The position numbers were made by a program, and so were the translations under genes. 64,000 nucleotides of DNA. Source: Rhodospirillaceae bacterium (lineage in GTDB: Bacteria; Pseudomonadota; Alphaproteobacteria; CACIAM-22H2). The notes under the pieces are model-generated. The model was not told where the DNA came from. It was given only the letters and a program-made list of their open reading frames with translations, and ran no database searches. Positions 1 to 64,000 of the stretch are shown piece by piece. The stretch spans positions 1 through 64,000 of the forward strand of contig JALHMR010000022.1 in assembly GCA_022843945.1 (NCBI GenBank). Direction: 5' to 3'. Position 1 is the stretch's first letter. Every line of letters begins with the position of its first letter.

Positions 1-2111
1 GCGGCGACCTGGCGGGCCAGCGCCGCCCGGGCGTCACGCGCCGCGGTGAGGTCGTTGTAGACGATCTGCGCGGCTTCGCGCGCGGCGCGGTCGGCAGCCT
101 GGGCGGTGCGGCCTGATTCCTGCGCCGCGGCATAACGGGTGCGCGCACCCTCGGCGGTGGCGGCGGCGGCAGTGCGCAGCAGGGTGAGCTCGTCGAGGCG
201 GTTGCGCTGGGCCAGACGCGTCGCGGAAGCGCTCGGCGCACCCGCGCGAATGGTGAAGCCATCCCAGCGCCAGAGCGCGCCGTCGCGGCTGACCAGGCGC
301 TGGCCCTGGGCCAGGCGGCCGGCCAGGGCCGCACCGTCGGCCTCGGTGGCCACCACGCCGATCTGCGACAGGCGCCGGGCGAGGGCCTCGGGCGCCGTGA
401 CATGGCGGGACAGCGGTTCGGCGCCGGACGGCAGGTCGGGTCCGCTGGCGGCGCCATCGGCGAGGCGCCAGTGCATCGGCGCATCGGCATCGAGCGGCGC
501 GGAGAGATCCTCGCCCAGGGCCGCACCCAGCGCCGTCTCATAGCCCGTAGCGACAGTGATTTTGTCGAGGACCGGCGTGTGCTCGTGCGTGGCAGCGCTC
601 TTGAGTACGGCTTCGAGGGCGGTAGCCTCGGCGTCGATGCGGGCGAGCTCGCCTTCGGCCCGGCGCAGCGCCTCGCGCGCCCCGTTCTCTTCTTCCTGGG
701 CGGCGCGCAGCTGGACGTCGATCGCCCCCTGCTCGGCGCGGGCCGCGGCCAGCGCGGCCTCGACGGCGGCGACCTTCTCTTCACCGGCGCGCAGCTGCGG
801 ATCGAATTCGAGGGCGGCGGCGTCGAGCCTGGCGCGCTCGGCGCGGGTTTCGTTCAGGCGGATCTCGAGCCGCTCGCAACGGCCGGTGAGCTCGCCGATG
901 TCGCGCCTGAGGGAGGCGAGCTCGGCCTCGGTCTTGGCCACGGCCTCGGTGGCCAGCGCCAGCGCGGTATCCAGCTCCTCGACCTCGGCGCGGGCGGTGT
1001 TGAGCTCGCGGCCCACGGTCTCGGCGGTCTCGGAGGCGGCGATATCGGCGGCTTCGAGGTCGGCTTTCTCGGCGGCCAGGCGGGCGAGGGCCTGTTCGGC
1101 GTCGGCTGCCTGGGCCTGTTCGCGGGCCTCGTCGGCCTTGACCTGCACCAGCCGTGCTTCGATCTGGGCCAGCGCGTCCTGGATGCGCTGCTCCTCGGCG
1201 TCGAGCTGCTCGCGCGCCAGGCCCAGCCGGGCGAGACGGGCGGCTGCCTCGGCCTCGGCCTTGCGCAGGTCGGGCAACAGGCTCTGGGCATTGGCCAATT
1301 CGGTGGCGGCGTGGGCGGCGCGGCCGGCGATCTCGTGCACCGCAGCCTCGGCGGCCGAAAAGCGCGTGCCGGCCTCCTCGCGATGCGCGGTGGCTTCGCT
1401 CCAGGCGATGTGCAGGCTGACCGCCTCGGCGCGGCGGATCAGGTCGCTCATGTTGCGATAGCGCGCGGCCTGCTTGGCCTGCTTCTTCAGCGTCTGATGC
1501 TGCGCGTCCAGGGTGGTCAGCACGTCATCAAGCCGCGCGAGGTTGGCCTCCGCGGCTTTCAGCTTCAGCTCTGCCTCATGCCGGCGCGAGCGCAGGCCGG
1601 TGATGCCGGCGGCTTCCTCGAGCAGCGAGCGACGATCGGTCGGCTTGGCCTGGATGATGGCGCCGATGCGGCCCTGGCTGACGAGGGCGGGAGAATGGGC
1701 GCCGGTGGCGACGTCGGCAAACAGGAGCTGCACGTCGCGGGCGCGCACGTCGCGACCGCCGATACGGTAGGCCGAGCCCTGGCCGCGCTCGATGCGGCGC
1801 ACGATGTCGAACTCGACCTGGTCGTTATAGGCGGCCGGCGCCTTGCGCGTGTTGTTGTCGACCAGCAGCGAGACCTCGGCGATGTTGCGCGGCGGCCGGC
1901 TGGTGGTGCCGGCGAAGATGACGTCGTCCATCTCGCCGCCGCGCATCTGCTTGACGCGGTTCTCACCCATCACCCAGCGCAACGCCTCGACAAGGTTCGA
2001 CTTGCCGCAGCCGTTCGGACCGACGATGCCGGTCAGGCCCGGCTCGATCGACAGCTCGGTCGTCTCGACGAAGGACTTGAAGCCGCTGAGACGAAGTTTG
2101 GCGAAATGCAT
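1..2111 (-). CDS. smc: Chromosome segregation ATPase SMC (N-terminal part, cut by window edge)
   Basis: SMC dimers hold and compact chromosomal DNA during segregation. The frame is open from an ATG at 2111 to the window edge, about 703 residues, and the rest lies outside. The N-terminus starts MHFAKLRLSGFKSFVE and carries the Walker A loop GPNGCGKSN near residue 30. A head region with a Q-loop-like ALVSQGRIG segment follows near residue 145. A long Ala/Glu/Arg-rich coiled coil runs from about residue 170 to 510, and a non-coiled region from about 520 fits the hinge. The C-terminal head with the ABC signature and Walker B is off-window. The gene lies downstream of a DsbA-like gene and dciA on the same strand, a common alphaproteobacterial arrangement. 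Recognition is secure. The opposite-strand reading frames here are shadows. Confidence 0.96.
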   Translation of the reverse strand, partial: MHFAKLRLSGFKSFVETTELSIEPGLTGIVGPNGCGKSNLVEALRWVMGENRVKQMRGGEMDDVIFAGTTSRPPRNIAEVSLLVDNNTRKAPAAYNDQVEFDIVRRIERGQGSAYRIGGRDVRARDVQLLFADVATGAHSPALVSQGRIGAIIQAKPTDRRSLLEEAAGITGLRSRRHEAELKLKAAEANLARLDDVLTTLDAQHQTLKKQAKQAARYRNMSDLIRRAEAVSLHIAWSEATAHREEAGTRFSAAEAAVHEIAGRAAHAATELANAQSLLPDLRKAEAEAAARLARLGLAREQLDAEEQRIQDALAQIEARLVQVKADEAREQAQAADAEQALARLAAEKADLEAADIAASETAETVGRELNTARAEVEELDTALALATEAVAKTEAELASLRRDIGELTGRCERLEIRLNETRAERARLDAAALEFDPQLRAGEEKVAAVEAALAAARAEQGAIDVQLRAAQEEENGAREALRRAEGELARIDAEATALEAVLKSAATHEHTPVLDKITVATGYETALGAALGEDLSAPLDADAPMHWRLADGAASGPDLPSGAEPLSRHVTAPEALARRLSQIGVVATEADGAALAGRLAQGQRLVSRDGALWRWDGFTIRAGAPSASATRLAQRNRLDELTLLRTAAAATAEGARTRYAAAQESGRTAQAADRAAREAAQIVYNDLTAARDARAALARQVA

Positions 2112-2146
2112 TCCGGGGGGATTGCCTTGATCGTTTGAGCGGATGG

Positions 2147-2821
2147 CTAGCTGCGGCCGGCCAGAGGTTTCAGCACCTTGTCGATGTCCTCGAAGGCGAT
2201 CGAGCCGGTGTGCTTCTGGCCGTTGATGATGATGGTTGGCGTGGAGCTGATCTTGAACTCGCGCTCGCCCTTGAGGCTCTGCTCGAGCACCGCGGTCTCG
2301 ACGCCCTTGTCCTTGAGGCAGGTATCGAAAGTCGCGTCCGTGAAGCCGCCGAGCCGCGCCAGCCGCTTGAGGTTGTCCTGGATCTGTCCGGCGTCATTGC
2401 CGCGCGCCCAGGTGCCCTGCTGGCGGAACAGCACGTCGAGGAACGAGAAGTAGCGATCCGGTCCGGCGCAGCGCGCCAGCTGCGACGCCCACAGCGCCGC
2501 CCGGTCGAGCGGGAAGTCGCGATAGACGAACTTCACCAGCCCCTTTTCGATGTACTGCTCCTTGATCTGCGGGAAGGTGTTCGTATGGAAATTGGCGCAG
2601 TGCGGGCAGGTCAGCGAGGCGTATTCGATGATGGTAATCGGCGCCGTCGCCAGGCCCATGACCATGTCGTCGCCCTCCTGCCGGGGGGCGATCGCCTTGG
2701 GGTCTACCGAGGCCTGGGAAGGGGCCTGAGCGGCCGGGCTGCCCGGCGCTTGGGCAACCACTGGGCTCAAACCCGCCAGGGCCAGCAGAAAGACGAGGAA
2801 GAACCAGATGTTACGGTTCAT
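2147..2821 (-). CDS. DsbA-family thioredoxin-fold protein, exported
   Basis: This is a 224-residue periplasmic thiol oxidoreductase or disulfide isomerase-like protein. It has a signal peptide at residues 1–23 (hydrophobic FFLVFLLALAGL, then AQA), a Pro/Ala-rich linker, and a thioredoxin fold with the active site C72-P-H-C75. CPHC is the DsbA-type dithiol. A cis-proline loop (STPTIIING) lies near residue 193, and the helical insertion between them fits DsbA. It lies 35 bases upstream of smc and about 105 bases downstream of dciA on the same strand. No strong Shine-Dalgarno precedes the ATG. The substrate is unknown, and a link to SMC is positional only. Confidence 0.9.
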   Translation of the reverse strand: MNRNIWFFLVFLLALAGLSPVVAQAPGSPAAQAPSQASVDPKAIAPRQEGDDMVMGLATAPITIIEYASLTCPHCANFHTNTFPQIKEQYIEKGLVKFVYRDFPLDRAALWASQLARCAGPDRYFSFLDVLFRQQGTWARGNDAGQIQDNLKRLARLGGFTDATFDTCLKDKGVETAVLEQSLKGEREFKISSTPTIIINGQKHTGSIAFEDIDKVLKPLAGRS

Positions 2822-2926
2822 GGACGTTTGCCTACAAGATGTGGTGGCATCCTACCGAGTCGCTAGGGCGATTCTCAAGGCGAATTGCTGCCCTGAGGAT
2901 AACCCTGATCAAACGTTTGAGGCAGC

Positions 2927-3367
2927 CTATTTTTCCGACTTTTGGCGGGGGCCGAGATGGCGCCCGAATCGGTGCAGCGCAGCCTTGAGGTCCGGGTCGA
3001 CGACTCCGGAAAGCTCGGTTTCGAGTCGCGGATCGGGGGCCGGCGGCGGGGGTGGTGGCGCCCGGCGGCGGGCCCGGGTGACCGGCGCCTGAATAAGGCG
3101 CAGCCGGTCCACCGCCCGGGAGCCGATATAGGCGTTGATGCGTTCGAGGATCTGCGGCTCGGAATGCTGGATTTCCATGGCCGAGCCGCCCGAGGCCCGG
3201 ATGGTCAGCACGCCGGCCACCAGTTTTTCGGGGACCGAGCCTTCGGCCGTGGCTTTGCCGACGATCATCGGCCATTCGCCGACGATCGCCGCGTAGGCAC
3301 GGCCATGCTTGGCCAGCGTGGCCTTGGTGATCTTGGGCAGGGTGGCGGCGAGGGAGCGCGGACTCAT
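2927..3367 (-). CDS. dciA: DciA-like DUF721 protein
   Basis: This 146-residue DUF721/DciA-family protein has an N-terminal domain (about residues 10–95) followed by a disordered Pro-rich stretch (PPPPPPAPDP near 104) and a basic tail. In bacteria without DnaC, DciA helps load the replicative helicase DnaB, and alphaproteobacteria use it. The domain shows the family pattern: a helical KHG..Y..IV.EWP.IVG start, then a strand-rich part VLTIRASGGSAMEIQHSEPQ. It sits just downstream of an orphan binding protein and upstream of the DsbA-like and smc genes on the same strand. The replication role is family knowledge and is not visible in this sequence. Confidence 0.85.
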   Translation of the reverse strand: MSPRSLAATLPKITKATLAKHGRAYAAIVGEWPMIVGKATAEGSVPEKLVAGVLTIRASGGSAMEIQHSEPQILERINAYIGSRAVDRLRLIQAPVTRARRRAPPPPPPAPDPRLETELSGVVDPDLKAALHRFGRHLGPRQKSEK

Positions 3368-3410
3368 CGTTGCCTCTCGCCGCCGGGCGTTTTTTCGCCG
3401 AACTGGCGGC

Positions 3411-4415
3411 TCAGCTGCCCGGCTGGCCGTGCAGGTTGTCGTGCAGCAGGTCTTTCCACGAGCTCGGCTTCGTCTTGATGGTGCCGACCTTGTACATGAA
3501 GTCGGCGATCTGCTGCAGCCCCTTGGGCACCGTGTGGAACTCGATGTCCGGATCGTTGAGCATGGCGAGGATCTCCTCCGGCGGCGCCCGGTCCTTGGTC
3601 ACCCGCAGATAGGTTTCCGCCGCCGCCTTCTTGTCGCGGTTGATGATCGCCGTCGCCTCGGCCAGGGCGGCGTTGAACACGCCGTAGACCTTGGGGTTGG
3701 CCGTACGGAACTTGGTCGTCGCGGCGATGATGTTGAACGAGCCCTTGGTGCCCAGGATGTCGTAGGAGCTCGTCAGCTTGCGGATCCCCGGTTTGGCCAG
3801 CTCGCGGTACTGGAAGGGCGGCGAGGTGAAGTGATTGTTGATCTCCCCCGCCCCCGAGAGGAAGGTGGCGAGCCCGTCGGGATGCGCCATCGACACGGTG
3901 AGCGCATCGAGCTTGGCGTAGTTGGCATCGCCGAACGCCTTGGCGGAGGCCATCTGCAGCATGATCGCCTGGAACGACACCTTCACCGCCGGCAACGCGA
4001 TGCGATCCTTCTCGCCGAGATCGCGGATCGACTGGACGCGCGCCTCGCGCGTGTTGAGGAACAGCGGCAGCGAGTTCAGGCCCGAGGAGCCCTTGACCTC
4101 CTGCGCCGTGCCCGCCGTCTTGGCCCAGATGATCGCCAGGCCGGGCGGCCCGAGGCAGACGAAATCGACCGAGCCCGAGAGCAGCGCGTCGTTCATCACG
4201 TCGCTGGAGCGGAAGGTGTTCCAGCCGACCTTGAGATCGCCGAGGCCCGCGGCCTTGGCCTGCTTCTCGATGAGCTGCTGATCCTCCATCAGGATGAGCT
4301 GGAGATACCCAAGGCCGTACTGTTTGGCGACGCGGAGTTCGTTGACTTCCGCCTTGGCGGGTATCGCGGCCACGGCGGCAACGCAAGCCGCGGCTAGCAG
4401 GGCGTTGATCCTCAT
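3411..4415 (-). CDS. ABC transporter substrate-binding protein, NitT/TauT/SsuA type (orphan)
   Basis: This is a 334-residue periplasmic binding protein of the NitT/TauT/SsuA kind. I chose the ATG at 4415 because GGAGGAG lies just upstream on that strand and the N-terminus then reads as a signal peptide (MRINALLAAACVAAVAAIPAKA). The longer frame back to 4490 would add a non-signal stretch. The mature part has the typical two-lobe pattern, with FVCLGPPGLAI near residue 85 and a cluster of aromatic and Ser/Thr residues around NNHFTSPPF. No permease or ATPase gene is adjacent, so it is an orphan or serves a transporter elsewhere. It is divergent from mutY and separates it from dciA. The ligand cannot be read from the sequence. 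Confidence 0.85.
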   Translation of the reverse strand: MRINALLAAACVAAVAAIPAKAEVNELRVAKQYGLGYLQLILMEDQQLIEKQAKAAGLGDLKVGWNTFRSSDVMNDALLSGSVDFVCLGPPGLAIIWAKTAGTAQEVKGSSGLNSLPLFLNTREARVQSIRDLGEKDRIALPAVKVSFQAIMLQMASAKAFGDANYAKLDALTVSMAHPDGLATFLSGAGEINNHFTSPPFQYRELAKPGIRKLTSSYDILGTKGSFNIIAATTKFRTANPKVYGVFNAALAEATAIINRDKKAAAETYLRVTKDRAPPEEILAMLNDPDIEFHTVPKGLQQIADFMYKVGTIKTKPSSWKDLLHDNLHGQPGS

Positions 4416-4481
4416 GATCGTCTCCTCCCGGGCAGGTTGATTTTGTTGTGTTTTGCTGCGGTCAAAGGGACCGTCCGCATC

Positions 4482-5663
4482 ATGGCTCAAGCACCCCGGT
4501 CCGTCGATGTGCTAGTGGAAGAAACCATGCCGGCGCCCGCGCGAACCGCCCAATCCCCGTCGTCCCACTCCGGTCCGGATCTGGCTGACCGACTGCTCGC
4601 CTGGTACGACCGGCACGCGCGCGTGTTGCCGTGGCGCGCCCGGGCCGGCGAGAGGCCCGATCCGTACCGCGTCTGGCTTTCCGAAATCATGCTGCAGCAG
4701 ACCACCGTGGTCACGGTGGGGCCGTACTTCGCCAGGTTCCTGGCCCGTTGGCCGACGGTCGAGGCGCTGGCCGCGGCGCCGCTCGACGACGTGCTCGGGG
4801 CCTGGGCCGGCCTGGGCTACTACGCTCGGGCGCGCAATCTTCATCGCTGCGCGCAGGTCGTCGTCAGTGAGCACGGCGGCCGCTTCCCCCAGACCGAGGA
4901 GGGCCTGCTGACGTTGCCGGGGATCGGTCGCTACACCGCCGCGGCCATCACGGCGATCGCCTTCGGCCGGCGCGCCGTCGTTGTCGACGGCAACGTCGAG
5001 CGCGTGATGTCGCGGATGTTCGCCATCGCGGCGCCGCTGCCCAAATCCAAGCCCCTGATGTACGAGGCGGCCGACCGGCTGACACCCGATGCCCGCGCCG
5101 GCGACTATGCCCAGGCGGTGATGGATCTCGGGGCCACGATCTGCACCCCCCGCAGTCCGCGCTGCCTGCTCTGCCCGTGGCATACGGGATGCCGCGCGCA
5201 TGCGGCCGGCACGGCCGAACGCTATCCCGCCAAGGCGGCGAAGCCGGAACGGCCGCTCAAACGGGCCGTCGCCTTCGTCCTGCTCAAGGACGGCGCCGTG
5301 TGGTTGCGCCGCCGTCCCGAGAACGGCTTGCTGGGCGGCATGCTGGAAGCGCCGTCGACACCCTGGCGCCCGGCCAAATGGACGGCCGCCGCGGCGCGCG
5401 CCCATGTTCCGGTGACGGCAGACTGGGTGTCCGTTGAGACCGTGCAGCACGGCTTCACGCACTTCACGATCGAATTCGATGTCTGGGTCGCGCGCGCGCC
5501 GTCGCGCGCCCAGCTGGCGGACGGCGCCTGGCGCGCGATCGCCGATTTCGACGGTCTGGCGTTGCCGACCCTGACCCGCAAGGTGCTGGAAGCGGCGCTC
5601 GCCGCTCAGCCACCCAGGCAGGCGGCCAGGGAACGCCCCAAGCCGCGCATCATGCCGAAATAG
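4482..5663 (+). CDS. mutY: A/G-specific adenine DNA glycosylase MutY
   Basis: MutY removes adenine mispaired with 8-oxoguanine. The N-terminal domain has SEIMLQQTT with the catalytic Glu, the helix-hairpin-helix LPGIGRYTAAAI and the catalytic Asp region VVVDGNVERV. A canonical C-X6-C-X2-C-X5-C iron-sulfur site (CTPRSPRCLLC..., ending in C) follows. A C-terminal NUDIX-like domain (KRAVAFVLLKDGAVWLRRRP) recognises 8-oxoG. I took the ATG at 4482; an ATG at 4527 is also possible because conservation begins later. The last 58 bases overlap the 3' end of znuA on the other strand, so the extreme C-terminus is probably not conserved. The gene is divergent from the binding-protein gene. Confidence 0.95.
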   Translation: MAQAPRSVDVLVEETMPAPARTAQSPSSHSGPDLADRLLAWYDRHARVLPWRARAGERPDPYRVWLSEIMLQQTTVVTVGPYFARFLARWPTVEALAAAPLDDVLGAWAGLGYYARARNLHRCAQVVVSEHGGRFPQTEEGLLTLPGIGRYTAAAITAIAFGRRAVVVDGNVERVMSRMFAIAAPLPKSKPLMYEAADRLTPDARAGDYAQAVMDLGATICTPRSPRCLLCPWHTGCRAHAAGTAERYPAKAAKPERPLKRAVAFVLLKDGAVWLRRRPENGLLGGMLEAPSTPWRPAKWTAAAARAHVPVTADWVSVETVQHGFTHFTIEFDVWVARAPSRAQLADGAWRAIADFDGLALPTLTRKVLEAALAAQPPRQAARERPKPRIMPK

Positions 5664-6529
5664 GCCTCGGGCCCCGGCTCCTGGTCGATGCCGACGTAGT
5701 CGAGCAGGCCGACACGGGCTTTCGTGCCTTCGCTGACCGTGCGCACGAACCCCGTCTCGAATTGCGGCTCGCCGAACACGCAGGCCGCCTTGAGCCGCTC
5801 GATCTTGCGGCGGATCTCGCCGAGCCGGCGGGCACCCGGCGGCCTCTCAGGGCTGACGGTGATCGAGCCGACGGCGTTCAGGCCGTAACGCTTCTCGAAA
5901 TACTGGTAGCCGTCGTGAAAGACGACGTACGGCACGCCGCGCACTGCAGCCAGCAGGGCCTTGAGCTCGGCATCCAGCCCTTCGATGCGGCCGACCGTCG
6001 CTTGTGCATTGGCCAGGTAGCGCGCGCGGTTGCCGGGGTCGACCTCGCTCAGGGCCCGCGCGATGGCGTCGACGATGGCCCCGGCATTCGCCGGGTCGAG
6101 AAAGACATGCGCGTCGAGCTCGACGACGCCCGGCTTGTGGACGTGCTTGTGGCCGGGACCGTGGTCGTCCCAACTGCCGCCTTCGCGCGCCGGCAGGGTG
6201 GCGACGCCCGGGGTTTTCATCAGGGCAATCACCCGCGAGCGGCCGGCCAGGGCGGCGATCGGCTTGACCAGGAAGGTCTCGTAGTCCGGGCCGATCCAGA
6301 AAACCACATCGGCATCGTTCAGCAGGCGGGCTTCGGACGGGCGCAGGCTGTAGCTGTGCGGCGTGCCCGCGGTGCGCACTAGGGCCGCAGGCTCCCCGAC
6401 GCCTGACATGACTCCGGCCGCCAGGGATTGCAGCGGCAGGATGCTAGCCAGCACGCGGGGTTGCGCCTGGGCCGCATTGGCTGCGAGCGCGCCGAGCAGG
6501 GAAGCGGCAAGGGCTAGGAGGCGGGGCAT
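5606..6529 (-). CDS. znuA: Zinc ABC transporter substrate-binding protein ZnuA
   Basis: This is a 307-residue periplasmic zinc-binding lipocalin-unlike cluster A-I protein. It has a signal peptide (residues 1–22, ending AQA), and candidate zinc ligands H58 (TPHSY), H141 (DAHVFLDP) and H205 (VFHDGYQYF). A short His/Asp-rich loop (DDHGPGHKHVHK, residues 121–132) is typical of ZnuA. The order and spacing fit the cluster A-I family for Zn or Mn. The neighbouring Zur and the absence of manganese-type features favour zinc. It is transcribed divergently from zur-znuC-znuB, and the 61-base gap holds two Zur-box-like palindromes. The 3' end overlaps mutY by 58 bases. Confidence 0.94.
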   Translation of the reverse strand: MPRLLALAASLLGALAANAAQAQPRVLASILPLQSLAAGVMSGVGEPAALVRTAGTPHSYSLRPSEARLLNDADVVFWIGPDYETFLVKPIAALAGRSRVIALMKTPGVATLPAREGGSWDDHGPGHKHVHKPGVVELDAHVFLDPANAGAIVDAIARALSEVDPGNRARYLANAQATVGRIEGLDAELKALLAAVRGVPYVVFHDGYQYFEKRYGLNAVGSITVSPERPPGARRLGEIRRKIERLKAACVFGEPQFETGFVRTVSEGTKARVGLLDYVGIDQEPGPEAYFGMMRGLGRSLAACLGG

Positions 6530-6540
6530 GGAAACCGTAT

Positions 6541-6553
6541 GCTATATTATACG
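6541..6553. promoter_or_regulatory. Zur-box-like palindrome, znuA-proximal
   Basis: The stretch GCTATATTATACG is an imperfect dyad that follows the GnTATAnTATAnC pattern of proteobacterial Zur operators. It lies 12 bases upstream of the znuA start codon, so a bound repressor would block znuA. It is weaker than the second site at 6561–6577. Confidence 0.65.
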
Positions 6554-6560
6554 CTCATGG

Positions 6561-6577
6561 ACGTTATACTATAACGT
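6561..6577. promoter_or_regulatory. Zur-box-like palindrome, zur-proximal
   Basis: ACGTTATACTATAACGT is a perfect 8+1+8 palindrome that ends 13 bases before the zur ATG. It matches the GTTATA-n-TATAAC Zur/Fur-type operator. Its position between divergent znuA and zur implies zinc-dependent control of both sides, including autoregulation of zur-znuCB. Confidence 0.82.
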
Positions 6578-6590
6578 TTGAGGAGTCGAG

Positions 6591-7115
6591 ATGGCCAAGC
6601 GGCAGAACCCGTTTCCACGCAGCGGCCATGATCACGATCGTTGCGTCAGCACGGCGCTGGCGGCGGCCGAGGAAGTCTGCGAGCGCAGCGGCGAGCGGCT
6701 GACGCCCCTGCGTCGCCGCGTGCTCGAGCTGGTCTGGGGCAGTCACAAGCCGATCGGCGCCTACGCCATGCTCGACCAGCTCAAAGGCGACGGCAAATCG
6801 GCGGCACCGCCCACGGTCTATCGCGCGCTCGAATTCCTGCTGGGCTGCGGCCTGATCCATCGCATCGAATCGCTCAATGCCTATGTCGGCTGCAGCCATC
6901 CCGGCGAAAACCACGTCACGCAGTTCCTCATCTGCAAGGCCTGCGGCACCACGGCGGAGCTCGACGACCGGCGGCTGGGCGATGCCATCGGGCGCAGCGC
7001 CGCCGAGCACGGCTTCAATATCGTCAGCCGGGTGATCGAGCTCAGCGGCACGTGCTCGCGCTGCCGTGCCAGCCAGCCGCGCGAAGGCCAGTCTGACAAA
7101 GGAGTGGCCGTTTGA
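6591..7115 (+). CDS. zur: Zinc uptake regulator Zur (Fur family)
   Basis: This is a 174-residue Fur-family repressor that, with zinc bound, shuts off zinc uptake genes. It has an N-terminal winged helix ([13 protein letters not shown] then [11 protein letters not shown]) and the structural-zinc cysteine pairs CKAC (near residue 120) and CSRC (near 155). His residues in the dimerisation domain ([10 protein letters not shown]) fit the regulatory site. Its place between two Zur-box-like sites and ahead of znuCB makes Zur far more likely than Fur. The N-terminus carries an extra HDHDRC patch. It overlaps znuC by four bases (TTGA), and AAGGAG inside its 3' end serves znuC. Confidence 0.93.
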
Positions 7116-7915
7116 CGCTCGCCGAGACATCGCTGATCCGCGGGCAGGGCATCGCCAAGAGCTTCGGCGGCCGGCCGGTCCTCGAGGACGTCGACCTGTC
7201 CGTCGCCGACGGCGAGATCGTCACGGTCATCGGCCCGAACGGTGCGGGTAAATCCGTGCTGCTGCGCATCCTGCTCGGCCTGGTGAAGCCCGATCGCGGC
7301 AGCGTGTCGCGGCGCCCTTCCATCCGTGTCGGCTACATGCCGCAAAAACTGACTGTCGACCCGACGCTGCCCCTGCCGGTGCGGCGCTTCCTCGATCTCG
7401 CGGCACCGGCCAGCCATCAGGCGATCCGCGAAGCGCTCGCCGAGGTCGGCGCCGAGACGGTGATCGACTCTCCGATCCAAACGGTGTCCGGCGGCGAGTT
7501 CCAGCGCGTGCTGCTGGCCCGCGCCCTGCTGCGCCGTCCGGATTTACTGGTGCTCGACGAGCCGGTCCAGGGTGTGGATGTCGGCGGTCAGGAGGATCTG
7601 TTCCGCCTGATCCGCGCCATCCGCGACCGGCGCGGCTGCGGCGTCCTCATGGTCAGTCACGACCTGCACCTGGTGATGGCGGCGACCGACACGGTGGTCT
7701 GCCTCAACCACCATGTGTGCTGCACCGGCAAGCCTGAAGCGGTGCGCGGCGACCCGGCTTATCGCGCGCTGTTCGGCGACACCGCGGCCGATGCGATCGC
7801 CGTCTATACGCACCATCACGATCACGCCCACGACGATGCCGGGCGCGTGAAGCCGCTCGACGCGGAGCACCACCATCACCATGGCAAGAGCCATGCGAGC
7901 CACGACCATGGCTGA
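7112..7915 (+). CDS. znuC: Zinc ABC transporter ATP-binding protein ZnuC
   Basis: This is a 267-residue ATPase of the zinc importer. It has Walker A GPNGAGKS near residue 42, the signature VSGGEFQRV near 128, Walker B LLVLDEP, and the switch His in MVSHDLH. The start is a TTG at 7112 overlapping the zur stop, supported by AAGGAG at 7099–7104. Past the ABC domain there is an unusual His/Asp-rich tail of about 37 residues ([10 protein letters not shown] and later [10 protein letters not shown]), which would lie in the cytoplasm. It could bind zinc and adjust transport. That is inference. The gene overlaps znuB by eight bases. Confidence 0.94.
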
Positions 7916-8711
7916 TGCCCTGCTCGATGATTTCATGTGGCGGGCCTTGCTTGGCGGCCTCGGGATTGCGGTCGTTGCCGGGCCGCTCGGCTCGTTCATC
8001 GTCTGGCGCCGCATGGCCTTCTTCGGCGACGCCCTGGCCCACTCCGCTTTGCTCGGTATCGCCCTGGCGTTGCTGCTGCATGCCAACCTGACGATCGGTG
8101 TCATCGTGGTCTGCCTGGGGCTGGCGCTGCTGCTGACGGCGCTGCAGACACGCATCCAGCTGGCCAGCGACACCATTCTCGGCATCTTCGCCCAGTCGTG
8201 CCTGGCCTTCGGCCTGGTGGCGCTGTCCTTCATGGACACCATGCGGGTCGATCTTCTCGGCTTCCTGTTCGGCGACATCCTCGCCATGACGGCCTTTGAT
8301 GTTGTCTGGATCTACGTCGGCGGTGCGCTGGTCCTGGCGACGCTGGTCGTACTGTGGCGGCCGATGCTGGCCATCACGGTTCACGAGGAGCTGGCCCGCG
8401 TCGAGGACGTGCCGGTGGAGCGCGTGCGTTTCGCCTTCGTGCTGCTGCTGGCCATCGTCATCGCGGCGGCGATGAAGATCGTCGGCGCGCTGCTGATCAC
8501 CGCGCTGATGATCGTGCCGGCCGCCACGGCCCGCAGCTTCGCCCGCACGCCCGAGCAGATGGCCGTGCTGGCTGCGGCGATCGGCGCCCTGGCCGTGATG
8601 GGCGGGCTTTCGGCCTCCCTCACCTGGGACACGCCCTCGGGTCCCTCGGTCGTGGCGGTCGCGGTCACGCTGTTCGCCGCGTCGATTTTGGCCCGCCGCG
8701 CCACCGCTTAG
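7908..8711 (+). CDS. znuB: Zinc ABC transporter permease ZnuB
   Basis: This is the integral-membrane subunit of the zinc importer, ABC-3 family, about 267 residues with roughly eight hydrophobic segments. Family landmarks are the N-terminal [20 protein letters not shown], with conserved [12 protein letters not shown] near residue 40, and the late [17 protein letters not shown] near 200. I took the ATG at 7908, which overlaps the znuC stop, over the earlier in-frame ATG at 7881. The zur-znuC-znuB genes overlap end to end and must be translated from one message. Confidence 0.93.
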
Positions 8712-8853
8712 CTCGTAACCCTTTGGGGGTATGAGCTTACGGCCGCCATTGCGAGGCTTAACCCGGTACCCATATTGCTCTTCGGGTCATCACGACTCGA
8801 ACACGCCGGTCGGCGGCTGGGGCCGCGCCGATCCCGGCCTTATGGAGGGATCG

Positions 8854-9273
8854 ATGTTTTCATTCCGCAAGCTCTGCCGCTTGGTCGCTTTGCCGATGGC
8901 GGTGGTGATGTTCCTGGTCTCGGCGCCGCTCACCATGGTCGCCAACGCCGCGTTGGTGCCGACCGACGCGATCATCGGCACGATGAGCGCCGATCAGGAC
9001 CGCGCCGCCGTGCTGAACTACCTGAGCCGCGGGGACGTGACGGCGCAGTTCCGCGCGTTGGGCGTGAGTCCCGACGAAGCCCAGGCTCGTGTCCAGGCGA
9101 TGTCGGACGAGGAGCTGCGGCAGGTCGCCGGCAAGCTCGATCAGATCCCGGCCGGTGAAGGCTTCTTCGGCTTCGTCATCGCGGTGGCGCTGATCACCCT
9201 GCTGGTACTGGTGATCACCGACGCCGCCGGCCTGACCGACGTCTTCCCGTTCGTCGACCCCATCAAGAAGTAA
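8854..9273 (+). CDS. PA2779-family small membrane protein
   Basis: This 139-residue protein has an N-terminal hydrophobic segment (LVALPMAVVMFLVSAPLTMV), a central soluble part with SRGDVTAQFRALGVSPDEAQ.R, and a C-terminal hydrophobic segment (FFGFVIAVALITLLVLVITDAAGLTD) ending FPFVDPIKK. It matches the PA2779 family, which is regularly paired with PA2778-type peptidases, as it is here five bases upstream. I chose the ATG at 8854 because GGAGGG lies just ahead and it begins the signal-like segment. The longer frame from 8731 is not supported. The function is unknown. Confidence 0.82.
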   Translation: MFSFRKLCRLVALPMAVVMFLVSAPLTMVANAALVPTDAIIGTMSADQDRAAVLNYLSRGDVTAQFRALGVSPDEAQARVQAMSDEELRQVAGKLDQIPAGEGFFGFVIAVALITLLVLVITDAAGLTDVFPFVDPIKK

Positions 9274-9278
9274 AGCCG

Positions 9279-10214
9279 ATGCGGGGTGGGTGGCGGGCGC
9301 TCGTCGCGGCGGCTTTTGCCGCGGCGCTTGGCGCCTGCGCCACGCCGCAGACCGATCGGCTGGTCCACGACCGCGGTACGCTGCCGGCCCAGGCCCGGGT
9401 CGACAGCGTGCCGTTCTTTCCGCAGGACGAGCTGCATTGCGGTCCGGCGGCGCTGGCCATGGCCATGGCATGGTCCGGCGCCAGCGTCACCCCTGCCGAG
9501 GTGGCGCCTCAGGTTTACACGCCCGGCCGCTCGGGCAGCTTGCCGCCCGACATGATCGCGGGCGCACGACGCTATGGCCGGCTCGCGGTGCCGCTGAATT
9601 CACTGGCCGACCTGTTCGCCGAGATCGACGCCGGTCACCCGGTGGTGGTTTTCCAGAACCTCGGCCTGGGCTGGCTGCCGCAATGGCATTTCGCGGTCGC
9701 CACCGGCTATGACCTCGATGCCGGCAAGCTCATTCTCCATTCCGGGCTCACTCCCGACTATCGCACCAGGCTCACCACCTTCGAGCGAACCTGGCGGCGG
9801 GCCGAGTACTGGGCGCTGGTGGTCATGCCGCCCGACAAGCTGCCGGCGCGCGGCGACGAGCTCAGCGTGCTGCGGGCGGCCGCCGGGATCGAACGCGCGG
9901 CGCGACCGCGCGACGCGGCCCTTGCCTACGCGGCGATGCTCGAGCGCTGGCCGAACAGCCTGGGTGCCGCGATCGGTCTGGGCAATGCGCGCTACGCTTC
10001 GGCAGATCTGGCCGGCGCCGAAATGGCCTTCCGTCAGGCGGTTGCCCGCCATCCGCAGGCGGCCGCGGCCTGGAACAACCTGGCGCATGTCCTTGCCCAG
10101 CGCGGTCAGCGCGGCGAAGCCCTGCAGGCGGCGCAGCAGGCGGTACGCCATGGCGGCACCTCGGCTAGCGCCTATCGCGCCACGCTTGAAGAGATCTCGC
10201 GCCAGACCAACTAG
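9279..10214 (+). CDS. PA2778-family C39-like cysteine peptidase lipoprotein with TPR repeats
   Basis: This is a 311-residue probable lipoprotein: a signal with lipobox LGAC near residue 19, then a papain-like C39-type domain with the candidate nucleophile in HCGPAALAMA (Cys near residue 54). A later His in WHFAVATGYD and Asp complete a typical triad. The C-terminal third (about 200–305) contains two TPR-like repeats (AAIGLGNARYASADLAGAE and AAWNNLAHVLAQRGQ). It is coupled to the PA2779-family gene and lies 4 bases from the end of ctaA on the other strand. The substrate and export role are unknown. Confidence 0.84.
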   Translation: MRGGWRALVAAAFAAALGACATPQTDRLVHDRGTLPAQARVDSVPFFPQDELHCGPAALAMAMAWSGASVTPAEVAPQVYTPGRSGSLPPDMIAGARRYGRLAVPLNSLADLFAEIDAGHPVVVFQNLGLGWLPQWHFAVATGYDLDAGKLILHSGLTPDYRTRLTTFERTWRRAEYWALVVMPPDKLPARGDELSVLRAAAGIERAARPRDAALAYAAMLERWPNSLGAAIGLGNARYASADLAGAEMAFRQAVARHPQAAAAWNNLAHVLAQRGQRGEALQAAQQAVRHGGTSASAYRATLEEISRQTN

Positions 10215-10218
10215 CGCG

Positions 10219-11232
10219 CTACCGGCGACCGACCTGTGCTGCGTTGAGCGTCACCGTCAGTAGGAGCACCGCGCCGGCCTGATGCAGGGCCGCCAGTCCG
10301 ATCGGCACTTCGAGCAGCAGAGTGCCTATCCCCAGTGCCACTTGCGTCAGGGCGATCAGCAACACGGCGTGGGCGTGGATGCCGGCGTCCCGACGCGCCG
10401 CGAGCCAGTAGAGGAGTGCCATGACCACCGTGGTGACGCCGAGCAGGCGATGGTTGAACTGGATCGCCGCCGGGTTCTCGAAGAGGTTGAGCCACCAGGG
10501 TTCATGATCGAGATAGCCGGCGGGAACCAGCTGGCCGTCCATCAGCGGGAAGGTGTTGTAGATCATGCCCGCGTCGTGCCCGGCGACGAAGGCGCCGGAC
10601 AGCATGGTCAGAAGCGCGAACGCCGCCACGCCGAGCGCGCGGCCGTCGATCCGGTCGTGCCGCGGCCTCACCAGATCGAGGGCCACCCACAGGATGGCGG
10701 CGTAGATGACGATCGCCAGGGTGAAATGCGCGGCCAGCCGATAAGGACTGACACTGATCCGGTCGACCAGACCGCTCGCCACCATGTACCAGCCGAGCGC
10801 CCCCTGGAGGCCCCCGAGCAGGAAGACCCCGGCAAGCTTCCAGGCCAGCCTGCCGCGCAGCCGGCCCCGGAGCAGGAACCAGAGGAACGGAATGAAAAAA
10901 GCGGCGCCGATCAGCCGGCCGCCCAGCCGGTGCGCATACTCCCACCAGTAGATCGTCTTGTACTGGTCGAGCGTCATGCCGATGTTGCGCTCCCGGTACT
11001 CGGGAATCTGCTGGTACTTGTCGAACTCGGCCTGCCAGTTTTCCGCCGTGAACGGCGGGAAGGCGCCGGTGACCGGCTTCCATTCGGTGATCGACAGGCC
11101 GGATTCGGTGAGCCGGGTGATGCCGCCGATGACCACGAGCGCGAAGATCAGCGCTGCACAGGTGAACAGCCAGCTGGCGATGGCGCGGCGCGAATCGGCC
11201 CGGGCGCGCAGATAGGCGGCGGCAGTGGTCAT
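10219..11232 (-). CDS. ctaA: Heme A synthase CtaA/COX15, type 2
   Basis: This enzyme oxidises the heme O methyl group to make heme A for cytochrome c oxidase. It is a 337-residue protein with about eight transmembrane helices. Four conserved His residues lie in WWEYAHRLGGR, YRLAAHFTLA, QFNHRLLG and LAALHQAGAV, the two heme sites of the family. The loop ITRLTESGLSITEWKP is diagnostic of the mitochondrial/alphaproteobacterial type 2 group. It has its own divergent promoter region toward marR. It implies an aerobic respiratory chain with an aa3-type oxidase. Confidence 0.96.
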   Translation of the reverse strand: MTTAAAYLRARADSRRAIASWLFTCAALIFALVVIGGITRLTESGLSITEWKPVTGAFPPFTAENWQAEFDKYQQIPEYRERNIGMTLDQYKTIYWWEYAHRLGGRLIGAAFFIPFLWFLLRGRLRGRLAWKLAGVFLLGGLQGALGWYMVASGLVDRISVSPYRLAAHFTLAIVIYAAILWVALDLVRPRHDRIDGRALGVAAFALLTMLSGAFVAGHDAGMIYNTFPLMDGQLVPAGYLDHEPWWLNLFENPAAIQFNHRLLGVTTVVMALLYWLAARRDAGIHAHAVLLIALTQVALGIGTLLLEVPIGLAALHQAGAVLLLTVTLNAAQVGRR

Positions 11233-11339
11233 GGCCGCCGCACTTTATATTCGCTCGCGGTGCCGTCGGCCACTCCAGCCTCGCTTGGCGCCTGTGGTCG
11301 GGCGCTCGGGCCGGACTTGACGGAATGCCCCGCCGGGAC

Positions 11340-11357
11340 GATCATATGTACACGAAT
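11340..11357. promoter_or_regulatory. Candidate MarR operator upstream of marR–oxidoreductase operon
   Basis: GATCATATGTACACGAAT lies 69–86 bases before the marR ATG. It contains an imperfect dyad TCATAT-GT-ACACGA. A possible -35 element TTGACG lies at 11317–11322, so the site overlaps the expected -10. The reverse complement of 17192–17209, in the promoter of the xanthine-dehydrogenase-type operon, matches it at 16 of 18 bases. Binding by the adjacent MarR protein is inferred. Confidence 0.65.
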
Positions 11358-11425
11358 GAAGCGGTGCGCGGGGTGCCGATGGATCTTGGCTCCCCGCCGC
11401 CGCGCCGCCGATATATAGAGGGCGC

Positions 11426-11878
11426 ATGAAGACCGCCGCCATCCGCCGCGATTCGCGCCAGGGCGATGACTATCGCCTCGAGGACCAGGTCGGCCACGTG
11501 CTGCGCCGGGCCCATCAGCGCCACACGGCCATCTTCCAGGACGGGATGGACGAGCTGCAGCTGACGCCGACGCAGTTCGCGGCGCTGGCCAAGATCAGCG
11601 ACGTCGGCGACGTTTCGCAGAACCAGCTCGGACGGCTCACCGCCATGGACCCGGCGACGATCCAGGGCGTCATCCAGCGGCTGGAGGCGCGCAAGCTCAT
11701 CGGGCGCCAGCCCGATCCCAAGGACCGCCGATGCACCTTGCTCAACCTTACCGTTGAGGGCCGGGCCCTGCTCGCCGATGCGGTTGCCCGCGCGCGGCGG
11801 ATCACCGAGGCGACCCTGGCGCCGCTGCCGCCGGCGGAGCGGCAGACCTTCCTCGCCCTGCTGCGCAAGCTGATCTGA
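11426..11878 (+). CDS. MarR-family transcriptional regulator
   Basis: This is a 150-residue winged-helix regulator of the MarR family. It shows the family layout: an N-terminal dimerisation helix, the recognition region (VSQNQLGRLTAMDPATIQGVI) and the wing with DPKDRRCTLLNLT. MarR proteins commonly bind short palindromes and release DNA when an aromatic ligand binds. The gene lies 12 bases ahead of the large oxidoreductase and under an 18-base dyad that recurs in front of the 17.2-kb operon. I therefore infer it controls both. In Pseudomonas, the MarR-type NicR senses 6-hydroxynicotinate, a useful precedent. The ligand here is unknown. Confidence 0.9.
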   Translation: MKTAAIRRDSRQGDDYRLEDQVGHVLRRAHQRHTAIFQDGMDELQLTPTQFAALAKISDVGDVSQNQLGRLTAMDPATIQGVIQRLEARKLIGRQPDPKDRRCTLLNLTVEGRALLADAVARARRITEATLAPLPPAERQTFLALLRKLI

Positions 11879-11890
11879 CCGACGGTTGCG

Positions 11891-14800
11891 ATGGACCTCA
11901 AGCTCGCTTTCGGGTTCGCCTTTGGCGACCTCTACGACCGCAACGCGCTTGCGCGCCTCGACGGGGCGTTCATCGATGCGCTGAGTGCGGCCGACGCGGA
12001 GCTGGCCAACCGGCTGCTGGCGGCGCGCGCGGCGCCCGAGGCGGTGGCGGCCAAGGACGAGAGCGAGCTGCTGATCGCTGTGGCGCCGCATCTCGAGAGC
12101 TTCATCGGCAAGCTGTTCGGGGTGGAGGAGGCGCTGCGCAGCCTCGCCAGCCGGGCCAATGCGCTGGCCCCGCTCTACGAGGTCAAGCGCCTGTTCGTGC
12201 AGCGCGTGGCGCTCAAGAAGTTCAAGCCGGAGGAGGCCGCGGGATTCGATCCGGCGGCGCTGACCACGACGCTCGGGCTGAAGATAAGCGGGCCCGACGA
12301 CGAGCTCGCCTTTGCCACGCATGTGCTGGCCTGGCAGAAGAACGAAGCGACGCAGGCGGCCGAGCTCGAGGCGGCGGGGCGCTACGCGGCCTGGGCGACG
12401 CTGACCCCGGCGGGCCGCGCCAGGCACGGCTCGGGCGTTCTCTTCAAGACACCGCACAAGGTCGATCCGCTGAACCTAGTGCCGGTGGAGACGGTGGAGC
12501 GCGACGGGGTGCGCATGATGCGCCTGCCCGAGCGGCACTGGCGCCAGCGCGAAGGCTTCGCGCTGACCGATGCGGGCATGGACCTCAACCACGCGCTCGA
12601 CCAGATGAACTACTGCATCTGGTGCCATGCCCAGGGCAAGGATTCGTGCTCCAAGGGTCTCAAGGACCGCAAGACCGGCGCCTTCCAGAAGTCGCCGTTC
12701 AACGTCACGCTCGCCGGCTGCCCGCTCGAGGAGAAGATCTCGGAGATGCATGCGCTGAAGGCGCAAGGGTCTCCGCTGGGCGCCTTCGCGGTGATCGTGG
12801 TCGACAATCCGATGGTCGCCGCCACCGGCCACCGCATCTGCAACGACTGCATGAAGGCCTGCATCTACCAGAAGCAGGAGCCGGTCGACATCCCGCAGGC
12901 CGAGACGCGCATCCTCAAGGACGTGCTCGACCTGCCCTGGGGCTTCGAGATCTATTCGCTGCTCACGCGCTGGAACCCGCTGAACCTCAAGCGGCCGCTG
13001 CCCAGGCCGGAGAGCGGCAACAAGGTGCTCGTAGTCGGCCTCGGCCCGTCGGGTTACACGCTCGCCCATCACCTGATGAATGACGGCCACGCGGTGGTGG
13101 GCGTCGACGGGCTCAAGATCGAGCCGCTGCCGGCGGAGATCTCGGGCATCACCACCAAAGGCGAGCGCGTCGCCTTCAAGCCGATCCGCGACGTGACCGA
13201 GCTCTACGAGAATCTCGACGACCGCGTGCTGGCCGGCTTCGGCGGGGTCGCCGAATACGGCATCACCGTGCGCTGGGACAAGAACTTCCTCAAGGTGATC
13301 CGCCTGCTGCTCGAGCGCCGGGCCGAGTTCGCCATGTTCGGCGGTGTCAGGCTCGGCGGCACGCTGACCCTCGACGACGCCTTCGCCCTGGGCTTCGACC
13401 ACGTGGCGCTGTGCGCGGGGGCGGGCAAGCCCACGCATGTCGACATGCCCAACGGCCTGGCGCGCGGCGTGCGCATGGCCTCGGACTTCCTGATGGCCCT
13501 GCAGCTGACGGGTGCGGCCAAGACCGCGTCGGTGGCCAACCTCCAGCTCCGCCTGCCCGTGGTGGTCATCGGCGGCGGCCTAACCGCCATCGACACCGCG
13601 ACCGAGTCGCTCGCCTACTACGCCCGCCAGGTGGAGAAGTTCCTCACCCGCTACGAGACCCTGGCGGCCGAGCGCGGCGACCTGGCGGTGCGCGCCAAGT
13701 GGACCGACGAGGATACCGACGTCGCCGAGGAGTTCATCACCCACGCCCGGGGCATCCGCGCCGAGCGCGCCGCCGCCAAAGCCGAGGGCCGCGAGCCCCG
13801 GATTGCCCAGTTCCTCGATTCCTGGGGCGGGGCGACCATCGCCTACCGCCGCCGGCTGATCGACTCGCCCAGCTACACGCTGAACCACGAGGAAGTCGCC
13901 AAGGCCCTCGAAGAGGGCGTGCGCTTCGCCGAGGGGCTGACGCCGCTGGCCATCGAGACCGACGATCTGGGCCACGCCCAGGCGATCCGCCTCTCCCGCG
14001 AGGTGCCGGGGGTGGGCGAGGGCAACCAAAAGGAAGAAGTGGTGCTGCCGGCCCGCGCCGTGCTGATTGCCGCCGGCACCCAGCCCAACACCGTGCTGGC
14101 GCGCGAGGACGGCAGCGTCACTCTCGACGGCAAGTACTTCGCCGCCGTCGACGAGGACGGCAACCCGGCCAAGCCGCAGTTCAGCATCTCCAAGCCCGAC
14201 AAGGTGACGGTGCTGATGCAGAAGCGCGAGGATGGCCGGGCGATCAGCTACTTCGGTGACCTGCATCCCTCGTTCTTCGGCAACGTGGTCAAGGCCATGG
14301 GCAGCGCCAAGCAGGGCTATCCCGTGGTCAGCCGCGTGCTGGCCCAGCGCAGCGCCACCGCCATCAAGCCGGCCGATCTGTTCACGCAGCTGAACGACGA
14401 GCTACGTGCCACCGTGCACGAGGTCCAGCGCCTCACCCCGACCATCATCGAGGTGGTGGTGAGAGCGCCGCGCGCCGCGCGCGCCTTCCAGCCCGGCCAG
14501 TTCTACCGGCTGCAGAACTTCGAGAGCCTGGCGCCGCGCATCGACGGCACGGTCCTGGGCATGGAAGGCCTGGCGCTGACCGGCGCCTGGGTCGACCGCG
14601 ACAAGGGTCTGCTCTCCACCATCGTGTTGGAGATGGGCGGCTCGAGCGACCTCTGCGCCCTGCTCAAGCCGGGCGAGCCGGTGATCCTCATGGGCCCCAC
14701 CGGCACGCCGACCGAGACGCCTTCCGGCGAGACCGTCGCCCTGGTCGGCGGCGGCCTGGGCAACGCCGTGCTGTTCTCGATCGGCGCGGCGCTGCGCGAG

Positions 14801-15385
14801 GCCGGCTCGAAGGTCATCTACTTCGCCGGCTACAAGAAGGTCATCGACCGCTACAAGGTCGCCGAGATCGAGCGCGCCGCCGACATCGTGATCTGGACCT
14901 GCGACGAGGAGCCCGGCTTCCAGCCCACGAGGCCCCAGGACAAGCGCTTCGTCGGCAACATCGTCGAGGCGATGATCGCCTACGGCTCGGGCAAGCTCGG
15001 CCGCGTGCCGATCCCGTTGTCGGAAGCCGACCGTATCATCGCCATCGGCTCGGACCGCATGATGGCGGCGGTGGGCCGCGCCCGGCACGGCGTGCTCCAG
15101 CCCTATCTCAAGCCGCATCACGAGGCCATCGCTTCGATCAACTCGCCGATGCAGTGCATGATGAAGGAGATTTGCGCCCAGTGCCTGCAGCCGCACCGCG
15201 ATCCCGTCACCGGCAAGACCTCGATCGTCTTCTCCTGCTTCAACCAGGATCAGAACCTCGATCGGGTGGATTTCCGCGCGCTCAACGAGCGCCTCGGCCA
15301 GCAGGCCCTGCAGGAGAAGCTGACGGCGCAGTGGATCGACCGCTGCCTGCGCCGGCTCCACCTGCGCCAGGACGCGGCCGAATAA
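11891..15385 (+). CDS. Large FAD/iron-sulfur NAD(P)H oxidoreductase, GltD-like plus PyrK-like fusion
   Basis: This 1164-residue protein appears to combine several modules. Residues about 1–370 are a family-specific part with Cys-rich segments (YCIWCHAQGKDSC near 238–250 and HRICNDCMKACIY near 315–325) likely to bind iron-sulfur clusters. Residues about 375–830 are a GltD-like FAD/NAD(P) unit with VVGLGPSGYTLAHHL (near 380) and IGGGLTAIDTATES (near 557). Residues about 836–1164 resemble the FNR/PyrK electron-transfer fold, with FQPGQFYRLQNF, VGGGLGNAVLF, and a C-terminal Cys cluster (CMMKEICAQC and FSC). It should pass electrons between NAD(P)H and an iron-sulfur partner. It is cotranscribed with marR. 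A role as donor to the ring reductase at 20.8 kb is inference. Confidence 0.87.
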   Translation: MDLKLAFGFAFGDLYDRNALARLDGAFIDALSAADAELANRLLAARAAPEAVAAKDESELLIAVAPHLESFIGKLFGVEEALRSLASRANALAPLYEVKRLFVQRVALKKFKPEEAAGFDPAALTTTLGLKISGPDDELAFATHVLAWQKNEATQAAELEAAGRYAAWATLTPAGRARHGSGVLFKTPHKVDPLNLVPVETVERDGVRMMRLPERHWRQREGFALTDAGMDLNHALDQMNYCIWCHAQGKDSCSKGLKDRKTGAFQKSPFNVTLAGCPLEEKISEMHALKAQGSPLGAFAVIVVDNPMVAATGHRICNDCMKACIYQKQEPVDIPQAETRILKDVLDLPWGFEIYSLLTRWNPLNLKRPLPRPESGNKVLVVGLGPSGYTLAHHLMNDGHAVVGVDGLKIEPLPAEISGITTKGERVAFKPIRDVTELYENLDDRVLAGFGGVAEYGITVRWDKNFLKVIRLLLERRAEFAMFGGVRLGGTLTLDDAFALGFDHVALCAGAGKPTHVDMPNGLARGVRMASDFLMALQLTGAAKTASVANLQLRLPVVVIGGGLTAIDTATESLAYYARQVEKFLTRYETLAAERGDLAVRAKWTDEDTDVAEEFITHARGIRAERAAAKAEGREPRIAQFLDSWGGATIAYRRRLIDSPSYTLNHEEVAKALEEGVRFAEGLTPLAIETDDLGHAQAIRLSREVPGVGEGNQKEEVVLPARAVLIAAGTQPNTVLAREDGSVTLDGKYFAAVDEDGNPAKPQFSISKPDKVTVLMQKREDGRAISYFGDLHPSFFGNVVKAMGSAKQGYPVVSRVLAQRSATAIKPADLFTQLNDELRATVHEVQRLTPTIIEVVVRAPRAARAFQPGQFYRLQNFESLAPRIDGTVLGMEGLALTGAWVDRDKGLLSTIVLEMGGSSDLCALLKPGEPVILMGPTGTPTETPSGETVALVGGGLGNAVLFSIGAALREAGSKVIYFAGYKKVIDRYKVAEIERAADIVIWTCDEEPGFQPTRPQDKRFVGNIVEAMIAYGSGKLGRVPIPLSEADRIIAIGSDRMMAAVGRARHGVLQPYLKPHHEAIASINSPMQCMMKEICAQCLQPHRDPVTGKTSIVFSCFNQDQNLDRVDFRALNERLGQQALQEKLTAQWIDRCLRRLHLRQDAAE

Positions 15386-15391
15386 GCCTGT

Positions 15392-17107
15392 TCAGCGGGG
15401 CGCTGCGGCGCGCGCGGCCTGGCGCGCGGTCATCGTGCGGTTGAGGTTGTCCGTGACCGCCGCTGCTGGTACCGACGGTGCCAGGAGATCGGCGCTCGGG
15501 CGCCCGAACAGATAGCCCTGGCCGTAGGCGATGCCGAGATCGGCGATCCGGGTTGCCTGCGATTCGGTCTCGATCATCTCGGCGATCGTCGCGGTGCCAA
15601 GCTCGCGGCAGAGTTTGGCCATGGCCTTGAGGAAGGCCCTGTCGCGGCGGTTCTCGAAGGCGTGGCGCACATAGCGGCCGTCGATCTTCACGAAGTCGAC
15701 CGGCAGGGCGTTCAGGTAGTGGAAGGACGCCGCGCCGGCGCCGAAATCGTCGAGGCAGACGCGCACGCCGCGCTTCTGCAACGAGGTGACCAGCCTCTGC
15801 ACTTCCGGCATGCGCACGATGTAGGCGGATTCGGTCACTTCGACCAGCAGGTCGCCGGTGATGCCGGGGTGGTCGCGCAGCAGCGCGTCGAGCTGGGTGG
15901 CGAAGATCTCGCTTTCCAGCGAGCGCCCGGAGATGTTGACCGCGATCGAGGGACGGGTGGCGCCGTGGCGCAGCTTCTCCAGGAGGTCGATCACCCGCTC
16001 GCACACGGCGAGGTCGAACTCGGCGACCACGCCCAGCTGCTCGGCGAAGGCGATGACCCCCGCGGTGCCGCCGCCGGCCTTGGTGCTCGCCTCGTTGAAG
16101 CGCGCCAGCGCCTCGTAATGGTGCGCGGCCCGTGTATCAAGCGCCACGATCGGCTGGAAGACCAGATTGAAGTCCTGGGTGGCGACGCGGCTGCGCAGAT
16201 CGCGCACCTTGGCGGCGGTTTCGGCCACCAGATGACGGAAGCCGTCGGCCAGCGAGGCGAGGGTGAACTCGCCGCGTTGCGCGCTGGAGAATGAATTGAT
16301 CGCGTAGAGCACGGTGCGCGCGGCGTCGGTTTCGCTCAGCGCGCCTGCGTTCAGGTCGACGGTCTCGGCGTTGACCGTGATGTCGTCGATCTGGGCCGCA
16401 CTGGCCAGCTCGGCGATCTGGTGATAGAGCGCGGAGGCGTCGAAGTTGCCGTCATGGATGACGCCGAAGCGGCCGTCGGCGATCTGACCGGCGGCGTCGC
16501 CATCGGCCGAATGGGCGCGCAAGTGCCGGCCGACCGCCGCCAGGAAACCTTCGGCCAGCTCCTCGTCGGCGCGTTCGCGCACGGCTTCCATGCCGTCGAC
16601 TTCGACCAGCGAGAGCTTGTAGTTGCCGGAATTGTGCCGGAGCTTCTCTTCCGCCAGCTTGGCGAAATCGTCCTTGGCCAGGAGCCCGGTCGCGGCGTCG
16701 CGCTCGCCCGCACGATGCTCCATGGGCATGCGCGCCGAGAGAACCGTCAGCGTGATCTGGTAGCACTCGTGCGGCGCCGGCAGCCGGCAGCCGCCCAGCA
16801 TGACATTGAGCGCCACCGGGTTCGCCAGCTGGACGAGGATCGGCGACAGGCGGCCGCCGTCCTTGAGCGAGGTCAGCAGCACCTTGACCAGGGCGCGATC
16901 GGAATCGGCGAGCAATTCGGTGAAGGGCCGGCCCATCAGGGCCGAGGCGTTGCGCTGGGTGAGACTTTTCAGCGCTCCGGCCGCGAAGCTGATCTTGCCG
17001 CTGTCGTCGACCTCGAGGAGAAGATCGGCGGCCGCGAAAGCGAACGCGACAAAGCGGTCGCGCTCGGCGCGGATTGGATCGCCCGGTGCAGGGGTTGCGG
17101 CAGACAT
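15392..17107 (-). CDS. Cyclic-di-GMP phosphodiesterase, EAL domain with degenerate GGDEF
   Basis: This 571-residue protein has a PAS-like N-terminal region (about 20–140), a GGDEF-like region (about 150–250) whose active-site loop reads ADGRFGVI instead of GGDEF, and an EAL domain (about 300–545). The EAL part keeps the catalytic signature: E332-A-L-A-R-F, VNISGRSLE, EVTESAYI, CLDDFGAG, FVKID and AEMIET. It is thus probably an active phosphodiesterase with a non-catalytic GGDEF. No transmembrane segment is seen. It lies on the opposite strand between the two halves of the proposed MarR regulon, with ends six bases from the oxidoreductase gene. Confidence 0.9.
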   Translation of the reverse strand: MSAATPAPGDPIRAERDRFVAFAFAAADLLLEVDDSGKISFAAGALKSLTQRNASALMGRPFTELLADSDRALVKVLLTSLKDGGRLSPILVQLANPVALNVMLGGCRLPAPHECYQITLTVLSARMPMEHRAGERDAATGLLAKDDFAKLAEEKLRHNSGNYKLSLVEVDGMEAVRERADEELAEGFLAAVGRHLRAHSADGDAAGQIADGRFGVIHDGNFDASALYHQIAELASAAQIDDITVNAETVDLNAGALSETDAARTVLYAINSFSSAQRGEFTLASLADGFRHLVAETAAKVRDLRSRVATQDFNLVFQPIVALDTRAAHHYEALARFNEASTKAGGGTAGVIAFAEQLGVVAEFDLAVCERVIDLLEKLRHGATRPSIAVNISGRSLESEIFATQLDALLRDHPGITGDLLVEVTESAYIVRMPEVQRLVTSLQKRGVRVCLDDFGAGAASFHYLNALPVDFVKIDGRYVRHAFENRRDRAFLKAMAKLCRELGTATIAEMIETESQATRIADLGIAYGQGYLFGRPSADLLAPSVPAAAVTDNLNRTMTARQAARAAAPR

Positions 17108-17191
17108 GTCACTTAACCTTAAAAGCCTAGCCTTAAGGAGCCGTTAGCGCCCTCTCGCGCGGGCTTGACAGGTTCGGCCGGCCCCCCGATT

Positions 17192-17209
17192 ATTCGTATA
17201 CATACGATC
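17192..17209. promoter_or_regulatory. Candidate MarR operator upstream of the molybdenum-hydroxylase operon
   Basis: ATTCGTATACATACGATC contains a perfect dyad TCGTAT-AC-ATACGA at 17194–17207. A good -35 hexamer TTGACA is at 17165–17170 and a weaker -10 (GATTAT, 17188–17193) overlaps the site edge. Its reverse complement matches the site at 11340–11357 at 16 of 18 bases. A bound regulator would block polymerase. The first gene of the operon starts about 30 bases downstream. Confidence 0.72.
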
Positions 17210-17239
17210 TCCCGGTCAACGGGTGAAGCAGGAACGGGG

Positions 17240-18097
17240 TTGGGCGTGGCGGGATATCGACGTCCGGCGCAGCTGAATGAGGCCCTGGCCGCCCTGGCCG
17301 AGGCGCCGCGTACCATTGTGGCTGGCGGGACCGATTTCTATCCCTCCCGCGTCGGCCGACCGCTGGATGACGACGTTCTCGATATCACGGGCATCCCCGA
17401 GCTGCGCCCCATCCGTGAGGAGGAGGGGCGCGACGAAGGGGCCGCTTGGCGCATCCCTGCCCTGACCACCTGGACCGACGTCATCGAAGCCGACCTGCCG
17501 CCCTATTTTCGCGGCCTGCAGCTGGCGGCCCGCGAGGTCGGCGGCGTGCAGATCCAGAATGCCGGGACCGTCTGCGGCAACCTGTGCAATGCCTCGCCGG
17601 CGGCGGACGGCGTGCCCAACCTCCTGGCGCTCGATGCCGAGATCGAGCTGGCCTCGACCGCCGGCACGCGTCGCCTGGCGCTCGCCTCCTTCATCACCGG
17701 CAATCGCAAGACGGCGCGCCGGGCGGACGAGCTGGTCACCGCGGTGCTCGTGCCCAAACCCGGGCATGCGGCGCGCAGCACCTTCCTCAAGCTCGGCACC
17801 CGCAGGTACCTGGTGATCTCCATCGTCATGATCGGCGCGGTGATCGAAGTCGACAACGGCGCGATCGCCTCGGCGCGTCTCGCGGTCGGTGCCTGTTCGG
17901 CGGTTGCCCGGCGCCTGCCTCAGCTCGAGCAGGAACTGAAGGGTCGCCGCCTCGATCGCTCGCTGGCGGACATCGTGGTCTCACGGCATCTCCAGCCGCT
18001 GGCGCCGATCGACGACGTGCGCGGCACGGCCGATTATCGCAAGGACGCGACCCTGACGCTCCTGCGCCGCACCCTCGACGAGCTGGCCGCCGCATGA
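17240..18097 (+). CDS. Xanthine-dehydrogenase-family FAD-binding subunit
   Basis: This is the FAD-carrying subunit of a molybdenum hydroxylase. The FAD motifs are IVAGGTDFYP near residue 30 and GGVQIQNAGTVCGNLCNASP near 105, followed by the C-terminal CO-dehydrogenase flavoprotein fold (FLKLGTRRYLVISI). I place the start at TTG 17240 or GTG 17246: AGGA at 17230–17233 suits 17240. A start at 17165 would put the promoter and operator inside the gene. It overlaps the next gene by ATGA. It likely passes electrons from the molybdenum subunit to NAD+ or another acceptor. Confidence 0.88.
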   Translation: MGVAGYRRPAQLNEALAALAEAPRTIVAGGTDFYPSRVGRPLDDDVLDITGIPELRPIREEEGRDEGAAWRIPALTTWTDVIEADLPPYFRGLQLAAREVGGVQIQNAGTVCGNLCNASPAADGVPNLLALDAEIELASTAGTRRLALASFITGNRKTARRADELVTAVLVPKPGHAARSTFLKLGTRRYLVISIVMIGAVIEVDNGAIASARLAVGACSAVARRLPQLEQELKGRRLDRSLADIVVSRHLQPLAPIDDVRGTADYRKDATLTLLRRTLDELAAA

Positions 18098-20832
18098 CGG
18101 CGCTGTCCTTCACCCTCAACGGCAAGCCGGTCTCGGTCGAGGCCGATCCGCTGCGCTCGCTGGCGGAGACCTTGCGCGAGGAGCTGCGCCTCACCGGCAC
18201 GAAACTCGGCTGCAGCGCCGGGGATTGCGGGGCCTGCACGGTGCGCCTCGACGGTCGGCAGGTCTGCGCCTGCCTGGTCCCCACCGGCCAGGTCGCTGGC
18301 CGCAAGGTGGAGACAGTCGAGGGGCTGGCGCGCGACGGGAAGCTCTCCGCCCTCCAGGCGTCTTTTCATGCCTACGGCGCGGCGCAGTGCGGCATCTGCA
18401 CGCCCGGCATGCTGATGGCTGCCGACGATCTTCTGGCACGCACGGTGCAGCCGAGCGAAAGCCAGGTGCTCGATGCGCTGGGCGGTGTGCTCTGCCGCTG
18501 CACCGGCTATCGCAAGATCGTCGACGCGGTGTTGGCCGTCGGCAGGGGCGTGGGCGCGGTGAAGCCGATGGCCGGCGAGGCGGTCGGCGCGCGGCTCGCC
18601 AAGGTCGATGGCCTGGCCAAGCTCACCGGATCGGAAAAGTTCGGCGCCGATGACTGGCCGGCCGACTGCCTGGTGCTGCACGCCGTGCGCTCGCCGCATC
18701 ACCGGGCGCGCTTCACCTTCGGCGATCTCGAGGCGTTCCGGAAGAAACACCCCGGCCTCGTCCGCATCCTGATCTGGAAGGACATTCCCGGGCAGAACCT
18801 CTACGGCATCTACCCGACCGGCAAGGACCAGCCGGCCCTGGCCGAAGGCGTGGTGCGCCACCGCGGCGAAGCGGTGTGCGCACTGGTCGGAGAGGCCGCG
18901 ACGATTGCCCGCATCCGCGACGACGAAGTGCCGATCGTCTGGGAGACGCTGCCGCCGATGTCCGGCCTCGATGCGGCACTCAAGGCCGGCGTCGTGCCGC
19001 TGCATGCCGACAAACCGGACAACGTGCTGGTGCGTGGCCGGGTGGTGTCGGGCGACACGGCTGCGGGAATCAAAGGCGCAGCGGCGGTGGCACGCGGCGA
19101 CTTTGAGACGGCCTTCGTCGAGCATGCCTATATCGAGCCGGAAGCCGGCTATGCGCGGCGCGTCGGCGACCGTATCGAGATCGTCGCCTGCACCCAGACG
19201 CCTTACATGGACCGCGACGAGATCGCGCTGATCATGGGCCTCAAGCCGGAGCAGGTGCGTATCGTGCCCACCGCGGTCGGCGGGGGCTTCGGCGGCAAGC
19301 TCGATCTCTCGCTCCAGCCGCTGATCGCCACCGCGGCCTGGCTGCTCAACCGGCCGGTGCGCTGCGTCTACACAAGGCCCGAAAGCATGGCCTCGACACC
19401 TAAGCGCCACCCAGCGCGTATTTCTGCGACCTTCGCCTGCGACGCTAAAGGCAAGTTGACAGCCGCCGAGTTCCACGGCGATTTCAACACCGGGGCTTAC
19501 GCCTCGTGGGGTCCGACCGTGGCCAACCGTGTGCCGGTTCATGCGATGGGCCCGTACGAAGTTCCGGCGGTCAAGTGCACCAGCCGCGCCATCTATACGA
19601 CCGACACGCCGGCCGGCGCCTTCCGCGGCTTCGGCGTGCCGCAAGCCGCCATCGCTCACGAGGCGCTGATGGACGAGCTGGCATTGCAAACAGGCCTCGA
19701 TGAGCTCGAGTTCCGGGCGATCAACGTGCTCAAGCATGGCTCGCTCACCGCCACCGGGCAGAAGCTCGAAGCCAGTGCCGGCCTCGGCCTCTGTCTCGAC
19801 GCGCTGCGTCCGCGCTGGAAGCAGCTGCGCGCGGCGGCCGAGGCGTTCAATCGCGAGAGTAAGGGCGCGCTGCGCCGCGGCGTGGGCATCGGCTGCATGT
19901 GGTACGGCATCGGCAACACCTCGCTGTCGAATCCCTCCACCATGAAGGTGGGTATAAGCCGCGACGGCGCTCTCACGCTGTACAGCGGCGCTGTCGATAT
20001 CGGCCAGGGCTCCAACACCATCATGCTGCAGATCTGCGCCGATGCTCTCGGCGCACCAGTATCGGCATTCAGGCTGGTGGCCGGAGATACCGACCTCACC
20101 GCCGATGCCGGCAAGACCTCGGCCTCGCGCCAGACCTTCGTCTCCGGCAATGCCGCGCGGCTGGCCGGCGAGGATCTGCGCCGGCAGATCCTGCGCCTGG
20201 CCAACATAGGCGAGCGGGCCAAGATCGATGTCGTTGGCGGCAGGATCGTGCTGCACGAGGGCAAGTCGACGCACATTATCGATTGCGCCTCGCTGCCGGC
20301 CGACGGCCTGATGGGCACCGGCCGCTACGATCCGCCGACCACGCCGCTCGACGGCGACGGCCAGGGTGTGCCCTATGCGACCTATGCCTTCGCGGCGCAG
20401 CTCGCCGAGGTCGAGGTCGACATCGGCCTCGGCACCACCAAGGTGCGGCGCATCGTCGCGGCGCATGATGTCGGACGGGCCATCAACCCGACCCAGGTCG
20501 AGGGGCAGATCCATGGCGGTGTGGCGCAGGGGCTGGGCCTGGCGCTGATGGAGGAGTTCATCCCCGGCCGTACCGAGAACCTGCACGATTATCTGATCCC
20601 GACCTTCGGCGACGTGCCGGAGATCGAGACTTATCTGATCGAAGACCGCGAGCCGCTCGGCCCTTATGGGGCAAAAGGAATCGGCGAGCCGGCGCTGGTC
20701 CCGACCGCGCCGGCCATCCTTGGCGCCATCCGCCACGCCACCGGTGTCCGTATCCGCCGCGTGCCGGCGACACCGGACCGCGTGCGCGCGGCCATCGTCG
20801 CCCATTCGCAGAAGAAGGCGGCGGCGGAATGA
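18094..20832 (+). CDS. Molybdenum hydroxylase, fused 2Fe-2S and molybdopterin subunits
   Basis: This 912-residue protein joins the small and large subunits of the xanthine dehydrogenase family. The first cluster is C40/C45/C48/C60 and the second C99/C102/C134/C136, the standard two [2Fe-2S] pattern. From about residue 160 it is the molybdopterin-binding unit, with VGGGFGGKLDLS, GAFRGFGVPQAA and the late GAKGIGE in which E865 is the expected catalytic Glu. Such enzymes hydroxylate N-heterocycles or purines next to a ring nitrogen using water. The following reductase and the enamidase nearby suggest a nicotinate-like substrate, but the sequence alone does not prove it. It is ATGA-coupled to both neighbours. 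Confidence 0.9.
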   Translation: MTALSFTLNGKPVSVEADPLRSLAETLREELRLTGTKLGCSAGDCGACTVRLDGRQVCACLVPTGQVAGRKVETVEGLARDGKLSALQASFHAYGAAQCGICTPGMLMAADDLLARTVQPSESQVLDALGGVLCRCTGYRKIVDAVLAVGRGVGAVKPMAGEAVGARLAKVDGLAKLTGSEKFGADDWPADCLVLHAVRSPHHRARFTFGDLEAFRKKHPGLVRILIWKDIPGQNLYGIYPTGKDQPALAEGVVRHRGEAVCALVGEAATIARIRDDEVPIVWETLPPMSGLDAALKAGVVPLHADKPDNVLVRGRVVSGDTAAGIKGAAAVARGDFETAFVEHAYIEPEAGYARRVGDRIEIVACTQTPYMDRDEIALIMGLKPEQVRIVPTAVGGGFGGKLDLSLQPLIATAAWLLNRPVRCVYTRPESMASTPKRHPARISATFACDAKGKLTAAEFHGDFNTGAYASWGPTVANRVPVHAMGPYEVPAVKCTSRAIYTTDTPAGAFRGFGVPQAAIAHEALMDELALQTGLDELEFRAINVLKHGSLTATGQKLEASAGLGLCLDALRPRWKQLRAAAEAFNRESKGALRRGVGIGCMWYGIGNTSLSNPSTMKVGISRDGALTLYSGAVDIGQGSNTIMLQICADALGAPVSAFRLVAGDTDLTADAGKTSASRQTFVSGNAARLAGEDLRRQILRLANIGERAKIDVVGGRIVLHEGKSTHIIDCASLPADGLMGTGRYDPPTTPLDGDGQGVPYATYAFAAQLAEVEVDIGLGTTKVRRIVAAHDVGRAINPTQVEGQIHGGVAQGLGLALMEEFIPGRTENLHDYLIPTFGDVPEIETYLIEDREPLGPYGAKGIGEPALVPTAPAILGAIRHATGVRIRRVPATPDRVRAAIVAHSQKKAAAE

Positions 20833-22334
20833 CCGAAACTCACGTCAGCACCGACACTCCGGCGCCCGAGGCGCTGGCTGCCGCGACCGCGGCGAAGGCC
20901 GGCGACATCGTCACCTGCGATGCCTGCCCGGTGCTCTGCCGTATCCGTCCGGGCAAGACCGGCGCTTGCGACCGCTACGGCAATACGGAGGGCAAGCTGA
21001 CGCGCATGGATCCGCTGGTGATCACCAGCCGGGCCCAGGCGCTCGTTCCCTTCCTCAACGGCAAGTGGACCGGTAACCCGATCACGGGCGCGGACACCTT
21101 CGTCACCGGCATCGGGGCCGGCACCACCTATCCCGACTACAAGCCCGCGCCCTTCATCGTGGCGAGCCAGATCGACGGCGTCGACATGGTCACCGTGGTG
21201 ACCGAAGGCATCTTCAGCTACTGCGGCCTCAAGGTGAAGATCGACACCGACCGTTATCTCGGGCCGGAGCAGGCGGCGGTGCGCTGCAAGGGCGAGGCGG
21301 TCGGCCACGTGACCACCGCCGAATACGGCTCGCAGATGCTCTCGCTGGGCGGCGTGCACCACCTGACCGGCGGCAGCAAGAAAGAGGGTGTCGTCACCTG
21401 CGACACCATGCTGGCGCTGTGCAACAAGGAATCCGTCGAGCTCACCATCGACGGCGGCTCGACGATCATCGTGCAGGCCGGCAAGCCGCCGGTGGTCAAC
21501 GGCGTGCCCGAGGAGCGCATGCGCGTGGGCTGCGGCTCGGCGACCATCGGCATGTTCGCCCAGCAATGGCTGGCCCATGCCGACGAGGTCATCGTCGTGG
21601 ACGATCACATCACCGGCGTGCTTACCGAGCACCAAGCCGGACGCTTCCTCGATATGAAGCCGGCGGGCATCCGCGTGCGCGGCCGCAAGTCGACGCCCGG
21701 CCGCTACTTCCAGGTGGCCAATCCGGGAACCGGCTGGGGCGGCACCGATATCACCGATCCCTTGTCGATCATCGAGAAGATCGATCCCAAGACGGCCTGG
21801 CCGGGTCTCAAACTGCTGATGGTGAGCACCACCGGCGAGCATGCCGCCTGGTACGTGCTGGACCAGGACCTCAAGCCGGTGCCGGCGCCGATGCCGGAGC
21901 CCATCACCAAAATCGTCGAGCGCATCGGCGAGAACTGCGAGCCGGCACTGTGCACGGTGCTGTTCATGGCCGGGGCCGGCGGCAGTTTGCGCGCCGGTGT
22001 CACCGAGAACCCGGTACGACTGACGCGCTCGGTGCGCGATGCGCTGACCCGCGTCACCTCCGGCGGCGCTGCGGTCTATGTCTGGCCGGGCGGCGGCATC
22101 ACCTACATGGTCGATGTCACCACCATGCCGGATAAGTCCTTCGGCTACGTGCCCACACCGGCGATCGTCGGCCCGCTCGAATTCACCCTGCGCCGCGACG
22201 ACTATGCCGCCCTCGGCGGCCATATGGACCATGTGCGGCCGCTGGCCTCTATCCAGGCGCATGACAATGTGCGGGTCGAAGCCCAGCGCGCCGATCAACC
22301 CTGGCCGGTAACCCCGGCGGAGGCGGCGTCGTGA
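20829..22334 (+). CDS. 6-Hydroxynicotinate reductase homologue
   Basis: This 501-residue protein resembles the 6-hydroxynicotinate reductase of Eubacterium barkeri, which reduces the pyridone ring to 1,4,5,6-tetrahydro-6-oxonicotinate. The N-terminus has CDACPVLCRIRPGKTGACDR with Cys at 30, 33, 37 and 47, suited to an iron-sulfur cluster. Seven further Cys (132, 153, 191, 198, 235, 370, 375) could bind others; the E. barkeri enzyme has one [2Fe-2S] and two [4Fe-4S]. It also has a covalent flavin. Here GCGSATIG (residues 234–241) resembles the Ser/Thr-Gly-Ala-Thr flavinylation motif, with T239 as candidate. It is coupled by ATGA upstream and GTGA downstream. The exact substrate is uncertain. 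Confidence 0.8.
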   Translation: MTETHVSTDTPAPEALAAATAAKAGDIVTCDACPVLCRIRPGKTGACDRYGNTEGKLTRMDPLVITSRAQALVPFLNGKWTGNPITGADTFVTGIGAGTTYPDYKPAPFIVASQIDGVDMVTVVTEGIFSYCGLKVKIDTDRYLGPEQAAVRCKGEAVGHVTTAEYGSQMLSLGGVHHLTGGSKKEGVVTCDTMLALCNKESVELTIDGGSTIIVQAGKPPVVNGVPEERMRVGCGSATIGMFAQQWLAHADEVIVVDDHITGVLTEHQAGRFLDMKPAGIRVRGRKSTPGRYFQVANPGTGWGGTDITDPLSIIEKIDPKTAWPGLKLLMVSTTGEHAAWYVLDQDLKPVPAPMPEPITKIVERIGENCEPALCTVLFMAGAGGSLRAGVTENPVRLTRSVRDALTRVTSGGAAVYVWPGGGITYMVDVTTMPDKSFGYVPTPAIVGPLEFTLRRDDYAALGGHMDHVRPLASIQAHDNVRVEAQRADQPWPVTPAEAAS

Positions 22335-23212
22335 GCGGCGAGGGTATTCGCGCCGGTCTGCTGCCGGACGGCAGGCGGCTGCATCTGCAGCACGGGCCCA
22401 TCGACCTGATCGTCGAGGCCTTCGGCGACTTTGCCGAAGTGCACGCGGCCTACGTCCAGGCGGCCGCGGGCTTCGCCGACGTGCTGCCGACCCTGGCCAG
22501 GGAGCTGCCGCTGCTGCGCGCGCCGCTGGGTGCCGCGCGGCCACTGCCGACGGGGCCGGTGGCGCAGCGCATGGTCGCCGCCTGCTGGCCGCACCGTGAA
22601 CAGTTCATCACGCCGATGGCGGCGGTGGCCGGCGCGGTCGCCGATCATGTTCTCCAGGCGCTGCTCGACGGCCGCACTCTCTCCCGCGCCTACGTCAATG
22701 ACGGCGGCGATATCGCCTTTTATCTGGCGCCGGGCCAGACGCTGAGCTGCGGCCTGGTGGCCGATCTCGCTGCCCCGGCCCTCGACGGCACCATCGTGCT
22801 GACCCACGCCATGCCGGTGCGCGGCCTGGCCACCTCCGGCCGGGCGACCAAGGGGCAGGGCGGGCGCAGTTTTTCTTTGGGAATCGCGGATGCGGTGACC
22901 GTCCTGGCGCGCGATGCGGCGACGGCCGATGCCGCCGCCACCATGATCGCCAACGCGGTCGACCTGCCCGGCCACCCGGGAATCCTGCGGGGCCCGGCCA
23001 GCGACCAAGATCCCGACAGCGACCTGGGTGACCGCTTGGTGACGCTCGATGTCGGCCCGCTGGTCGATGACGAGATCGATCAGGCCCTGCGCAGGGGAGC
23101 CATGCGCGCCGACAGCTTGCGCGCCTCTGGACTCATCCACGGGGCGGTGATGGTATTGAGGCGCCGCCTGGCCACGGTCGGGGCGGATCTGCCGCGCCTG
23201 GCGGCGGCTTAG
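22331..23212 (+). CDS. UPF0280-family protein (ApbE superfamily), possible flavin transferase
   Basis: This 293-residue protein belongs to UPF0280 (COG2122), placed in the ApbE superfamily. ApbE enzymes attach FMN to Thr or Ser of target proteins. The core motif AYVNDGGDIAFYL (N123-D-G-G-D127) is the counterpart of the ApbE NxGGD/N loop that contacts flavin and metal, and VRGLATSGRATKG near 160 fits the second conserved loop. It starts at GTG 22331 and overlaps the reductase gene by four bases. Because the E. barkeri reductase carries covalent flavin, I infer that this protein matures the product of the gene just upstream. No signal peptide is present, unlike most ApbE proteins, fitting a cytoplasmic target. 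Confidence 0.83.
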   Translation: MSGEGIRAGLLPDGRRLHLQHGPIDLIVEAFGDFAEVHAAYVQAAAGFADVLPTLARELPLLRAPLGAARPLPTGPVAQRMVAACWPHREQFITPMAAVAGAVADHVLQALLDGRTLSRAYVNDGGDIAFYLAPGQTLSCGLVADLAAPALDGTIVLTHAMPVRGLATSGRATKGQGGRSFSLGIADAVTVLARDAATADAAATMIANAVDLPGHPGILRGPASDQDPDSDLGDRLVTLDVGPLVDDEIDQALRRGAMRADSLRASGLIHGAVMVLRRRLATVGADLPRLAAA

Positions 23213-23232
23213 GCGTAGCGAAGGTGGGGATC

Positions 23233-23817
23233 ATGGCCGCGCAGGTTCGCAAACTGATCACCGTCATCGAGGAGACCCGGCGCGAGGCTGGCCGCGCCAT
23301 CGCCCCGGCCATGCGCAAGGCCGCGGCTATCGCCGTGATCGCCAATCCGTTTGCCGGCAAATACGAGGCCGATCTCGAGACCCTGATGGCCATCGGCGAG
23401 GAGCTGGGCGAGATGCTCGGCCGCCAGGCGGTCGCCGCCCTCGGCATCAAGCCCGGCGAGGCGCAGAGCTACGGCAAGGCGGCCATCGTCGGCGAGGACG
23501 GCGAACTCGAGCATGCCGCCGCCATTCTCCATCCGCGGCTGGGCAAGCCGCTGCGCGCGGCGGTCGAGAAGGGTGCCGCACTCGTTCCCTCCTCGAAGAA
23601 GCGCGGCGGGCCGGGTGCGGCGATCGACGTGCCTTTAGGCCACAAGGACGCCGCCTTCGTGCGCAGCCATTTCGACGCCATGGAGATCCGCGTGCACGAC
23701 GCGCCGCGGCGCGACGAGATCGTGGTCGCCGTGGTGGTCACCGACAGCGGCCGGCCGCTGCCGCGTATCGGCGGCCTCACCGTAGATCAAATCGAAGGCA
23801 AAGACGGGTTGCGTTAA
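23233..23817 (+). CDS. DUF1185 'amino acid synthesis' family protein
   Basis: This 194-residue soluble protein matches the DUF1185 family, named amino acid synthesis protein without firm biochemical support. Visible landmarks are VIEETRREAGRAI at the start, AVIANPFAGKYEADLE near residue 35, GEAQSYGKAAIVG near 80, and a C-terminal part with DEIVVAVVVTDSGRPLPRIGG. I prefer ATG 23233 to the GTG at 23224 because of the AAGGTGG spacing. It lies between UPF0280 and the binding-protein gene. It could be a hydrolase or isomerase in the same catabolic route, but I cannot assign a reaction. Confidence 0.78.
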   Translation: MAAQVRKLITVIEETRREAGRAIAPAMRKAAAIAVIANPFAGKYEADLETLMAIGEELGEMLGRQAVAALGIKPGEAQSYGKAAIVGEDGELEHAAAILHPRLGKPLRAAVEKGAALVPSSKKRGGPGAAIDVPLGHKDAAFVRSHFDAMEIRVHDAPRRDEIVVAVVVTDSGRPLPRIGGLTVDQIEGKDGLR

Positions 23818-23858
23818 CCCGAACAATCAATCGCTCACGCAAAGAACAGGAGAGAATC

Positions 23859-25076
23859 ATGATCATCAAACGACGCGACTTCCTCGCAGGCTCCGCGGCT
23901 GCCGTGGCCATTGCCGGCGCACCTTCCATCGCCCGCGGCCAGGGGGCGACGATCAAGATCGGCGAGATCAACAGCTACTCGACCCAGGCCGCCTTCCTCG
24001 GGCCGTATCGCAACGGCTGGAACATGGCGCTCGACGAGGTCAACGCGGCGGGCGGCCTCAACGGCCGCAAGCTCGAGACGGTCTTCCGCGACGACGGCGG
24101 CAAGCCGGAAGACGCGGTGCGTCACGCGGGCGAGCTGGTCGCGGCCGAGAAGGTCGACCTTCTGGCGGGCGGCTTCCTCTCCAACATCGGCCTGGCCATC
24201 GGCGGCTACGCCAAGCAGAATAAGAAGCTCTACGTCGCCTCCGAGCCGCTGACCGACGCGCTCGTCTGGGCGCAGGGCAACCGCTACACCTTCCGCCTGC
24301 GCCCCTCGACCTACATGCAGGCGGCGATGCTGGTGGAGGAGGCGGCGAAGCTTCCGGCCATGCGCTGGGCCACCGTCTCGCCGAACTACGAATACGGCCA
24401 GTCGGCGGTGAAGTGGTTCAAGGAGCTGCTGTCGCGCAAGAAGCCCGGCGTGCAGTTCGTCAGCGAGCAGTTCCCGGCGCTCGGCCGCATCGATGCCGGT
24501 GCGACGGTGCAGGCGGTGGCGGCGGCCAACCCGGAGGCGATCTTCAACGTCACCTTCGGCGCCGACCTGACCAACTTCGTGCGCCAGGGCAACACCCGCG
24601 GCCTGTTCGAGCGCCGCGCCGTGGCCAGCATGCTGACCGGCGAGCCCGAGTACATGGACCCGCTCAAGGACGAGACACCTGAAAACTGGATCGTCACCGG
24701 CTACCCATGGGACCAGGTCAACACGCCGAGCCACAGCAAGTTCCGCGACGACTACCGCAAGAAATACAACGATTACCCGCGCCTCGGCTCGGTCGTCGGC
24801 TACGACACGGTCAATGCCATCATCAACATGCTGCGCAAGGCCGGCTCGACCGACACCGAGAAGATGGTCGACGCCATGGAAGGACTGAAGTTCACCAGCC
24901 CGTTCGGCCCGGTCGAGTTCCGCAAGATCGACCACCAGGCCACGCTCGGCGCCTTCGTCGGCCGCACCAAGGTGCAGGGCGGCAAGGGCATCATGGTCAA
25001 CTGGCGCTACGCCGACGGCAAGGACTACCTGCCGTCCGACGCCGAGGTGCGCGAGATGCGTCCGAAGGACGCGTGA
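23859..25076 (+). CDS. Branched-chain-type ABC transporter substrate-binding protein
   Basis: This 405-residue periplasmic binding protein belongs to the leucine/amide (LivJ-like, type I) group. The N-terminus has a twin-arginine-like signal (KRRDFLAGSAAAVAIAGAP). The mature lobe opens IKIGEINSYSTQAAFLGPYRNGW, with the ligand-binding Ser/Thr pattern and the DDGGKPEDAVRHAGEL motif near 80. AGGAGA lies ahead of the ATG. Family members bind amino acids, amides or aromatic acids. The operon context suggests the heterocyclic growth substrate, which is inference. A palindromic repeat separates it from the permease gene. Confidence 0.9.
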   Translation: MIIKRRDFLAGSAAAVAIAGAPSIARGQGATIKIGEINSYSTQAAFLGPYRNGWNMALDEVNAAGGLNGRKLETVFRDDGGKPEDAVRHAGELVAAEKVDLLAGGFLSNIGLAIGGYAKQNKKLYVASEPLTDALVWAQGNRYTFRLRPSTYMQAAMLVEEAAKLPAMRWATVSPNYEYGQSAVKWFKELLSRKKPGVQFVSEQFPALGRIDAGATVQAVAAANPEAIFNVTFGADLTNFVRQGNTRGLFERRAVASMLTGEPEYMDPLKDETPENWIVTGYPWDQVNTPSHSKFRDDYRKKYNDYPRLGSVVGYDTVNAIINMLRKAGSTDTEKMVDAMEGLKFTSPFGPVEFRKIDHQATLGAFVGRTKVQGGKGIMVNWRYADGKDYLPSDAEVREMRPKDA

Positions 25077-25097
25077 GCGGAGCCGGTTTGCCTTAGT

Positions 25098-25171
25098 CCC
25101 CCTCGCCCTCCCGCGCTAACCGCGCGGGTCCCTCCCTCTCCCCCACTGGGGGAGAGGGTTGGGGTGAGGGG
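25098..25171. repeat. Palindromic intergenic repeat inside the transporter operon
   Basis: The element has nested hairpins: CCCGCG/CGCGGG (25110–25115 with 25123–25128) and a very strong 11-base-pair stem CCCTCTCCCCC/GGGGGAGAGGG with a three-base loop (25134–25158). Outer arms CCCCCTCGCCC and GGGTGAGGGGG also pair roughly. It has the look of a widespread GC-rich REP-like element, and a related copy lies at 55291–55389. It sits between the binding-protein and permease genes and could protect the upstream mRNA or lower downstream expression. Confidence 0.8.
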
Positions 25172-25201
25172 GAATTCTGCCTCTCTCGATCGGCCGATCG
25201 C

Positions 25202-27091
25202 TTGGATTTCCTTCTCGTCCAGTTCCTGAACGGGCTCGCCAGCGCCTCGTCGCTGTTCCTGGTCGCCTCCGGGCTGTCGATCATCTTCGGCGTCAGCCGG
25301 ATCGTGAACTTCGCCCACGGCTCGTTCTACATGCTGGGCGCCTATGTCGCCTGGACGCTGACCCGCGGCCTCGACTGGGTCGCCTTCGGGCATCTGGGTT
25401 TCTGGGGCGGCATCCTCATCGCAGCCGTGGTCGTCGGCCTGCTTGGCGTCATCGTCGAGATCCTGCTGCTGCGCCGCATCTACCAGGCACCGGAGCTCTT
25501 CCAGCTCCTCGCCACCTTCGGCGTGGTGCTCATCGTCCAGGACGCCACCCTGTGGATCTGGGGGGCGCAGGACCTGCTCGGGCCCCGCGCGCCCGGCATG
25601 CGTGGCGCCATCGACATCATGGGCCAGCGCTTCCCGCAGTATGAAATGCTGCTGATCGTCATCGGCCCGGCGGTGCTCGGCCTGCTCTGGCTGCTCTTCC
25701 ACCGCACGCGGTGGGGCACGCTGGTGCGCGCCGCCACTCTCGACCGCGAGATGGTGGCGGCGCTGGGCGTCGACCAGAAACTGCTCTTCACCTCGATCTT
25801 CTTCCTCGGCTCGTTCCTGGCAGCACTCGGCGGGGGCCTGCAGCTGCCGCGCGAGCCGGTGCAGCTCAACATGGATTTAGCCATCATCGCCGATGCCTTC
25901 GTCGTCGTGGTGGTCGGCGGCATGGGCAGCGTGGGCGGCGCCTATCTCGCCGCCCTGCTGATCGCCGAGCTGCAGGCCTTCATGCTGTTCGTGCCCGACT
26001 TCGCTCTGTTCGGGGTCACGGTCTCGATCTCCAAGATGACGCTGATCCCGAGCTTCCTGGTCATGGCCGTGGTGCTCGTTGTCCGGCCCTACGGGCTTTT
26101 AGGCCGGCCGCCGTCGCACGCTCGCATCGCCGGAGCCGTCGAGCCGGTGGTGCGCGCCACCCCGGCCGAACTCAAATGGCTCGGCTACGCGGCGCTGGCC
26201 TTGCTCGTCGTGCTGCCGTTCTTCGTCGGCGATTACGGCCTGATCGTCGCCACCGAGATCCTCATCATGGTGCTGGTCGCCGCCAGCCTGCATTTCATGA
26301 TGGGCCCCGGCGGCATGGCTTCGTTCGGTCACGCCGCCTATTTCGGCCTCGGCGCCTACGGGGCGGCCCTGATGACCAAGCACCTGATGGCGCCGATGGC
26401 GGTCGGCCTGGCAGCCGGGCCGCTGCTCGCCGGACTCTTCGGCATCCTCTTCGGCTGGTTCTGTGTGCGCCTGTCGGGCGTCTACCTCGCCATGCTCACC
26501 CTGGCCTTCGCCCAGATCGTCTGGTCGATCGCCTTCCAGTGGGTGGCGATGACCGGCGGCGACAACGGCCTGCTCGGCATCTGGCCGGATAGCTGGGCGA
26601 CCGGCAAGGACGTCTACTACTACCTGACCCTGGCCTTGTGCGTGGCCGGCGTGCTGGTCCTGCGCCGCATGATCTACGCGCCCTTCGGCTACGCGCTGCG
26701 CGCCGGCCGCGATTCGCCCTTGCGGGCCGAAGCCATCGGCATCGACGTGGTGCGCGTGCAGTGGGCGGCCTTCACCGTGGCGGCGGTGTTCGCCGGCCTG
26801 GCCGGTGCGCTCTTCGTCTACTTCAAGGGCAGCGTCTTCCCGACCTACGCCTCGATCCCCAAATCGGTCGACGCGCTGATGATGGTGCTGATGGGCGGCG
26901 TGCAGACCATCACCGGCCCGCTGATCGGTGCCGTGGTCTACATGGGCCTGCACGAGCAGCTGGTGCGCCTGACCGAGCTCTGGCGCCTGGTGCTCGGCGC
27001 CTCGATCATCGCGCTGGTGCTGGCTTTCCCGCAGGGCATCGCCGGCTTCGTCGTGCGCCTGTGGCTCAAGGGCAAGGCGGAGGACCTATGA
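25202..27091 (+). CDS. Fused branched-chain-type ABC permease (LivH–LivM)
   Basis: This 629-residue membrane protein joins the two permeases of a branched-chain-type importer. Residues 1–295 are LivH-like (FLNGLASASSLFLVASGLSI, FGVSRIVNFAHGSFYMLGAY, VVVGGMGSVGGAYLAALLI), and about 320–629 are LivM-like (GPGGMASFGHAAYFGLGAYG, AFTVAAVFAGLAGALFVYF, VLMGGVQTITGPLIGAVVY). The start is a TTG at 25202 without a clear ribosome site, directly after the palindromic repeat. The frame stays open upstream, so the true start is uncertain. It overlaps livG by ATGA. Such fusions are known; this pairing of domains in one chain fixes 1:1 stoichiometry. Confidence 0.88.
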   Translation: MDFLLVQFLNGLASASSLFLVASGLSIIFGVSRIVNFAHGSFYMLGAYVAWTLTRGLDWVAFGHLGFWGGILIAAVVVGLLGVIVEILLLRRIYQAPELFQLLATFGVVLIVQDATLWIWGAQDLLGPRAPGMRGAIDIMGQRFPQYEMLLIVIGPAVLGLLWLLFHRTRWGTLVRAATLDREMVAALGVDQKLLFTSIFFLGSFLAALGGGLQLPREPVQLNMDLAIIADAFVVVVVGGMGSVGGAYLAALLIAELQAFMLFVPDFALFGVTVSISKMTLIPSFLVMAVVLVVRPYGLLGRPPSHARIAGAVEPVVRATPAELKWLGYAALALLVVLPFFVGDYGLIVATEILIMVLVAASLHFMMGPGGMASFGHAAYFGLGAYGAALMTKHLMAPMAVGLAAGPLLAGLFGILFGWFCVRLSGVYLAMLTLAFAQIVWSIAFQWVAMTGGDNGLLGIWPDSWATGKDVYYYLTLALCVAGVLVLRRMIYAPFGYALRAGRDSPLRAEAIGIDVVRVQWAAFTVAAVFAGLAGALFVYFKGSVFPTYASIPKSVDALMMVLMGGVQTITGPLIGAVVYMGLHEQLVRLTELWRLVLGASIIALVLAFPQGIAGFVVRLWLKGKAEDL

Positions 27092-27846
27092 GCGTCCTCG
27101 CCGTCCAGGGCCTGCAGAAATCCTTCGGCGGCGTCCAGGCCGTGGCCGGCGTGAGCTTCGCCGTCGAGGCGGGCGAGCTCCTGGCCATGATCGGGCCCAA
27201 CGGCGCCGGCAAGACCACCTGCTTCAACATGCTGATGGGCCAGCTCAGGCCGGATGCCGGCAGCGTCGCCTTCGAGGGCAGCGACATCACCGGCCTGGCG
27301 CCGCGTCAGGTCTGGCGGCTCGGCGTGGGCCGCACCTTCCAGATCACCGCCACCTTCGCCTCGATGACCGTGTCGGAGAACGTGCAGATGGCGCTGCTCT
27401 CCCATCACCGCAAGCTCGCCTCGTTCTGGGCGCCGGCGACCTCGCTTTACGCCGATGAGGCGGCGGCGCTGCTGCAGCAGGTTGGCATGGTAGATCAGCG
27501 GCAGCGGGCCTGCGGCGTGCTGGCTTATGGCGATCTCAAGCGCGTCGAGCTGGCCGTGGCCCTCGCCAACCAGCCGCGCCTGCTGCTGATGGACGAGCCG
27601 ACCGCCGGCATGGCGCCGCGCGAGCGTGTCGCGCTGATGGAGCTGACGGCTAAGCTCACCCGCGACCGCGGCATCGCCGTGCTGTTCACCGAGCACGACA
27701 TGGATGTGGTCTTCGCCCAGGCCGACCGCATCATCGTGCTCAACCGCGGCCGCCTGATCGCGCAAGGGACACCGGCCGAGGTGCGTGCCGACAAGGGGGT
27801 GCAGGACGTCTATCTCGGCTCCGGCTCCACCTTTGGGGGCCACTGA
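27088..27846 (+). CDS. livG: Branched-chain-type ABC transporter ATP-binding protein LivG
   Basis: This is a 252-residue ATPase of the importer. It has Walker A GPNGAGKTT near residue 37, GVGRTFQITATF typical of LivG, a signature segment LAYGDLKRVELA near 150, Walker B LLLMDEPTAGM, and the switch His in EHDMDVVF. It begins at an ATG overlapping the permease stop and ends overlapping livF by one base, so all importer genes are translationally coupled. Confidence 0.93.
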   Translation: MSVLAVQGLQKSFGGVQAVAGVSFAVEAGELLAMIGPNGAGKTTCFNMLMGQLRPDAGSVAFEGSDITGLAPRQVWRLGVGRTFQITATFASMTVSENVQMALLSHHRKLASFWAPATSLYADEAAALLQQVGMVDQRQRACGVLAYGDLKRVELAVALANQPRLLLMDEPTAGMAPRERVALMELTAKLTRDRGIAVLFTEHDMDVVFAQADRIIVLNRGRLIAQGTPAEVRADKGVQDVYLGSGSTFGGH

Positions 27847-28547
27847 TGCTCGATGTAAAAGGCCTCCACACCTATTACGGCCGGGCGCATATCCTGGCCG
27901 ACGTGGCGCTAAGCGTGGCCAAGGGCGAGGTCGTGGTGCTGCTCGGCCGCAACGGGGCCGGCAAGTCGACCACCATGAAAAGCATCATGGGGCTGGTGCC
28001 CGCCCGGGCCGGGGTGATCCGTTTCCTCGACCAGGACATCACCGGCAGGGAGTCGCATGCGATCGCCCGGATGGGCCTCGGCTACGTGCCGGAGGACCGG
28101 CGCATCTTCGCGGAGCTCACGGTGATGGAGAACCTCGAGGTCGGCCGCCAGAAGCCGCGCGAGGGCGCGCCGACCTGGACGGCCGAGCGGCTGTTCGCGA
28201 TCTTCCCCAACCTTGCCGAGATGCGCGACCGCCCCGGCGGTCGGATGAGCGGCGGCGAGCAACAGATGCTGACCATCGCCCGCACCCTGATGGGCAATCC
28301 GCGCGCCATCCTGCTCGACGAGCCGTCCGAAGGCCTGGCGCCGGTGATCGTCGAGCAGATGGCCAACACCATCAAGGCGCTGAAGTCCGAGGGGCTGACG
28401 GTCGTGCTCTCGGAGCAGAACCTTCATTTTGCGCACCTCGTGGCAGATCGCGCCTACATCATCGAGAAGGGCCGCATCCGCTACACCGGCACGATGGGCG
28501 AGCTTGCCGCCAACGATTCGGTGCGCGCACAATACCTCAGCGTCTAG
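27846..28547 (+). CDS. livF: Branched-chain-type ABC transporter ATP-binding protein LivF
   Basis: This is the second ATPase of the importer, 233 residues. It has Walker A GRNGAGKST, GLGYVPEDRRIF characteristic of LivF, signature MSGGEQQML, Walker B ILLDEPSEGLAP, and SEQNLHFA in place of the usual switch His motif, which is normal for LivF. It starts at ATG 27846 within the livG stop and is followed 11 bases later by the mandelate-racemase-family gene with GGAGGA ahead. Confidence 0.93.
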   Translation: MLDVKGLHTYYGRAHILADVALSVAKGEVVVLLGRNGAGKSTTMKSIMGLVPARAGVIRFLDQDITGRESHAIARMGLGYVPEDRRIFAELTVMENLEVGRQKPREGAPTWTAERLFAIFPNLAEMRDRPGGRMSGGEQQMLTIARTLMGNPRAILLDEPSEGLAPVIVEQMANTIKALKSEGLTVVLSEQNLHFAHLVADRAYIIEKGRIRYTGTMGELAANDSVRAQYLSV

Positions 28548-28558
28548 CGGAGGATCCC

Positions 28559-29650
28559 ATGAGCGCCGCACTCCTCACGGTCAGCGAAGTCCGCACCACG
28601 CCGGTGGTGGCGCCGCTCAAATATCCGGTGACCACCGCGTCGGGCACGCTGAGCGAGGCGCCGCTGCTGCTCATCGACCTCATAACCAAGGAAGGCATCA
28701 CCGGCCGCGCCTATCTGCTCGCCTACCAGCGGCTGGCGCTCAAGGGGCTGGACGAGCTGGTCAAGGCGCTGGGCGCGACGCTGATCGGGCAGACCGTGGT
28801 GCCCGCCGAGCTGGAGCCGCAGATGCGGTCGCGTTACACGCTGCTGGGTGGGGCGCGCGGCCTCGCCGGCATTGCCGTCTCCGGTCTCGACATGGCGCTG
28901 TGGGATGCCTTGGCGCAAAGCCGCGGCGTGCCGCTGGTGACGCTGCTCGGCGGCAGGGCGCGGCCGATCCGCGCCTATAACAGCCTGGGCATGGTCTCCG
29001 CTGCCAACGCCACCGAGGTCGCGAGCCGGTCTTTTGCGAATGGCTTCAAGGCGGCCAAGTTCAAGATCGGCTGGAAGAGCTTCGCCGAGGATCTCGCGGC
29101 GGTGCGCGCCTTCCGCAAGGCCGCACCCGCCGATGCCTCGCTGATGGTCGACTTCAACCAGTGCCTGTCGGTGGCCGAGGCGATGCGGCGCAGCCGCGGG
29201 CTCGATGGCGAAGGCCTGGCCTGGATCGAGGAGCCGGTGCGCTGCGATGACTTCGCCGGCTGCGCCGAGGTGGCGGCCGCGGTCGAGACGCCGATCCAGA
29301 TCGGCGAGAATTTCTCGGGCACCTTCGAGATGGCAGCGGCGCTCAAGGCGCGGGCCTGCGACTACGTGATGCCCGACCCGCAGCAGATCGGCGGGGTCAG
29401 CGGCTGGCTGCGCGCCGCAGCACTCGCCCATGCCGCGGGTGTCGAGTGCTCGACCCACCTGTTCATCGAGGTGAGCGCGCATCTCCTGCCGGTGACGCCG
29501 ACCTGCCACTGGCTGGAATTCCTGGATGTCGCTGGCTCCGTGCTGCAGGAGCCGCCACAGGTGATCGATGGCGCCGTCACAGCCTCGGGCAAGCCGGGCA
29601 TCGGCCTTGCTTGGGACGCGGCCGCGGTCAAACGCTACAGGGTGGAATGA
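28559..29650 (+). CDS. Mandelate racemase/muconate lactonizing enzyme family protein
   Basis: This 363-residue enolase-superfamily enzyme has the expected parts: an N-terminal capping domain and a TIM barrel with KFKIG (KxK acid/base pair near 159), metal ligands Asp in MVDFNQ, Glu in IEEPV and Glu in IGENFSG, then Asp in MPDPQQIGG and His in CSTHLF. The Asp/His pair places it in the mandelate racemase subgroup. These enzymes abstract a proton alpha to a carboxylate. GGAGGA precedes ATG 28559. Position after the transporter suggests racemisation, dehydration or isomerisation of an acid made by the same pathway. The substrate is unknown. Confidence 0.88.
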   Translation: MSAALLTVSEVRTTPVVAPLKYPVTTASGTLSEAPLLLIDLITKEGITGRAYLLAYQRLALKGLDELVKALGATLIGQTVVPAELEPQMRSRYTLLGGARGLAGIAVSGLDMALWDALAQSRGVPLVTLLGGRARPIRAYNSLGMVSAANATEVASRSFANGFKAAKFKIGWKSFAEDLAAVRAFRKAAPADASLMVDFNQCLSVAEAMRRSRGLDGEGLAWIEEPVRCDDFAGCAEVAAAVETPIQIGENFSGTFEMAAALKARACDYVMPDPQQIGGVSGWLRAAALAHAAGVECSTHLFIEVSAHLLPVTPTCHWLEFLDVAGSVLQEPPQVIDGAVTASGKPGIGLAWDAAAVKRYRVE

Positions 29651-30087
29651 TGGTTGTCCGGCCGATCGAACGTCAGGATCGCAAGCAATGGGAGCCGCTG
29701 TGGGAGGGCTACAACACCTTCTACGAGCGTACGATCCCGGCCGCGATCACCGACACGACCTGGGGCCGCTTCTTCGACGCCTACGAGCCGGTCCGCGCCC
29801 TGGTGGCGGAGGACGGCAGCCGGCTGATCGGCATGGTGCACTATATCTTTCATCGCAACACCACGATGATCAGCCCGACCTGCTACCTGCAGGACCTATT
29901 CACCAGTAAGGAAGCCCGCGGCAAGGGTGTCGGCCGGGCGCTGATCGAGGCGATCTATGCCAGGGCGAAGGAAGCGGGTGCCCCGCGCGTCTACTGGCAG
30001 ACCCACGAGACCAACAAGACGGCGCAGCTCCTCTACGACAAGGTCTCGAAGAAGTCCGGCTTCATCGTCTACCGCACGGATATCTAG
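29647..30087 (+). CDS. GNAT-family N-acetyltransferase
   Basis: This 146-residue acetyltransferase starts with ATGATG overlapping the stop of the preceding gene. The acetyl-CoA loop is EARGKGVGRALIEAIY near residue 100, and the C-terminal half has the GNAT pattern (VYWQTHETNKTAQLLYDKV). It is the last gene of the plus-strand operon, ending three bases from the DUF1989 gene. The substrate cannot be inferred. An amine intermediate or an unrelated resistance role are both possible. Confidence 0.88.
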   Translation: MMVVRPIERQDRKQWEPLWEGYNTFYERTIPAAITDTTWGRFFDAYEPVRALVAEDGSRLIGMVHYIFHRNTTMISPTCYLQDLFTSKEARGKGVGRALIEAIYARAKEAGAPRVYWQTHETNKTAQLLYDKVSKKSGFIVYRTDI

Positions 30088-30090
30088 CGC

Positions 30091-30732
30091 TTAGTTCGGC
30101 GCGAAGATCGTCACCTTCACCGGGGTGCAGTGATAGGCGTTGCAGGGTGCGAGCACGTCCATCGGGCAGTTCGACAGGCCGACCAGGCAGTCCATCATCG
30201 CCTCGAACTCGATGTAGTCGCCCGGCTTCGACACCGGCTCGCCGATGATCCAGCGCCCCTGCGCGCAGTCGTGGTGGTAGTTCATGAACAGGTCCATCGT
30301 GTCCGGCACGTCCTCGGGCAGCAGCCCGTAGGGCGCGATGGCCTTGGCTATGATCTCGTGGCAGCCATCGACCGGGCCGATGCCGAAGGTCTCGTAGAGG
30401 AAGCGGTTGCACATGCGGTTGTGCGTGTCGTGCACGCCCTTGGGCTCTGGCGTCTCTTCGATGATCGTCATCATCGGCCGGCAGATGGTCGACATCAGCG
30501 TGTCGCCGATGGTCAGCTTGTCGCGCGGGATGTAGGGCGTGCCGGCGGGCGGCACGTAGCGCGTGCGCGAATACGAGGTCGAGAGCTTCTCGCGCAGGTT
30601 CGCCTTGTTGAACACCGCCATGTCGACGACCTGCTTGCCCTCGAGATCGGTCACCCGCAGGCGCTGGCCCTTGGCCACCTCGACCGCCAGCCCGGTCTTG
30701 GGTGGCATCACCTTCTCGAAGACTGTTCTCAT
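30091..30732 (-). CDS. DUF1989 / urea-carboxylase-associated family protein
   Basis: This 213-residue cupin-like protein matches DUF1989 (urea amidolyase-associated). Landmarks are a start with KGQRLRVTDLEGKQVVDMAVF, the SRTRY motif, LMSTICRPMMTI near 80 and HDTHNRMCN, DGCHEII, and a C-terminal NCPMDVLAPCNAYHCTP; the conserved Cys/His set suggests metal binding. It overlaps the end of the enamidase homologue by four bases (ATGA), so they form an operon. Family members occur in nitrogen-compound breakdown clusters, but no general reaction is established. Here it could act on ammonia-releasing chemistry downstream of ring opening. Confidence 0.82.
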   Translation of the reverse strand: MRTVFEKVMPPKTGLAVEVAKGQRLRVTDLEGKQVVDMAVFNKANLREKLSTSYSRTRYVPPAGTPYIPRDKLTIGDTLMSTICRPMMTIIEETPEPKGVHDTHNRMCNRFLYETFGIGPVDGCHEIIAKAIAPYGLLPEDVPDTMDLFMNYHHDCAQGRWIIGEPVSKPGDYIEFEAMMDCLVGLSNCPMDVLAPCNAYHCTPVKVTIFAPN

Positions 30733-31925
30733 GAGGCGACCACCTCGGGCACCTTCTCGGCGGGCGGCGTGTTGCGCGAGCGCCCGACCCGCACGATGCC
30801 GTCGATCACCACCATGCCCACGCCCGGCAGGTCGCCCCTGCGCACGCTGTCGAGGAGGTTGCTGCCGCTCGAATGCTGCGCCTTGTCCATGAAGCAGTAG
30901 TCGGCGTCCTTGCCCACGGCGATCAGACCGCAGTTCAGCTCACGCAGCTTCGCCGTGTTGCCGGTGGCGAAGCAAAAGGCCTGCTCGGCCGGGGTTTCGC
31001 CGACGCTTGAAAGCAAGGCGATCATGCGCAGGATGCCCAGCGGCTGAACGCCCGAGCCGGCCGGTGAATCGGTACCCAGGATCACGCGGTGGAACTGCTT
31101 CAACTCCTTGGCGATTCGCAGCGCGTGCAGGCCGGCGAGCTCGTTGCCGTTATGCACGATCTCGATCGCCCGCTCGCATTGCTCGCACAGGCAGGTGATC
31201 TGGGCGAGCGGCAGGGCGGTGTGGCCGCCATTGATGTGGCCGATGACGTCGGCGTCCGCCTCGAGCACCACGTCCTTGTCGATATAGCCGGAGCCGGGGA
31301 CCGAGGGGCCGCCGGTGTGGATGGTCGACTGGATGCCGTATTTGCGCGCCCAGGCGACCATCTGCTTGGCTTCGTCGCCGGCCTTGACCGAGCCCAGCCC
31401 GATCTCGCCCAGCAGCTTGACGCCCGATTTGGCCAGCTCGGCAAAGTCGCTTTCGACCATGCCTTTCTCGATCACGGGTGCTCCGGCCAGCACCTTCACG
31501 CCGCCGGGGCGGAAGGCGTCGAAGGCGCGCTGCGCGGTGATGGCCAGCGCCTTCAGGCCGACGATGTCCTTGGGTCGGCCGGGCAGGTGGACTTCGCCGG
31601 CCGAGATCATGGTGGTGACGCCGCCATTGAGGAAGGAGTCGATCCAGCCGAGCTGGCTCTGGCGCGGCGTCCAGTCCCCGAACACGGGGTGGACATGGCT
31701 GTCGATCAGGCCGGGGGCGAGGGTCGTGCCCTTGGCGTCGATCGTCAGCTTGGCGCCGGCGGTGTCGAGATCCCTGGCCCGGCCGATCCCGGTGATCTTG
31801 CCGTCGACGGCGACGACCGTGTCGGCGTCCAGGATCGGGCGGTCGAGATCGCCCGAGAGCAGCAGCCCGATGTTGCGGACGACCGTCTTGCCGCTGGGGC
31901 CGCCCGTGCCTGCTGCTTCCGCCAT
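30729..31925 (-). CDS. Enamidase-like amidohydrolase
   Basis: This 398-residue amidohydrolase resembles the E. barkeri enamidase, which hydrolyses 1,4,5,6-tetrahydro-6-oxonicotinate to ammonia and 2-formylglutarate. Metal-site candidates are H77 and H79 (DSHVHP), E174 (GEIGLG), H203 (IHTGG), H230 (GHINGG) and D286 (GTDSPAG). Diagnostic stretches of the group include PRQS, GGVTTMISAGE, PGRPKD and the C-terminal SRNTPPAE. It starts at ATG 31925 with GGGAGGA immediately upstream, but that sequence sits in a strong hairpin (31926–31954). It is convergent with the reductase/hydroxylase operon and coupled to a DUF1989 gene. Assignment to the subfamily is firm; the exact substrate is inferred. Confidence 0.85.
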   Translation of the reverse strand: MAEAAGTGGPSGKTVVRNIGLLLSGDLDRPILDADTVVAVDGKITGIGRARDLDTAGAKLTIDAKGTTLAPGLIDSHVHPVFGDWTPRQSQLGWIDSFLNGGVTTMISAGEVHLPGRPKDIVGLKALAITAQRAFDAFRPGGVKVLAGAPVIEKGMVESDFAELAKSGVKLLGEIGLGSVKAGDEAKQMVAWARKYGIQSTIHTGGPSVPGSGYIDKDVVLEADADVIGHINGGHTALPLAQITCLCEQCERAIEIVHNGNELAGLHALRIAKELKQFHRVILGTDSPAGSGVQPLGILRMIALLSSVGETPAEQAFCFATGNTAKLRELNCGLIAVGKDADYCFMDKAQHSSGSNLLDSVRRGDLPGVGMVVIDGIVRVGRSRNTPPAEKVPEVVAS

Positions 31926-31954
31926 GCTTCCTCCCGCCTGATGCGGGCGGAAGC
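31926..31954 (-). promoter_or_regulatory. Hairpin that buries the ribosome site of the enamidase-like gene
   Basis: On the minus strand the sequence forms GCTTCCGCCCGC–ATCAG–GCGGGAGGAAGC, a 12-pair stem with one mismatch and a five-base loop, directly against the ATG at 31925. The 3' arm contains the Shine-Dalgarno GGGAGGA. No T-run follows, so it is not a typical terminator. It may reduce or condition translation. Confidence 0.6.
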
Positions 31955-31981
31955 TTCCGTCAGTTCAGCAGGCGGATCAAG

Positions 31982-32245
31982 TCAGTGCAGGACGAGGAGG
32001 CTGGTGTTGGCGCGGATCTGGGGCGGCTTGATCAGCTCGCAATTGGCGACGCGCACGCTGTGCAGCTTGCCGTCGAGATTGCGTTCCCAGAACTTGAGAA
32101 ACCGGCCGAGCTCGGGAAAGCGCGGCGCCAGGTCCAGGGCCTGCCAGACATAGGTCTGCAAAAGGCCCGGGTGATCCGGCATGTGATAGAGGATTTCAGC
32201 GGTAGTCAGGCGGTAGTCTCGCAGCTGCAGCGCCAGTGTCGCCAT
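31982..32245 (-). CDS. usg: Usg-family protein
   Basis: This 87-residue protein is the alphaproteobacterial Usg protein, once named for a gene near the tryptophan operon. It shows the family core YRLTTAEILYHMPDHPGLLQ and DLAPRFPELGRFLKFWERNL, then LHSVRVANCELIKPP. A strong AGGAGGT lies upstream of the ATG. Its function is unknown. It is 56 bases upstream of the enamidase-like gene on the same strand, and a shared transcript is possible, though there is no visible reason to link their roles. Confidence 0.85.
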   Translation of the reverse strand: MATLALQLRDYRLTTAEILYHMPDHPGLLQTYVWQALDLAPRFPELGRFLKFWERNLDGKLHSVRVANCELIKPPQIRANTSLLVLH

Positions 32246-32453
32246 GTAGAAGTACCTCCTAGCCCCATGGGTACTGAAACAACGACTCGACGCCCCTGAG
32301 TCTGCTGGGACAAGTTTAAAAAAACAATAATATTCAAAGGCTTAGCAGCATGGCCCTGAGAGTGCTGCTGCTTCGGCCGGAGCCGGGCCTGCCCAGTTTT
32401 GAAGCGCCTGAAGGTTAACGAAGAAATCCAAGAGCTTGGCGGTTGGCTGACAC

Positions 32454-32481
32454 TTGACTAACGGCCGCCAGACCCTTAAAT
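32454..32481 (+). promoter_or_regulatory. groESL promoter and upstream intergenic region
   Basis: A -35-like TTGACT (32454–32459) and -10-like TTAAAT (32476–32481) with a 16-base spacer lie just before the CIRCE element. The same bases read as an alphaproteobacterial heat-shock (RpoH-type) promoter, CTTG with a C-rich -10. The rest of the gap from the usg start (32246–32453) shows no gene. Confidence 0.6.
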
Positions 32482-32483
32482 CC

Positions 32484-32510
32484 CCAGCACTCACTGAGGG
32501 CGAGTGCTAA
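32484..32510. promoter_or_regulatory. CIRCE element (HrcA operator) of groESL
   Basis: CCAGCACTC-N9-GAGTGCTAA differs from the CIRCE consensus TTAGCACTC-N9-GAGTGCTAA at only two positions in the left arm. It follows the promoter and precedes groES by 38 bases. HrcA bound here represses groESL until heat shock. Confidence 0.92.
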
Positions 32511-32548
32511 CAGCCCGCCCCGGGGGCATCAATCCAGGAGGATTTACA

Positions 32549-32866
32549 ATGAAGTTTAGGCCTTTGCATGACCGCGTCGTGGTTCGTCGCCTTGAGGACG
32601 AGACCAAGACGTCGGGCGGCATCATCATTCCCGACACCGCCAAGGAAAAGCCGATGCAGGGCGAGATCGTCGCTGCCGGCCCGGGCGCCCGCAACGAGCA
32701 GGGCGCTCTCGTCGCCCTCGACGTCAAGGCCGGCGACCGCATCCTGTTCGGCAAGTGGTCGGGCACCGAAGTGAAGATCGACGGCGAAGAGCTGCTGATC
32801 ATGAAGGAGTCGGACATCCTCGGCATCATCGAGGGCGCCGCTTCTTCGAAGAAGAAGGCCGCCTGA
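32549..32866 (+). CDS. groES: Co-chaperonin GroES
   Basis: This is the 105-residue GroES lid of the GroEL chaperonin. It starts [19 protein letters not shown], has the mobile loop [15 protein letters not shown] (residues about 21–35), and ends with a Lys/Ala tail. AGGAGG (32537–32542) precedes ATG 32549, so I reject the frame start at 32504 inside the CIRCE. groEL follows 36 bases downstream. Confidence 0.98.
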
Positions 32867-32872
32867 GCCTAA

Positions 32873-34549
<1,677 letters not shown>

Positions 34550-34578
34550 GTCCAGCCTCAGCACCGCAAGGAAACGGG

Positions 34579-34611
34579 AAGGGCGGGTCTTCGGACCCGC
34601 CCTTTTCTTTT
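34579..34611 (+). terminator. Rho-independent terminator of groESL
   Basis: AAGGGCGGGTC–TTCG–GACCCGCCCTT is a perfect 11-pair stem (34579–34604) with a UUCG tetraloop, followed by a T-rich run (TTTTCTTTT). It ends the groESL operon. Confidence 0.95.
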
Positions 34612-34715
34612 GCGCGCCGCCCGGGTCAGGCCGGTTCTTCGGGAATAGGTGCGGGTCGGTTAGTGTTCCCTTCCGAAGGCGCCCACTCGTGGCGCCAGGG
34701 TTCGGGAGGAAAACC

Positions 34716-36116
34716 ATGAAATCGCTGTCTTTTGCCATCGCCGCCGTCACCCTGGCGCTGGCCACCGGTCCCGCCCGGGCCGATCTCGAAACAATCAGCA
34801 AGGCCATGGGGGCCCCTGACACGCTGCAGGTCAGCGGCAGCGGCCAGTTCTTCTCCGTCGGCCAGGCCTTCCGGCCGGGCCTGCCCTGGCCCAAGCAGAA
34901 CATGACCCGCTACAGCCGCCACGACGACTATGGCGCCGGGGCGTCGAGCGTCGACTACGTGCTGACCCGCGGCGACATGCTGGGCGGCGGCGCCATCCCG
35001 CTGATCGGCGAGGCGCGCACCACCGGCGGTGTCTCGGGCGAGCAGGGCTGGCAGGTGGCCTACCCAGTGGGCACGGCGCTGGCGGCGCCAGCCACCCAAC
35101 GCCAGCATGACCTGTGGATCTCGCCGCACGGCATCGTCAAGGCGGCGATCGCCGACAAGGTCGCCATGAGGGAAGGCGGTTTCGAGATCGTGCGCCCGGG
35201 CAAGTTCCGGGCCCGCGCCACGGTCAACGCCGAGAACCTGGTCGAGCAGGTCGAATCCTGGATCGACAACCCGGTGATCGGCGACATGGCGGTGGTCACC
35301 TACTACCGTGACTACAAGGATCATGGCGGGGTGAAGTTCCCCGGCCGCATCCTGCAGACTGCCGCCGGCCTGCCGGCCTTCGACCTGGTGGTCAGCGAGG
35401 TGAAGCCCAATGCCGGCCCGGTCGCGGTGCCGTCGACTATCGGGCCCGCGGTCGCCGACGTCACTGTCGACAAGGTGGCCGACGGCATCTTCTTCATCCA
35501 CGGCGCCTCGCATCACAGCGTCGCCATCGAGATGCGCGACCACATCGTGCTCTTCGAGACGCCGCTGGGTGACGGCCGTACCAACGCCGCCATCAAGGCA
35601 GCCAAGGAGGCGATCCCCAACAAGCCGATCCGCTTCGCCACGACGACGCATCACCATTTCGACCATTCGGGCGGCCTGCGTGCCGCGGCGGCCGAAGGGG
35701 CGACCCTGATCGTGCACGAGACGGCGCGGGCTTATTTCGAGGATGTCTATGCCAATCCGCGCACGCTCAATCCCGATGCGCTTTCGCGCTCGGGCAAGCA
35801 GGCGAAGATCGAGACGGTCGGCGACATGCGGGTGCTGACCGACGGCAACCGCGTGCTCGAGATCCACGTGCTCAAGAACAACCAGCACGCCGACGGTTTC
35901 CTCATCGGCTACCTGCCGGCGGAGAAGATCCTGATCGTGGGCGATGCCTTCAGCCCGCGCGCTCCGGTCACAAGGCGCCCGGCCACCCTCAACCCGGTGA
36001 CCCTGAACCTGTGGGCGAACCTCAACCGGCTCGGCCTGCAGGTCGACACGGTGCTGCCGATCCACGGCCGCATGGTGAAGGTCGAGGAACTGCGCTTCGA
36101 AGCCGGGGCGCAGTAA
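34716..36116 (+). CDS. Exported metallo-beta-lactamase-fold hydrolase
   Basis: This 466-residue protein has a signal peptide (MKSLSFAIAAVTLALATGPARA) and a family-specific N-terminal half. A C-terminal metallo-beta-lactamase domain follows, with TTHHHFDHSGG (the HxHxDH zinc motif, near residue 310), a later His in NNQHADGF, Asp in IVGDAFSP and a final His in PIHGRM. The start ATG 34716 follows GGGAGGAAAACC. It lies after the groEL terminator and converges on the cystathionine-gamma-synthase-family gene with only three bases between. The substrate is unknown. It could be a periplasmic hydrolase of lactone or ester-like compounds. Confidence 0.85.
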   Translation: MKSLSFAIAAVTLALATGPARADLETISKAMGAPDTLQVSGSGQFFSVGQAFRPGLPWPKQNMTRYSRHDDYGAGASSVDYVLTRGDMLGGGAIPLIGEARTTGGVSGEQGWQVAYPVGTALAAPATQRQHDLWISPHGIVKAAIADKVAMREGGFEIVRPGKFRARATVNAENLVEQVESWIDNPVIGDMAVVTYYRDYKDHGGVKFPGRILQTAAGLPAFDLVVSEVKPNAGPVAVPSTIGPAVADVTVDKVADGIFFIHGASHHSVAIEMRDHIVLFETPLGDGRTNAAIKAAKEAIPNKPIRFATTTHHHFDHSGGLRAAAAEGATLIVHETARAYFEDVYANPRTLNPDALSRSGKQAKIETVGDMRVLTDGNRVLEIHVLKNNQHADGFLIGYLPAEKILIVGDAFSPRAPVTRRPATLNPVTLNLWANLNRLGLQVDTVLPIHGRMVKVEELRFEAGAQ

Positions 36117-36119
36117 GGC

Positions 36120-37457
36120 TCAGGCTCTCTCGAGGGCCTGGCCGAGATCGGCGATCAGGTCGTCGGCGTTCTCGACGCCGACCGACAGGCGGATGAGCCC
36201 CGGCGTGATGCCGATGCGGCTCAGCGTCTCGGCCGGCAGGCCCGAATGGGTGGTCGAGGCGGGGTGCGAGACCAGGCTTTCGGTGCCGCCGAGGCTGACC
36301 GCGAGCTTGATCACCTGCAGCGCGTCGAGCGTGCGGAAGGCCGCCGCCTCGCCGCCTGAGACCTCGAAGGAGAAGGTCGAGCCCGGCGCCTCGCACTGCT
36401 TCTTGTAGAGCGCGTAGTCAGGATGGTCGGGCGGCAGGAAGTCTAGGAACTGCACGGCCACCACCTTGGCATGGTCGCGCAGGAAGGCGGCCACGTGCCG
36501 CGCATTCTCCATCGCCGCGGTCATCCGCAGTTTGAGCGTCTCCAGGCTGCGCAGCAGCAGCCAGCAGGTATAGGGCTCGGTCATCGTGCCCAGGCTGGAA
36601 CGCACGCTGCGTACCTTCTGGATGAGCTTGGTCGAGCCGGCGACGCTGCCGGCGACGAGGTCGCTGTGCCCGCCGGCGTACTTGGTCAGCGAGTAGACCG
36701 AGAGGTCGCAGCCCAGGGAAAGCGGGTGCTGCCAGAGCGGCCCGAGGAAGGTGTTGTCGACGATCACCGGCGGGCGCTGGCCGGTCTCCTCGCCGTAGCG
36801 GTCGGCGGCGGCCGCGCAGGCGGCGAGATCGACCAGGCCGTTGGTCGGGTTGGCCGGCGTCTCGACGAAGATGGCGGCGACGCGGCCCTTGGCCCGCGCG
36901 TCGGTCAGGGCGCGCTCCAGCGGCTGCGGGTCCGAGCCGGCGGCAAAGCCCACGGCCCGGATGCGGAACTGCGGCAGGAAGTTCTGGAACAGGGTCTGGG
37001 TGCCGCCGTAGAGCGGTTCGGAATGCACGATCACGTCGCCCGGCCGGGCGAAGGCCCAGAGCACGGTCGAGATCGCCGCCATGCCGCTGGAGAAGACCAG
37101 CGCCGCCTCGGCGTCCTCCCACAGGGCCAGCCGGTTCTCGAGCACTTCGAGGTTGGGATTGTTGAAGCGCGAGTAGATCAGGCCGAGCGGATGGTCCTCG
37201 TCGGCCTGCTGCCGCCCGGCCATGATCGAGAAGAAGTCCTTGCCCTCCTGCGCCGTGCGGAAGGCAAAGGTCGAGGTCTGGAACACTGGCACCTTCAGCG
37301 AGCCCTCGGAGAGGTGCGGGTCGTAGCCGTAGCCCATCATCAGGGTCTCGGGCCGCAGCCGCCGCCCGGCGATCTCGCGTTTGCGATAGCTGTCGGAACG
37401 CTGGCGCTTCACGGGTTTTTCCTTCGCGAAGAGCGGATTCGATGAGTCAGGGGCCAT
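36120..37457 (-). CDS. Cystathionine gamma-synthase family PLP enzyme
   Basis: This is a 445-residue member of the Cys/Met metabolism PLP family. It carries the PLP lysine in SVYSLTKYAGGHSD, the cofactor Tyr/Arg region LIYSRFNNPNLEVLE, and the SSGMAAIST loop. I chose ATG 37457; the frame extends to a TTG at 37487. Its N-terminal signature (KREIAGRRLRPETLMMGYGYDP) marks the variant common in alphaproteobacteria and annotated broadly as cystathionine gamma-synthase family. Synthase, lyase or O-acetylhomoserine sulfhydrylase activity cannot be told apart. It is divergent from the AEC transporter gene. Confidence 0.9.
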   Translation of the reverse strand: MAPDSSNPLFAKEKPVKRQRSDSYRKREIAGRRLRPETLMMGYGYDPHLSEGSLKVPVFQTSTFAFRTAQEGKDFFSIMAGRQQADEDHPLGLIYSRFNNPNLEVLENRLALWEDAEAALVFSSGMAAISTVLWAFARPGDVIVHSEPLYGGTQTLFQNFLPQFRIRAVGFAAGSDPQPLERALTDARAKGRVAAIFVETPANPTNGLVDLAACAAAADRYGEETGQRPPVIVDNTFLGPLWQHPLSLGCDLSVYSLTKYAGGHSDLVAGSVAGSTKLIQKVRSVRSSLGTMTEPYTCWLLLRSLETLKLRMTAAMENARHVAAFLRDHAKVVAVQFLDFLPPDHPDYALYKKQCEAPGSTFSFEVSGGEAAAFRTLDALQVIKLAVSLGGTESLVSHPASTTHSGLPAETLSRIGITPGLIRLSVGVENADDLIADLGQALERA

Positions 37458-37570
37458 CCGCTGAATCTGGGGGTGCGCCCCCGCCAAAAGACTACCCCTT
37501 TCGGCCAGCCGGCGCTCGACAAGCGGATAGCCCGGCCCTAGCTTCGCCCGGCTCTCCGAACGGGGTCTCC

Positions 37571-38527
37571 ATGCGCGCCATCGTCGACGTCGTCCTGCCG
37601 GTTTTCGGCCTGATCTTCGCCGGGGTGGCCGCCGGCCGCTTCCGCATCCTCGGCCAGGACAGCTCCGCCGCGCTCAACGGCTTCGTCTACTGGTTCGCCC
37701 TGCCGCCGCTGCTTTTCCTCGGCATGGCCCGCGTGCCGGTCGCCCAGGCGATGAACGGCCCGTTCATCCTCGCCTATCTCGGCGGCGTGATCGTTGTCTT
37801 CGTGCTGATCCTCATTGCCTGGCGCTTCCTCTTTCCCGGCAGCACCGCCGAGCATGCGATGGCGGGCATGAACGGCAGCTTCGCCAATACCGGCTACATG
37901 GGCATCCCGCTGTTCATGACGGCCTACGGCCCCGAGGGCATGCTGCCGGTGGTCATCTCGGCGGTGATCAACGGCGCCATCGTCACCGGCGGGGTCATCG
38001 TGCTGGTGGAAATCGCGCAAGGCGCCCACCAGCGCCTCGGCCCGGTCTTCGCCGATGTCGGCCGGGCGCTGATCACCAACCCGCTGGTCCTCGCCCCCGT
38101 CGGGGGCATCCTGTTCAGCGCCTCGGGCCTGGCTCTGCCCAAGCCCATCGCCACCTTCGGCGACCTGCTGGCCGCCTCGGCGGGTCCGTGCGCGCTGTTC
38201 TCGGTCGGGTTGTTCATCGCCTCGCGCCCGCTGGGCAACCTGGTGCGCGGCCGCAAGGCTGTCGAATCGGCCTGGCTGGTCGCTCTCAAGCTGATCGTCC
38301 ATCCGGTGGCCACCTGGGCGATCGCCCTGGCGCTCGGCATGGATCCGTACTGGACCTTCGCCGCCGTGATCATGGCGGCGCTACCCACGGGGGCGCTGGC
38401 CTTCGTCGTGGCGCAGCAGTACCACGTCTATATCGAGCGCACCTCGGCCGTGATCCTGTTCTCCACCGTGATATCGCTGGCCACGCTCTCGGCCTTCATC
38501 CTGGCCTTCGGCGACGTGCGGCCCTAG
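37571..38527 (+). CDS. AEC-family transporter (auxin-efflux-carrier type)
   Basis: This 318-residue inner-membrane carrier has about ten transmembrane helices. Family marks are a start with VVLPVFGLIFAGVAAGRF, the conserved NGSFANTGYMGIPLF near residue 103 and TNPLVLAPVGGI near 173. AEC proteins carry small organic acids or indole-type compounds. I placed the start at ATG 37571 because the upstream frame from 37442 overlaps the divergent gene and is not membrane-like. It may form a divergent pair with the PLP enzyme, but its substrate is unknown. Confidence 0.88.
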   Translation: MRAIVDVVLPVFGLIFAGVAAGRFRILGQDSSAALNGFVYWFALPPLLFLGMARVPVAQAMNGPFILAYLGGVIVVFVLILIAWRFLFPGSTAEHAMAGMNGSFANTGYMGIPLFMTAYGPEGMLPVVISAVINGAIVTGGVIVLVEIAQGAHQRLGPVFADVGRALITNPLVLAPVGGILFSASGLALPKPIATFGDLLAASAGPCALFSVGLFIASRPLGNLVRGRKAVESAWLVALKLIVHPVATWAIALALGMDPYWTFAAVIMAALPTGALAFVVAQQYHVYIERTSAVILFSTVISLATLSAFILAFGDVRP

Positions 38528-38554
38528 TTGAGCCAGGGCGGGTTTCAGGGTATT

Positions 38555-38569
38555 GTTCTGTATACGGAC
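38555..38569. promoter_or_regulatory. GTATAC-centred imperfect palindrome before the ferritin-like gene
   Basis: GTTCTGTATACGGAC surrounds a central GTATAC. It lies 24 bases before the ATG of the next gene and overlaps a possible -10 element. The GTATAC core resembles operators of several GntR-type regulators. It matches the MarR sites only in the core, so I do not join it to that regulon. Confidence 0.35.
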
Positions 38570-38592
38570 TATTAATGCGCGGGAGGAAGGCC

Positions 38593-39411
38593 ATGGGTGT
38601 CAGCAGCAATCTGAAGCGGCTCATCGACGCGGCGGCACCTTACTGGGCGGGTGAGGCCGAGGTCTTCCGCAGCTACTGGACCTGGGACAAGCGCAGCCGC
38701 GAAACCGACCGCCAGTGGCTCGCCTACCAATGCTCCAAGGAAGTCTGGGGCTCGGGCCTGGCGCCGCTCGACAAGGGCATCTTCCTCGGCCCGGCCGAGC
38801 AGCTGGTCGCCATGTTCACCAAGATCGACATCGAGCACGACCGCCATGAGGTGCTGGATATCGCCGAGGGCCTGTGGGCCGAGTTCGCCCATTACACGGC
38901 CTTCGCCGACGCCTATGACGGCATGGCCGAGCCGGGCGAAGGCAAGATCAACCCGCAGATGCTGAAGAACAGCTGGAAGGAAGATCTCGATCTGTCGCAT
39001 CTGCGCTTCGCGCACAAGAAGGAGAACCCGAAGCTGGGAGCCCGGGCCACCAGCTTCACCGAGGGCGGCTACTGCACGCTGTTCTCCGAAGGCATGAAGC
39101 TCAAGGCCCAGACCTCGGGCCTGCACGGCAAGCGCAACGCGCTGATCGCCGAGGCCTGCTCCAAGGTCTACGACGACGAGTTCGGCCACATGCTCAAGGG
39201 CATCGTCGGTCTCGATATCGAGGGCCTGACCCAGGACGAGTGGCGGCACCTGGAGCGCATCTCGGTCGAGCAGCTCAAGGGCCGCATCGTCATGCGCAAC
39301 TCGCAGTTCGGCTACCCGCTCACGGGCAAGACGCTCGACGACGCGCTGGGCGGCCGCCTGCCGCCGCTGACCTTCGACTACGCCAAGGCGGAAGCCCGGA
39401 TGGCGGCCTGA
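38593..39411 (+). CDS. Uncharacterised ferritin-like protein with three ExxH motifs
   Basis: I do not recognise this 272-residue soluble protein. It is mostly helical and holds three ExxH motifs: WAEFAHY (near residue 98), YDDEFGHML (near 198) and QDEWRHLER (near 217). ExxH on helices is the usual diiron-binding feature of ferritin-like proteins, so a diiron oxidase, oxygenase or iron-handling role is possible. There is no signal peptide or membrane segment. It has its own GTATAC-centred palindrome upstream. Neighbours (AEC carrier before, a small hypothetical after) do not explain its role. Confidence 0.75.
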   Translation: MGVSSNLKRLIDAAAPYWAGEAEVFRSYWTWDKRSRETDRQWLAYQCSKEVWGSGLAPLDKGIFLGPAEQLVAMFTKIDIEHDRHEVLDIAEGLWAEFAHYTAFADAYDGMAEPGEGKINPQMLKNSWKEDLDLSHLRFAHKKENPKLGARATSFTEGGYCTLFSEGMKLKAQTSGLHGKRNALIAEACSKVYDDEFGHMLKGIVGLDIEGLTQDEWRHLERISVEQLKGRIVMRNSQFGYPLTGKTLDDALGGRLPPLTFDYAKAEARMAA

Positions 39412-39625
39412 CCCAAAGGGGTCGCAGCGGGCCAGGCGTCCGCGTCAGCCGCGCTGTCGGTGGAGGGCAGCCGTGGACGGGCATTCCAGCAGCGCTTGCC
39501 CCCGAAATCTGCTATGCTGTCGAGTGACAGGCCGACGCAACGGCCGCGCCCCCGCACAGTTCAAGTCCAGTCATTCGGTATCGGCCGCCGACCTCGTGTC
39601 GCCGGCCCGCGAAAGGATTTCAGCC

Positions 39626-39814
39626 ATGGCCAAGTACAGTTGCCGCTTTCTCAACAAGGACGGCCGCATCGACGACGTCGAGATCATCGACTGCGACGGC
39701 GACAAGCTGGCGCAGGCGCGTTCGAGCCTGTTCTTCTCACAGCGGGATTTCCCGGCCGCGGAGCTGTGGATCGATGGGCGCCTGGTTTCGCGCTACGAGA
39801 AGGAAGCGGCATAA
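39626..39814 (+). CDS. Small hypothetical protein, 62 residues
   Basis: This small soluble protein reads MAKYSCRFLNKDGRIDDVEI and then a mixed acidic/basic region ending YEKEAA. It resembles the short DUF6894-like proteins of alphaproteobacteria in size and strand-rich start, but I cannot confirm membership. The GC-rich codon pattern fits coding. I chose ATG 39626 over the upstream frame from 39473, which is Cys-rich and unlike a real N-terminus. The 214-base gap before it (39412–39625) shows no gene and may hold the promoter. Confidence 0.6.
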   Translation: MAKYSCRFLNKDGRIDDVEIIDCDGDKLAQARSSLFFSQRDFPAAELWIDGRLVSRYEKEAA

Positions 39815-39839
39815 CGCCGCAGTTACCGGCGCGCCGCTG

Positions 39840-40031
39840 CTACTTCAGGCTGACAAGATCGAGGATCTCGTTGGACCAGCGAACGACGGTCGCGTGGTCC
39901 AGGGCGACGAAAAGCGCGGGGCCGATAGCCAGGCTGATCAAGCCGGCGGCCAGGTACCCCGCCGCTTCCAGCTGATGATGGGTACCGGCCCAGAGGCCGG
40001 TGGTGGCTGGCGGTGCCGCTGTGATCAGCAT
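39840..40031 (-). CDS. Small hypothetical protein, 63 residues, one hydrophobic segment
   Basis: This frame has a single hydrophobic stretch (AAGYLAAGLISLAIGPALFVAL) and a charged end. It lies between a convergent small gene and the terminator of the OmpA-family gene. Its Shine-Dalgarno is weak. It may be a small membrane protein, but a chance frame is possible. Confidence 0.35.
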   Translation of the reverse strand: MLITAAPPATTGLWAGTHHQLEAAGYLAAGLISLAIGPALFVALDHATVVRWSNEILDLVSLK

Positions 40032-40080
40032 GGTGGGGCCCGTTTCCGATTTCGCCGCGCCTCAGGGGCGCGGCGACGCT

Positions 40081-40116
40081 CTCAAAGAAACGCCCCGCCT
40101 TGTCAGACGGGGCGTT
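40081..40116 (-). terminator. Rho-independent terminator of the OmpA-family gene
   Basis: AACGCCCCG/CGGGGCGTT form a nine-pair stem (40089–40097 with 40108–40116). On the minus strand it is followed by TTTCTTTG. It lies 22 bases past the stop of the OmpA-family gene. Confidence 0.88.
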
Positions 40117-40138
40117 GTTCGTCGTAACTTTGTGCTGG

Positions 40139-41047
40139 TTACTTGATGAAGACGGCCACGTTCCGGTTCTGCGGCTCGCGCATGCCGTCGGCCGTCGCGA
40201 CCAGCGGCTGGGTTTCACCCTTGGCGACCATCACGATCAGGTTCGGCGACACGCCGTCGCGGACCAGGATCGCCTTCACGGCATCGGCCCGGCGCTGCGA
40301 GAGCGACAGGTTGTAGCCATCGGTGCCCGAGCGATCGGCATTGCCGGTCACCGTGACGTCGACCACGCCGCCGCGGCGCACGTTGTCGCTCACGCCCTTG
40401 AGCACGCTCATGCCCTCGGCCGTGACCGTGGACTGGTCGAAATCGAAGAAGGTGATGTAGGCCTGCCGGCGAGCGGCCGGGGTGGCTGCCGGCGTGGCAG
40501 CCGGGGCGGCCGGCGCGGCTGCAACCGGGCGGGCTTCGAGCTCAGCGACCGCCGCGTAGTAGCCATCCCGGCAGTTCTGGACCTTGCTCTGCAGCCAGGG
40601 CTCCACGGTAGCGGGGTTGGGCGGCGCGCCGACCAGCTGCGGGTCGCTGGCCTCGTCGAGCCAGCAATCGAAGGCCGCCTGGGCGCGCGCGGCGGTGGTC
40701 GGCAGGCGGGTGGTGGCGCCGTCGTTGAAGGCCGTGATCAGGCGCGAGCGCGCACTGGTCAGCTCGGGCTCGAGCCGCACCGGGACGGTCGGAACCACGA
40801 TGTCGGGCTGAACGATCTCGCCGCGGCCGGCGGCCATCGACTTGCGCGCGAAATGCTCGGAGCCGGTGAAGTCGCGCTGGCCGTCCCACTGGTTCGAGGC
40901 CATGCCGCGATAGTGGTTGCTCAGGTTGCGGGTGAATTCGCTGCCCGAGGGCTGCGCCGAAGCCTCGGATTTCTGGAAGTCGGTGGTGCAGGCGCCGAGC
41001 AGGAGGGCGCAACTGCTGAGCAACGTGATCGCGAGGGTAGTTTTCAT
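40139..41047 (-). CDS. OmpA-family lipoprotein
   Basis: This is a 302-residue outer-membrane-associated protein. The lipobox LLGAC near residue 20 marks a lipoprotein signal. A unique region with two Cys (C~128, C~159) is followed by an Ala/Pro linker near 178–193. A C-terminal OmpA peptidoglycan-binding domain follows: FFDFDQSTVTAEG, VTGNADRSGTDGYNLSLSQRRA with the Asp/Arg that bind diaminopimelate. It is a Pal-like or envelope anchor. The gene has a strong terminator and a long upstream noncoding region. Confidence 0.92.
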   Translation of the reverse strand: MKTTLAITLLSSCALLLGACTTDFQKSEASAQPSGSEFTRNLSNHYRGMASNQWDGQRDFTGSEHFARKSMAAGRGEIVQPDIVVPTVPVRLEPELTSARSRLITAFNDGATTRLPTTAARAQAAFDCWLDEASDPQLVGAPPNPATVEPWLQSKVQNCRDGYYAAVAELEARPVAAAPAAPAATPAATPAARRQAYITFFDFDQSTVTAEGMSVLKGVSDNVRRGGVVDVTVTGNADRSGTDGYNLSLSQRRADAVKAILVRDGVSPNLIVMVAKGETQPLVATADGMREPQNRNVAVFIK

Positions 41048-41686
41048 TTTGGCAGCCTTTTTATATGAGTTCTCTGGCGCAGACGCCGTGCAGGCACGGT
41101 CGTCCGGTGAGGCGCTTCATGAGAAGCGTCCCGTTTCACAATCAAAGAGATTGATTGAAAGCCGCCAGAAGGAAGGTGGGATACGAGAGGCCGAAGGAGG
41201 CGGCTCGGATCACCAAGACTCTGGCTCTCCCACCGAGCAACCTAAGCTTGGCGGGTGGGGAACGCAAGCCTTTATTTACGAATATTTGATGTTTACTTTT
41301 CACACAAAAATAATTGATAGATAAATACTCACGATTCTCACGTTTTCGACAGTATTTCTACAATAGTAGCCCAATTAAATTATTGCTCCGCTATTGCAAC
41401 GCTGGGTTTCGACACTAGGTCTCAGGCAGGGCGGGCGGCGACCCTCTCCTGAAGACGCTTCGGAACCGGGGCCGCCATCACTTCAAGACTTTCGATCGAT
41501 TTGCCTCGCGCCTGGTCCTGCCGACCGGGTGCGACGCGGCACACCGCCGCGCCACGCAACACGCCCCTGCGCCCCAAGCGCCGGACCGCTTCGGTCCCTG
41601 AGACCCCAATAGGGAAGCGATACGCGCCGCCGGCATGTGCCGCCCGGCGTGGGCTCAATACGACCCTTATTACCTGGAGACGTCCC
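41048..41686. other. Long noncoding region with an AT-rich island
   Basis: This 639-base gap between two divergent genes holds no convincing gene. Bases 41281–41400 contain only 36 G or C of 120 by direct count, very low for this GC-rich chromosome. The island has many TTTACT, ATAAATA and TTAAAT tracts that could be promoters or binding sites for nucleoid proteins. Short frames here look random. Confidence 0.7.
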
Positions 41687-41929
41687 ATGAGATTCATCGC
41701 TGTTGTTCTGGTGGCCGCCATCACGGTCTTCGCCCTCAACGCCTGCGGATCGAGCACCTCGGACCGCGCCATGTCGGGTGCCGGCATCGGCGCCGGTGTC
41801 GGTGCCGTCGGCGGCCTGCTGGTCGGCGATCCGCTGACCGGCGCCCTGATCGGCGGCGCGGTCGGTGGCGCAACCGGCGCCCTCACCAACGAGGACAAGA
41901 TCAATCTTGGAAAGCCGGTCTGGAGATAG
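41687..41929 (+). CDS. Small glycine-zipper lipoprotein
   Basis: This 80-residue protein has a signal peptide ending at a lipobox (VFALNAC), then a Gly-zipper (GAGIGAGVGAVGGLLVGDPL and GALIGGAVGGATG). Such proteins belong to the envelope-stress-type glycine-zipper families. ATG 41687 is preceded by TGGAGA. Longer frames back to 41501 are not supported. It opens a run of small envelope genes (BON, DUF3185). Confidence 0.85.
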   Translation: MRFIAVVLVAAITVFALNACGSSTSDRAMSGAGIGAGVGAVGGLLVGDPLTGALIGGAVGGATGALTNEDKINLGKPVWR

Positions 41930-41973
41930 CCGCACCGGTCTACATCCCACCGACATAGAAAGAAGTGCAACCC

Positions 41974-42288
41974 ATGCGTAAACAACATTGGCTGAGAAAC
42001 TCGATCGCCGTCCTCCTTGTGGCCGGTTCCCTCGGGGCGTGCGACGCGATCTCGGGGCGCGAGACCGCGGGCGAATACGTCGATGACACGACGATCACGA
42101 CCAAGGTCATCGCCGAGATCGTCCAGGATCCGACGCTGAAGAAGTTCCAGGTCAGCGTGGAGACGTTCCAGAACGTCGTCCAGCTCAGCGGCTTCGTGGA
42201 TTCGTCCCAGAACGTGGCCCGCGCCGGCGCGCTTGCCAGCAACGTGCGCGGCGTCCGCTCGGTCAAGAACGATCTCATCGTCCGCTAA
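41974..42288 (+). CDS. BON-domain lipoprotein
   Basis: This 104-residue exported protein has a lipobox (SLGAC) and a single BON domain (residues about 38–104) with ITTKVIAEIVQD, VQLSGFVDSSQNVARA and GVRSVKNDLIVR. BON proteins bind membranes and are linked to osmotic stress and envelope integrity (OsmY group). I chose ATG 41974; a GTG at 41965 is the alternative. It lies 44 bases after the glycine-zipper gene and probably shares its transcript. Confidence 0.9.
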   Translation: MRKQHWLRNSIAVLLVAGSLGACDAISGRETAGEYVDDTTITTKVIAEIVQDPTLKKFQVSVETFQNVVQLSGFVDSSQNVARAGALASNVRGVRSVKNDLIVR

Positions 42289-42315
42289 ACCGGCATTCCC
42301 AAAAAGGAGAGAGCA

Positions 42316-42522
42316 ATGAACATCCAACTCATCGGCATCGTCGCCCTGGCCGTCGGCGCGGTCCTCTTGTACTTTGGCTACAACGCCTCGCAGGCGCCGA
42401 TCGATCAGATTTCCAATTCCCTGACCGGGCGCTACACCGACAACACGATGTGGTACGTCATCGGCGGCGTGGCGATGATCGCCACCGGCATCGCGGTGAC
42501 CCTCTTCGGCCGGCGCATCTAG
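42316..42522 (+). CDS. DUF3185-family small membrane protein
   Basis: This 68-residue protein has two transmembrane helices: IGIVALAVGAVLLYFGYNAS and WYVIGGVAMIATGIAVTLF. The linker (SNSLTGRYTDNT) matches the DUF3185 pattern. AAAGGAGAG lies ahead of ATG 42316. Its function is unknown. It ends the small-protein run, and the 136 bases to the desaturase hold no gene. Confidence 0.86.
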   Translation: MNIQLIGIVALAVGAVLLYFGYNASQAPIDQISNSLTGRYTDNTMWYVIGGVAMIATGIAVTLFGRRI

Positions 42523-42658
42523 CGTCGGGACGCGGCTGGGTTATGCCGGCGGGGGAGAGCTCCCGCCGCCCCCTGTTCAATTTGGGACAGTCACGGCTGC
42601 CTGCAGGGTTAGAATTAGCCACGTTGACGCTGTCCAGCGTATAGCGGAGCTCGATATC

Positions 42659-43768
42659 GTGGAGAATAGCCGGTCACTACGCGCCGCGGTCGCATCCTAT
42701 CAGGCCCCTGTCCTGGGGCGCAGCCTGTGGCAGATCGCCAACACCTTCGTCCCGTTCTTCGCCATTTGCATGGCGATGTACGCGACACTGAGCCTGTCGT
42801 ATTGGCTGACCCTGGGGCTGTCGGTGCTGGCGGCCGGCTTCGTGGTCCGCATATTCATCATCCAGCACGACTGCGGGCATGGCTCGTTCTTCCGCTCGGG
42901 CCGGGCTAACGACGTCCTGGGGACGGTCTGCAGCCTGATCACCTTCGCACCCTACGCCCACTGGCGCCGGCAACACGCCAACCATCACGCCCACTGGAAC
43001 AACCTCGATCACCGGAACACCGGCGGGGATGTCTATTCGGGATGCGTGACGCTGCGGGAATACCGGGGCCGGTCGCTATTCAAACGCCTCGGCTACCGTA
43101 CGCTCAGCCATCCGGCGATGGCGCTGCTCCTCCTGCCGCCGCTGATATTTCTCCTGGTCTATCGTGTGCCGTTCGACACACCGTCGTCGTGGCGATACGA
43201 GAGGATGTCCCTCTATCTGACGGATGCCGCGCTGCTGGGCGAAGTCCTGCTGCTCGGATACGCGCTTGGCTTTGCCAACGTCCTGGCGGTGCAGCTGCCG
43301 ATCATGGTGGTCGCCTCGACAGTCGGTGTCTATCTCTTCTCGTTGCAGCACCGCTTCGCAGGCGCGGAGTGGAAAAAGCAGGACGAGTGGAACGTGGTGA
43401 ACGCCTCGCTTCGCGGCGCCTCCTATCTGAAACTTCCCGCGGTGCTGCGCTGGTTCTCCGGGAATATCGGCTTCCACCACGTTCATCACCTCAACCCCCG
43501 TGTGCCGAACTACCGGCTGCAGGCCTGCCACGAGGCGCTGCCTGGCCTGCACGTTGCGCATACGATCTCCTGGCGGGCCGGGCTCGGTAACGGCCGGCGG
43601 GCCTTGTGGGACGAGGAAAAGAACGAGCTGGTGCCGTTCCCGCCCGTGGATTGGACCCGAGCGCGGTCCGGTTTCCGACGCGGCCTGGGCCGGGCTGGCT
43701 CGCTGCTTTCCTTTCGCGCGGCTCCTGGCTCGCGCCGTGACGGCTTTCCGGGCACGCGCATCACGTGA
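42659..43768 (+). CDS. Membrane fatty acid desaturase
   Basis: This 369-residue integral membrane diiron desaturase acts on membrane acyl chains. The three His boxes are HDCGHGSF (near residue 78), HANHHAHW (near 104) and HHVHHL (near 276), and transmembrane segments flank them. It is closest in pattern to the delta-12-like acyl-lipid group, though regiospecificity cannot be read. The start is GTG 42659 with GGAG nine bases ahead. It overlaps the next gene by GTGA. It may adjust membrane fluidity with the small envelope genes nearby. Confidence 0.9.
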   Translation: MENSRSLRAAVASYQAPVLGRSLWQIANTFVPFFAICMAMYATLSLSYWLTLGLSVLAAGFVVRIFIIQHDCGHGSFFRSGRANDVLGTVCSLITFAPYAHWRRQHANHHAHWNNLDHRNTGGDVYSGCVTLREYRGRSLFKRLGYRTLSHPAMALLLLPPLIFLLVYRVPFDTPSSWRYERMSLYLTDAALLGEVLLLGYALGFANVLAVQLPIMVVASTVGVYLFSLQHRFAGAEWKKQDEWNVVNASLRGASYLKLPAVLRWFSGNIGFHHVHHLNPRVPNYRLQACHEALPGLHVAHTISWRAGLGNGRRALWDEEKNELVPFPPVDWTRARSGFRRGLGRAGSLLSFRAAPGSRRDGFPGTRIT

Positions 43769-44421
43769 ACCGCCGGCAATGGCTGGGACTGGCCCTGGCG
43801 GGGGCGGCGACACCGCTGCTCGCGCCCTTCCTTGAGGCACGCGCGGCGGCGCCGCCGGATGTGCGCTTCCGCGCCTTGCATCGCGGCTCGCCGGCCGGCA
43901 CGCACAGCGTCGTCTTTCAGGCTGACGGCGACCGCCTGGTGGTCACCACGCAGATCGACATTACGGTCAAAGTCCTGTTCTTCACGGCTTTCCGCTTCAA
44001 GCACGAGGCCGAGGAGGTCTGGCAATCCGGTCGCCTGGTCTCAGTCAGGAGCACGACGAACGACAACGGTACCCTCCTCAAAGTGTCCGGCTACTCGGCG
44101 GGGGACGGGTTCCGCATCCTCGGCGAGGATGGTCCTTTTCTCGCCGCGGCGGAGCTCCTGACCTCGAACACGCTGTGGGACAGCCGGCTGGTACGCGAAA
44201 GCCGCCTGATCGACGTGCAGCACGGCGGCGAGGTCGGGCTGGTGGCCAAGCTGCTCGGTCCGGAGCAGGTCGATACACCGCAGGGACAGGTCGCGGCGAG
44301 CCGCTACCAGATCATCACGCCACACTACGCCGGGAGCCTGTTCTACGACAGCGATGGCCGCTGGGTTAAAGGCCTGATCGAGCAGCAGGGAGAAATTCTC
44401 GAATATGCGCTCGCACCCTAG
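43765..44421 (+). CDS. DUF6134-family exported protein
   Basis: This 218-residue protein has an N-terminal Arg-containing signal (NRRQWLGLALAGAATPLLAP) and a strand-rich body. It opens VRFRALHRGSPAGTHSVVFQ and contains VLFFTAFRFKHEAEEVWQ and ASRYQIITPHYAGSLFYDSDGR. It matches the DUF6134 family, of unknown function. It starts at GTG 43765 in the desaturase stop and overlaps the next gene by 17 bases, so three genes are translationally linked. A role in lipid or envelope handling is only suggested by context. Confidence 0.82.
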   Translation: MNRRQWLGLALAGAATPLLAPFLEARAAAPPDVRFRALHRGSPAGTHSVVFQADGDRLVVTTQIDITVKVLFFTAFRFKHEAEEVWQSGRLVSVRSTTNDNGTLLKVSGYSAGDGFRILGEDGPFLAAAELLTSNTLWDSRLVRESRLIDVQHGGEVGLVAKLLGPEQVDTPQGQVAASRYQIITPHYAGSLFYDSDGRWVKGLIEQQGEILEYALAP

Positions 44422-45412
44422 AAACCTTTCGAATGTCTGGCGCCGCGCCATCGCTCTCGGCGGTGTTGTCGGCGTCCTCACCGTTGCGCTGGTGGCCTGC
44501 ACGGCCGTGATCGCGCCGCCGGACGTGACCATCGCCACCGGGCGGCCGAGCGGCGTCTACTACCCGCTGGGCGGCTCGGTCTGCCGCCTGTTCAATCTCG
44601 AGACGCCGCTCGACGGCCGACGCTGCGTGGCCGTGCCTTCGACCGGGCCGGTGGCGAACATCGAATCGCTGCATGCCGCGCTGGCCGATATCGCCATCGT
44701 GCAATCGGATGTGCTGGCCGATGCGGTGGCGGGGCAGGGGCCCTTCGCCTTTCGCGGCCCCGATAAGGGCTTGCGCATCCTGTTCACGGGCCACGCCGAT
44801 GCCTTCACCGTCATCGCCCGGCGCGAGCTGGGCATCCGCAGCGCGGCGGAGCTGCGCGGCCGGCGGATCAACATGGGCAGCCCGGGATCGGGCGAGCAGG
44901 TCAGCATGGCCCGCATCATGGCGGCGCTCGGCGTGACCCGGAAGGATTTCGCGGAGGTGCACGAGCTCTCGGTGGCCGAGCAGCACCGCGCCCTGTGCGC
45001 CAACGAGCTCGACGCCATCGTCTACTCGGTCGGCCATCCCAACGGCCTGATCGAGGACGTGGTCCGCATGTGCCGCGGCGTGCTGGTGGAGGTGGCCGGC
45101 CCGGCGATCGACGTCATGCTGGAGCATCATCCCGAATACGAACGCACCGTGATCCGCGGCGGCACCTACCGGGACAATCCGCTCGAGGCGCATACGCTGG
45201 GCGTGCGCGCCGTCATCGTCACCACGACAAGGCTGTCAGACGCCCGCGCCTACGCCATCACCAAGGCGGTGTTCGACAACTTCGACGATTTCCGGCGCCT
45301 GCATCCGCTCTTCGCCATGCTGTCGGTCGACGACATGTCCGACGTGAACGGCCGCGCCCCCCTGCATCCCGGGGCGGCGCGTTACTACCGCGAGCGCGGT
45401 TGGGTGCCGTAA
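44405..45412 (+). CDS. TAXI-family TRAP-type solute-binding protein (orphan)
   Basis: This 335-residue binding protein belongs to the TAXI group of TRAP transporter receptors. It has a lipoprotein-like signal (VLTVALVACTAV) and TIATGRPSGVYYPLGGS near residue 42, the family hallmark. IAIVQSDVLADAV and RRINMGSPGSGEQVS follow. No TRAP permease (DctQM-type) lies nearby, so it is an orphan in this window. It starts inside the preceding gene. The ligand is unknown. Confidence 0.9.
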   Translation: MRSHPRNLSNVWRRAIALGGVVGVLTVALVACTAVIAPPDVTIATGRPSGVYYPLGGSVCRLFNLETPLDGRRCVAVPSTGPVANIESLHAALADIAIVQSDVLADAVAGQGPFAFRGPDKGLRILFTGHADAFTVIARRELGIRSAAELRGRRINMGSPGSGEQVSMARIMAALGVTRKDFAEVHELSVAEQHRALCANELDAIVYSVGHPNGLIEDVVRMCRGVLVEVAGPAIDVMLEHHPEYERTVIRGGTYRDNPLEAHTLGVRAVIVTTTRLSDARAYAITKAVFDNFDDFRRLHPLFAMLSVDDMSDVNGRAPLHPGAARYYRERGWVP

Positions 45413-45456
45413 GCCCGACAGTCCATTCAACCGAATCCCACGAACGGAGATAACCC

Positions 45457-45621
45457 ATGTCCCTCGGCGCCATCCTCATTGTCGTGCTCATCATCTTCCT
45501 GCTCGGCGGTTTCAGCGGCCGCTTCGGCGGCTACGGCTACGGCTTCGGCCATGGCGGTGTCGGTGTCATCGGCACCGTCCTGATCGTTCTTGTGGTTCTG
45601 ATGCTGATGGGCCGGATCTAA
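45457..45621 (+). CDS. DUF3309-family small membrane protein
   Basis: This 54-residue protein has two hydrophobic segments (LGAILIVVLIIFLLGGF and GVGVIGTVLIVLVVLMLMG) around a Gly/Tyr/Phe-rich loop (GRFGGYGYGFGHGG), and ends in MGRI. This is the DUF3309 pattern. CGGAGA precedes ATG 45457. The function is unknown. Such genes are often stress-induced in alphaproteobacteria. Confidence 0.86.
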   Translation: MSLGAILIVVLIIFLLGGFSGRFGGYGYGFGHGGVGVIGTVLIVLVVLMLMGRI

Positions 45622-45730
45622 ACCGAGTCTGCGTCCCGAGGCAGAACCCTTCATCTCAAGTCGGATCGCCTCGGCCGGGCCGATGCGCTATGAATGGGGT
45701 CCACGCCGTCGTGGATGAAGGGGCAATCGG

Positions 45731-46432
45731 GTGAGTCGTCTTCGCCGGCATCCCGAGAATCATCTGGTAGCCCGCATCGGCTGGTTGAGAGCCGCGGTGC
45801 TCGGGGCAAACGACGGCATCATCTCGACGTCAAGCCTGATCGTCGGTGTCGCGGCGGCGGCCGTCGGACCTAAGCAGGTCCTGATTGCTGGGGTCGCGGG
45901 GCTGGTGGCGGGGGCGGTGTCGATGGCGGCGGGTGAGTATGTATCGGTCAGCTCGCAGTCCGACACCGAACAGGCGGATCTGGCGCGCGAACGCCGGGAG
46001 CTGAAGGACAACGTCGCCTTCGAGCTGGAAGAGTTGACCGAAATCTACGTGGGTCGAGGGCTGGATCGGCCGCTCGCTCAGCAGGTCGCCCAGCAGCTAA
46101 TGGCAAAAGACGCCCTGAAGGCGCATGCACGTGACGAGCTGGGGATTTCGGAGATCACGGCGGCGCATCCCGTGCAGGCTGCGCTGGCCTCGGCCGCCAC
46201 GTTCTCCGTGGGCGCCGCTTTGCCGTTGCTCATGGTCCTGGTTTCTCCCGCCGCGGCCCTGATCCCCATCGTGTCGGCCTCGTCGTTGGGCTTCCTCGCC
46301 CTTTTGGGTGCGGTCGGTGCGCGGGCCGGCGGCGCCAATGTGTTGCGCGGCACCGTCCGGGTGACGTTCTGGGGTGCGGTGGCGATGACATTGACCGCCG
46401 TCATCGGGAAGATCTTCGGTACGGTTGTCTGA
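45731..46432 (+). CDS. VIT1/CCC1-family metal transporter
   Basis: This 233-residue membrane protein matches the VIT1/CCC1 group, which export Fe or Mn. Landmarks are WLRAAVLGANDGIISTSSLI with the conserved Asp, and GAVSMAAGEYVSVSSQSDTE. Further helices end with VTFWGAVAMTLTAVIGKIFG. The central part is charged (ARERRELKDNV) as in bacterial members. The start is GTG 45731, supported by AAGGGG. It stands alone after the small envelope genes. Confidence 0.9.
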   Translation: MSRLRRHPENHLVARIGWLRAAVLGANDGIISTSSLIVGVAAAAVGPKQVLIAGVAGLVAGAVSMAAGEYVSVSSQSDTEQADLARERRELKDNVAFELEELTEIYVGRGLDRPLAQQVAQQLMAKDALKAHARDELGISEITAAHPVQAALASAATFSVGAALPLLMVLVSPAAALIPIVSASSLGFLALLGAVGARAGGANVLRGTVRVTFWGAVAMTLTAVIGKIFGTVV

Positions 46433-46514
46433 AAGACCGCTGCTTAGCGGGCCATGCGTCCAGCTTGTTGCCGTGCCGGAGCATCTGGCGGCAAACGAGC
46501 TTCGGCGGGCAAAT

Positions 46515-49301
46515 CTACCTCGCCAGGAACTCCCGCGTGATGCGGATCGCCGCGGCCAGGCCGAGGCGCTGCACCTCCACGCCCGGCGGAAACGCCGTGG
46601 CCAGGCGCGAGGGCAGGCGGGCATCCAGCATGACGAAGACGCCGGTATCGTCGGCGCGGCGGATCAGCCGCCCGTAGGCCTGCTTCAGGCGCAGCCGTGT
46701 GATGCGGTCGTCGTAGGCGCTGCCGCCGAAGGCGCCCTTGCGCGCGCGGTGCAGGATGTCCGGGCGCGGCCAGGGCACGCGGTCGAAGACGATCAGGCGC
46801 AGGCTGGCGCCGGGTACGTCGACGCCGTCGCGCACCGCGTCGGTGCCCAGCAGGCAGGAATTCACGTCGGCGCGGAAGATGTCGATCAGGGTCGAGGTGT
46901 CGAGCCCGTCGACATGCTGCGCCCAGAGCGACAGGCCGGCGCGCTCCAGCGGCTCGGCCAGCTGCCGGTGCACGCCGCGCAGGCGCTGGATGGCGGTGAA
47001 CAGGCCTAAAGCGCCGCCGCCCGCGGCCAGGAACAGCTCGCGATAGGCGGCGGCCGTCTGGCTGATATCGTCGCGCCGCAGATCGTTGACCACCAGCACG
47101 CGGGTGTGCGCCGGGTAGTCGAAGGGCGAGGGCACACGGGCCCGCATGTGCTCCGGCAAATGCCGCGCACCCGTGCGCGCCTCGGCCGCGCGCCAGCCGG
47201 TCTCGATCGGATCCTCCGCCGGCTCGTCGCTCTCCGCCTCGTCGCCGTTCTTCTTTTTGCGCGGCTCGGCGATGTCGGTGAGCGTCGCCGAGGTGACCAG
47301 CATGCCGTGGGCGGGACGAGCCACCGCGTCGATGAAGGGAATGGTCGGGTCGATCCAGTGGCGGTGGAAGCCGACATCAAGGTCGCGGCGCTCGTAGCGC
47401 TCGACGGCGAACCAGTCGACGAACTGCTCGGGCTGGGCGTCGGGCAGGGATTTGAGCATGGCCCGCCAGCCGGCGACGATGGTCTCGGCGCGCCGGCGCA
47501 GGCCCCTGGCCACCGCCTCGATGCGCTGGCGCGTGGCCGTGTCGAGCTCCGCTGCCTTCTCGTCGAGCCTGGCCATCAGCCGCGCGGCGAGATCCTTGAG
47601 CGGCTTTTCCAGCCGTTCCAGCGCGCGCTCGAGAGTCATCGCGGCCTCGACCAGCGCGGGATCGGCGGGGCGCGCGTCGGTCTCGACGCTGTAGCCTTCC
47701 TCGATCGAAGCGGCGCGGGCGTAGACCTGGTCGCGTACCAGCGCCAGGAAGGCTTCGGCCGGGCCAGTGGGATGGCGGGCCAGGGGTGCTGCGCCGATAC
47801 GCTGCAGCCAGCCATCGGCGGGCAGGGCGCGCGCCGCCTGCAGCGCCTGATCGAGTGCGGTTTCGGCCGCCGTATCGTCGGCAACGAGATCGCCAGCGCG
47901 CGAGCGCAAGCCCCGCGCCCTGGATTTACGCCCGGCTTCGGGACCGACGATCCAGCGCCGCAGGTCGTGCGCCTCCTCGCCCGAGAGCAGCGCGGAAAAG
48001 GCGCCGTCGGCCGCGTCGAAGACGTGGTGGCCCTCGTCGAAGACGTAGCGCTGCGGCGCGCCGGTGTCGTCGCCGCCGCCGACTCCGGTATTGGCCAGCG
48101 CCGCCTGGTACATGACCAGGGCGTGGTTGGCGATGACGATGTCGGCGCGCTTGGCGCGGCGGACACTCTTCTCGATGAAGCACTTGTGATAGTGGCTGCA
48201 GGCCGCGTAGATGCATTCGCCGCGCCGATCGGCGAGGCCGCGGGTGCGCGCCTTGCCGATCAGGTCGGGCAACCAGGCGGGAAAGTCGCCGCCCATCATG
48301 TCGCCGTCGCGCGTCGCCCGCGCCCAGCGCGCCATCAGGCCCAGGGCCGGCGCGTCCTGCGGCCGGGTGGTCAGCGCGCCGACCGCTTCCTCGACATTGA
48401 GCAGGCAGAGATAGTTCTCGCGGCCCTTGCGGATGACAACCTTGCGCACCTTCTCGTCGTGGTCGGGATAGAGCCGGTCGAGCTCGCGGTCGATCTGGTG
48501 CTGCAGGTTGCGCGTGTAGGTCGAGACCCAGACCGCGCCCTGGTTCTTCTCGGCCCACAAGGTGGCGGCGGCGAGATAGCCCAGCGTCTTGCCGACACCC
48601 GTGCCGGCCTCGGCAAGCACCACGCGTGGCACGCCTTCCTCGGCGCGCGGGATGAAAGCCTGGCTCACGGCGGAGGCGTAGTCGGCCTGCTGCGGCCGCG
48701 GCTCGGCATCCATTCCCAGGAGCTTCACCAGGCGCGCGCGCGCCTCGACCGGCTCGACCGGCCAGTGCGCGGCCGGCGGCTCGGGCGCGTGCTCCGACCA
48801 TTCGGCGAGCTTGCGCCAGGGCTCGAGCGCCTGGGTCGAGCGGTGCTGGGTGAAGGCCTGCGGCTCGTCGCCGAGGGCGGCGAGCACCATCGGGCCCCAG
48901 AGCCAGCCGCCGCGGGTCATGGTGCGGGCGATCGGCAGGGCTTCGGGGTCCTCGGCGGGGTTGAGTTCGGCCAGCAGGGTGTGGGCGTAGCGGGGGAATT
49001 CTGCGGCCTGTTCCTCGGCCGTCTTCGCTGGGGGCTCGCCCAATTGTTCGGCCAGGCCCTGCGGCGTCGGCAGGCAGAATTTCGCCGGCCGGACGAAGGC
49101 GAAAAGCTCGAGCAGGTCGTAGGCCTTGAGCCGCTCCAGCCCGAGCCGGCGCGCGGTGGCGGCGGCGTGCACGACCAGCGGCGGGCTCTCCAGCGCGCGC
49201 TGCGCCGCCTCGGCGGGCCTGAGGATTTCTATTTCGCCATCGGCACTTAACCAGGCTGCGCGCGACAGCCCGGCGACCAGGGCGGGGATGCGAGTCGTCA
49301 T
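46515..49301 (-). CDS. DinG/Rad3-type ATP-dependent DNA helicase
   Basis: This is a 928-residue superfamily 2 helicase. It has Walker A LAEAGTGVGKTLG near residue 238, the Walker B box as VFDEGHHVF (DEGH), and late motifs SCLLGTDAVRDGVDVPG and LRLKQAYGRLIRR. Cys residues around YLCLL, ECIYAACSHYHKC, between motifs Ia and II, fit the four-Cys iron-sulfur site of the DinG/XPD group. An N-terminal extension of about 220 residues is extra. It is co-oriented alone and divergent from lysS. Its role is probably DNA repair or recombination. Confidence 0.92.
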   Translation of the reverse strand: MTTRIPALVAGLSRAAWLSADGEIEILRPAEAAQRALESPPLVVHAAATARRLGLERLKAYDLLELFAFVRPAKFCLPTPQGLAEQLGEPPAKTAEEQAAEFPRYAHTLLAELNPAEDPEALPIARTMTRGGWLWGPMVLAALGDEPQAFTQHRSTQALEPWRKLAEWSEHAPEPPAAHWPVEPVEARARLVKLLGMDAEPRPQQADYASAVSQAFIPRAEEGVPRVVLAEAGTGVGKTLGYLAAATLWAEKNQGAVWVSTYTRNLQHQIDRELDRLYPDHDEKVRKVVIRKGRENYLCLLNVEEAVGALTTRPQDAPALGLMARWARATRDGDMMGGDFPAWLPDLIGKARTRGLADRRGECIYAACSHYHKCFIEKSVRRAKRADIVIANHALVMYQAALANTGVGGGDDTGAPQRYVFDEGHHVFDAADGAFSALLSGEEAHDLRRWIVGPEAGRKSRARGLRSRAGDLVADDTAAETALDQALQAARALPADGWLQRIGAAPLARHPTGPAEAFLALVRDQVYARAASIEEGYSVETDARPADPALVEAAMTLERALERLEKPLKDLAARLMARLDEKAAELDTATRQRIEAVARGLRRRAETIVAGWRAMLKSLPDAQPEQFVDWFAVERYERRDLDVGFHRHWIDPTIPFIDAVARPAHGMLVTSATLTDIAEPRKKKNGDEAESDEPAEDPIETGWRAAEARTGARHLPEHMRARVPSPFDYPAHTRVLVVNDLRRDDISQTAAAYRELFLAAGGGALGLFTAIQRLRGVHRQLAEPLERAGLSLWAQHVDGLDTSTLIDIFRADVNSCLLGTDAVRDGVDVPGASLRLIVFDRVPWPRPDILHRARKGAFGGSAYDDRITRLRLKQAYGRLIRRADDTGVFVMLDARLPSRLATAFPPGVEVQRLGLAAAIRITREFLAR

Positions 49302-49376
49302 GAAGGCGGCGAATATAGCCGCTAAGTCGCGGCCGTACTTGCCTTATCGCCGGATGCCCCGTAGCTTCCGCGCCCC

Positions 49377-50990
49377 ATGACAGACATCCGTGCACAGGCC
49401 CTCGAGGGCCGCGCCTGGCCCTTCGAGGAGGCGCGCAAGATCCTCAAGCGCCTCGACAATAAGCCGCCGGCCAAGGGTTACGTGCTGTTCGAGACCGGCT
49501 ACGGCCCGTCCGGCCTGCCGCATATCGGCACCTTCGGCGAGGTGGTGCGCACCTCGATGGTGCGCCACGCCTTCCAGACGATGTCCGATATCCCCACGAA
49601 ACTCTTCGCCTTTTCGGACGACATGGACGGCTTGCGCAAGGTGCCCGACAACGTGCCGAACCAGGAGATGATGGCGCGCTATATCGGCGACAAAGTGCGC
49701 AGCTTCGGCACGCCGCTGACCTCGATTCCCGATCCCTTTTCAAACGAGTATCCGAGCTTCGGCCATCACAACAACGCCCGGCTGCGCGCCTTTCTCGATG
49801 CCTTCGGCTTCGAGTACGAGTTCCAGAGCTCGACCGACTGGTACGCCTCGGGCCGCTTCGATGAAACGCTGCTCAAGGTGCTGCGCCATTACGAGCAGGT
49901 GACGGCGGTGGTGGTCAAGGAGCTGCGCGATCAGCGCCGTGCCACTTATTGCCCGTTCCTGCCGGTGCGCATGCGCGACGGGCGCAAGCAGGTGCTCGAG
50001 GTTCCGGCCGTCGAGATCAAGGCCGAGGCGGGCACCATTGTCTTCAAGGACGAGGTCGAAGGGCTTTTTGAAGTCCCCGTAACAGGGGGAAACTGCAAGC
50101 TGCAATGGCGCGTCGACTGGCCGATGCGCTGGACCGCCCTGGGGGTCGACTATGAAATGTCGGGCAAGGACCTGATTGATTCGGTGAAGGTCGGCGGCCA
50201 GATCTGCCGCATCCTCGGCGGCCGCCCGCCCGAGGGCTTCACCTACGAGCTCTTCCTCGACGAGAAGGGCGAGAAGATCTCCAAATCCAAGGGCAACGGG
50301 CTGAGCGTCGAGGACTGGCTGAAATACGGCACGCCCGAGAGCCTGTCGCTGTTCATGTTCAACTCGCCCAAGAGCGCCAAGCGCCTGCATTTCGACGTGA
50401 TTCCGCGCCAGGTCGACGACTACCTGACGGCGCTCAAGCGCTATCCGGCGCAGTCGCTCAAGGAGCAGCTCGACAACCCGATCTGGCACATCCATGCCGG
50501 AAAGCCGCCGCGCGAGGATGACGGCCTGCCCTTCAATATCCTGATGAACCTGGTCGGCGTCGCCAACACCGAGGACAAGCAGGTGCTCTGGGGTTTCATC
50601 ACCCGCTACGCGCCGACCACCTCGCCGGCCACGCACCCCGTGCTCGACAAGCTGGTCGGCTACGCGATCAATTATTTCCGCGACTTCGTGAAGCCGACGC
50701 GCAAGTTCCGCGCGCCGACCGAGCAGGAGCGTGCCGCTCTCGCCGATGCCGCCGAGCTGCTCGCCACGATGCCGGCCGGCTCGGACGCCGAGAAGATCCA
50801 GTTCGAGCTCTACGAGGTCGGCAAGCGCCACGGCTACGCGCAGGATCTGCGCGGCTGGTTCAGGGCGGTCTACGAGGTGCTGTTCGGCACCGAGCAGGGG
50901 CCGCGGCTGGGCTCGTTCGTGCAGATTTACGGGATACCAGAGACGATCGCGCTGCTGCGCAAGGCCATGGCGGGTGAACTGGCGCGTTAG
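49377..50990 (+). CDS. lysS: Lysyl-tRNA synthetase, class I
   Basis: This charges tRNA-Lys. The 537-residue protein is the class I form, with the HIGH-like GPSGLPHIGTFGE (near residue 44) and KISKSKGNG (near 303). Class I LysRS is an archaeal and alphaproteobacterial trait, in contrast to the class II LysU/LysS of most bacteria. The start ATG 49377 follows a 75-base gap from the divergent helicase. No class II gene is seen in the window. Confidence 0.97.
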   Translation: MTDIRAQALEGRAWPFEEARKILKRLDNKPPAKGYVLFETGYGPSGLPHIGTFGEVVRTSMVRHAFQTMSDIPTKLFAFSDDMDGLRKVPDNVPNQEMMARYIGDKVRSFGTPLTSIPDPFSNEYPSFGHHNNARLRAFLDAFGFEYEFQSSTDWYASGRFDETLLKVLRHYEQVTAVVVKELRDQRRATYCPFLPVRMRDGRKQVLEVPAVEIKAEAGTIVFKDEVEGLFEVPVTGGNCKLQWRVDWPMRWTALGVDYEMSGKDLIDSVKVGGQICRILGGRPPEGFTYELFLDEKGEKISKSKGNGLSVEDWLKYGTPESLSLFMFNSPKSAKRLHFDVIPRQVDDYLTALKRYPAQSLKEQLDNPIWHIHAGKPPREDDGLPFNILMNLVGVANTEDKQVLWGFITRYAPTTSPATHPVLDKLVGYAINYFRDFVKPTRKFRAPTEQERAALADAAELLATMPAGSDAEKIQFELYEVGKRHGYAQDLRGWFRAVYEVLFGTEQGPRLGSFVQIYGIPETIALLRKAMAGELAR

Positions 50991-51063
50991 CCCACTCCTA
51001 CTGTTGTATTTCCGGCCCCCCTCAATAGATCGTTAAGACAATCGGCATAGCGTGGCCGTCGAT

Positions 51064-51639
51064 ATGGCCACGCCAACCGTCCTGCCGCCGCCCGCTGATC
51101 CCCGGCCCTTTGCCGACGACAGCACTCTCGCGGCCCTGCACGCCTACTGGGATCGGCACCGCCGTGGCCGCGTCGTTCCCGATCGCAAGGACATCGACCC
51201 GATCGCCATCGGCGCGGCGCTGCTGCCGCATGTCGCCCTGGTCGACGTCGTCGACGATGGCGCGCGCTTCCGCAACCGGCTGGTCGGCACGGCGATCGCC
51301 GAGCGCTGGGGTTTCGAGACGACGGGCCGCTTCTTCGACGAGGTGATGAGCCCCGGCGATTACAGCGACTTCATCCACGAGCTCTATCGCGATAGCTGTC
51401 GGCATCGCGCGCCGGTCTACTCCGAAAGCCTGTTTCGCTGGGATGTCGGCAGCCACATGCTGACCCGGCGCCTCTATCTGCCGATGACCTACGGCGGCGA
51501 TGGCATCGACATGATCCTGGTCGGGCAGACGTTCTTTGGAGTCGCGCGCGGCCCGGTGAAGCCCTATCGCGCGGTGTTCAACGGTGCGGCTGCCGTCATC
51601 GAGCGGCAGCGCCGCGAGATCCTGGCCGCCGCGTCCTGA
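51064..51639 (+). CDS. PAS-domain protein (PAS_5-type)
   Basis: This 191-residue protein is a single PAS-like domain of the sort found in alphaproteobacterial short PAS proteins. It has an N-terminal YWDRHRRGRVVPDRKDIDP, then DDGARFRNRLVGTAIAERWG, and strands ending YGGDGIDMILVGQTFFG. No effector domain follows. I chose ATG 51064; a GTG at 51052 is the alternative. It could act as a sensor partner, but nothing nearby says so. Confidence 0.8.
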   Translation: MATPTVLPPPADPRPFADDSTLAALHAYWDRHRRGRVVPDRKDIDPIAIGAALLPHVALVDVVDDGARFRNRLVGTAIAERWGFETTGRFFDEVMSPGDYSDFIHELYRDSCRHRAPVYSESLFRWDVGSHMLTRRLYLPMTYGGDGIDMILVGQTFFGVARGPVKPYRAVFNGAAAVIERQRREILAAAS

Positions 51640-51735
51640 CGCGTCGCGTCCGTGATCCAAATCCTATAACCGACCCCGAATAGATTCCGCTTCGATGGGA
51701 CTCAGAGTCTTAGGCCGGCCGCCGCGCGGACGGGC

Positions 51736-52374
51736 TTACTGGCTCGCCCAGATGATGCGATGGACGAACGAGACCTGCTCGGTGGCGAGCGTGCGGTCGG
51801 GGTGGTCGGAGTTCAGCGACAGGAGCTCGATCTTGCGGGCCCCGCGCCGCGCCAGCTGCTTGGCCATGACCTCGCCATCCGTGGTCTTGAGCACCACGCG
51901 GTCGCCGCGCCGCAGGCTGGCGGCCGGCGAGACGATGATCGTGTCGCCGTCCCGGTAGACCGGCTCCATGCTGTCGCCGCTCACCTCGAGGGCGTAGGCG
52001 TGGGTGTCGTTGATCTCGGGAAAAAGCAGCTCATCCCAGCCATTGCCCGTGGGATAGCCGGCATCGTCGAAGTAGCCCTTGGCGCCCGCCTGGGCGTAGC
52101 CGATGACCGGGATGCGGCGCATGGCGCCGCCCGCACTCGGCACCGTGCCAACGTAGGAGACGAACTCGCCGATCGTCGACCCGGTGGCCTCGAGGATCTT
52201 GGCGATGCTCTCGGTCGAGGGCCAGCGCGGCCGTCCGTCGCGGGCGATGCGCTTCGATTTGTTGAAGGTCGTGGGGTCGAGGCCGGCGCGCCGCGCCAAG
52301 CCCGAGGGCGAGTACCCGTGCTCGTTGGCCAGCTGGTCGATGGCCTGCCAGATGTCGGCGTGACGAAGGATCAT
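51736..52374 (-). CDS. XRE/S24-type repressor with LexA-like peptidase domain
   Basis: This 212-residue protein has an N-terminal helix-turn-helix (LARRAGLDPTTFNKSKRI) and a C-terminal S24 peptidase-like domain. The latter has the Ser of EVSGDSMEPVYRDGD and the Lys of GEVMAKQLAR, the LexA Ser/Lys pair. It could self-cleave or be RecA-responsive, but this housekeeping-type family is chromosomal and not clearly phage-derived. Its neighbours are non-phage. A 153-base gap upstream carries possible AT-rich promoter elements. Confidence 0.86.
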   Translation of the reverse strand: MILRHADIWQAIDQLANEHGYSPSGLARRAGLDPTTFNKSKRIARDGRPRWPSTESIAKILEATGSTIGEFVSYVGTVPSAGGAMRRIPVIGYAQAGAKGYFDDAGYPTGNGWDELLFPEINDTHAYALEVSGDSMEPVYRDGDTIIVSPAASLRRGDRVVLKTTDGEVMAKQLARRGARKIELLSLNSDHPDRTLATEQVSFVHRIIWASQ

Positions 52375-52527
52375 GTAAGAATTTTCTCATAGCGCCGGCG
52401 AGCCGCCAATAGGAAATTGTTGCCACAACCGACCCGAAATAGAATCAAATGCTTAATCGATAGGTTAACGGTCTAGGGGTGGCGTTCGCGTTGCCGGCGC
52501 CGCGCCGGACCGCTAAGGTCTTGAACC

Positions 52528-52878
52528 ATGGGGACGAATCACATCTACCACGTCTGCCAGGCCAGCGAATGGCAGGCCGCTCAGGCGAGCGGCGCGTATC
52601 CCGGCTCCTCCCAGGACCGGGCCGATGGGTTTATTCACTTCTCGGGGCCAGCGCAGGTGGTCGAGAGCGTAGCCAGGCACCGCGCAGGCCAGGACGGCCT
52701 GGTTGTCCTGGAAGTCGATGCGCCGGCCCTCGGTCCGGCCCTGAAATGGGAACCGTCACGCGGCGGCCAGCTCTTTCCCCACCTCTACGGCCCGCTGCCG
52801 GTCGCCGCGGTTGTCCGATGGGCCGAGCTGCCGCTCGGCCCCGACGGCCGGCACGTGTTTCCCTGGGGGCTTCGCTGA
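52528..52878 (+). CDS. DUF952-family protein
   Basis: This 116-residue soluble protein is DUF952-like: IYHVCQASEWQAAQASGAYP, then DGFIHFSGPAQVV, VLEVDAPALG, LFPHLYGPLPVAAVV. Its fold is ADP-ribosyltransferase-like, but no activity is known. It overlaps pyrD by one base and probably shares a transcript; the pairing is common in alphaproteobacteria and may be incidental. Confidence 0.88.
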   Translation: MGTNHIYHVCQASEWQAAQASGAYPGSSQDRADGFIHFSGPAQVVESVARHRAGQDGLVVLEVDAPALGPALKWEPSRGGQLFPHLYGPLPVAAVVRWAELPLGPDGRHVFPWGLR

Positions 52879-53927
52879 TGGACCTCTATTCGTTCGTTGG
52901 TCCGCTGCTGCGCTCCCTCGATGCGGAGACGGCGCATGGCCTGACGATCCAGGCCCTCAAATCAGGCCTCGTGCCGCGTGGCGATGTGCCGGCCGACCCG
53001 ATCCTGCGCACGATGCTCTGGGGCCGCGATTTTCCCAATCCCATCGGCCTGGCGGCCGGCTTCGACAAGAATGCCGAGGTCCCCGACGCGATGCTCGGTC
53101 TCGGCTTCGGCTTCGTGGAGATTGGCAGCGTCACGCCGCGCCCTCAGCCCGGCAATCCGAAGCCGCGCCTGTTTCGTCTGAAAGAGGACCAGGCGGTGAT
53201 CAACCGGCTCGGCTTCAACTGCGAGGGCCTGCCGGCGGCGACGCCGCGCCTGGCGGTGCGGCCACGTCACGGCATCGTCGGCGTCAACCTCGGCAAGAAC
53301 AAGGATACGGCCGCCGCCGCCGCCGACTACGAGCTGGGCGCCGCGGCGCTCGGCCGCTACGCCGACTATCTCGTCTGCAACGTCTCCTCGCCCAACACGC
53401 CGGGCCTGCGCGCGCTGCAGGGCAAGGCGCCGCTCCAGGAACTGATCGGCCGGGTCCAGCTGGTTCTTCGCACCCTGCCGGCGCCGCCGCCCCTGGTGCT
53501 GAAGATCGCGCCCGACATCACCGACGATGACAAGCGCGACATCGCCGAGGTCTCGCTGGCTGCCGGTATCGCTGGCCTCATCGTCGGCAACACCACGATC
53601 ACGCGGCCGGAAAGCCTGCGCTCGGCGAACAGGCAAGAGACCGGCGGCTTGTCCGGCCGCCCGCTCTTTGCCCTGTCGACTTCGGTGCTGGCCGATATGT
53701 ATCGCGCCACGGGCGGGCGCATCCCGCTGGTCGGCACCGGCGGCATCGCCTCGGGAGCGGACGCCTACGCCAAGATCCGGGCGGGGGCGTCTCTGGTACA
53801 GCTCTACTCGGCGCTGGTTTACCAGGGGCCGGGCCTGATCGGGCGCATGGCCCGCGACCTGGCGGCGCTGCTGCGACGTGACGGGTTTAGCGGTCTGGCG
53901 CAGGCCGTCGGGGCCGATCACCGTTGA
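52878..53927 (+). CDS. pyrD: Dihydroorotate dehydrogenase (quinone), class 2
   Basis: This 349-residue membrane-associated enzyme oxidises dihydroorotate with quinone in pyrimidine synthesis. It has the class 2 features: FPNPIGLAAGFDKNAE near residue 58, GIVGVNLGKNKDT near 133, CNVSSPNTPGLR with the catalytic Ser, and late IPLVGTGGIASGADAYAKI. The segment NRLGFNCEG departs from the usual NRxGFNN/NxG, with Cys replacing Asn, perhaps harmlessly. It starts at ATG 52878 in the DUF952 stop. Confidence 0.96.
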   Translation: MDLYSFVGPLLRSLDAETAHGLTIQALKSGLVPRGDVPADPILRTMLWGRDFPNPIGLAAGFDKNAEVPDAMLGLGFGFVEIGSVTPRPQPGNPKPRLFRLKEDQAVINRLGFNCEGLPAATPRLAVRPRHGIVGVNLGKNKDTAAAAADYELGAAALGRYADYLVCNVSSPNTPGLRALQGKAPLQELIGRVQLVLRTLPAPPPLVLKIAPDITDDDKRDIAEVSLAAGIAGLIVGNTTITRPESLRSANRQETGGLSGRPLFALSTSVLADMYRATGGRIPLVGTGGIASGADAYAKIRAGASLVQLYSALVYQGPGLIGRMARDLAALLRRDGFSGLAQAVGADHR

Positions 53928-54034
53928 CCCGCCGCGCGGCCTTGCGTCAATCTGACCGGACTTAAGTGCCTGTCGAGTCGCTACAAATGCCCGGAGACGT
54001 CCGGGCATGACCAAGAAGAGCAGCGAAGCGCCGC

Positions 54035-55279
54035 ATGCCTGCCGTCAGCCATATCCTGATCGCCCTCGTCTATGCCGTCGTCGCAGGCGCGGTGGCCGTG
54101 GGCCTTCCTCTCTTGGTGCCGGCGCTCGATGCGCGCAGCGCCGTCGAGATCGGCGCGCTCATCATCCTGGTCTCGGCGCTGGTGCACCTGGCGAGCGCGC
54201 ACCTGCGGCGCGGAGATGCCGAGGCGGCCGAGATCGATGCCGTGCGGACCGGCTATGCCGAACTCAAGCAGGAGCTCAACCGGGCGCGCGACGAGGCGCG
54301 GCGGGTCTACGACGCGATCCGCGCCGCCACCGCGGCGCGCCAGGGCCAGGCGGAGGATATCGAGACGGTGATGACCGAGGTCCGCGTCCTGCAGGATCTC
54401 GTCGACCAGCTCTCCTCGGGCAAGAAGATCAAGCAGAAGCCGGCCTACATCGTGGACGGCACCGATAAGGCCGCGCCGGCGGCGGCGAGCGAGCCACCGC
54501 GCATCCTCTCCGGCCTGTCCGACGAGGCGGTGCTCGAAATGGTGCAGGACGCGCTGCGCAGCAATCGCGTCGACCTGTTCGTGCAGCCAATCGTCAGCCT
54601 GCCGCAGCGCAAGCGCCGGCATTACGAATGCTTCAGCCGGGTGCGCGCCGAGGACGGCTCGATCCTCATGCCGGAGAGCTATATCGGCGTCGCCGAACGC
54701 GAAGGCCTGATCGCCGCCATCGACAACATGCTGCTCTTCCGCGGGGTGCAGCTGGTGCGCCGGGTGCAGAAGGCGAATTCCGACGTCGGCATCTTCGTCA
54801 ACATCTCCGAGCACACCTTCGCCGATGTGCGCTTCCTGCGCGAGTTCGCCACCTTCATGGCCGCCAACCGCGATCTCGCTCCGCATCTTGTTTTCGAGTT
54901 CAGCCAGGCGAGCGTGGCCCGTCATCGCGATGCCGGGTTCAAGGAGCTCGGCAAGCTCGGCAAGCTCGGCTTCCGCCTGTCGATGGACCAGGTGACCAGC
55001 ATCGATTTCGACGTCGCCGACCTGGCGGAGCTGCATATCCGCTTCCTCAAGATCGAGGCCTCGAAGCTGATCGAGCAGACGCGCGCCACCACCCAGCGTC
55101 TCGACATGCGCGCCTTCAAGCAGGCCCTCGACAGCTTCGCCATCGACCTGATCGTCGAGAAGATCGAGACGGAGCCGATGCTGGTGGAGATCCTCGACAT
55201 GCCGGTCGACTTCGGCCAGGGCTATCTCTTCGGCGAGCCGCGCCTGTCCAAGGACGCCCGCGAAGGCGCGGCACCGTAA
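54035..55279 (+). CDS. TipF-like membrane protein with degenerate EAL domain
   Basis: This 414-residue protein has two N-terminal transmembrane helices (about 6–29 and 38–58), then a coiled coil (about 60–130) and a C-terminal EAL-like domain (about 170–405). The EAL signature is degenerate: YECFSRV instead of EALxR and SMDQVTS instead of DDFGxG, while FVNISEH, FLKIE and EKIETE remain. This layout matches TipF, the c-di-GMP-binding flagellar positioning factor of Caulobacter. It is probably a receptor, not an enzyme. It lies between pyrD and a palindromic repeat. Confidence 0.85.
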   Translation: MPAVSHILIALVYAVVAGAVAVGLPLLVPALDARSAVEIGALIILVSALVHLASAHLRRGDAEAAEIDAVRTGYAELKQELNRARDEARRVYDAIRAATAARQGQAEDIETVMTEVRVLQDLVDQLSSGKKIKQKPAYIVDGTDKAAPAAASEPPRILSGLSDEAVLEMVQDALRSNRVDLFVQPIVSLPQRKRRHYECFSRVRAEDGSILMPESYIGVAEREGLIAAIDNMLLFRGVQLVRRVQKANSDVGIFVNISEHTFADVRFLREFATFMAANRDLAPHLVFEFSQASVARHRDAGFKELGKLGKLGFRLSMDQVTSIDFDVADLAELHIRFLKIEASKLIEQTRATTQRLDMRAFKQALDSFAIDLIVEKIETEPMLVEILDMPVDFGQGYLFGEPRLSKDAREGAAP

Positions 55280-55290
55280 TAGCATTGGGC

Positions 55291-55389
55291 GAGCATCCCC
55301 CCTCCCTAACCCTCCCCCACAAGGGGGGAGGGGACAGGAAGAAGGAGAGCGCACGTCTCTCTTGGGGGAGGGTTGGGGTGGGGGTGCTC
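55291..55389. repeat. Palindromic intergenic repeat, related to 25098–25171
   Basis: The outer arms GAGCATCCCCCCTCCC (55291–55306) and GGGTGGGGGTGCTC (55376–55389) pair, as do CCCTCCCCC and GGGGGAGGG inside, with a shorter inner hairpin around 55311–55333. The CCCTCCCCCA…GGGGGAGGGTTGGGG core is shared with the copy at 25 kb. It ends 29 bases before the next ATG. Confidence 0.78.
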
Positions 55390-55418
55390 CGAAGACAACT
55401 TAGTGGTCTGGTTTTCCA

Positions 55419-56300
55419 ATGCCTAGTCTGAACCCCCCCGTCATCGCCGGCTTGTCACAGATCATCGATCGCTACGACGGGTTCATCCTCGATCTCTGGG
55501 GCTGCATCCACAACGGTGTCGAGCCGTTTCCCGGCGTGCTCGAGGCGCTCCGGCGGGCCCGCGCCGCCGGCAAAAAGCTGCTGGTGCTGTCGAACGCGCC
55601 GCGCCGGGCCACCTCCGTGGCCACCAGCATGGCGAAGCTCGGCGTCGACCCGGCCCTGGTCGATGACATCCTGTCCTCGGGCGAGGCCACCTGGCAGGCG
55701 CTGGTCGATCGCACGGATCCCTGGCATGCGGCGCTGGGCCGGCGCGCGCTGCATATCGGGCCCGATCGTGATATCGGCCTGTTCGAGGGCAGCGGCGTCG
55801 AGCGCCTGACCGACCCGGCCGCGGCCGACTTCGTCGTGGCCACGGGGCCGACTGATGATTCGCTTGATCTGGCGGCGCATGAGAGCCTGCTGCAGGCCTG
55901 CCGCAAGCGCGGCCTCAAGATGCTCTGCGCCAATCCCGATCTCGATGTGATCCGCGGCACGACGCGGCTGATCTGCTCCGGCGCCCTGGCGGCGCGCTAT
56001 ATCGAGCTGGGCGGCGAGGCCCGCGAGCATGGCAAGCCGCACGCGGCGATCTACGACCGGGCGATGGCGATGATCGGCATCGCGGACCGCCGCCGCGTGG
56101 CGGCGGTAGGCGATTCATTCCGCACGGATGTGGCGGGCGCGCGCGGGGCCGGGATCGACGTGGTGTTCATCCCCGGCGGCATCCACGCCGAGGGCATGGG
56201 CTTCCGCCACGGCGACGTGCCCAGCGCCGCGGCGATCGCCACGCTCGCGGCCGAGTACAAGGTCAGCCCGACCTGGGTGCTGCCTGATTTGAGGTGGTGA
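55419..56300 (+). CDS. TIGR01459-family HAD-IIA hydrolase
   Basis: This 293-residue phosphatase-like enzyme belongs to the HAD IIA subclass (NagD-like). It has FILDLWGCIHNGVEPFPG near residue 27, VLSNAPRR (motif II), and a late HGKPHAAIYDRAM and VAAVGDSFRTDVAGARGAG (motifs III/IV). It is the TIGR01459 group, found in alphaproteobacteria; the substrate is unsettled. The start ATG 55419 is in a GC-poor leader beyond the repeat. It ends 20 bases before the next repeat. Confidence 0.93.
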   Translation: MPSLNPPVIAGLSQIIDRYDGFILDLWGCIHNGVEPFPGVLEALRRARAAGKKLLVLSNAPRRATSVATSMAKLGVDPALVDDILSSGEATWQALVDRTDPWHAALGRRALHIGPDRDIGLFEGSGVERLTDPAAADFVVATGPTDDSLDLAAHESLLQACRKRGLKMLCANPDLDVIRGTTRLICSGALAARYIELGGEAREHGKPHAAIYDRAMAMIGIADRRRVAAVGDSFRTDVAGARGAGIDVVFIPGGIHAEGMGFRHGDVPSAAAIATLAAEYKVSPTWVLPDLRW

Positions 56301-56320
56301 AGGTCCGCCAATTCCTTGCT

Positions 56321-56396
56321 GTCATCGCCGGGCTTGTCCCGGCGATCCATGGTGCCTGCGTCGCGATGGATGCCCGGGTCGGAGCCCGGGTATGAC
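56321..56396. repeat. Palindromic intergenic repeat with GTCAT/ATGAC ends
   Basis: The element starts GTCATCGCCGGGCTTGTCCC and ends GGAGCCCGGGTATGAC. It has two short hairpins (CGCCGGG…CCCGGCG and GCCCGGG…CCCGGGT) and GGATCCATGG/CGATGGAT-type middle arms. It resembles common proteobacterial REP-like units, and a related one lies at 56773–56847. Confidence 0.8.
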
Positions 56397-56405
56397 AAAA
56401 GAAAA

Positions 56406-56750
56406 TCAGTGATCGCTGCCGTGCAGGATCTCGCTGCGCAGGCCGGTCTCGTAGCCCATGCCGTCGGCGGTGACGATGCAGCTCATCGGGAACATCGACC
56501 TGATCAGTCCCTTGCGCTCCAGCACCACCCAGGCCGCTTGGTTGGCCAGGCCGGTGGCATCGCGCGACACCACGATCCAGGGGCCCAGGTGGAAGTGATC
56601 GCCGTGCGGCGCCGGCAGGTTCGACACCATGTAGGAGCCCGGCTCGTCGGCCGGCGTGCCGTGGCCGGGCAGGGTGGCAAGCGCCTGCAGCAGGGTCAGG
56701 GTGCGCAGCTGCAGCGGGTTGAGGTTGAGCGGGTTCTGCTTCTTGGCCAT
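56406..56750 (-). CDS. Hypothetical protein, 114 residues
   Basis: I do not recognise this protein. From ATG 56750 it reads MAKKQNPLNLNPLQLRTLTL, then LLQALATLPGHGTPADEP and a mixed strand/helix part with GDHFHLGPWIVVSRDATG, MSCIVTADGMGYETG and a C-terminal HGSDH. There is no signal peptide. I reject the longer start (56795) because those extra residues (MPVFTGMT...) are a translation of a repeat. It lies between two REP-like elements and downstream of an APC permease gene on the same strand. It could be a metal-binding small protein. Confidence 0.75.
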   Translation of the reverse strand: MAKKQNPLNLNPLQLRTLTLLQALATLPGHGTPADEPGSYMVSNLPAPHGDHFHLGPWIVVSRDATGLANQAAWVVLERKGLIRSMFPMSCIVTADGMGYETGLRSEILHGSDH

Positions 56751-56772
56751 GGGTGATTCCTGGTTTCGTTTT

Positions 56773-56847
56773 GTCATGCCCGTGAAAACGGGCATCCAGG
56801 GTGAGCGCGTGCTGGTTGCCCTGGATTCCCGCTTTCGCGGGAATGAC
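56773..56847. repeat. Palindromic intergenic repeat with GTCAT/ATGAC ends, second copy
   Basis: GTCATGCCCGTGAAAACGGG…GGG (56773–56801) and CCCTGG…CGCGGGAATGAC (56819–56847) form two hairpins and pair with each other. The end sequences match the element at 56321–56396. It lies between the hypothetical gene and the APC permease. Confidence 0.85.
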
Positions 56848-56855
56848 GTTTCCTT

Positions 56856-58823
56856 CTATCCGAGCTTCATCGGCAGGATAACCATCTGGTAACCCCGGAT
56901 GTGAAGCCGGCGCTGGAGGGTGAAGGCGGTCTGGTTGTGGAGCAGGCGCTTCCACCAGCTGTCGGGCACGAAGACCAGCTGGCTGGCGAAGAACACCGTG
57001 TTGGGAAAGTCGGCCACCACTTTCTCGCACAGGTCGGTGAGCTGGGCGAAGACGTCCGTGCCGAAGCTCTTGTACGATTTCGCGGCGATGCCGCGGCTGT
57101 TCACGTAGTTGACGTAGTAGGCCAGCGTCTTGTCGACCTGGCCTTCGAGCTGTTCGAGGGCCCGGTCGCCGCCGAACGCGTGCGTATCGACTTCGCCGGC
57201 GCTGATGAAGACCATGTTCTTGAACTGGCCGGGAAACAGGCGCTGCACCCAGAGCAGCGAATGCATGCCCGTACCCCGGCTGCGCGTCACCAGGAAGGCG
57301 GCGGTCGGCGCTTCGCGATCGGGAGCCGGCGGGTTGGCGACGGGCTCGGACTCCTTGACCACCAGCAGCTTGTCGACCGCATCGGTCTGGGCATGCGTCT
57401 CGCGGTAGTGCCGGCGGATCTGCAGGCAGACGAGGATGAGCAGCCCGGTGATGAAGATGGTGAGGAAGCCGCCTTCGAGGAACTTCTCGTAGACGATGAC
57501 CGCGAGGATGGCGATGCAGACCAGGAAGCCGGTCGCCGACAGCATCAGCTTGCGCATCCACGGCCCGCTGCGGTGGCGCACCCAATAGACCGACAGGCCA
57601 AGGAGCGACAGCGAGAAGGTGATGAACACGTTGATGCTGTAAAGGATGACCAGGATGCGGATCTCGCCGCCGGTCAGCCAGAGAATGGCAAGGGCGGCGC
57701 CGCCCATCAGCAGGATGCCGTACTTGGTCACCAGCCGGGTCGACAGGTAGGTGAACTGGTGCGGCATCCATTCGTCGACCGCCATGTTGGCCAGCACCGC
57801 CGGTCCGCCGAGGAATCCCGTGTTGGCGGCGACGATCAGCAGACCGGCCTCGAAGGCGAGGACGATGGTCAGCAGCACCGTTCCCGCCTGCCAGCCGAAG
57901 ATCGTCCAGTCCTTCATGATCGAGCCGAAGGCCACGGCGTTCAGCGTCTGGCCCGGCACTTCGCGCACGTCCCACAGCAGATAGAGCAGGATGATGCCGG
58001 CGGCGGTGAAGGCGAGCGAGAGGGCCATGTACATCATCGTCACCTTGCCGGTATGCACGCGCGGCTCGGCCAGACGATCGATGTTGTTGGAGACGGCCTC
58101 GATGCCGGTATAGGTGCCGCCGCCCAGAGAATAGGCAAGCAGGATCACCGAGACGACCGCCCACCAGCCGAGCGCGTCGGCCATCGCGGTCGCGTCCTGC
58201 ACGGCGTTGGGCACGAGCTCCGGCAGGCGCCCGGCATGGGCGAAGATGCCGTAGAGGATGAGGAAGATGTGGATGATCAGGAAGCCGAGGAAGATCGGCA
58301 TCAGGATCGCGATGCTTTCCTTCATGTCGCGAAGGTTCATCACGATGAGGAGGCCGATCAGCGCCAGCCCGACCGGGACCTTGTAGGGCTGCCAGTCGAC
58401 GGGCAGCAGGCTGAACATGGCGTCGACGCCGCTCGCCACCGAGATGGCGATGGTCAGCACGTAGTCGATGACCAGCGCGGAACCGGAGACCAGGCCGGCA
58501 TAGGGGCCGAGCAACTGCGTGGCGACCTTGTAGCCGCCGCCCCCCGAGGGAAAGAGCTCGATGACCTGGTTGTAGCTGAGCGCGATGATGAACACGGTCG
58601 CCGCCGTGATCAGCGCCAGGAAGATCGCTAGGCTGTAGTGCTCGCCCAGCGCCAGGAAGCCGAGCTCGGGGCCATAGTTGGCTGACGACAGACCATCGGC
58701 GCCCAGCCCGACCCAGGCGAAGAACGCCACGAGCAGGATGTGGCGTCTCGTCTCGGGCGAAAGAGGATTGCGCGGCGGCCCGAGGATGAGGTGGCGCCAC
58801 GTCGAGAAGCGAAGGTATTTCAC
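56856..58823 (-). CDS. APC-family permease with C-terminal cytoplasmic domain
   Basis: This amino-acid/polyamine/cation-type permease has about twelve transmembrane segments, then a cytoplasmic region (residues about 470–655) with VTRSRGTGMHSLLWVQ and VDKTLAYYVNYVN. It keeps the family start FFAWVGLGADGLSSANYGPE and helix SGGGGYKVATQL. I chose GTG 58823 (KYLRFSTWRHLILGPP follows), but no good ribosome site is seen, and the frame continues to 58937. The soluble tail could bind regulators. The substrate is unknown. Confidence 0.86.
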   Translation of the reverse strand: MKYLRFSTWRHLILGPPRNPLSPETRRHILLVAFFAWVGLGADGLSSANYGPELGFLALGEHYSLAIFLALITAATVFIIALSYNQVIELFPSGGGGYKVATQLLGPYAGLVSGSALVIDYVLTIAISVASGVDAMFSLLPVDWQPYKVPVGLALIGLLIVMNLRDMKESIAILMPIFLGFLIIHIFLILYGIFAHAGRLPELVPNAVQDATAMADALGWWAVVSVILLAYSLGGGTYTGIEAVSNNIDRLAEPRVHTGKVTMMYMALSLAFTAAGIILLYLLWDVREVPGQTLNAVAFGSIMKDWTIFGWQAGTVLLTIVLAFEAGLLIVAANTGFLGGPAVLANMAVDEWMPHQFTYLSTRLVTKYGILLMGGAALAILWLTGGEIRILVILYSINVFITFSLSLLGLSVYWVRHRSGPWMRKLMLSATGFLVCIAILAVIVYEKFLEGGFLTIFITGLLILVCLQIRRHYRETHAQTDAVDKLLVVKESEPVANPPAPDREAPTAAFLVTRSRGTGMHSLLWVQRLFPGQFKNMVFISAGEVDTHAFGGDRALEQLEGQVDKTLAYYVNYVNSRGIAAKSYKSFGTDVFAQLTDLCEKVVADFPNTVFFASQLVFVPDSWWKRLLHNQTAFTLQRRLHIRGYQMVILPMKLG

Positions 58824-59138
58824 GAGCGGCGGGGCGATGCGTGATGGCCAGCGGATGCCGGCCCCGAAAAGAGGGGCGGTCGAAAGCGGCGGAGGATGGC
58901 ACCGGGCGTCCGGCCCCGCAAGGCCTGCTCCCGCCAAAGGCGGGGTTCCCGACGGCCCGTCGAGTCGTGCGAAAGACCCTCCGAAAGAGGCCCCGACTCG
59001 GCCCGATCTGGTCTTGGGAAGTCCGGATCAAGGCATTGATATAACAAGTGATTTCGACTAGTACGCGCTTTGCGCCCGCTGTGGATATCTTGGACATGCG
59101 GCACGGCGGCGCGCCTGCGTTAGATTGAGGAGATCAGC
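58824..59138. other. Intergenic region before methylmalonyl-CoA mutase, no gene seen
   Basis: This 315-base stretch between the divergent permease and mutase genes has no convincing gene. It should hold both promoters. A TTGATATAAC tract near 59036–59045 could be a -10 region. The frame extending from the permease is Pro-rich and unlike a real N-terminus. No riboswitch fold (for example B12) was recognised. Confidence 0.55.
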
Positions 59139-61289
<2,151 letters not shown>

Positions 61290-61313
61290 CGCCGGTTCGA
61301 TTAGGGGTGGGTA

Positions 61314-64000
61314 ATGGAACAGGGATCCGGTCCTCGTAACGTCCTGCGCGTCGTCCAGCCCGAGGCCGATTCCCAGATCGTCACCACCAGCGGCGAAGAG
61401 GCCGCGCCGCGCCCCCGGGCGCCGGCGAGCTACATCGCCGGGCTCGTCGTCTCCGCCCTCTGGCTGGCGCTCGCCGGCTGGTACATCCAGACCCATGTCG
61501 GCTGGTCGAGCCTCGACGCGCTGCTGCCGCACGAGCTGGGCGCGGCGCTGTCCGGAATCGCCACGCCGCTGCTCGTGCTCTGGCTGGTGATCGCCTTCGT
61601 CGATCGCGGCCGCGAGTTCAAGGTCACGGCGCGCGCCCTGCATCGCGAACTGCAGACCCTCAGCTACCCGGCCGAGGAGACCGACACGCGCGTGCGCACG
61701 GTCGCCGAATCCCTGCGCGAGCAGGCCCGCAACCTGAGCGAGGCGTCCGAGATCGCCGCCCGGCGCCTGACCGAGGGTCGCGACGCGCTGCATACGCAGA
61801 CCACCGAGCTCGCCACGGTGTCCGACCAGTCGACCATGCGCGCCATGCAGGTCATGGCGACCTTGCGCCGCCACGCCGACGGGCTGGAGCGCATCTCGGC
61901 CCTGCTGGCGACGCGCGTACAGACCGTCGAATCAGCGGTCGGCCAGCAGGCCGAGGCGCTGACCAATGCCTCGGAGCGCGCCGTCTCGCAGTCGCGGGCC
62001 ATCAACGCCGCCCTGCGCCAGCAGATCGAGGACCTCTCGGCGGTCACCGAGCGCACCGCGGCCAGCGCCGATGCGATCCGGGGTGCCTTGCGCGACCAGT
62101 CCCACGATCTCGCCCAGACCACCGAACGCGCCGTGGCCCGCGCCGAGGAGATGCGCTCGGCGCTGGGCCAGCAGACCGCCGACCTGATCCAGGCGACCGA
62201 CCAGGCCATGGCCCGGGCGCGCGATCTGGGCCAGGAATTTGGCCATTTCGCCGAGACTATGGGCCGCGCCGCCGAAAGCGCCGGCGAGCGCTCGGGCGAT
62301 GCCAGCGACCGCCTGGAGAAGGCGGCGCAGACCCTGTCGCAGTTCGCGGCCGAGCTGGTCACGCGCAGCGAGGCCGCGGAGACCGTGCTGCGCCGGCATA
62401 TCGGCGAGCTGGTGCTGGCGGCGAGCCAAGCCTACGAGCGCGTGCAGAGCATGGGCGATTCGCTGCGCGGCCGCACCGAGGAGCTGGGAGTCGCGGGCGT
62501 GCGGGCCGGCGAGCTGGCCGCCCTGCTGGGCGGCGAGACGCAGAACCTGGCCACGGCGCTCGAGCGGGTGGGGGCCCGCGCCGAGGCGACGACCGAGACC
62601 GTGCGCCGGCAGGGCCAGGAGCTCGGCGGGCTGGCCGACCAGGCGACGGCGCGCGTGCGGGCGGCCGCGGAATCCTTCCGGCGCCACGCCCAGGACATGC
62701 AGAGCCAGGCCGGCGACGGCCTGGCCAAGCTGGGCGATCTGCGCGCCTCCTTCGAGGAATCGGCGCGGACCATCACCGCAACCACCGAGACGGCCAACAC
62801 CAAGGCGCAGGAGGTCGGTGACGCCTTCCGGCGCGATGCCGAGACACTGGCGGCGGCGGCGGATGACGCGCGGGCCCGGGCGCTGAGTGCGGGCGAGCAA
62901 CTGCGCCGCGAGGCGACCGAAGTCAGCAGCGCGACCGCCGCGATGGTGGCGGGCGCCGAAACGGCGCAGGCAGCCCTGCAGCGCGAGGCGGCGACGGTTG
63001 CCGCCGCGGCCACACAGGCTGGCGACAAGGTCGATGCGCTGGGCGCGACGCTCCGCGACCGGACGGGCGACATCGAAGCCGCTTCGGCGCGCCTCGACGA
63101 GGCGCATACGTTGCTGGGACGCGAGGCGCGCCGCCTGACCGATACGCTCGACGAAGCGACCGAGCGCGTCGACACGGCACACGCCCTGTTCCGCACGCGC
63201 ACCGACGAGATGGGCGCCGAATCCGACGAGGCCCTGGTGCGCACGCGCGCCGCCACCGACGGGTTGAAGGCGCAGGCGGAAGCCATCGCCGAGGCGGCCA
63301 ATCGCGGGCTGTCGCGCGCCGATGCCTTGACTGCGTCCATCGACCAGCGCAGCCGTGACGTGGAAATCCTGGCGGATCGTGCGGTCCAGCGCCTCGATGG
63401 GGTCGCCGATACGGTGCGCGAGCGCGTCGACGATCTCGGGCGCGTGGCCGCCAAGGCCAGCGATGCCGGCGAAGCGTTGCGTGTCGAGGCCGAGGCGCTG
63501 GCGCGGGCGACCGCCACGTTGGGAAGCGAAACGGCGACGACGCAGGCGAGCCTGCGCGTCGATACGGAGAGCCTGGCCGCGGCGGCGGCCCGGGCGACGG
63601 CCGATCTCGGCGCCCTCGGGGCGACCTTGCGCGGGCGCACCGCGGATATCGACCAGGCCTCCGCCAAGCTCGGCGAGCACAACCAGCGTCTCGACGCCGA
63701 CGCCCAGCATCTGGCCGGCGCGCTGGATCACGCCGCGGCGCGCGTCGTGGCGACCGGCGAAACGCTGCGCCGCCAGGCCGAGGACCTCGTGCTCAGCGCC
63801 GACCAGGGGCTGGCGCGCGTGCGCACGGCGGGCGATGGTTTCCGTATCCAGACTCAGGAGCTGGTGCATGCGGCCGACCGCGGCCTTGCCCGTGCCGGCG
63901 ATCTGGGCGAGGCCTTCGCCCAGCGCAGCCTCGACATCGATGCTGCCGCCGACCGGGCCAGCGAGCGCATCAACCGGCTGGGCGACGCCATCCGTGACCG
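61314..64000 (+). CDS. Membrane-anchored coiled-coil protein with long repeats (partial)
   Basis: This frame from ATG 61314 (AGGGG ahead) stays open to the window edge, about 895 residues. Two hydrophobic helices near residues 40–62 (YIAGLVVSALWLALAGWYI) and 76–98 are followed by a very long Ala/Arg/Glu-rich coiled coil. Within the coil, residues from about 524 repeat with a 192-residue period (see the repeat entry). The layout recalls polarity proteins such as TipN, and a TipF-like protein is encoded 6 kb away, but I see no specific TipN signature. It starts 24 bases after the mutase gene. Confidence 0.8.
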   Translation, partial: MEQGSGPRNVLRVVQPEADSQIVTTSGEEAAPRPRAPASYIAGLVVSALWLALAGWYIQTHVGWSSLDALLPHELGAALSGIATPLLVLWLVIAFVDRGREFKVTARALHRELQTLSYPAEETDTRVRTVAESLREQARNLSEASEIAARRLTEGRDALHTQTTELATVSDQSTMRAMQVMATLRRHADGLERISALLATRVQTVESAVGQQAEALTNASERAVSQSRAINAALRQQIEDLSAVTERTAASADAIRGALRDQSHDLAQTTERAVARAEEMRSALGQQTADLIQATDQAMARARDLGQEFGHFAETMGRAAESAGERSGDASDRLEKAAQTLSQFAAELVTRSEAAETVLRRHIGELVLAASQAYERVQSMGDSLRGRTEELGVAGVRAGELAALLGGETQNLATALERVGARAEATTETVRRQGQELGGLADQATARVRAAAESFRRHAQDMQSQAGDGLAKLGDLRASFEESARTITATTETANTKAQEVGDAFRRDAETLAAAADDARARALSAGEQLRREATEVSSATAAMVAGAETAQAALQREAATVAAAATQAGDKVDALGATLRDRTGDIEAASARLDEAHTLLGREARRLTDTLDEATERVDTAHALFRTRTDEMGAESDEALVRTRAATDGLKAQAEAIAEAANRGLSRADALTASIDQRSRDVEILADRAVQRLDGVADTVRERVDDLGRVAAKASDAGEALRVEAEALARATATLGSETATTQASLRVDTESLAAAAARATADLGALGATLRGRTADIDQASAKLGEHNQRLDADAQHLAGALDHAAARVVATGETLRRQAEDLVLSADQGLARVRTAGDGFRIQTQELVHAADRGLARAGDLGEAFAQRSLDIDAAADRASERINRLGDAIRD
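62882..64000 (+). repeat. 192-residue internal repeat within the coiled-coil protein
   Basis: Two stretches 576 bases apart align in frame. The first has AGEQLRREATEV near 62890 and LGATLRDRTGDIEAAS at 63039; the second has AGEALRVEAEAL and LGATLRGRTADIDQAS at 63615. A further pair (NRGLSRADALTASIDQRS and DRGLARAGDLGEAFAQRS) keeps almost the same spacing. The second copy is cut by the window end, so the number of units is unknown. Confidence 0.8.

Follow-up and report, generated by a model that had tools for sequence, protein, structure and literature searches.

What does a 192-residue repeat signify in a very long coiled-coil protein, and is 192 residues the period at which the protein is built? 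The question arises at the end of a 64,000-nucleotide stretch of Rhodospirillaceae DNA (the window; bases 1–64000 of contig 22, within a 5.4-Mb assembly), where a gene leaves the window with its reading frame still open. A sequence-only reading of the window noted in-frame segments 576 bases apart that align over most of their length, and it proposed that so long and well kept a period points to recent duplication or to a spacing requirement, such as a molecular ruler.

A rod of 25-residue units

Following the gene past position 64,000, as that reading had recommended, gives a frame that opens at 61314, ends at contig base 65951, and specifies a complete product of 1545 residues. By its sequence, the protein begins with a conserved domain that contains two hydrophobic helices, continues as a rod of 25-residue units, about 50 in all, and ends in a conserved helical C-terminal domain. 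The rod spans residue 106 to about residue 1400, approximately 1290 residues. The features discussed here, in window coordinates, are the following.

59139..61289, + strand: upstream gene, judged from its sequence to be putatively methylmalonyl-CoA mutase-like (scpA); it ends 24 bases 5' of the start codon and stays upstream in many relatives
61314..64000, + strand: coding sequence, first 895 codons, running on to contig base 65951
61314..61718, + strand: conserved N-terminal domain, residues 1–135, with an LLPHELG motif between the two hydrophobic helices (alignments A2 and A5)
61422..61499, + strand: first putative membrane helix, residues 37–62 (a model helix; membrane nature judged from its residues)
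61545..61601, + strand: second putative membrane helix, residues ~78–96, the first part of model helix 72–116 (boundaries by eye)
61629..64000, + strand: rod of 25-residue units, residues 106–895 in the window (seam 3-4-3-4-4-3-4)
62304..62891, + strand: module A, residues 331–526, the weakest copy (lags 196 and 388)
62487..62549, + strand: shortened 21-residue unit, residues 392–412 (phase parse)
62892..63467, + strand: module B, residues 527–718, the fastest-changing of the three (self-match and genus comparison)
62988..63563, + strand: 192-residue block, residues 559–750, absent in L023, a homologue from another genus (its edges can slide within the repeat)
63075..63137, + strand: shortened 21-residue unit, residues 588–608, matching the unit at 780–800 (phase parse)
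63438..63500, + strand: shortened 21-residue unit, residues 709–729 (phase parse)
63468..64000, + strand: module C, residues 719–910, its end outside the window (self-match)
63651..63713, + strand: shortened 21-residue unit, residues 780–800 (phase parse)

In the structure model of the N-terminal domain, helices are predicted at residues 37–62, 64–69, and 72–116, followed by one continuous helix (mean pLDDT 86.3, pTM 0.49). The C-terminal model, made on the sequence of a congener, shows a confidently predicted helical domain joined to a long helix (mean pLDDT 90.3, pTM 0.71). Foldseek returned 237 matches to this domain at E ≤ 10 and none at E ≤ 0.001, and the best VIA-align Z, 6.4, is shared with many helical bundles; we therefore assign no fold, and these results do not point to a new one either. 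Pfam recognizes no family in the full 1545-residue protein up to E 0.1; DUF948 and the other Pfam matches of the window-truncated frame were all below cut-off and are gone with the full protein.

The gene lies between scpA upstream and a convergent downstream neighbor (L004, 5482–8172) that is presumably secA. A relative of scpA is found at 10 of the 15 other loci of one set and at 11 of the 38 non-Rhizobiales loci of a second, counts that come from overlapping locus sets in which several contigs are short. On the − strand, an open frame at window positions 61932–63998 (688 residues; 867 on the contig) is likely a by-product of high-GC, repetitive coding sequence. Contig 68 of the same genome holds a further gene for this C-terminal domain, diverged in sequence (L078, 1–1695; E 2.4e-16); it is cut off at the contig start and sits on a long branch of the C-domain tree.

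Within the rod, residues of about 526–704 align without gaps to residues 718–896, exactly 192 residues (576 bases) further on, with 40% identity. This is the best ungapped 178-residue self-match in the rod, with a score of 1.79 per residue. Shuffled sequence had been named in advance as the yardstick for such a match. Specifically, the best score among 200 full shuffles, taken over all lags and 178-residue segments, was 0.42, and 200 shuffles within the columns of a 25-residue parse reached 1.52 at best, with a mean of 1.29. The match thus stands above every shuffle of both kinds, and the alignment at 576 bases is confirmed. The stretch LGATLR-RT-DI--AS, singled out beforehand, is its best block (15 of 25 residues identical). 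The similarity begins near 62890, slightly downstream of the 62882 first given, and the second copy does leave the window, since module C ends beyond 64000. At the DNA level, the copies are 47–60% identical per 75-base block. Tandem Repeats Finder reported just four short rows, of period 12, and a DNA-level tandem array was therefore rejected.

The 192-residue period is real, but it is not the basic one, since a lag of 25 residues underlies it. Autocorrelation of the rod peaks at lag 25 (0.88, against a shuffle mean of -0.44 with sd 0.05), with its multiples also high, and lag 192 scores -0.11 over the whole rod versus 1.77 within the stretch that had drawn attention. Thus, 25-residue units replace a simple 192-residue period, and the general remark that coiled-coil repeats are usually short holds here also because of this unit. 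In the phase parse, about 50 units fill residues 106 to 1400, with poorly parsed stretches at 192–198, 541–554, and 1408–1417. The hydrophobic columns, as we read the column table, run 3-4-3-4-4-3-4, that is, 7+7+11 residues in seven turns, and four-residue skips shorten the 25-mer to a 21-mer at residues 394, 588, 710, and 780. Eight units, six 25-mers and two 21-mers, make up the 192 residues. Two weaker lags hint at a third, older copy, module A, at about residue 331: lag 196 scores 1.37, which is within the null range, and lag 388 scores 1.50, a value equaled by 1 of 200 column shuffles.

Modules and their history in the family

The duplication that had been proposed finds backing in the homologue of another genus, from which a 192-residue block is missing; its supposed recency does not survive. 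At third codon positions, identity between the copies is 40%, and composition alone predicts 41%. A congener's protein (L091; 77% identical, 1548 versus 1545 residues, one inner gap of one residue) displays identical lags of 192, 196, and 388. Because third-codon identity is at background and the congener shares the copies, recent duplication is rejected.

The shorter homologue, L023, comes from another genus of the family. It is 1355 residues long and 45% identical, and it lacks the equivalent of residues 559–750; apart from this, the alignment has some gaps close to the N terminus, a four-residue gap, and a single-residue gap. Between the congeners, module B is 63% identical, module A 82%, and module C 74%. 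Similarity to the second module of L023 is 33% for B (38% for the B of the congener) and 43% for C in both species. Module B, the fastest-changing and less like the second module of L023 than C is, therefore looks like the extra copy relative to L023.

A third genus, in records labeled Tagaea, Telmatospirillum, and Azospirillum, has forms of 1780 and about 1980 residues. Four long–short pairs, aligned at gap costs of -14/-0.3 that favor few long gaps, differ by 200 residues around residue 1000: as a single gap in one pair, and in the other three as two gaps (68+132, 68+132, and 89+111) separated by four or five residues. That alignment set leaves out the rows of L035 (2776 aa) and L030 (1892 aa), which are in wrong reading frames. 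Self-comparison of the 1979-residue form gives lags of 200, 400, and 600. Against the 1780 form, at gap costs of -25/-0.1 that likewise favor few long gaps, the inner gap is 200 residues for the present protein and 400 for L023, with additional gaps of 4 to 17 residues. In our reading of these lags and gaps, L023 would have two modules, the present protein three, the 1780 form four, and the form of about 1980 residues five. Comparison among the three genera thus shows rods that differ by whole eight-unit modules, as aligned, between conserved ends. Two further genera (L027 and L030), aligned to the present protein at the same -25/-0.1 costs, show scattered gaps that are not module multiples. 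Unequal exchange between older copies is the probable source of new modules, and the evident constraint would be the keeping of coiled-coil register, not exact length.

Homologues in Kiloniellales (L110, L099, and L109) have 29-residue repeats. Those of L110 are very well kept (4.57 per residue at lag 87), which suggests a young expansion.

Homology to RgsE and the seam of the rod

Of 387 genomes of the class (at least 90% complete and drawn evenly), 149 contain a match at E ≤ 0.001 to the C-terminal profile, which takes in a few rod residues. A tblastn search of a plasmid collection matched a Sinorhizobium meliloti protein (E 7e-12, 39% identity over 123 residues) that is 2089 residues long and adjoins petABC. 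We take it to be RgsE because a passage in PMC7327166 gives RgsE the same length, 2,089 residues. Searched against a small set of frames (23 loci), profiles built from 16 C-terminal and 13 N-terminal domains, each from the protein's own family plus one outside row, match this RgsE at E 1.7e-35 and E 4.4e-7, respectively. Of the Rhizobiales rows, only 19 of 42 are picked up by the N-domain profile, compared with 30 of the 37 remaining rows. Because the profiles of both end domains match, the present protein is, by profile, a distant homologue of RgsE at both ends.

The resemblance to RgsE and GPR extends to two N-terminal membrane helices (predicted here) and a very long helical cytoplasmic part; the homologous N- and C-terminal domains were compared with RgsE alone. 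Several features differ. PF01442 (Apolipoprotein A1/A4/E) matches 12 stretches of RgsE and none of the present protein, and we therefore file the latter as a distant homologue rather than as GPR proper. The best lags of the RgsE rod are 22, 11, and 44, against 25 here; rhizobial seams lie above 3.63 residues per turn, against 3.565 here; the gene neighbors of RgsE are different; and typical rhizobial hosts of RgsE/GPR lack MreB, which the present host has. RgsE homologues reported from Rhodospirillales and Emcibacterales (PMC7327166) are probably the same group as the present protein, and the passages describing them mention no 25-residue unit or modules. Those passages state that RgsE homologues outside Rhizobiales may serve another role, and that no other Rgs proteins were found there, Rhodospirillales included (PMC7327166). 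In a literature search with most subscription papers outside its coverage, "25-residue repeat" and "coiled coil" were not found together, and, among the occurrences listed, no repeat term was paired with TipN, RgsE, or growth pole ring.

A gene annotated with an Hpt domain lies divergently beside the rgsE-type gene in S. meliloti (L086, 2123–2491) and in Sphingomonas (L087, 3652–3945). A relative of the S. meliloti Hpt protein is present at 35 of 42 Rhizobiales loci; the seven without it are all Aureimonas records, and one more Aureimonas record has it. The L086 record (CP090106.1) is titled plasmid pSymB, yet it is 3.7 Mb long and has petABC beside rgsE, and so it looks like a chromosome under the wrong label. 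Record L114 (CP051228.1), titled Mesoflavibacter (Bacteroidota), falls next to Aestuariispira and Curvivirga in the tree, a placement that has support, and is probably mislabeled.

How do rod periods vary among relatives? From 553 relatives, 80 named loci were kept, and 79 could be scored (L113 was dropped). Multiples of 11 give the best lag in 36 of the 42 Rhizobiales rows; five of the other six have a multiple of 29, and one has a multiple of 18. Of the 37 rows outside Rhizobiales, 25 peak at a multiple of 25, three at a multiple of 29, three at a multiple of 11, and one at a multiple of 18; two peak at 69 and one at 47, and two rows are too short. These best lags, like the period labels of the tree rows, are maxima taken without a significance test, and some are weak (e.g., the multiples of 11 in L124 and L127). 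The period of the hydrophobic seam divides Rhizobiales from the others better than the best lag does: in the 77 relatives long enough, it is 3.639–3.667 in 42 of 42 Rhizobiales rows and 3.562–3.625 in 35 of 35 others. Assignment to Rhizobiales was manual and followed the record titles, supplemented by the tree for L128 and L147, and the rows are not independent, with many close relatives and some genomes in both locus sets. A second set comprises 38 rods and overlaps in part with the first by genome; in it, seven rods on the Rhizobiales side (two named, five by tree) have 3.654–3.666, and the other 31 have 3.547–3.625. Cut into thirds, the rods split less cleanly: the last third drops to 3.596–3.614 in four of the seven Rhizobiales-side rods, and L082, from the non-Rhizobiales side, reaches 3.66 in its middle third.

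A passage in PMC4786415 puts a straight helix at 3.63 residues per turn, with lower values left-handed and higher values right-handed. Because the seam values lie on either side of 3.63, the split predicts opposite supercoil sense in Rhizobiales and in the others. The Kiloniellales rods, at 3.624–3.625, would be nearly straight. Alternatively, rhizobial repeats may be lipid-binding amphipathic helices instead of coiled coils. The split rests on one tree boundary and therefore, on this tree, counts as one evolutionary event. The tree of the C-terminal domain (74 rows, 135 columns, midpoint root) has many open forks, and its bootstrap is not settled; three short rows, exact duplicates, and hand-picked near-copies were left out of an initial 117, and we use from it the Rhizobiales cluster and the protein's own family only.

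A proposed scaffold at the cell pole

We infer that the gene product is probably a membrane-anchored cytoplasmic scaffold at the cell pole and distantly homologous to RgsE of Sinorhizobium and GPR of Agrobacterium. The notion is that the two N-terminal helices would form a hairpin in the inner membrane, that the rods would associate into a slightly left-handed coiled coil, and that the C-terminal domain would bind partners or other chains. With a helix rise of 0.15 nm per residue, the rod would extend up to about 190 nm. The protein would then serve as a polar landmark or organizer. The host genome encodes MreB (E 4.9e-153), MreC (E 2.0e-36), and a DUF2497 protein, of PopZ type. Given these three, a TipN-like landmark role is likelier than the polar-growth role of GPR in rhizobia that lack MreB.

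Support for a polar scaffold comes from the end-domain matches to RgsE together with the action of GPR and RgsE at the growing pole, as described in passages of PMC8262873 and PMC7327166. The 25-residue period here and in relatives, the module differences, and the MreB, MreC, and DUF2497 genes also support it. The reading is weakened by the other role that PMC7327166, in the passage cited above, allows outside Rhizobiales, by the partial reach of the N-domain profile, by the absence of PF01442, by the different neighbors, and by the scattered gaps in the two further genera. Mixed deletion results for GPR, and the description of both ends of GPR and TipN as disordered in a passage of PMC13170164, weaken it as well. 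Specifically, as excerpted from PMC8262873, GPR without its last 221 residues did not complement and gave round cells; removal of 332 residues was less harmful, with cells still abnormal; each truncated protein still formed rings in some assays; and the authors draw attention to low-complexity sequence that lies between the two deletion ends. The C-terminus thus matters in GPR, and the role of the C-terminal domain is not clear-cut, because the longer deletion is the milder and rings form in some assays.

A comparable polar coiled-coil scaffold would be TipN of Caulobacter crescentus (passages in PMC10127582, PMC8546619, and PMC13170164), which differs in length, at 882 residues (PMC13170164). 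GPR is called similar to TipN in a passage of PMC8546619. The DUF2497 (PopZ-type) family is common to Caulobacter vibrioides and the present genome, and no Caulobacter appeared among the 80 loci kept of 553 relatives in one scan of genome contigs.

That the protein is a strict GPR/RgsE orthologue, with the rhizobial task of organizing peptidoglycan synthesis at one growing pole, seems unlikely. Both end domains, the overall layout, and the very long rod are what such an orthologue would share; however, the genome has MreB and MreC, the rod has a different period and no apolipoprotein matches, the gene context differs, and Rhodospirillales have no other Rgs proteins in the account excerpted from PMC7327166. 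A physical basis for the module size is possible though doubtful. On this account, about 200 residues would make one full turn of a 25/7 supercoil, leaving the C-terminal domain unrotated relative to the anchor. The block differences of 192, 200, and 400 residues agree with this, and at 3.63 residues per turn (the value in the PMC4786415 passage), 200, 196, and 192 residues come to 0.90, 1.01, and 1.11 supercoil turns. The outcome nevertheless depends strongly on the helix value, falling to 0.44–0.67 turn at 3.60 and rising to 1.21–1.40 at 3.65. Ancestral modules are common to the three genera, so their size may be plain history, and relatives have other super-periods (69 in L112 and L030; 160 and 171 in L120).

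We consider quite improbable a register-coded spacer that would step by one turn (eight units, about 29 nm) with orientation kept, its repeat rewritten from 25 to 11 at the base of Rhizobiales; that rewrite would turn the supercoil from left- to right-handed alongside the passage from MreB-based to polar growth. There is very little chance that the protein is SMC-like or ZorA-like, or an ordinary alanine-rich coiled coil with no special repeat. Weak coil matches do occur (SMC_prok_B, 29.4 bits; ZorA1, 34.2 bits), and both identities were rejected because the matches lie in the coil only. The SMC match covers only model positions 685–983, and a score over the cut-off of 567 bits, with an ATPase head, was not found. 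The ZorA matches are confined to the rod, and PADLOC found no match up to E 0.01 in residues 1–135, hence no MotA/ExbB/TolQ-like membrane domain there. The repeat outscores both types of shuffle, which argues against an ordinary coiled coil.

For a polar scaffold of this family, the comparison bears on what the rod is for. An apolipoprotein-like character has been ascribed to GPR and RgsE, and their rod has prompted the suggestion of a role in lipid metabolism. Because the present homologue keeps both ends and builds its rod to a different scheme, repeats of the apolipoprotein type probably do not provide the common function of the wider family, and the conserved ends are the better target. 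The Rhizobiales seam split, together with length changes by whole modules, opens to experiment the question of whether scaffold length, register, or handedness matters.
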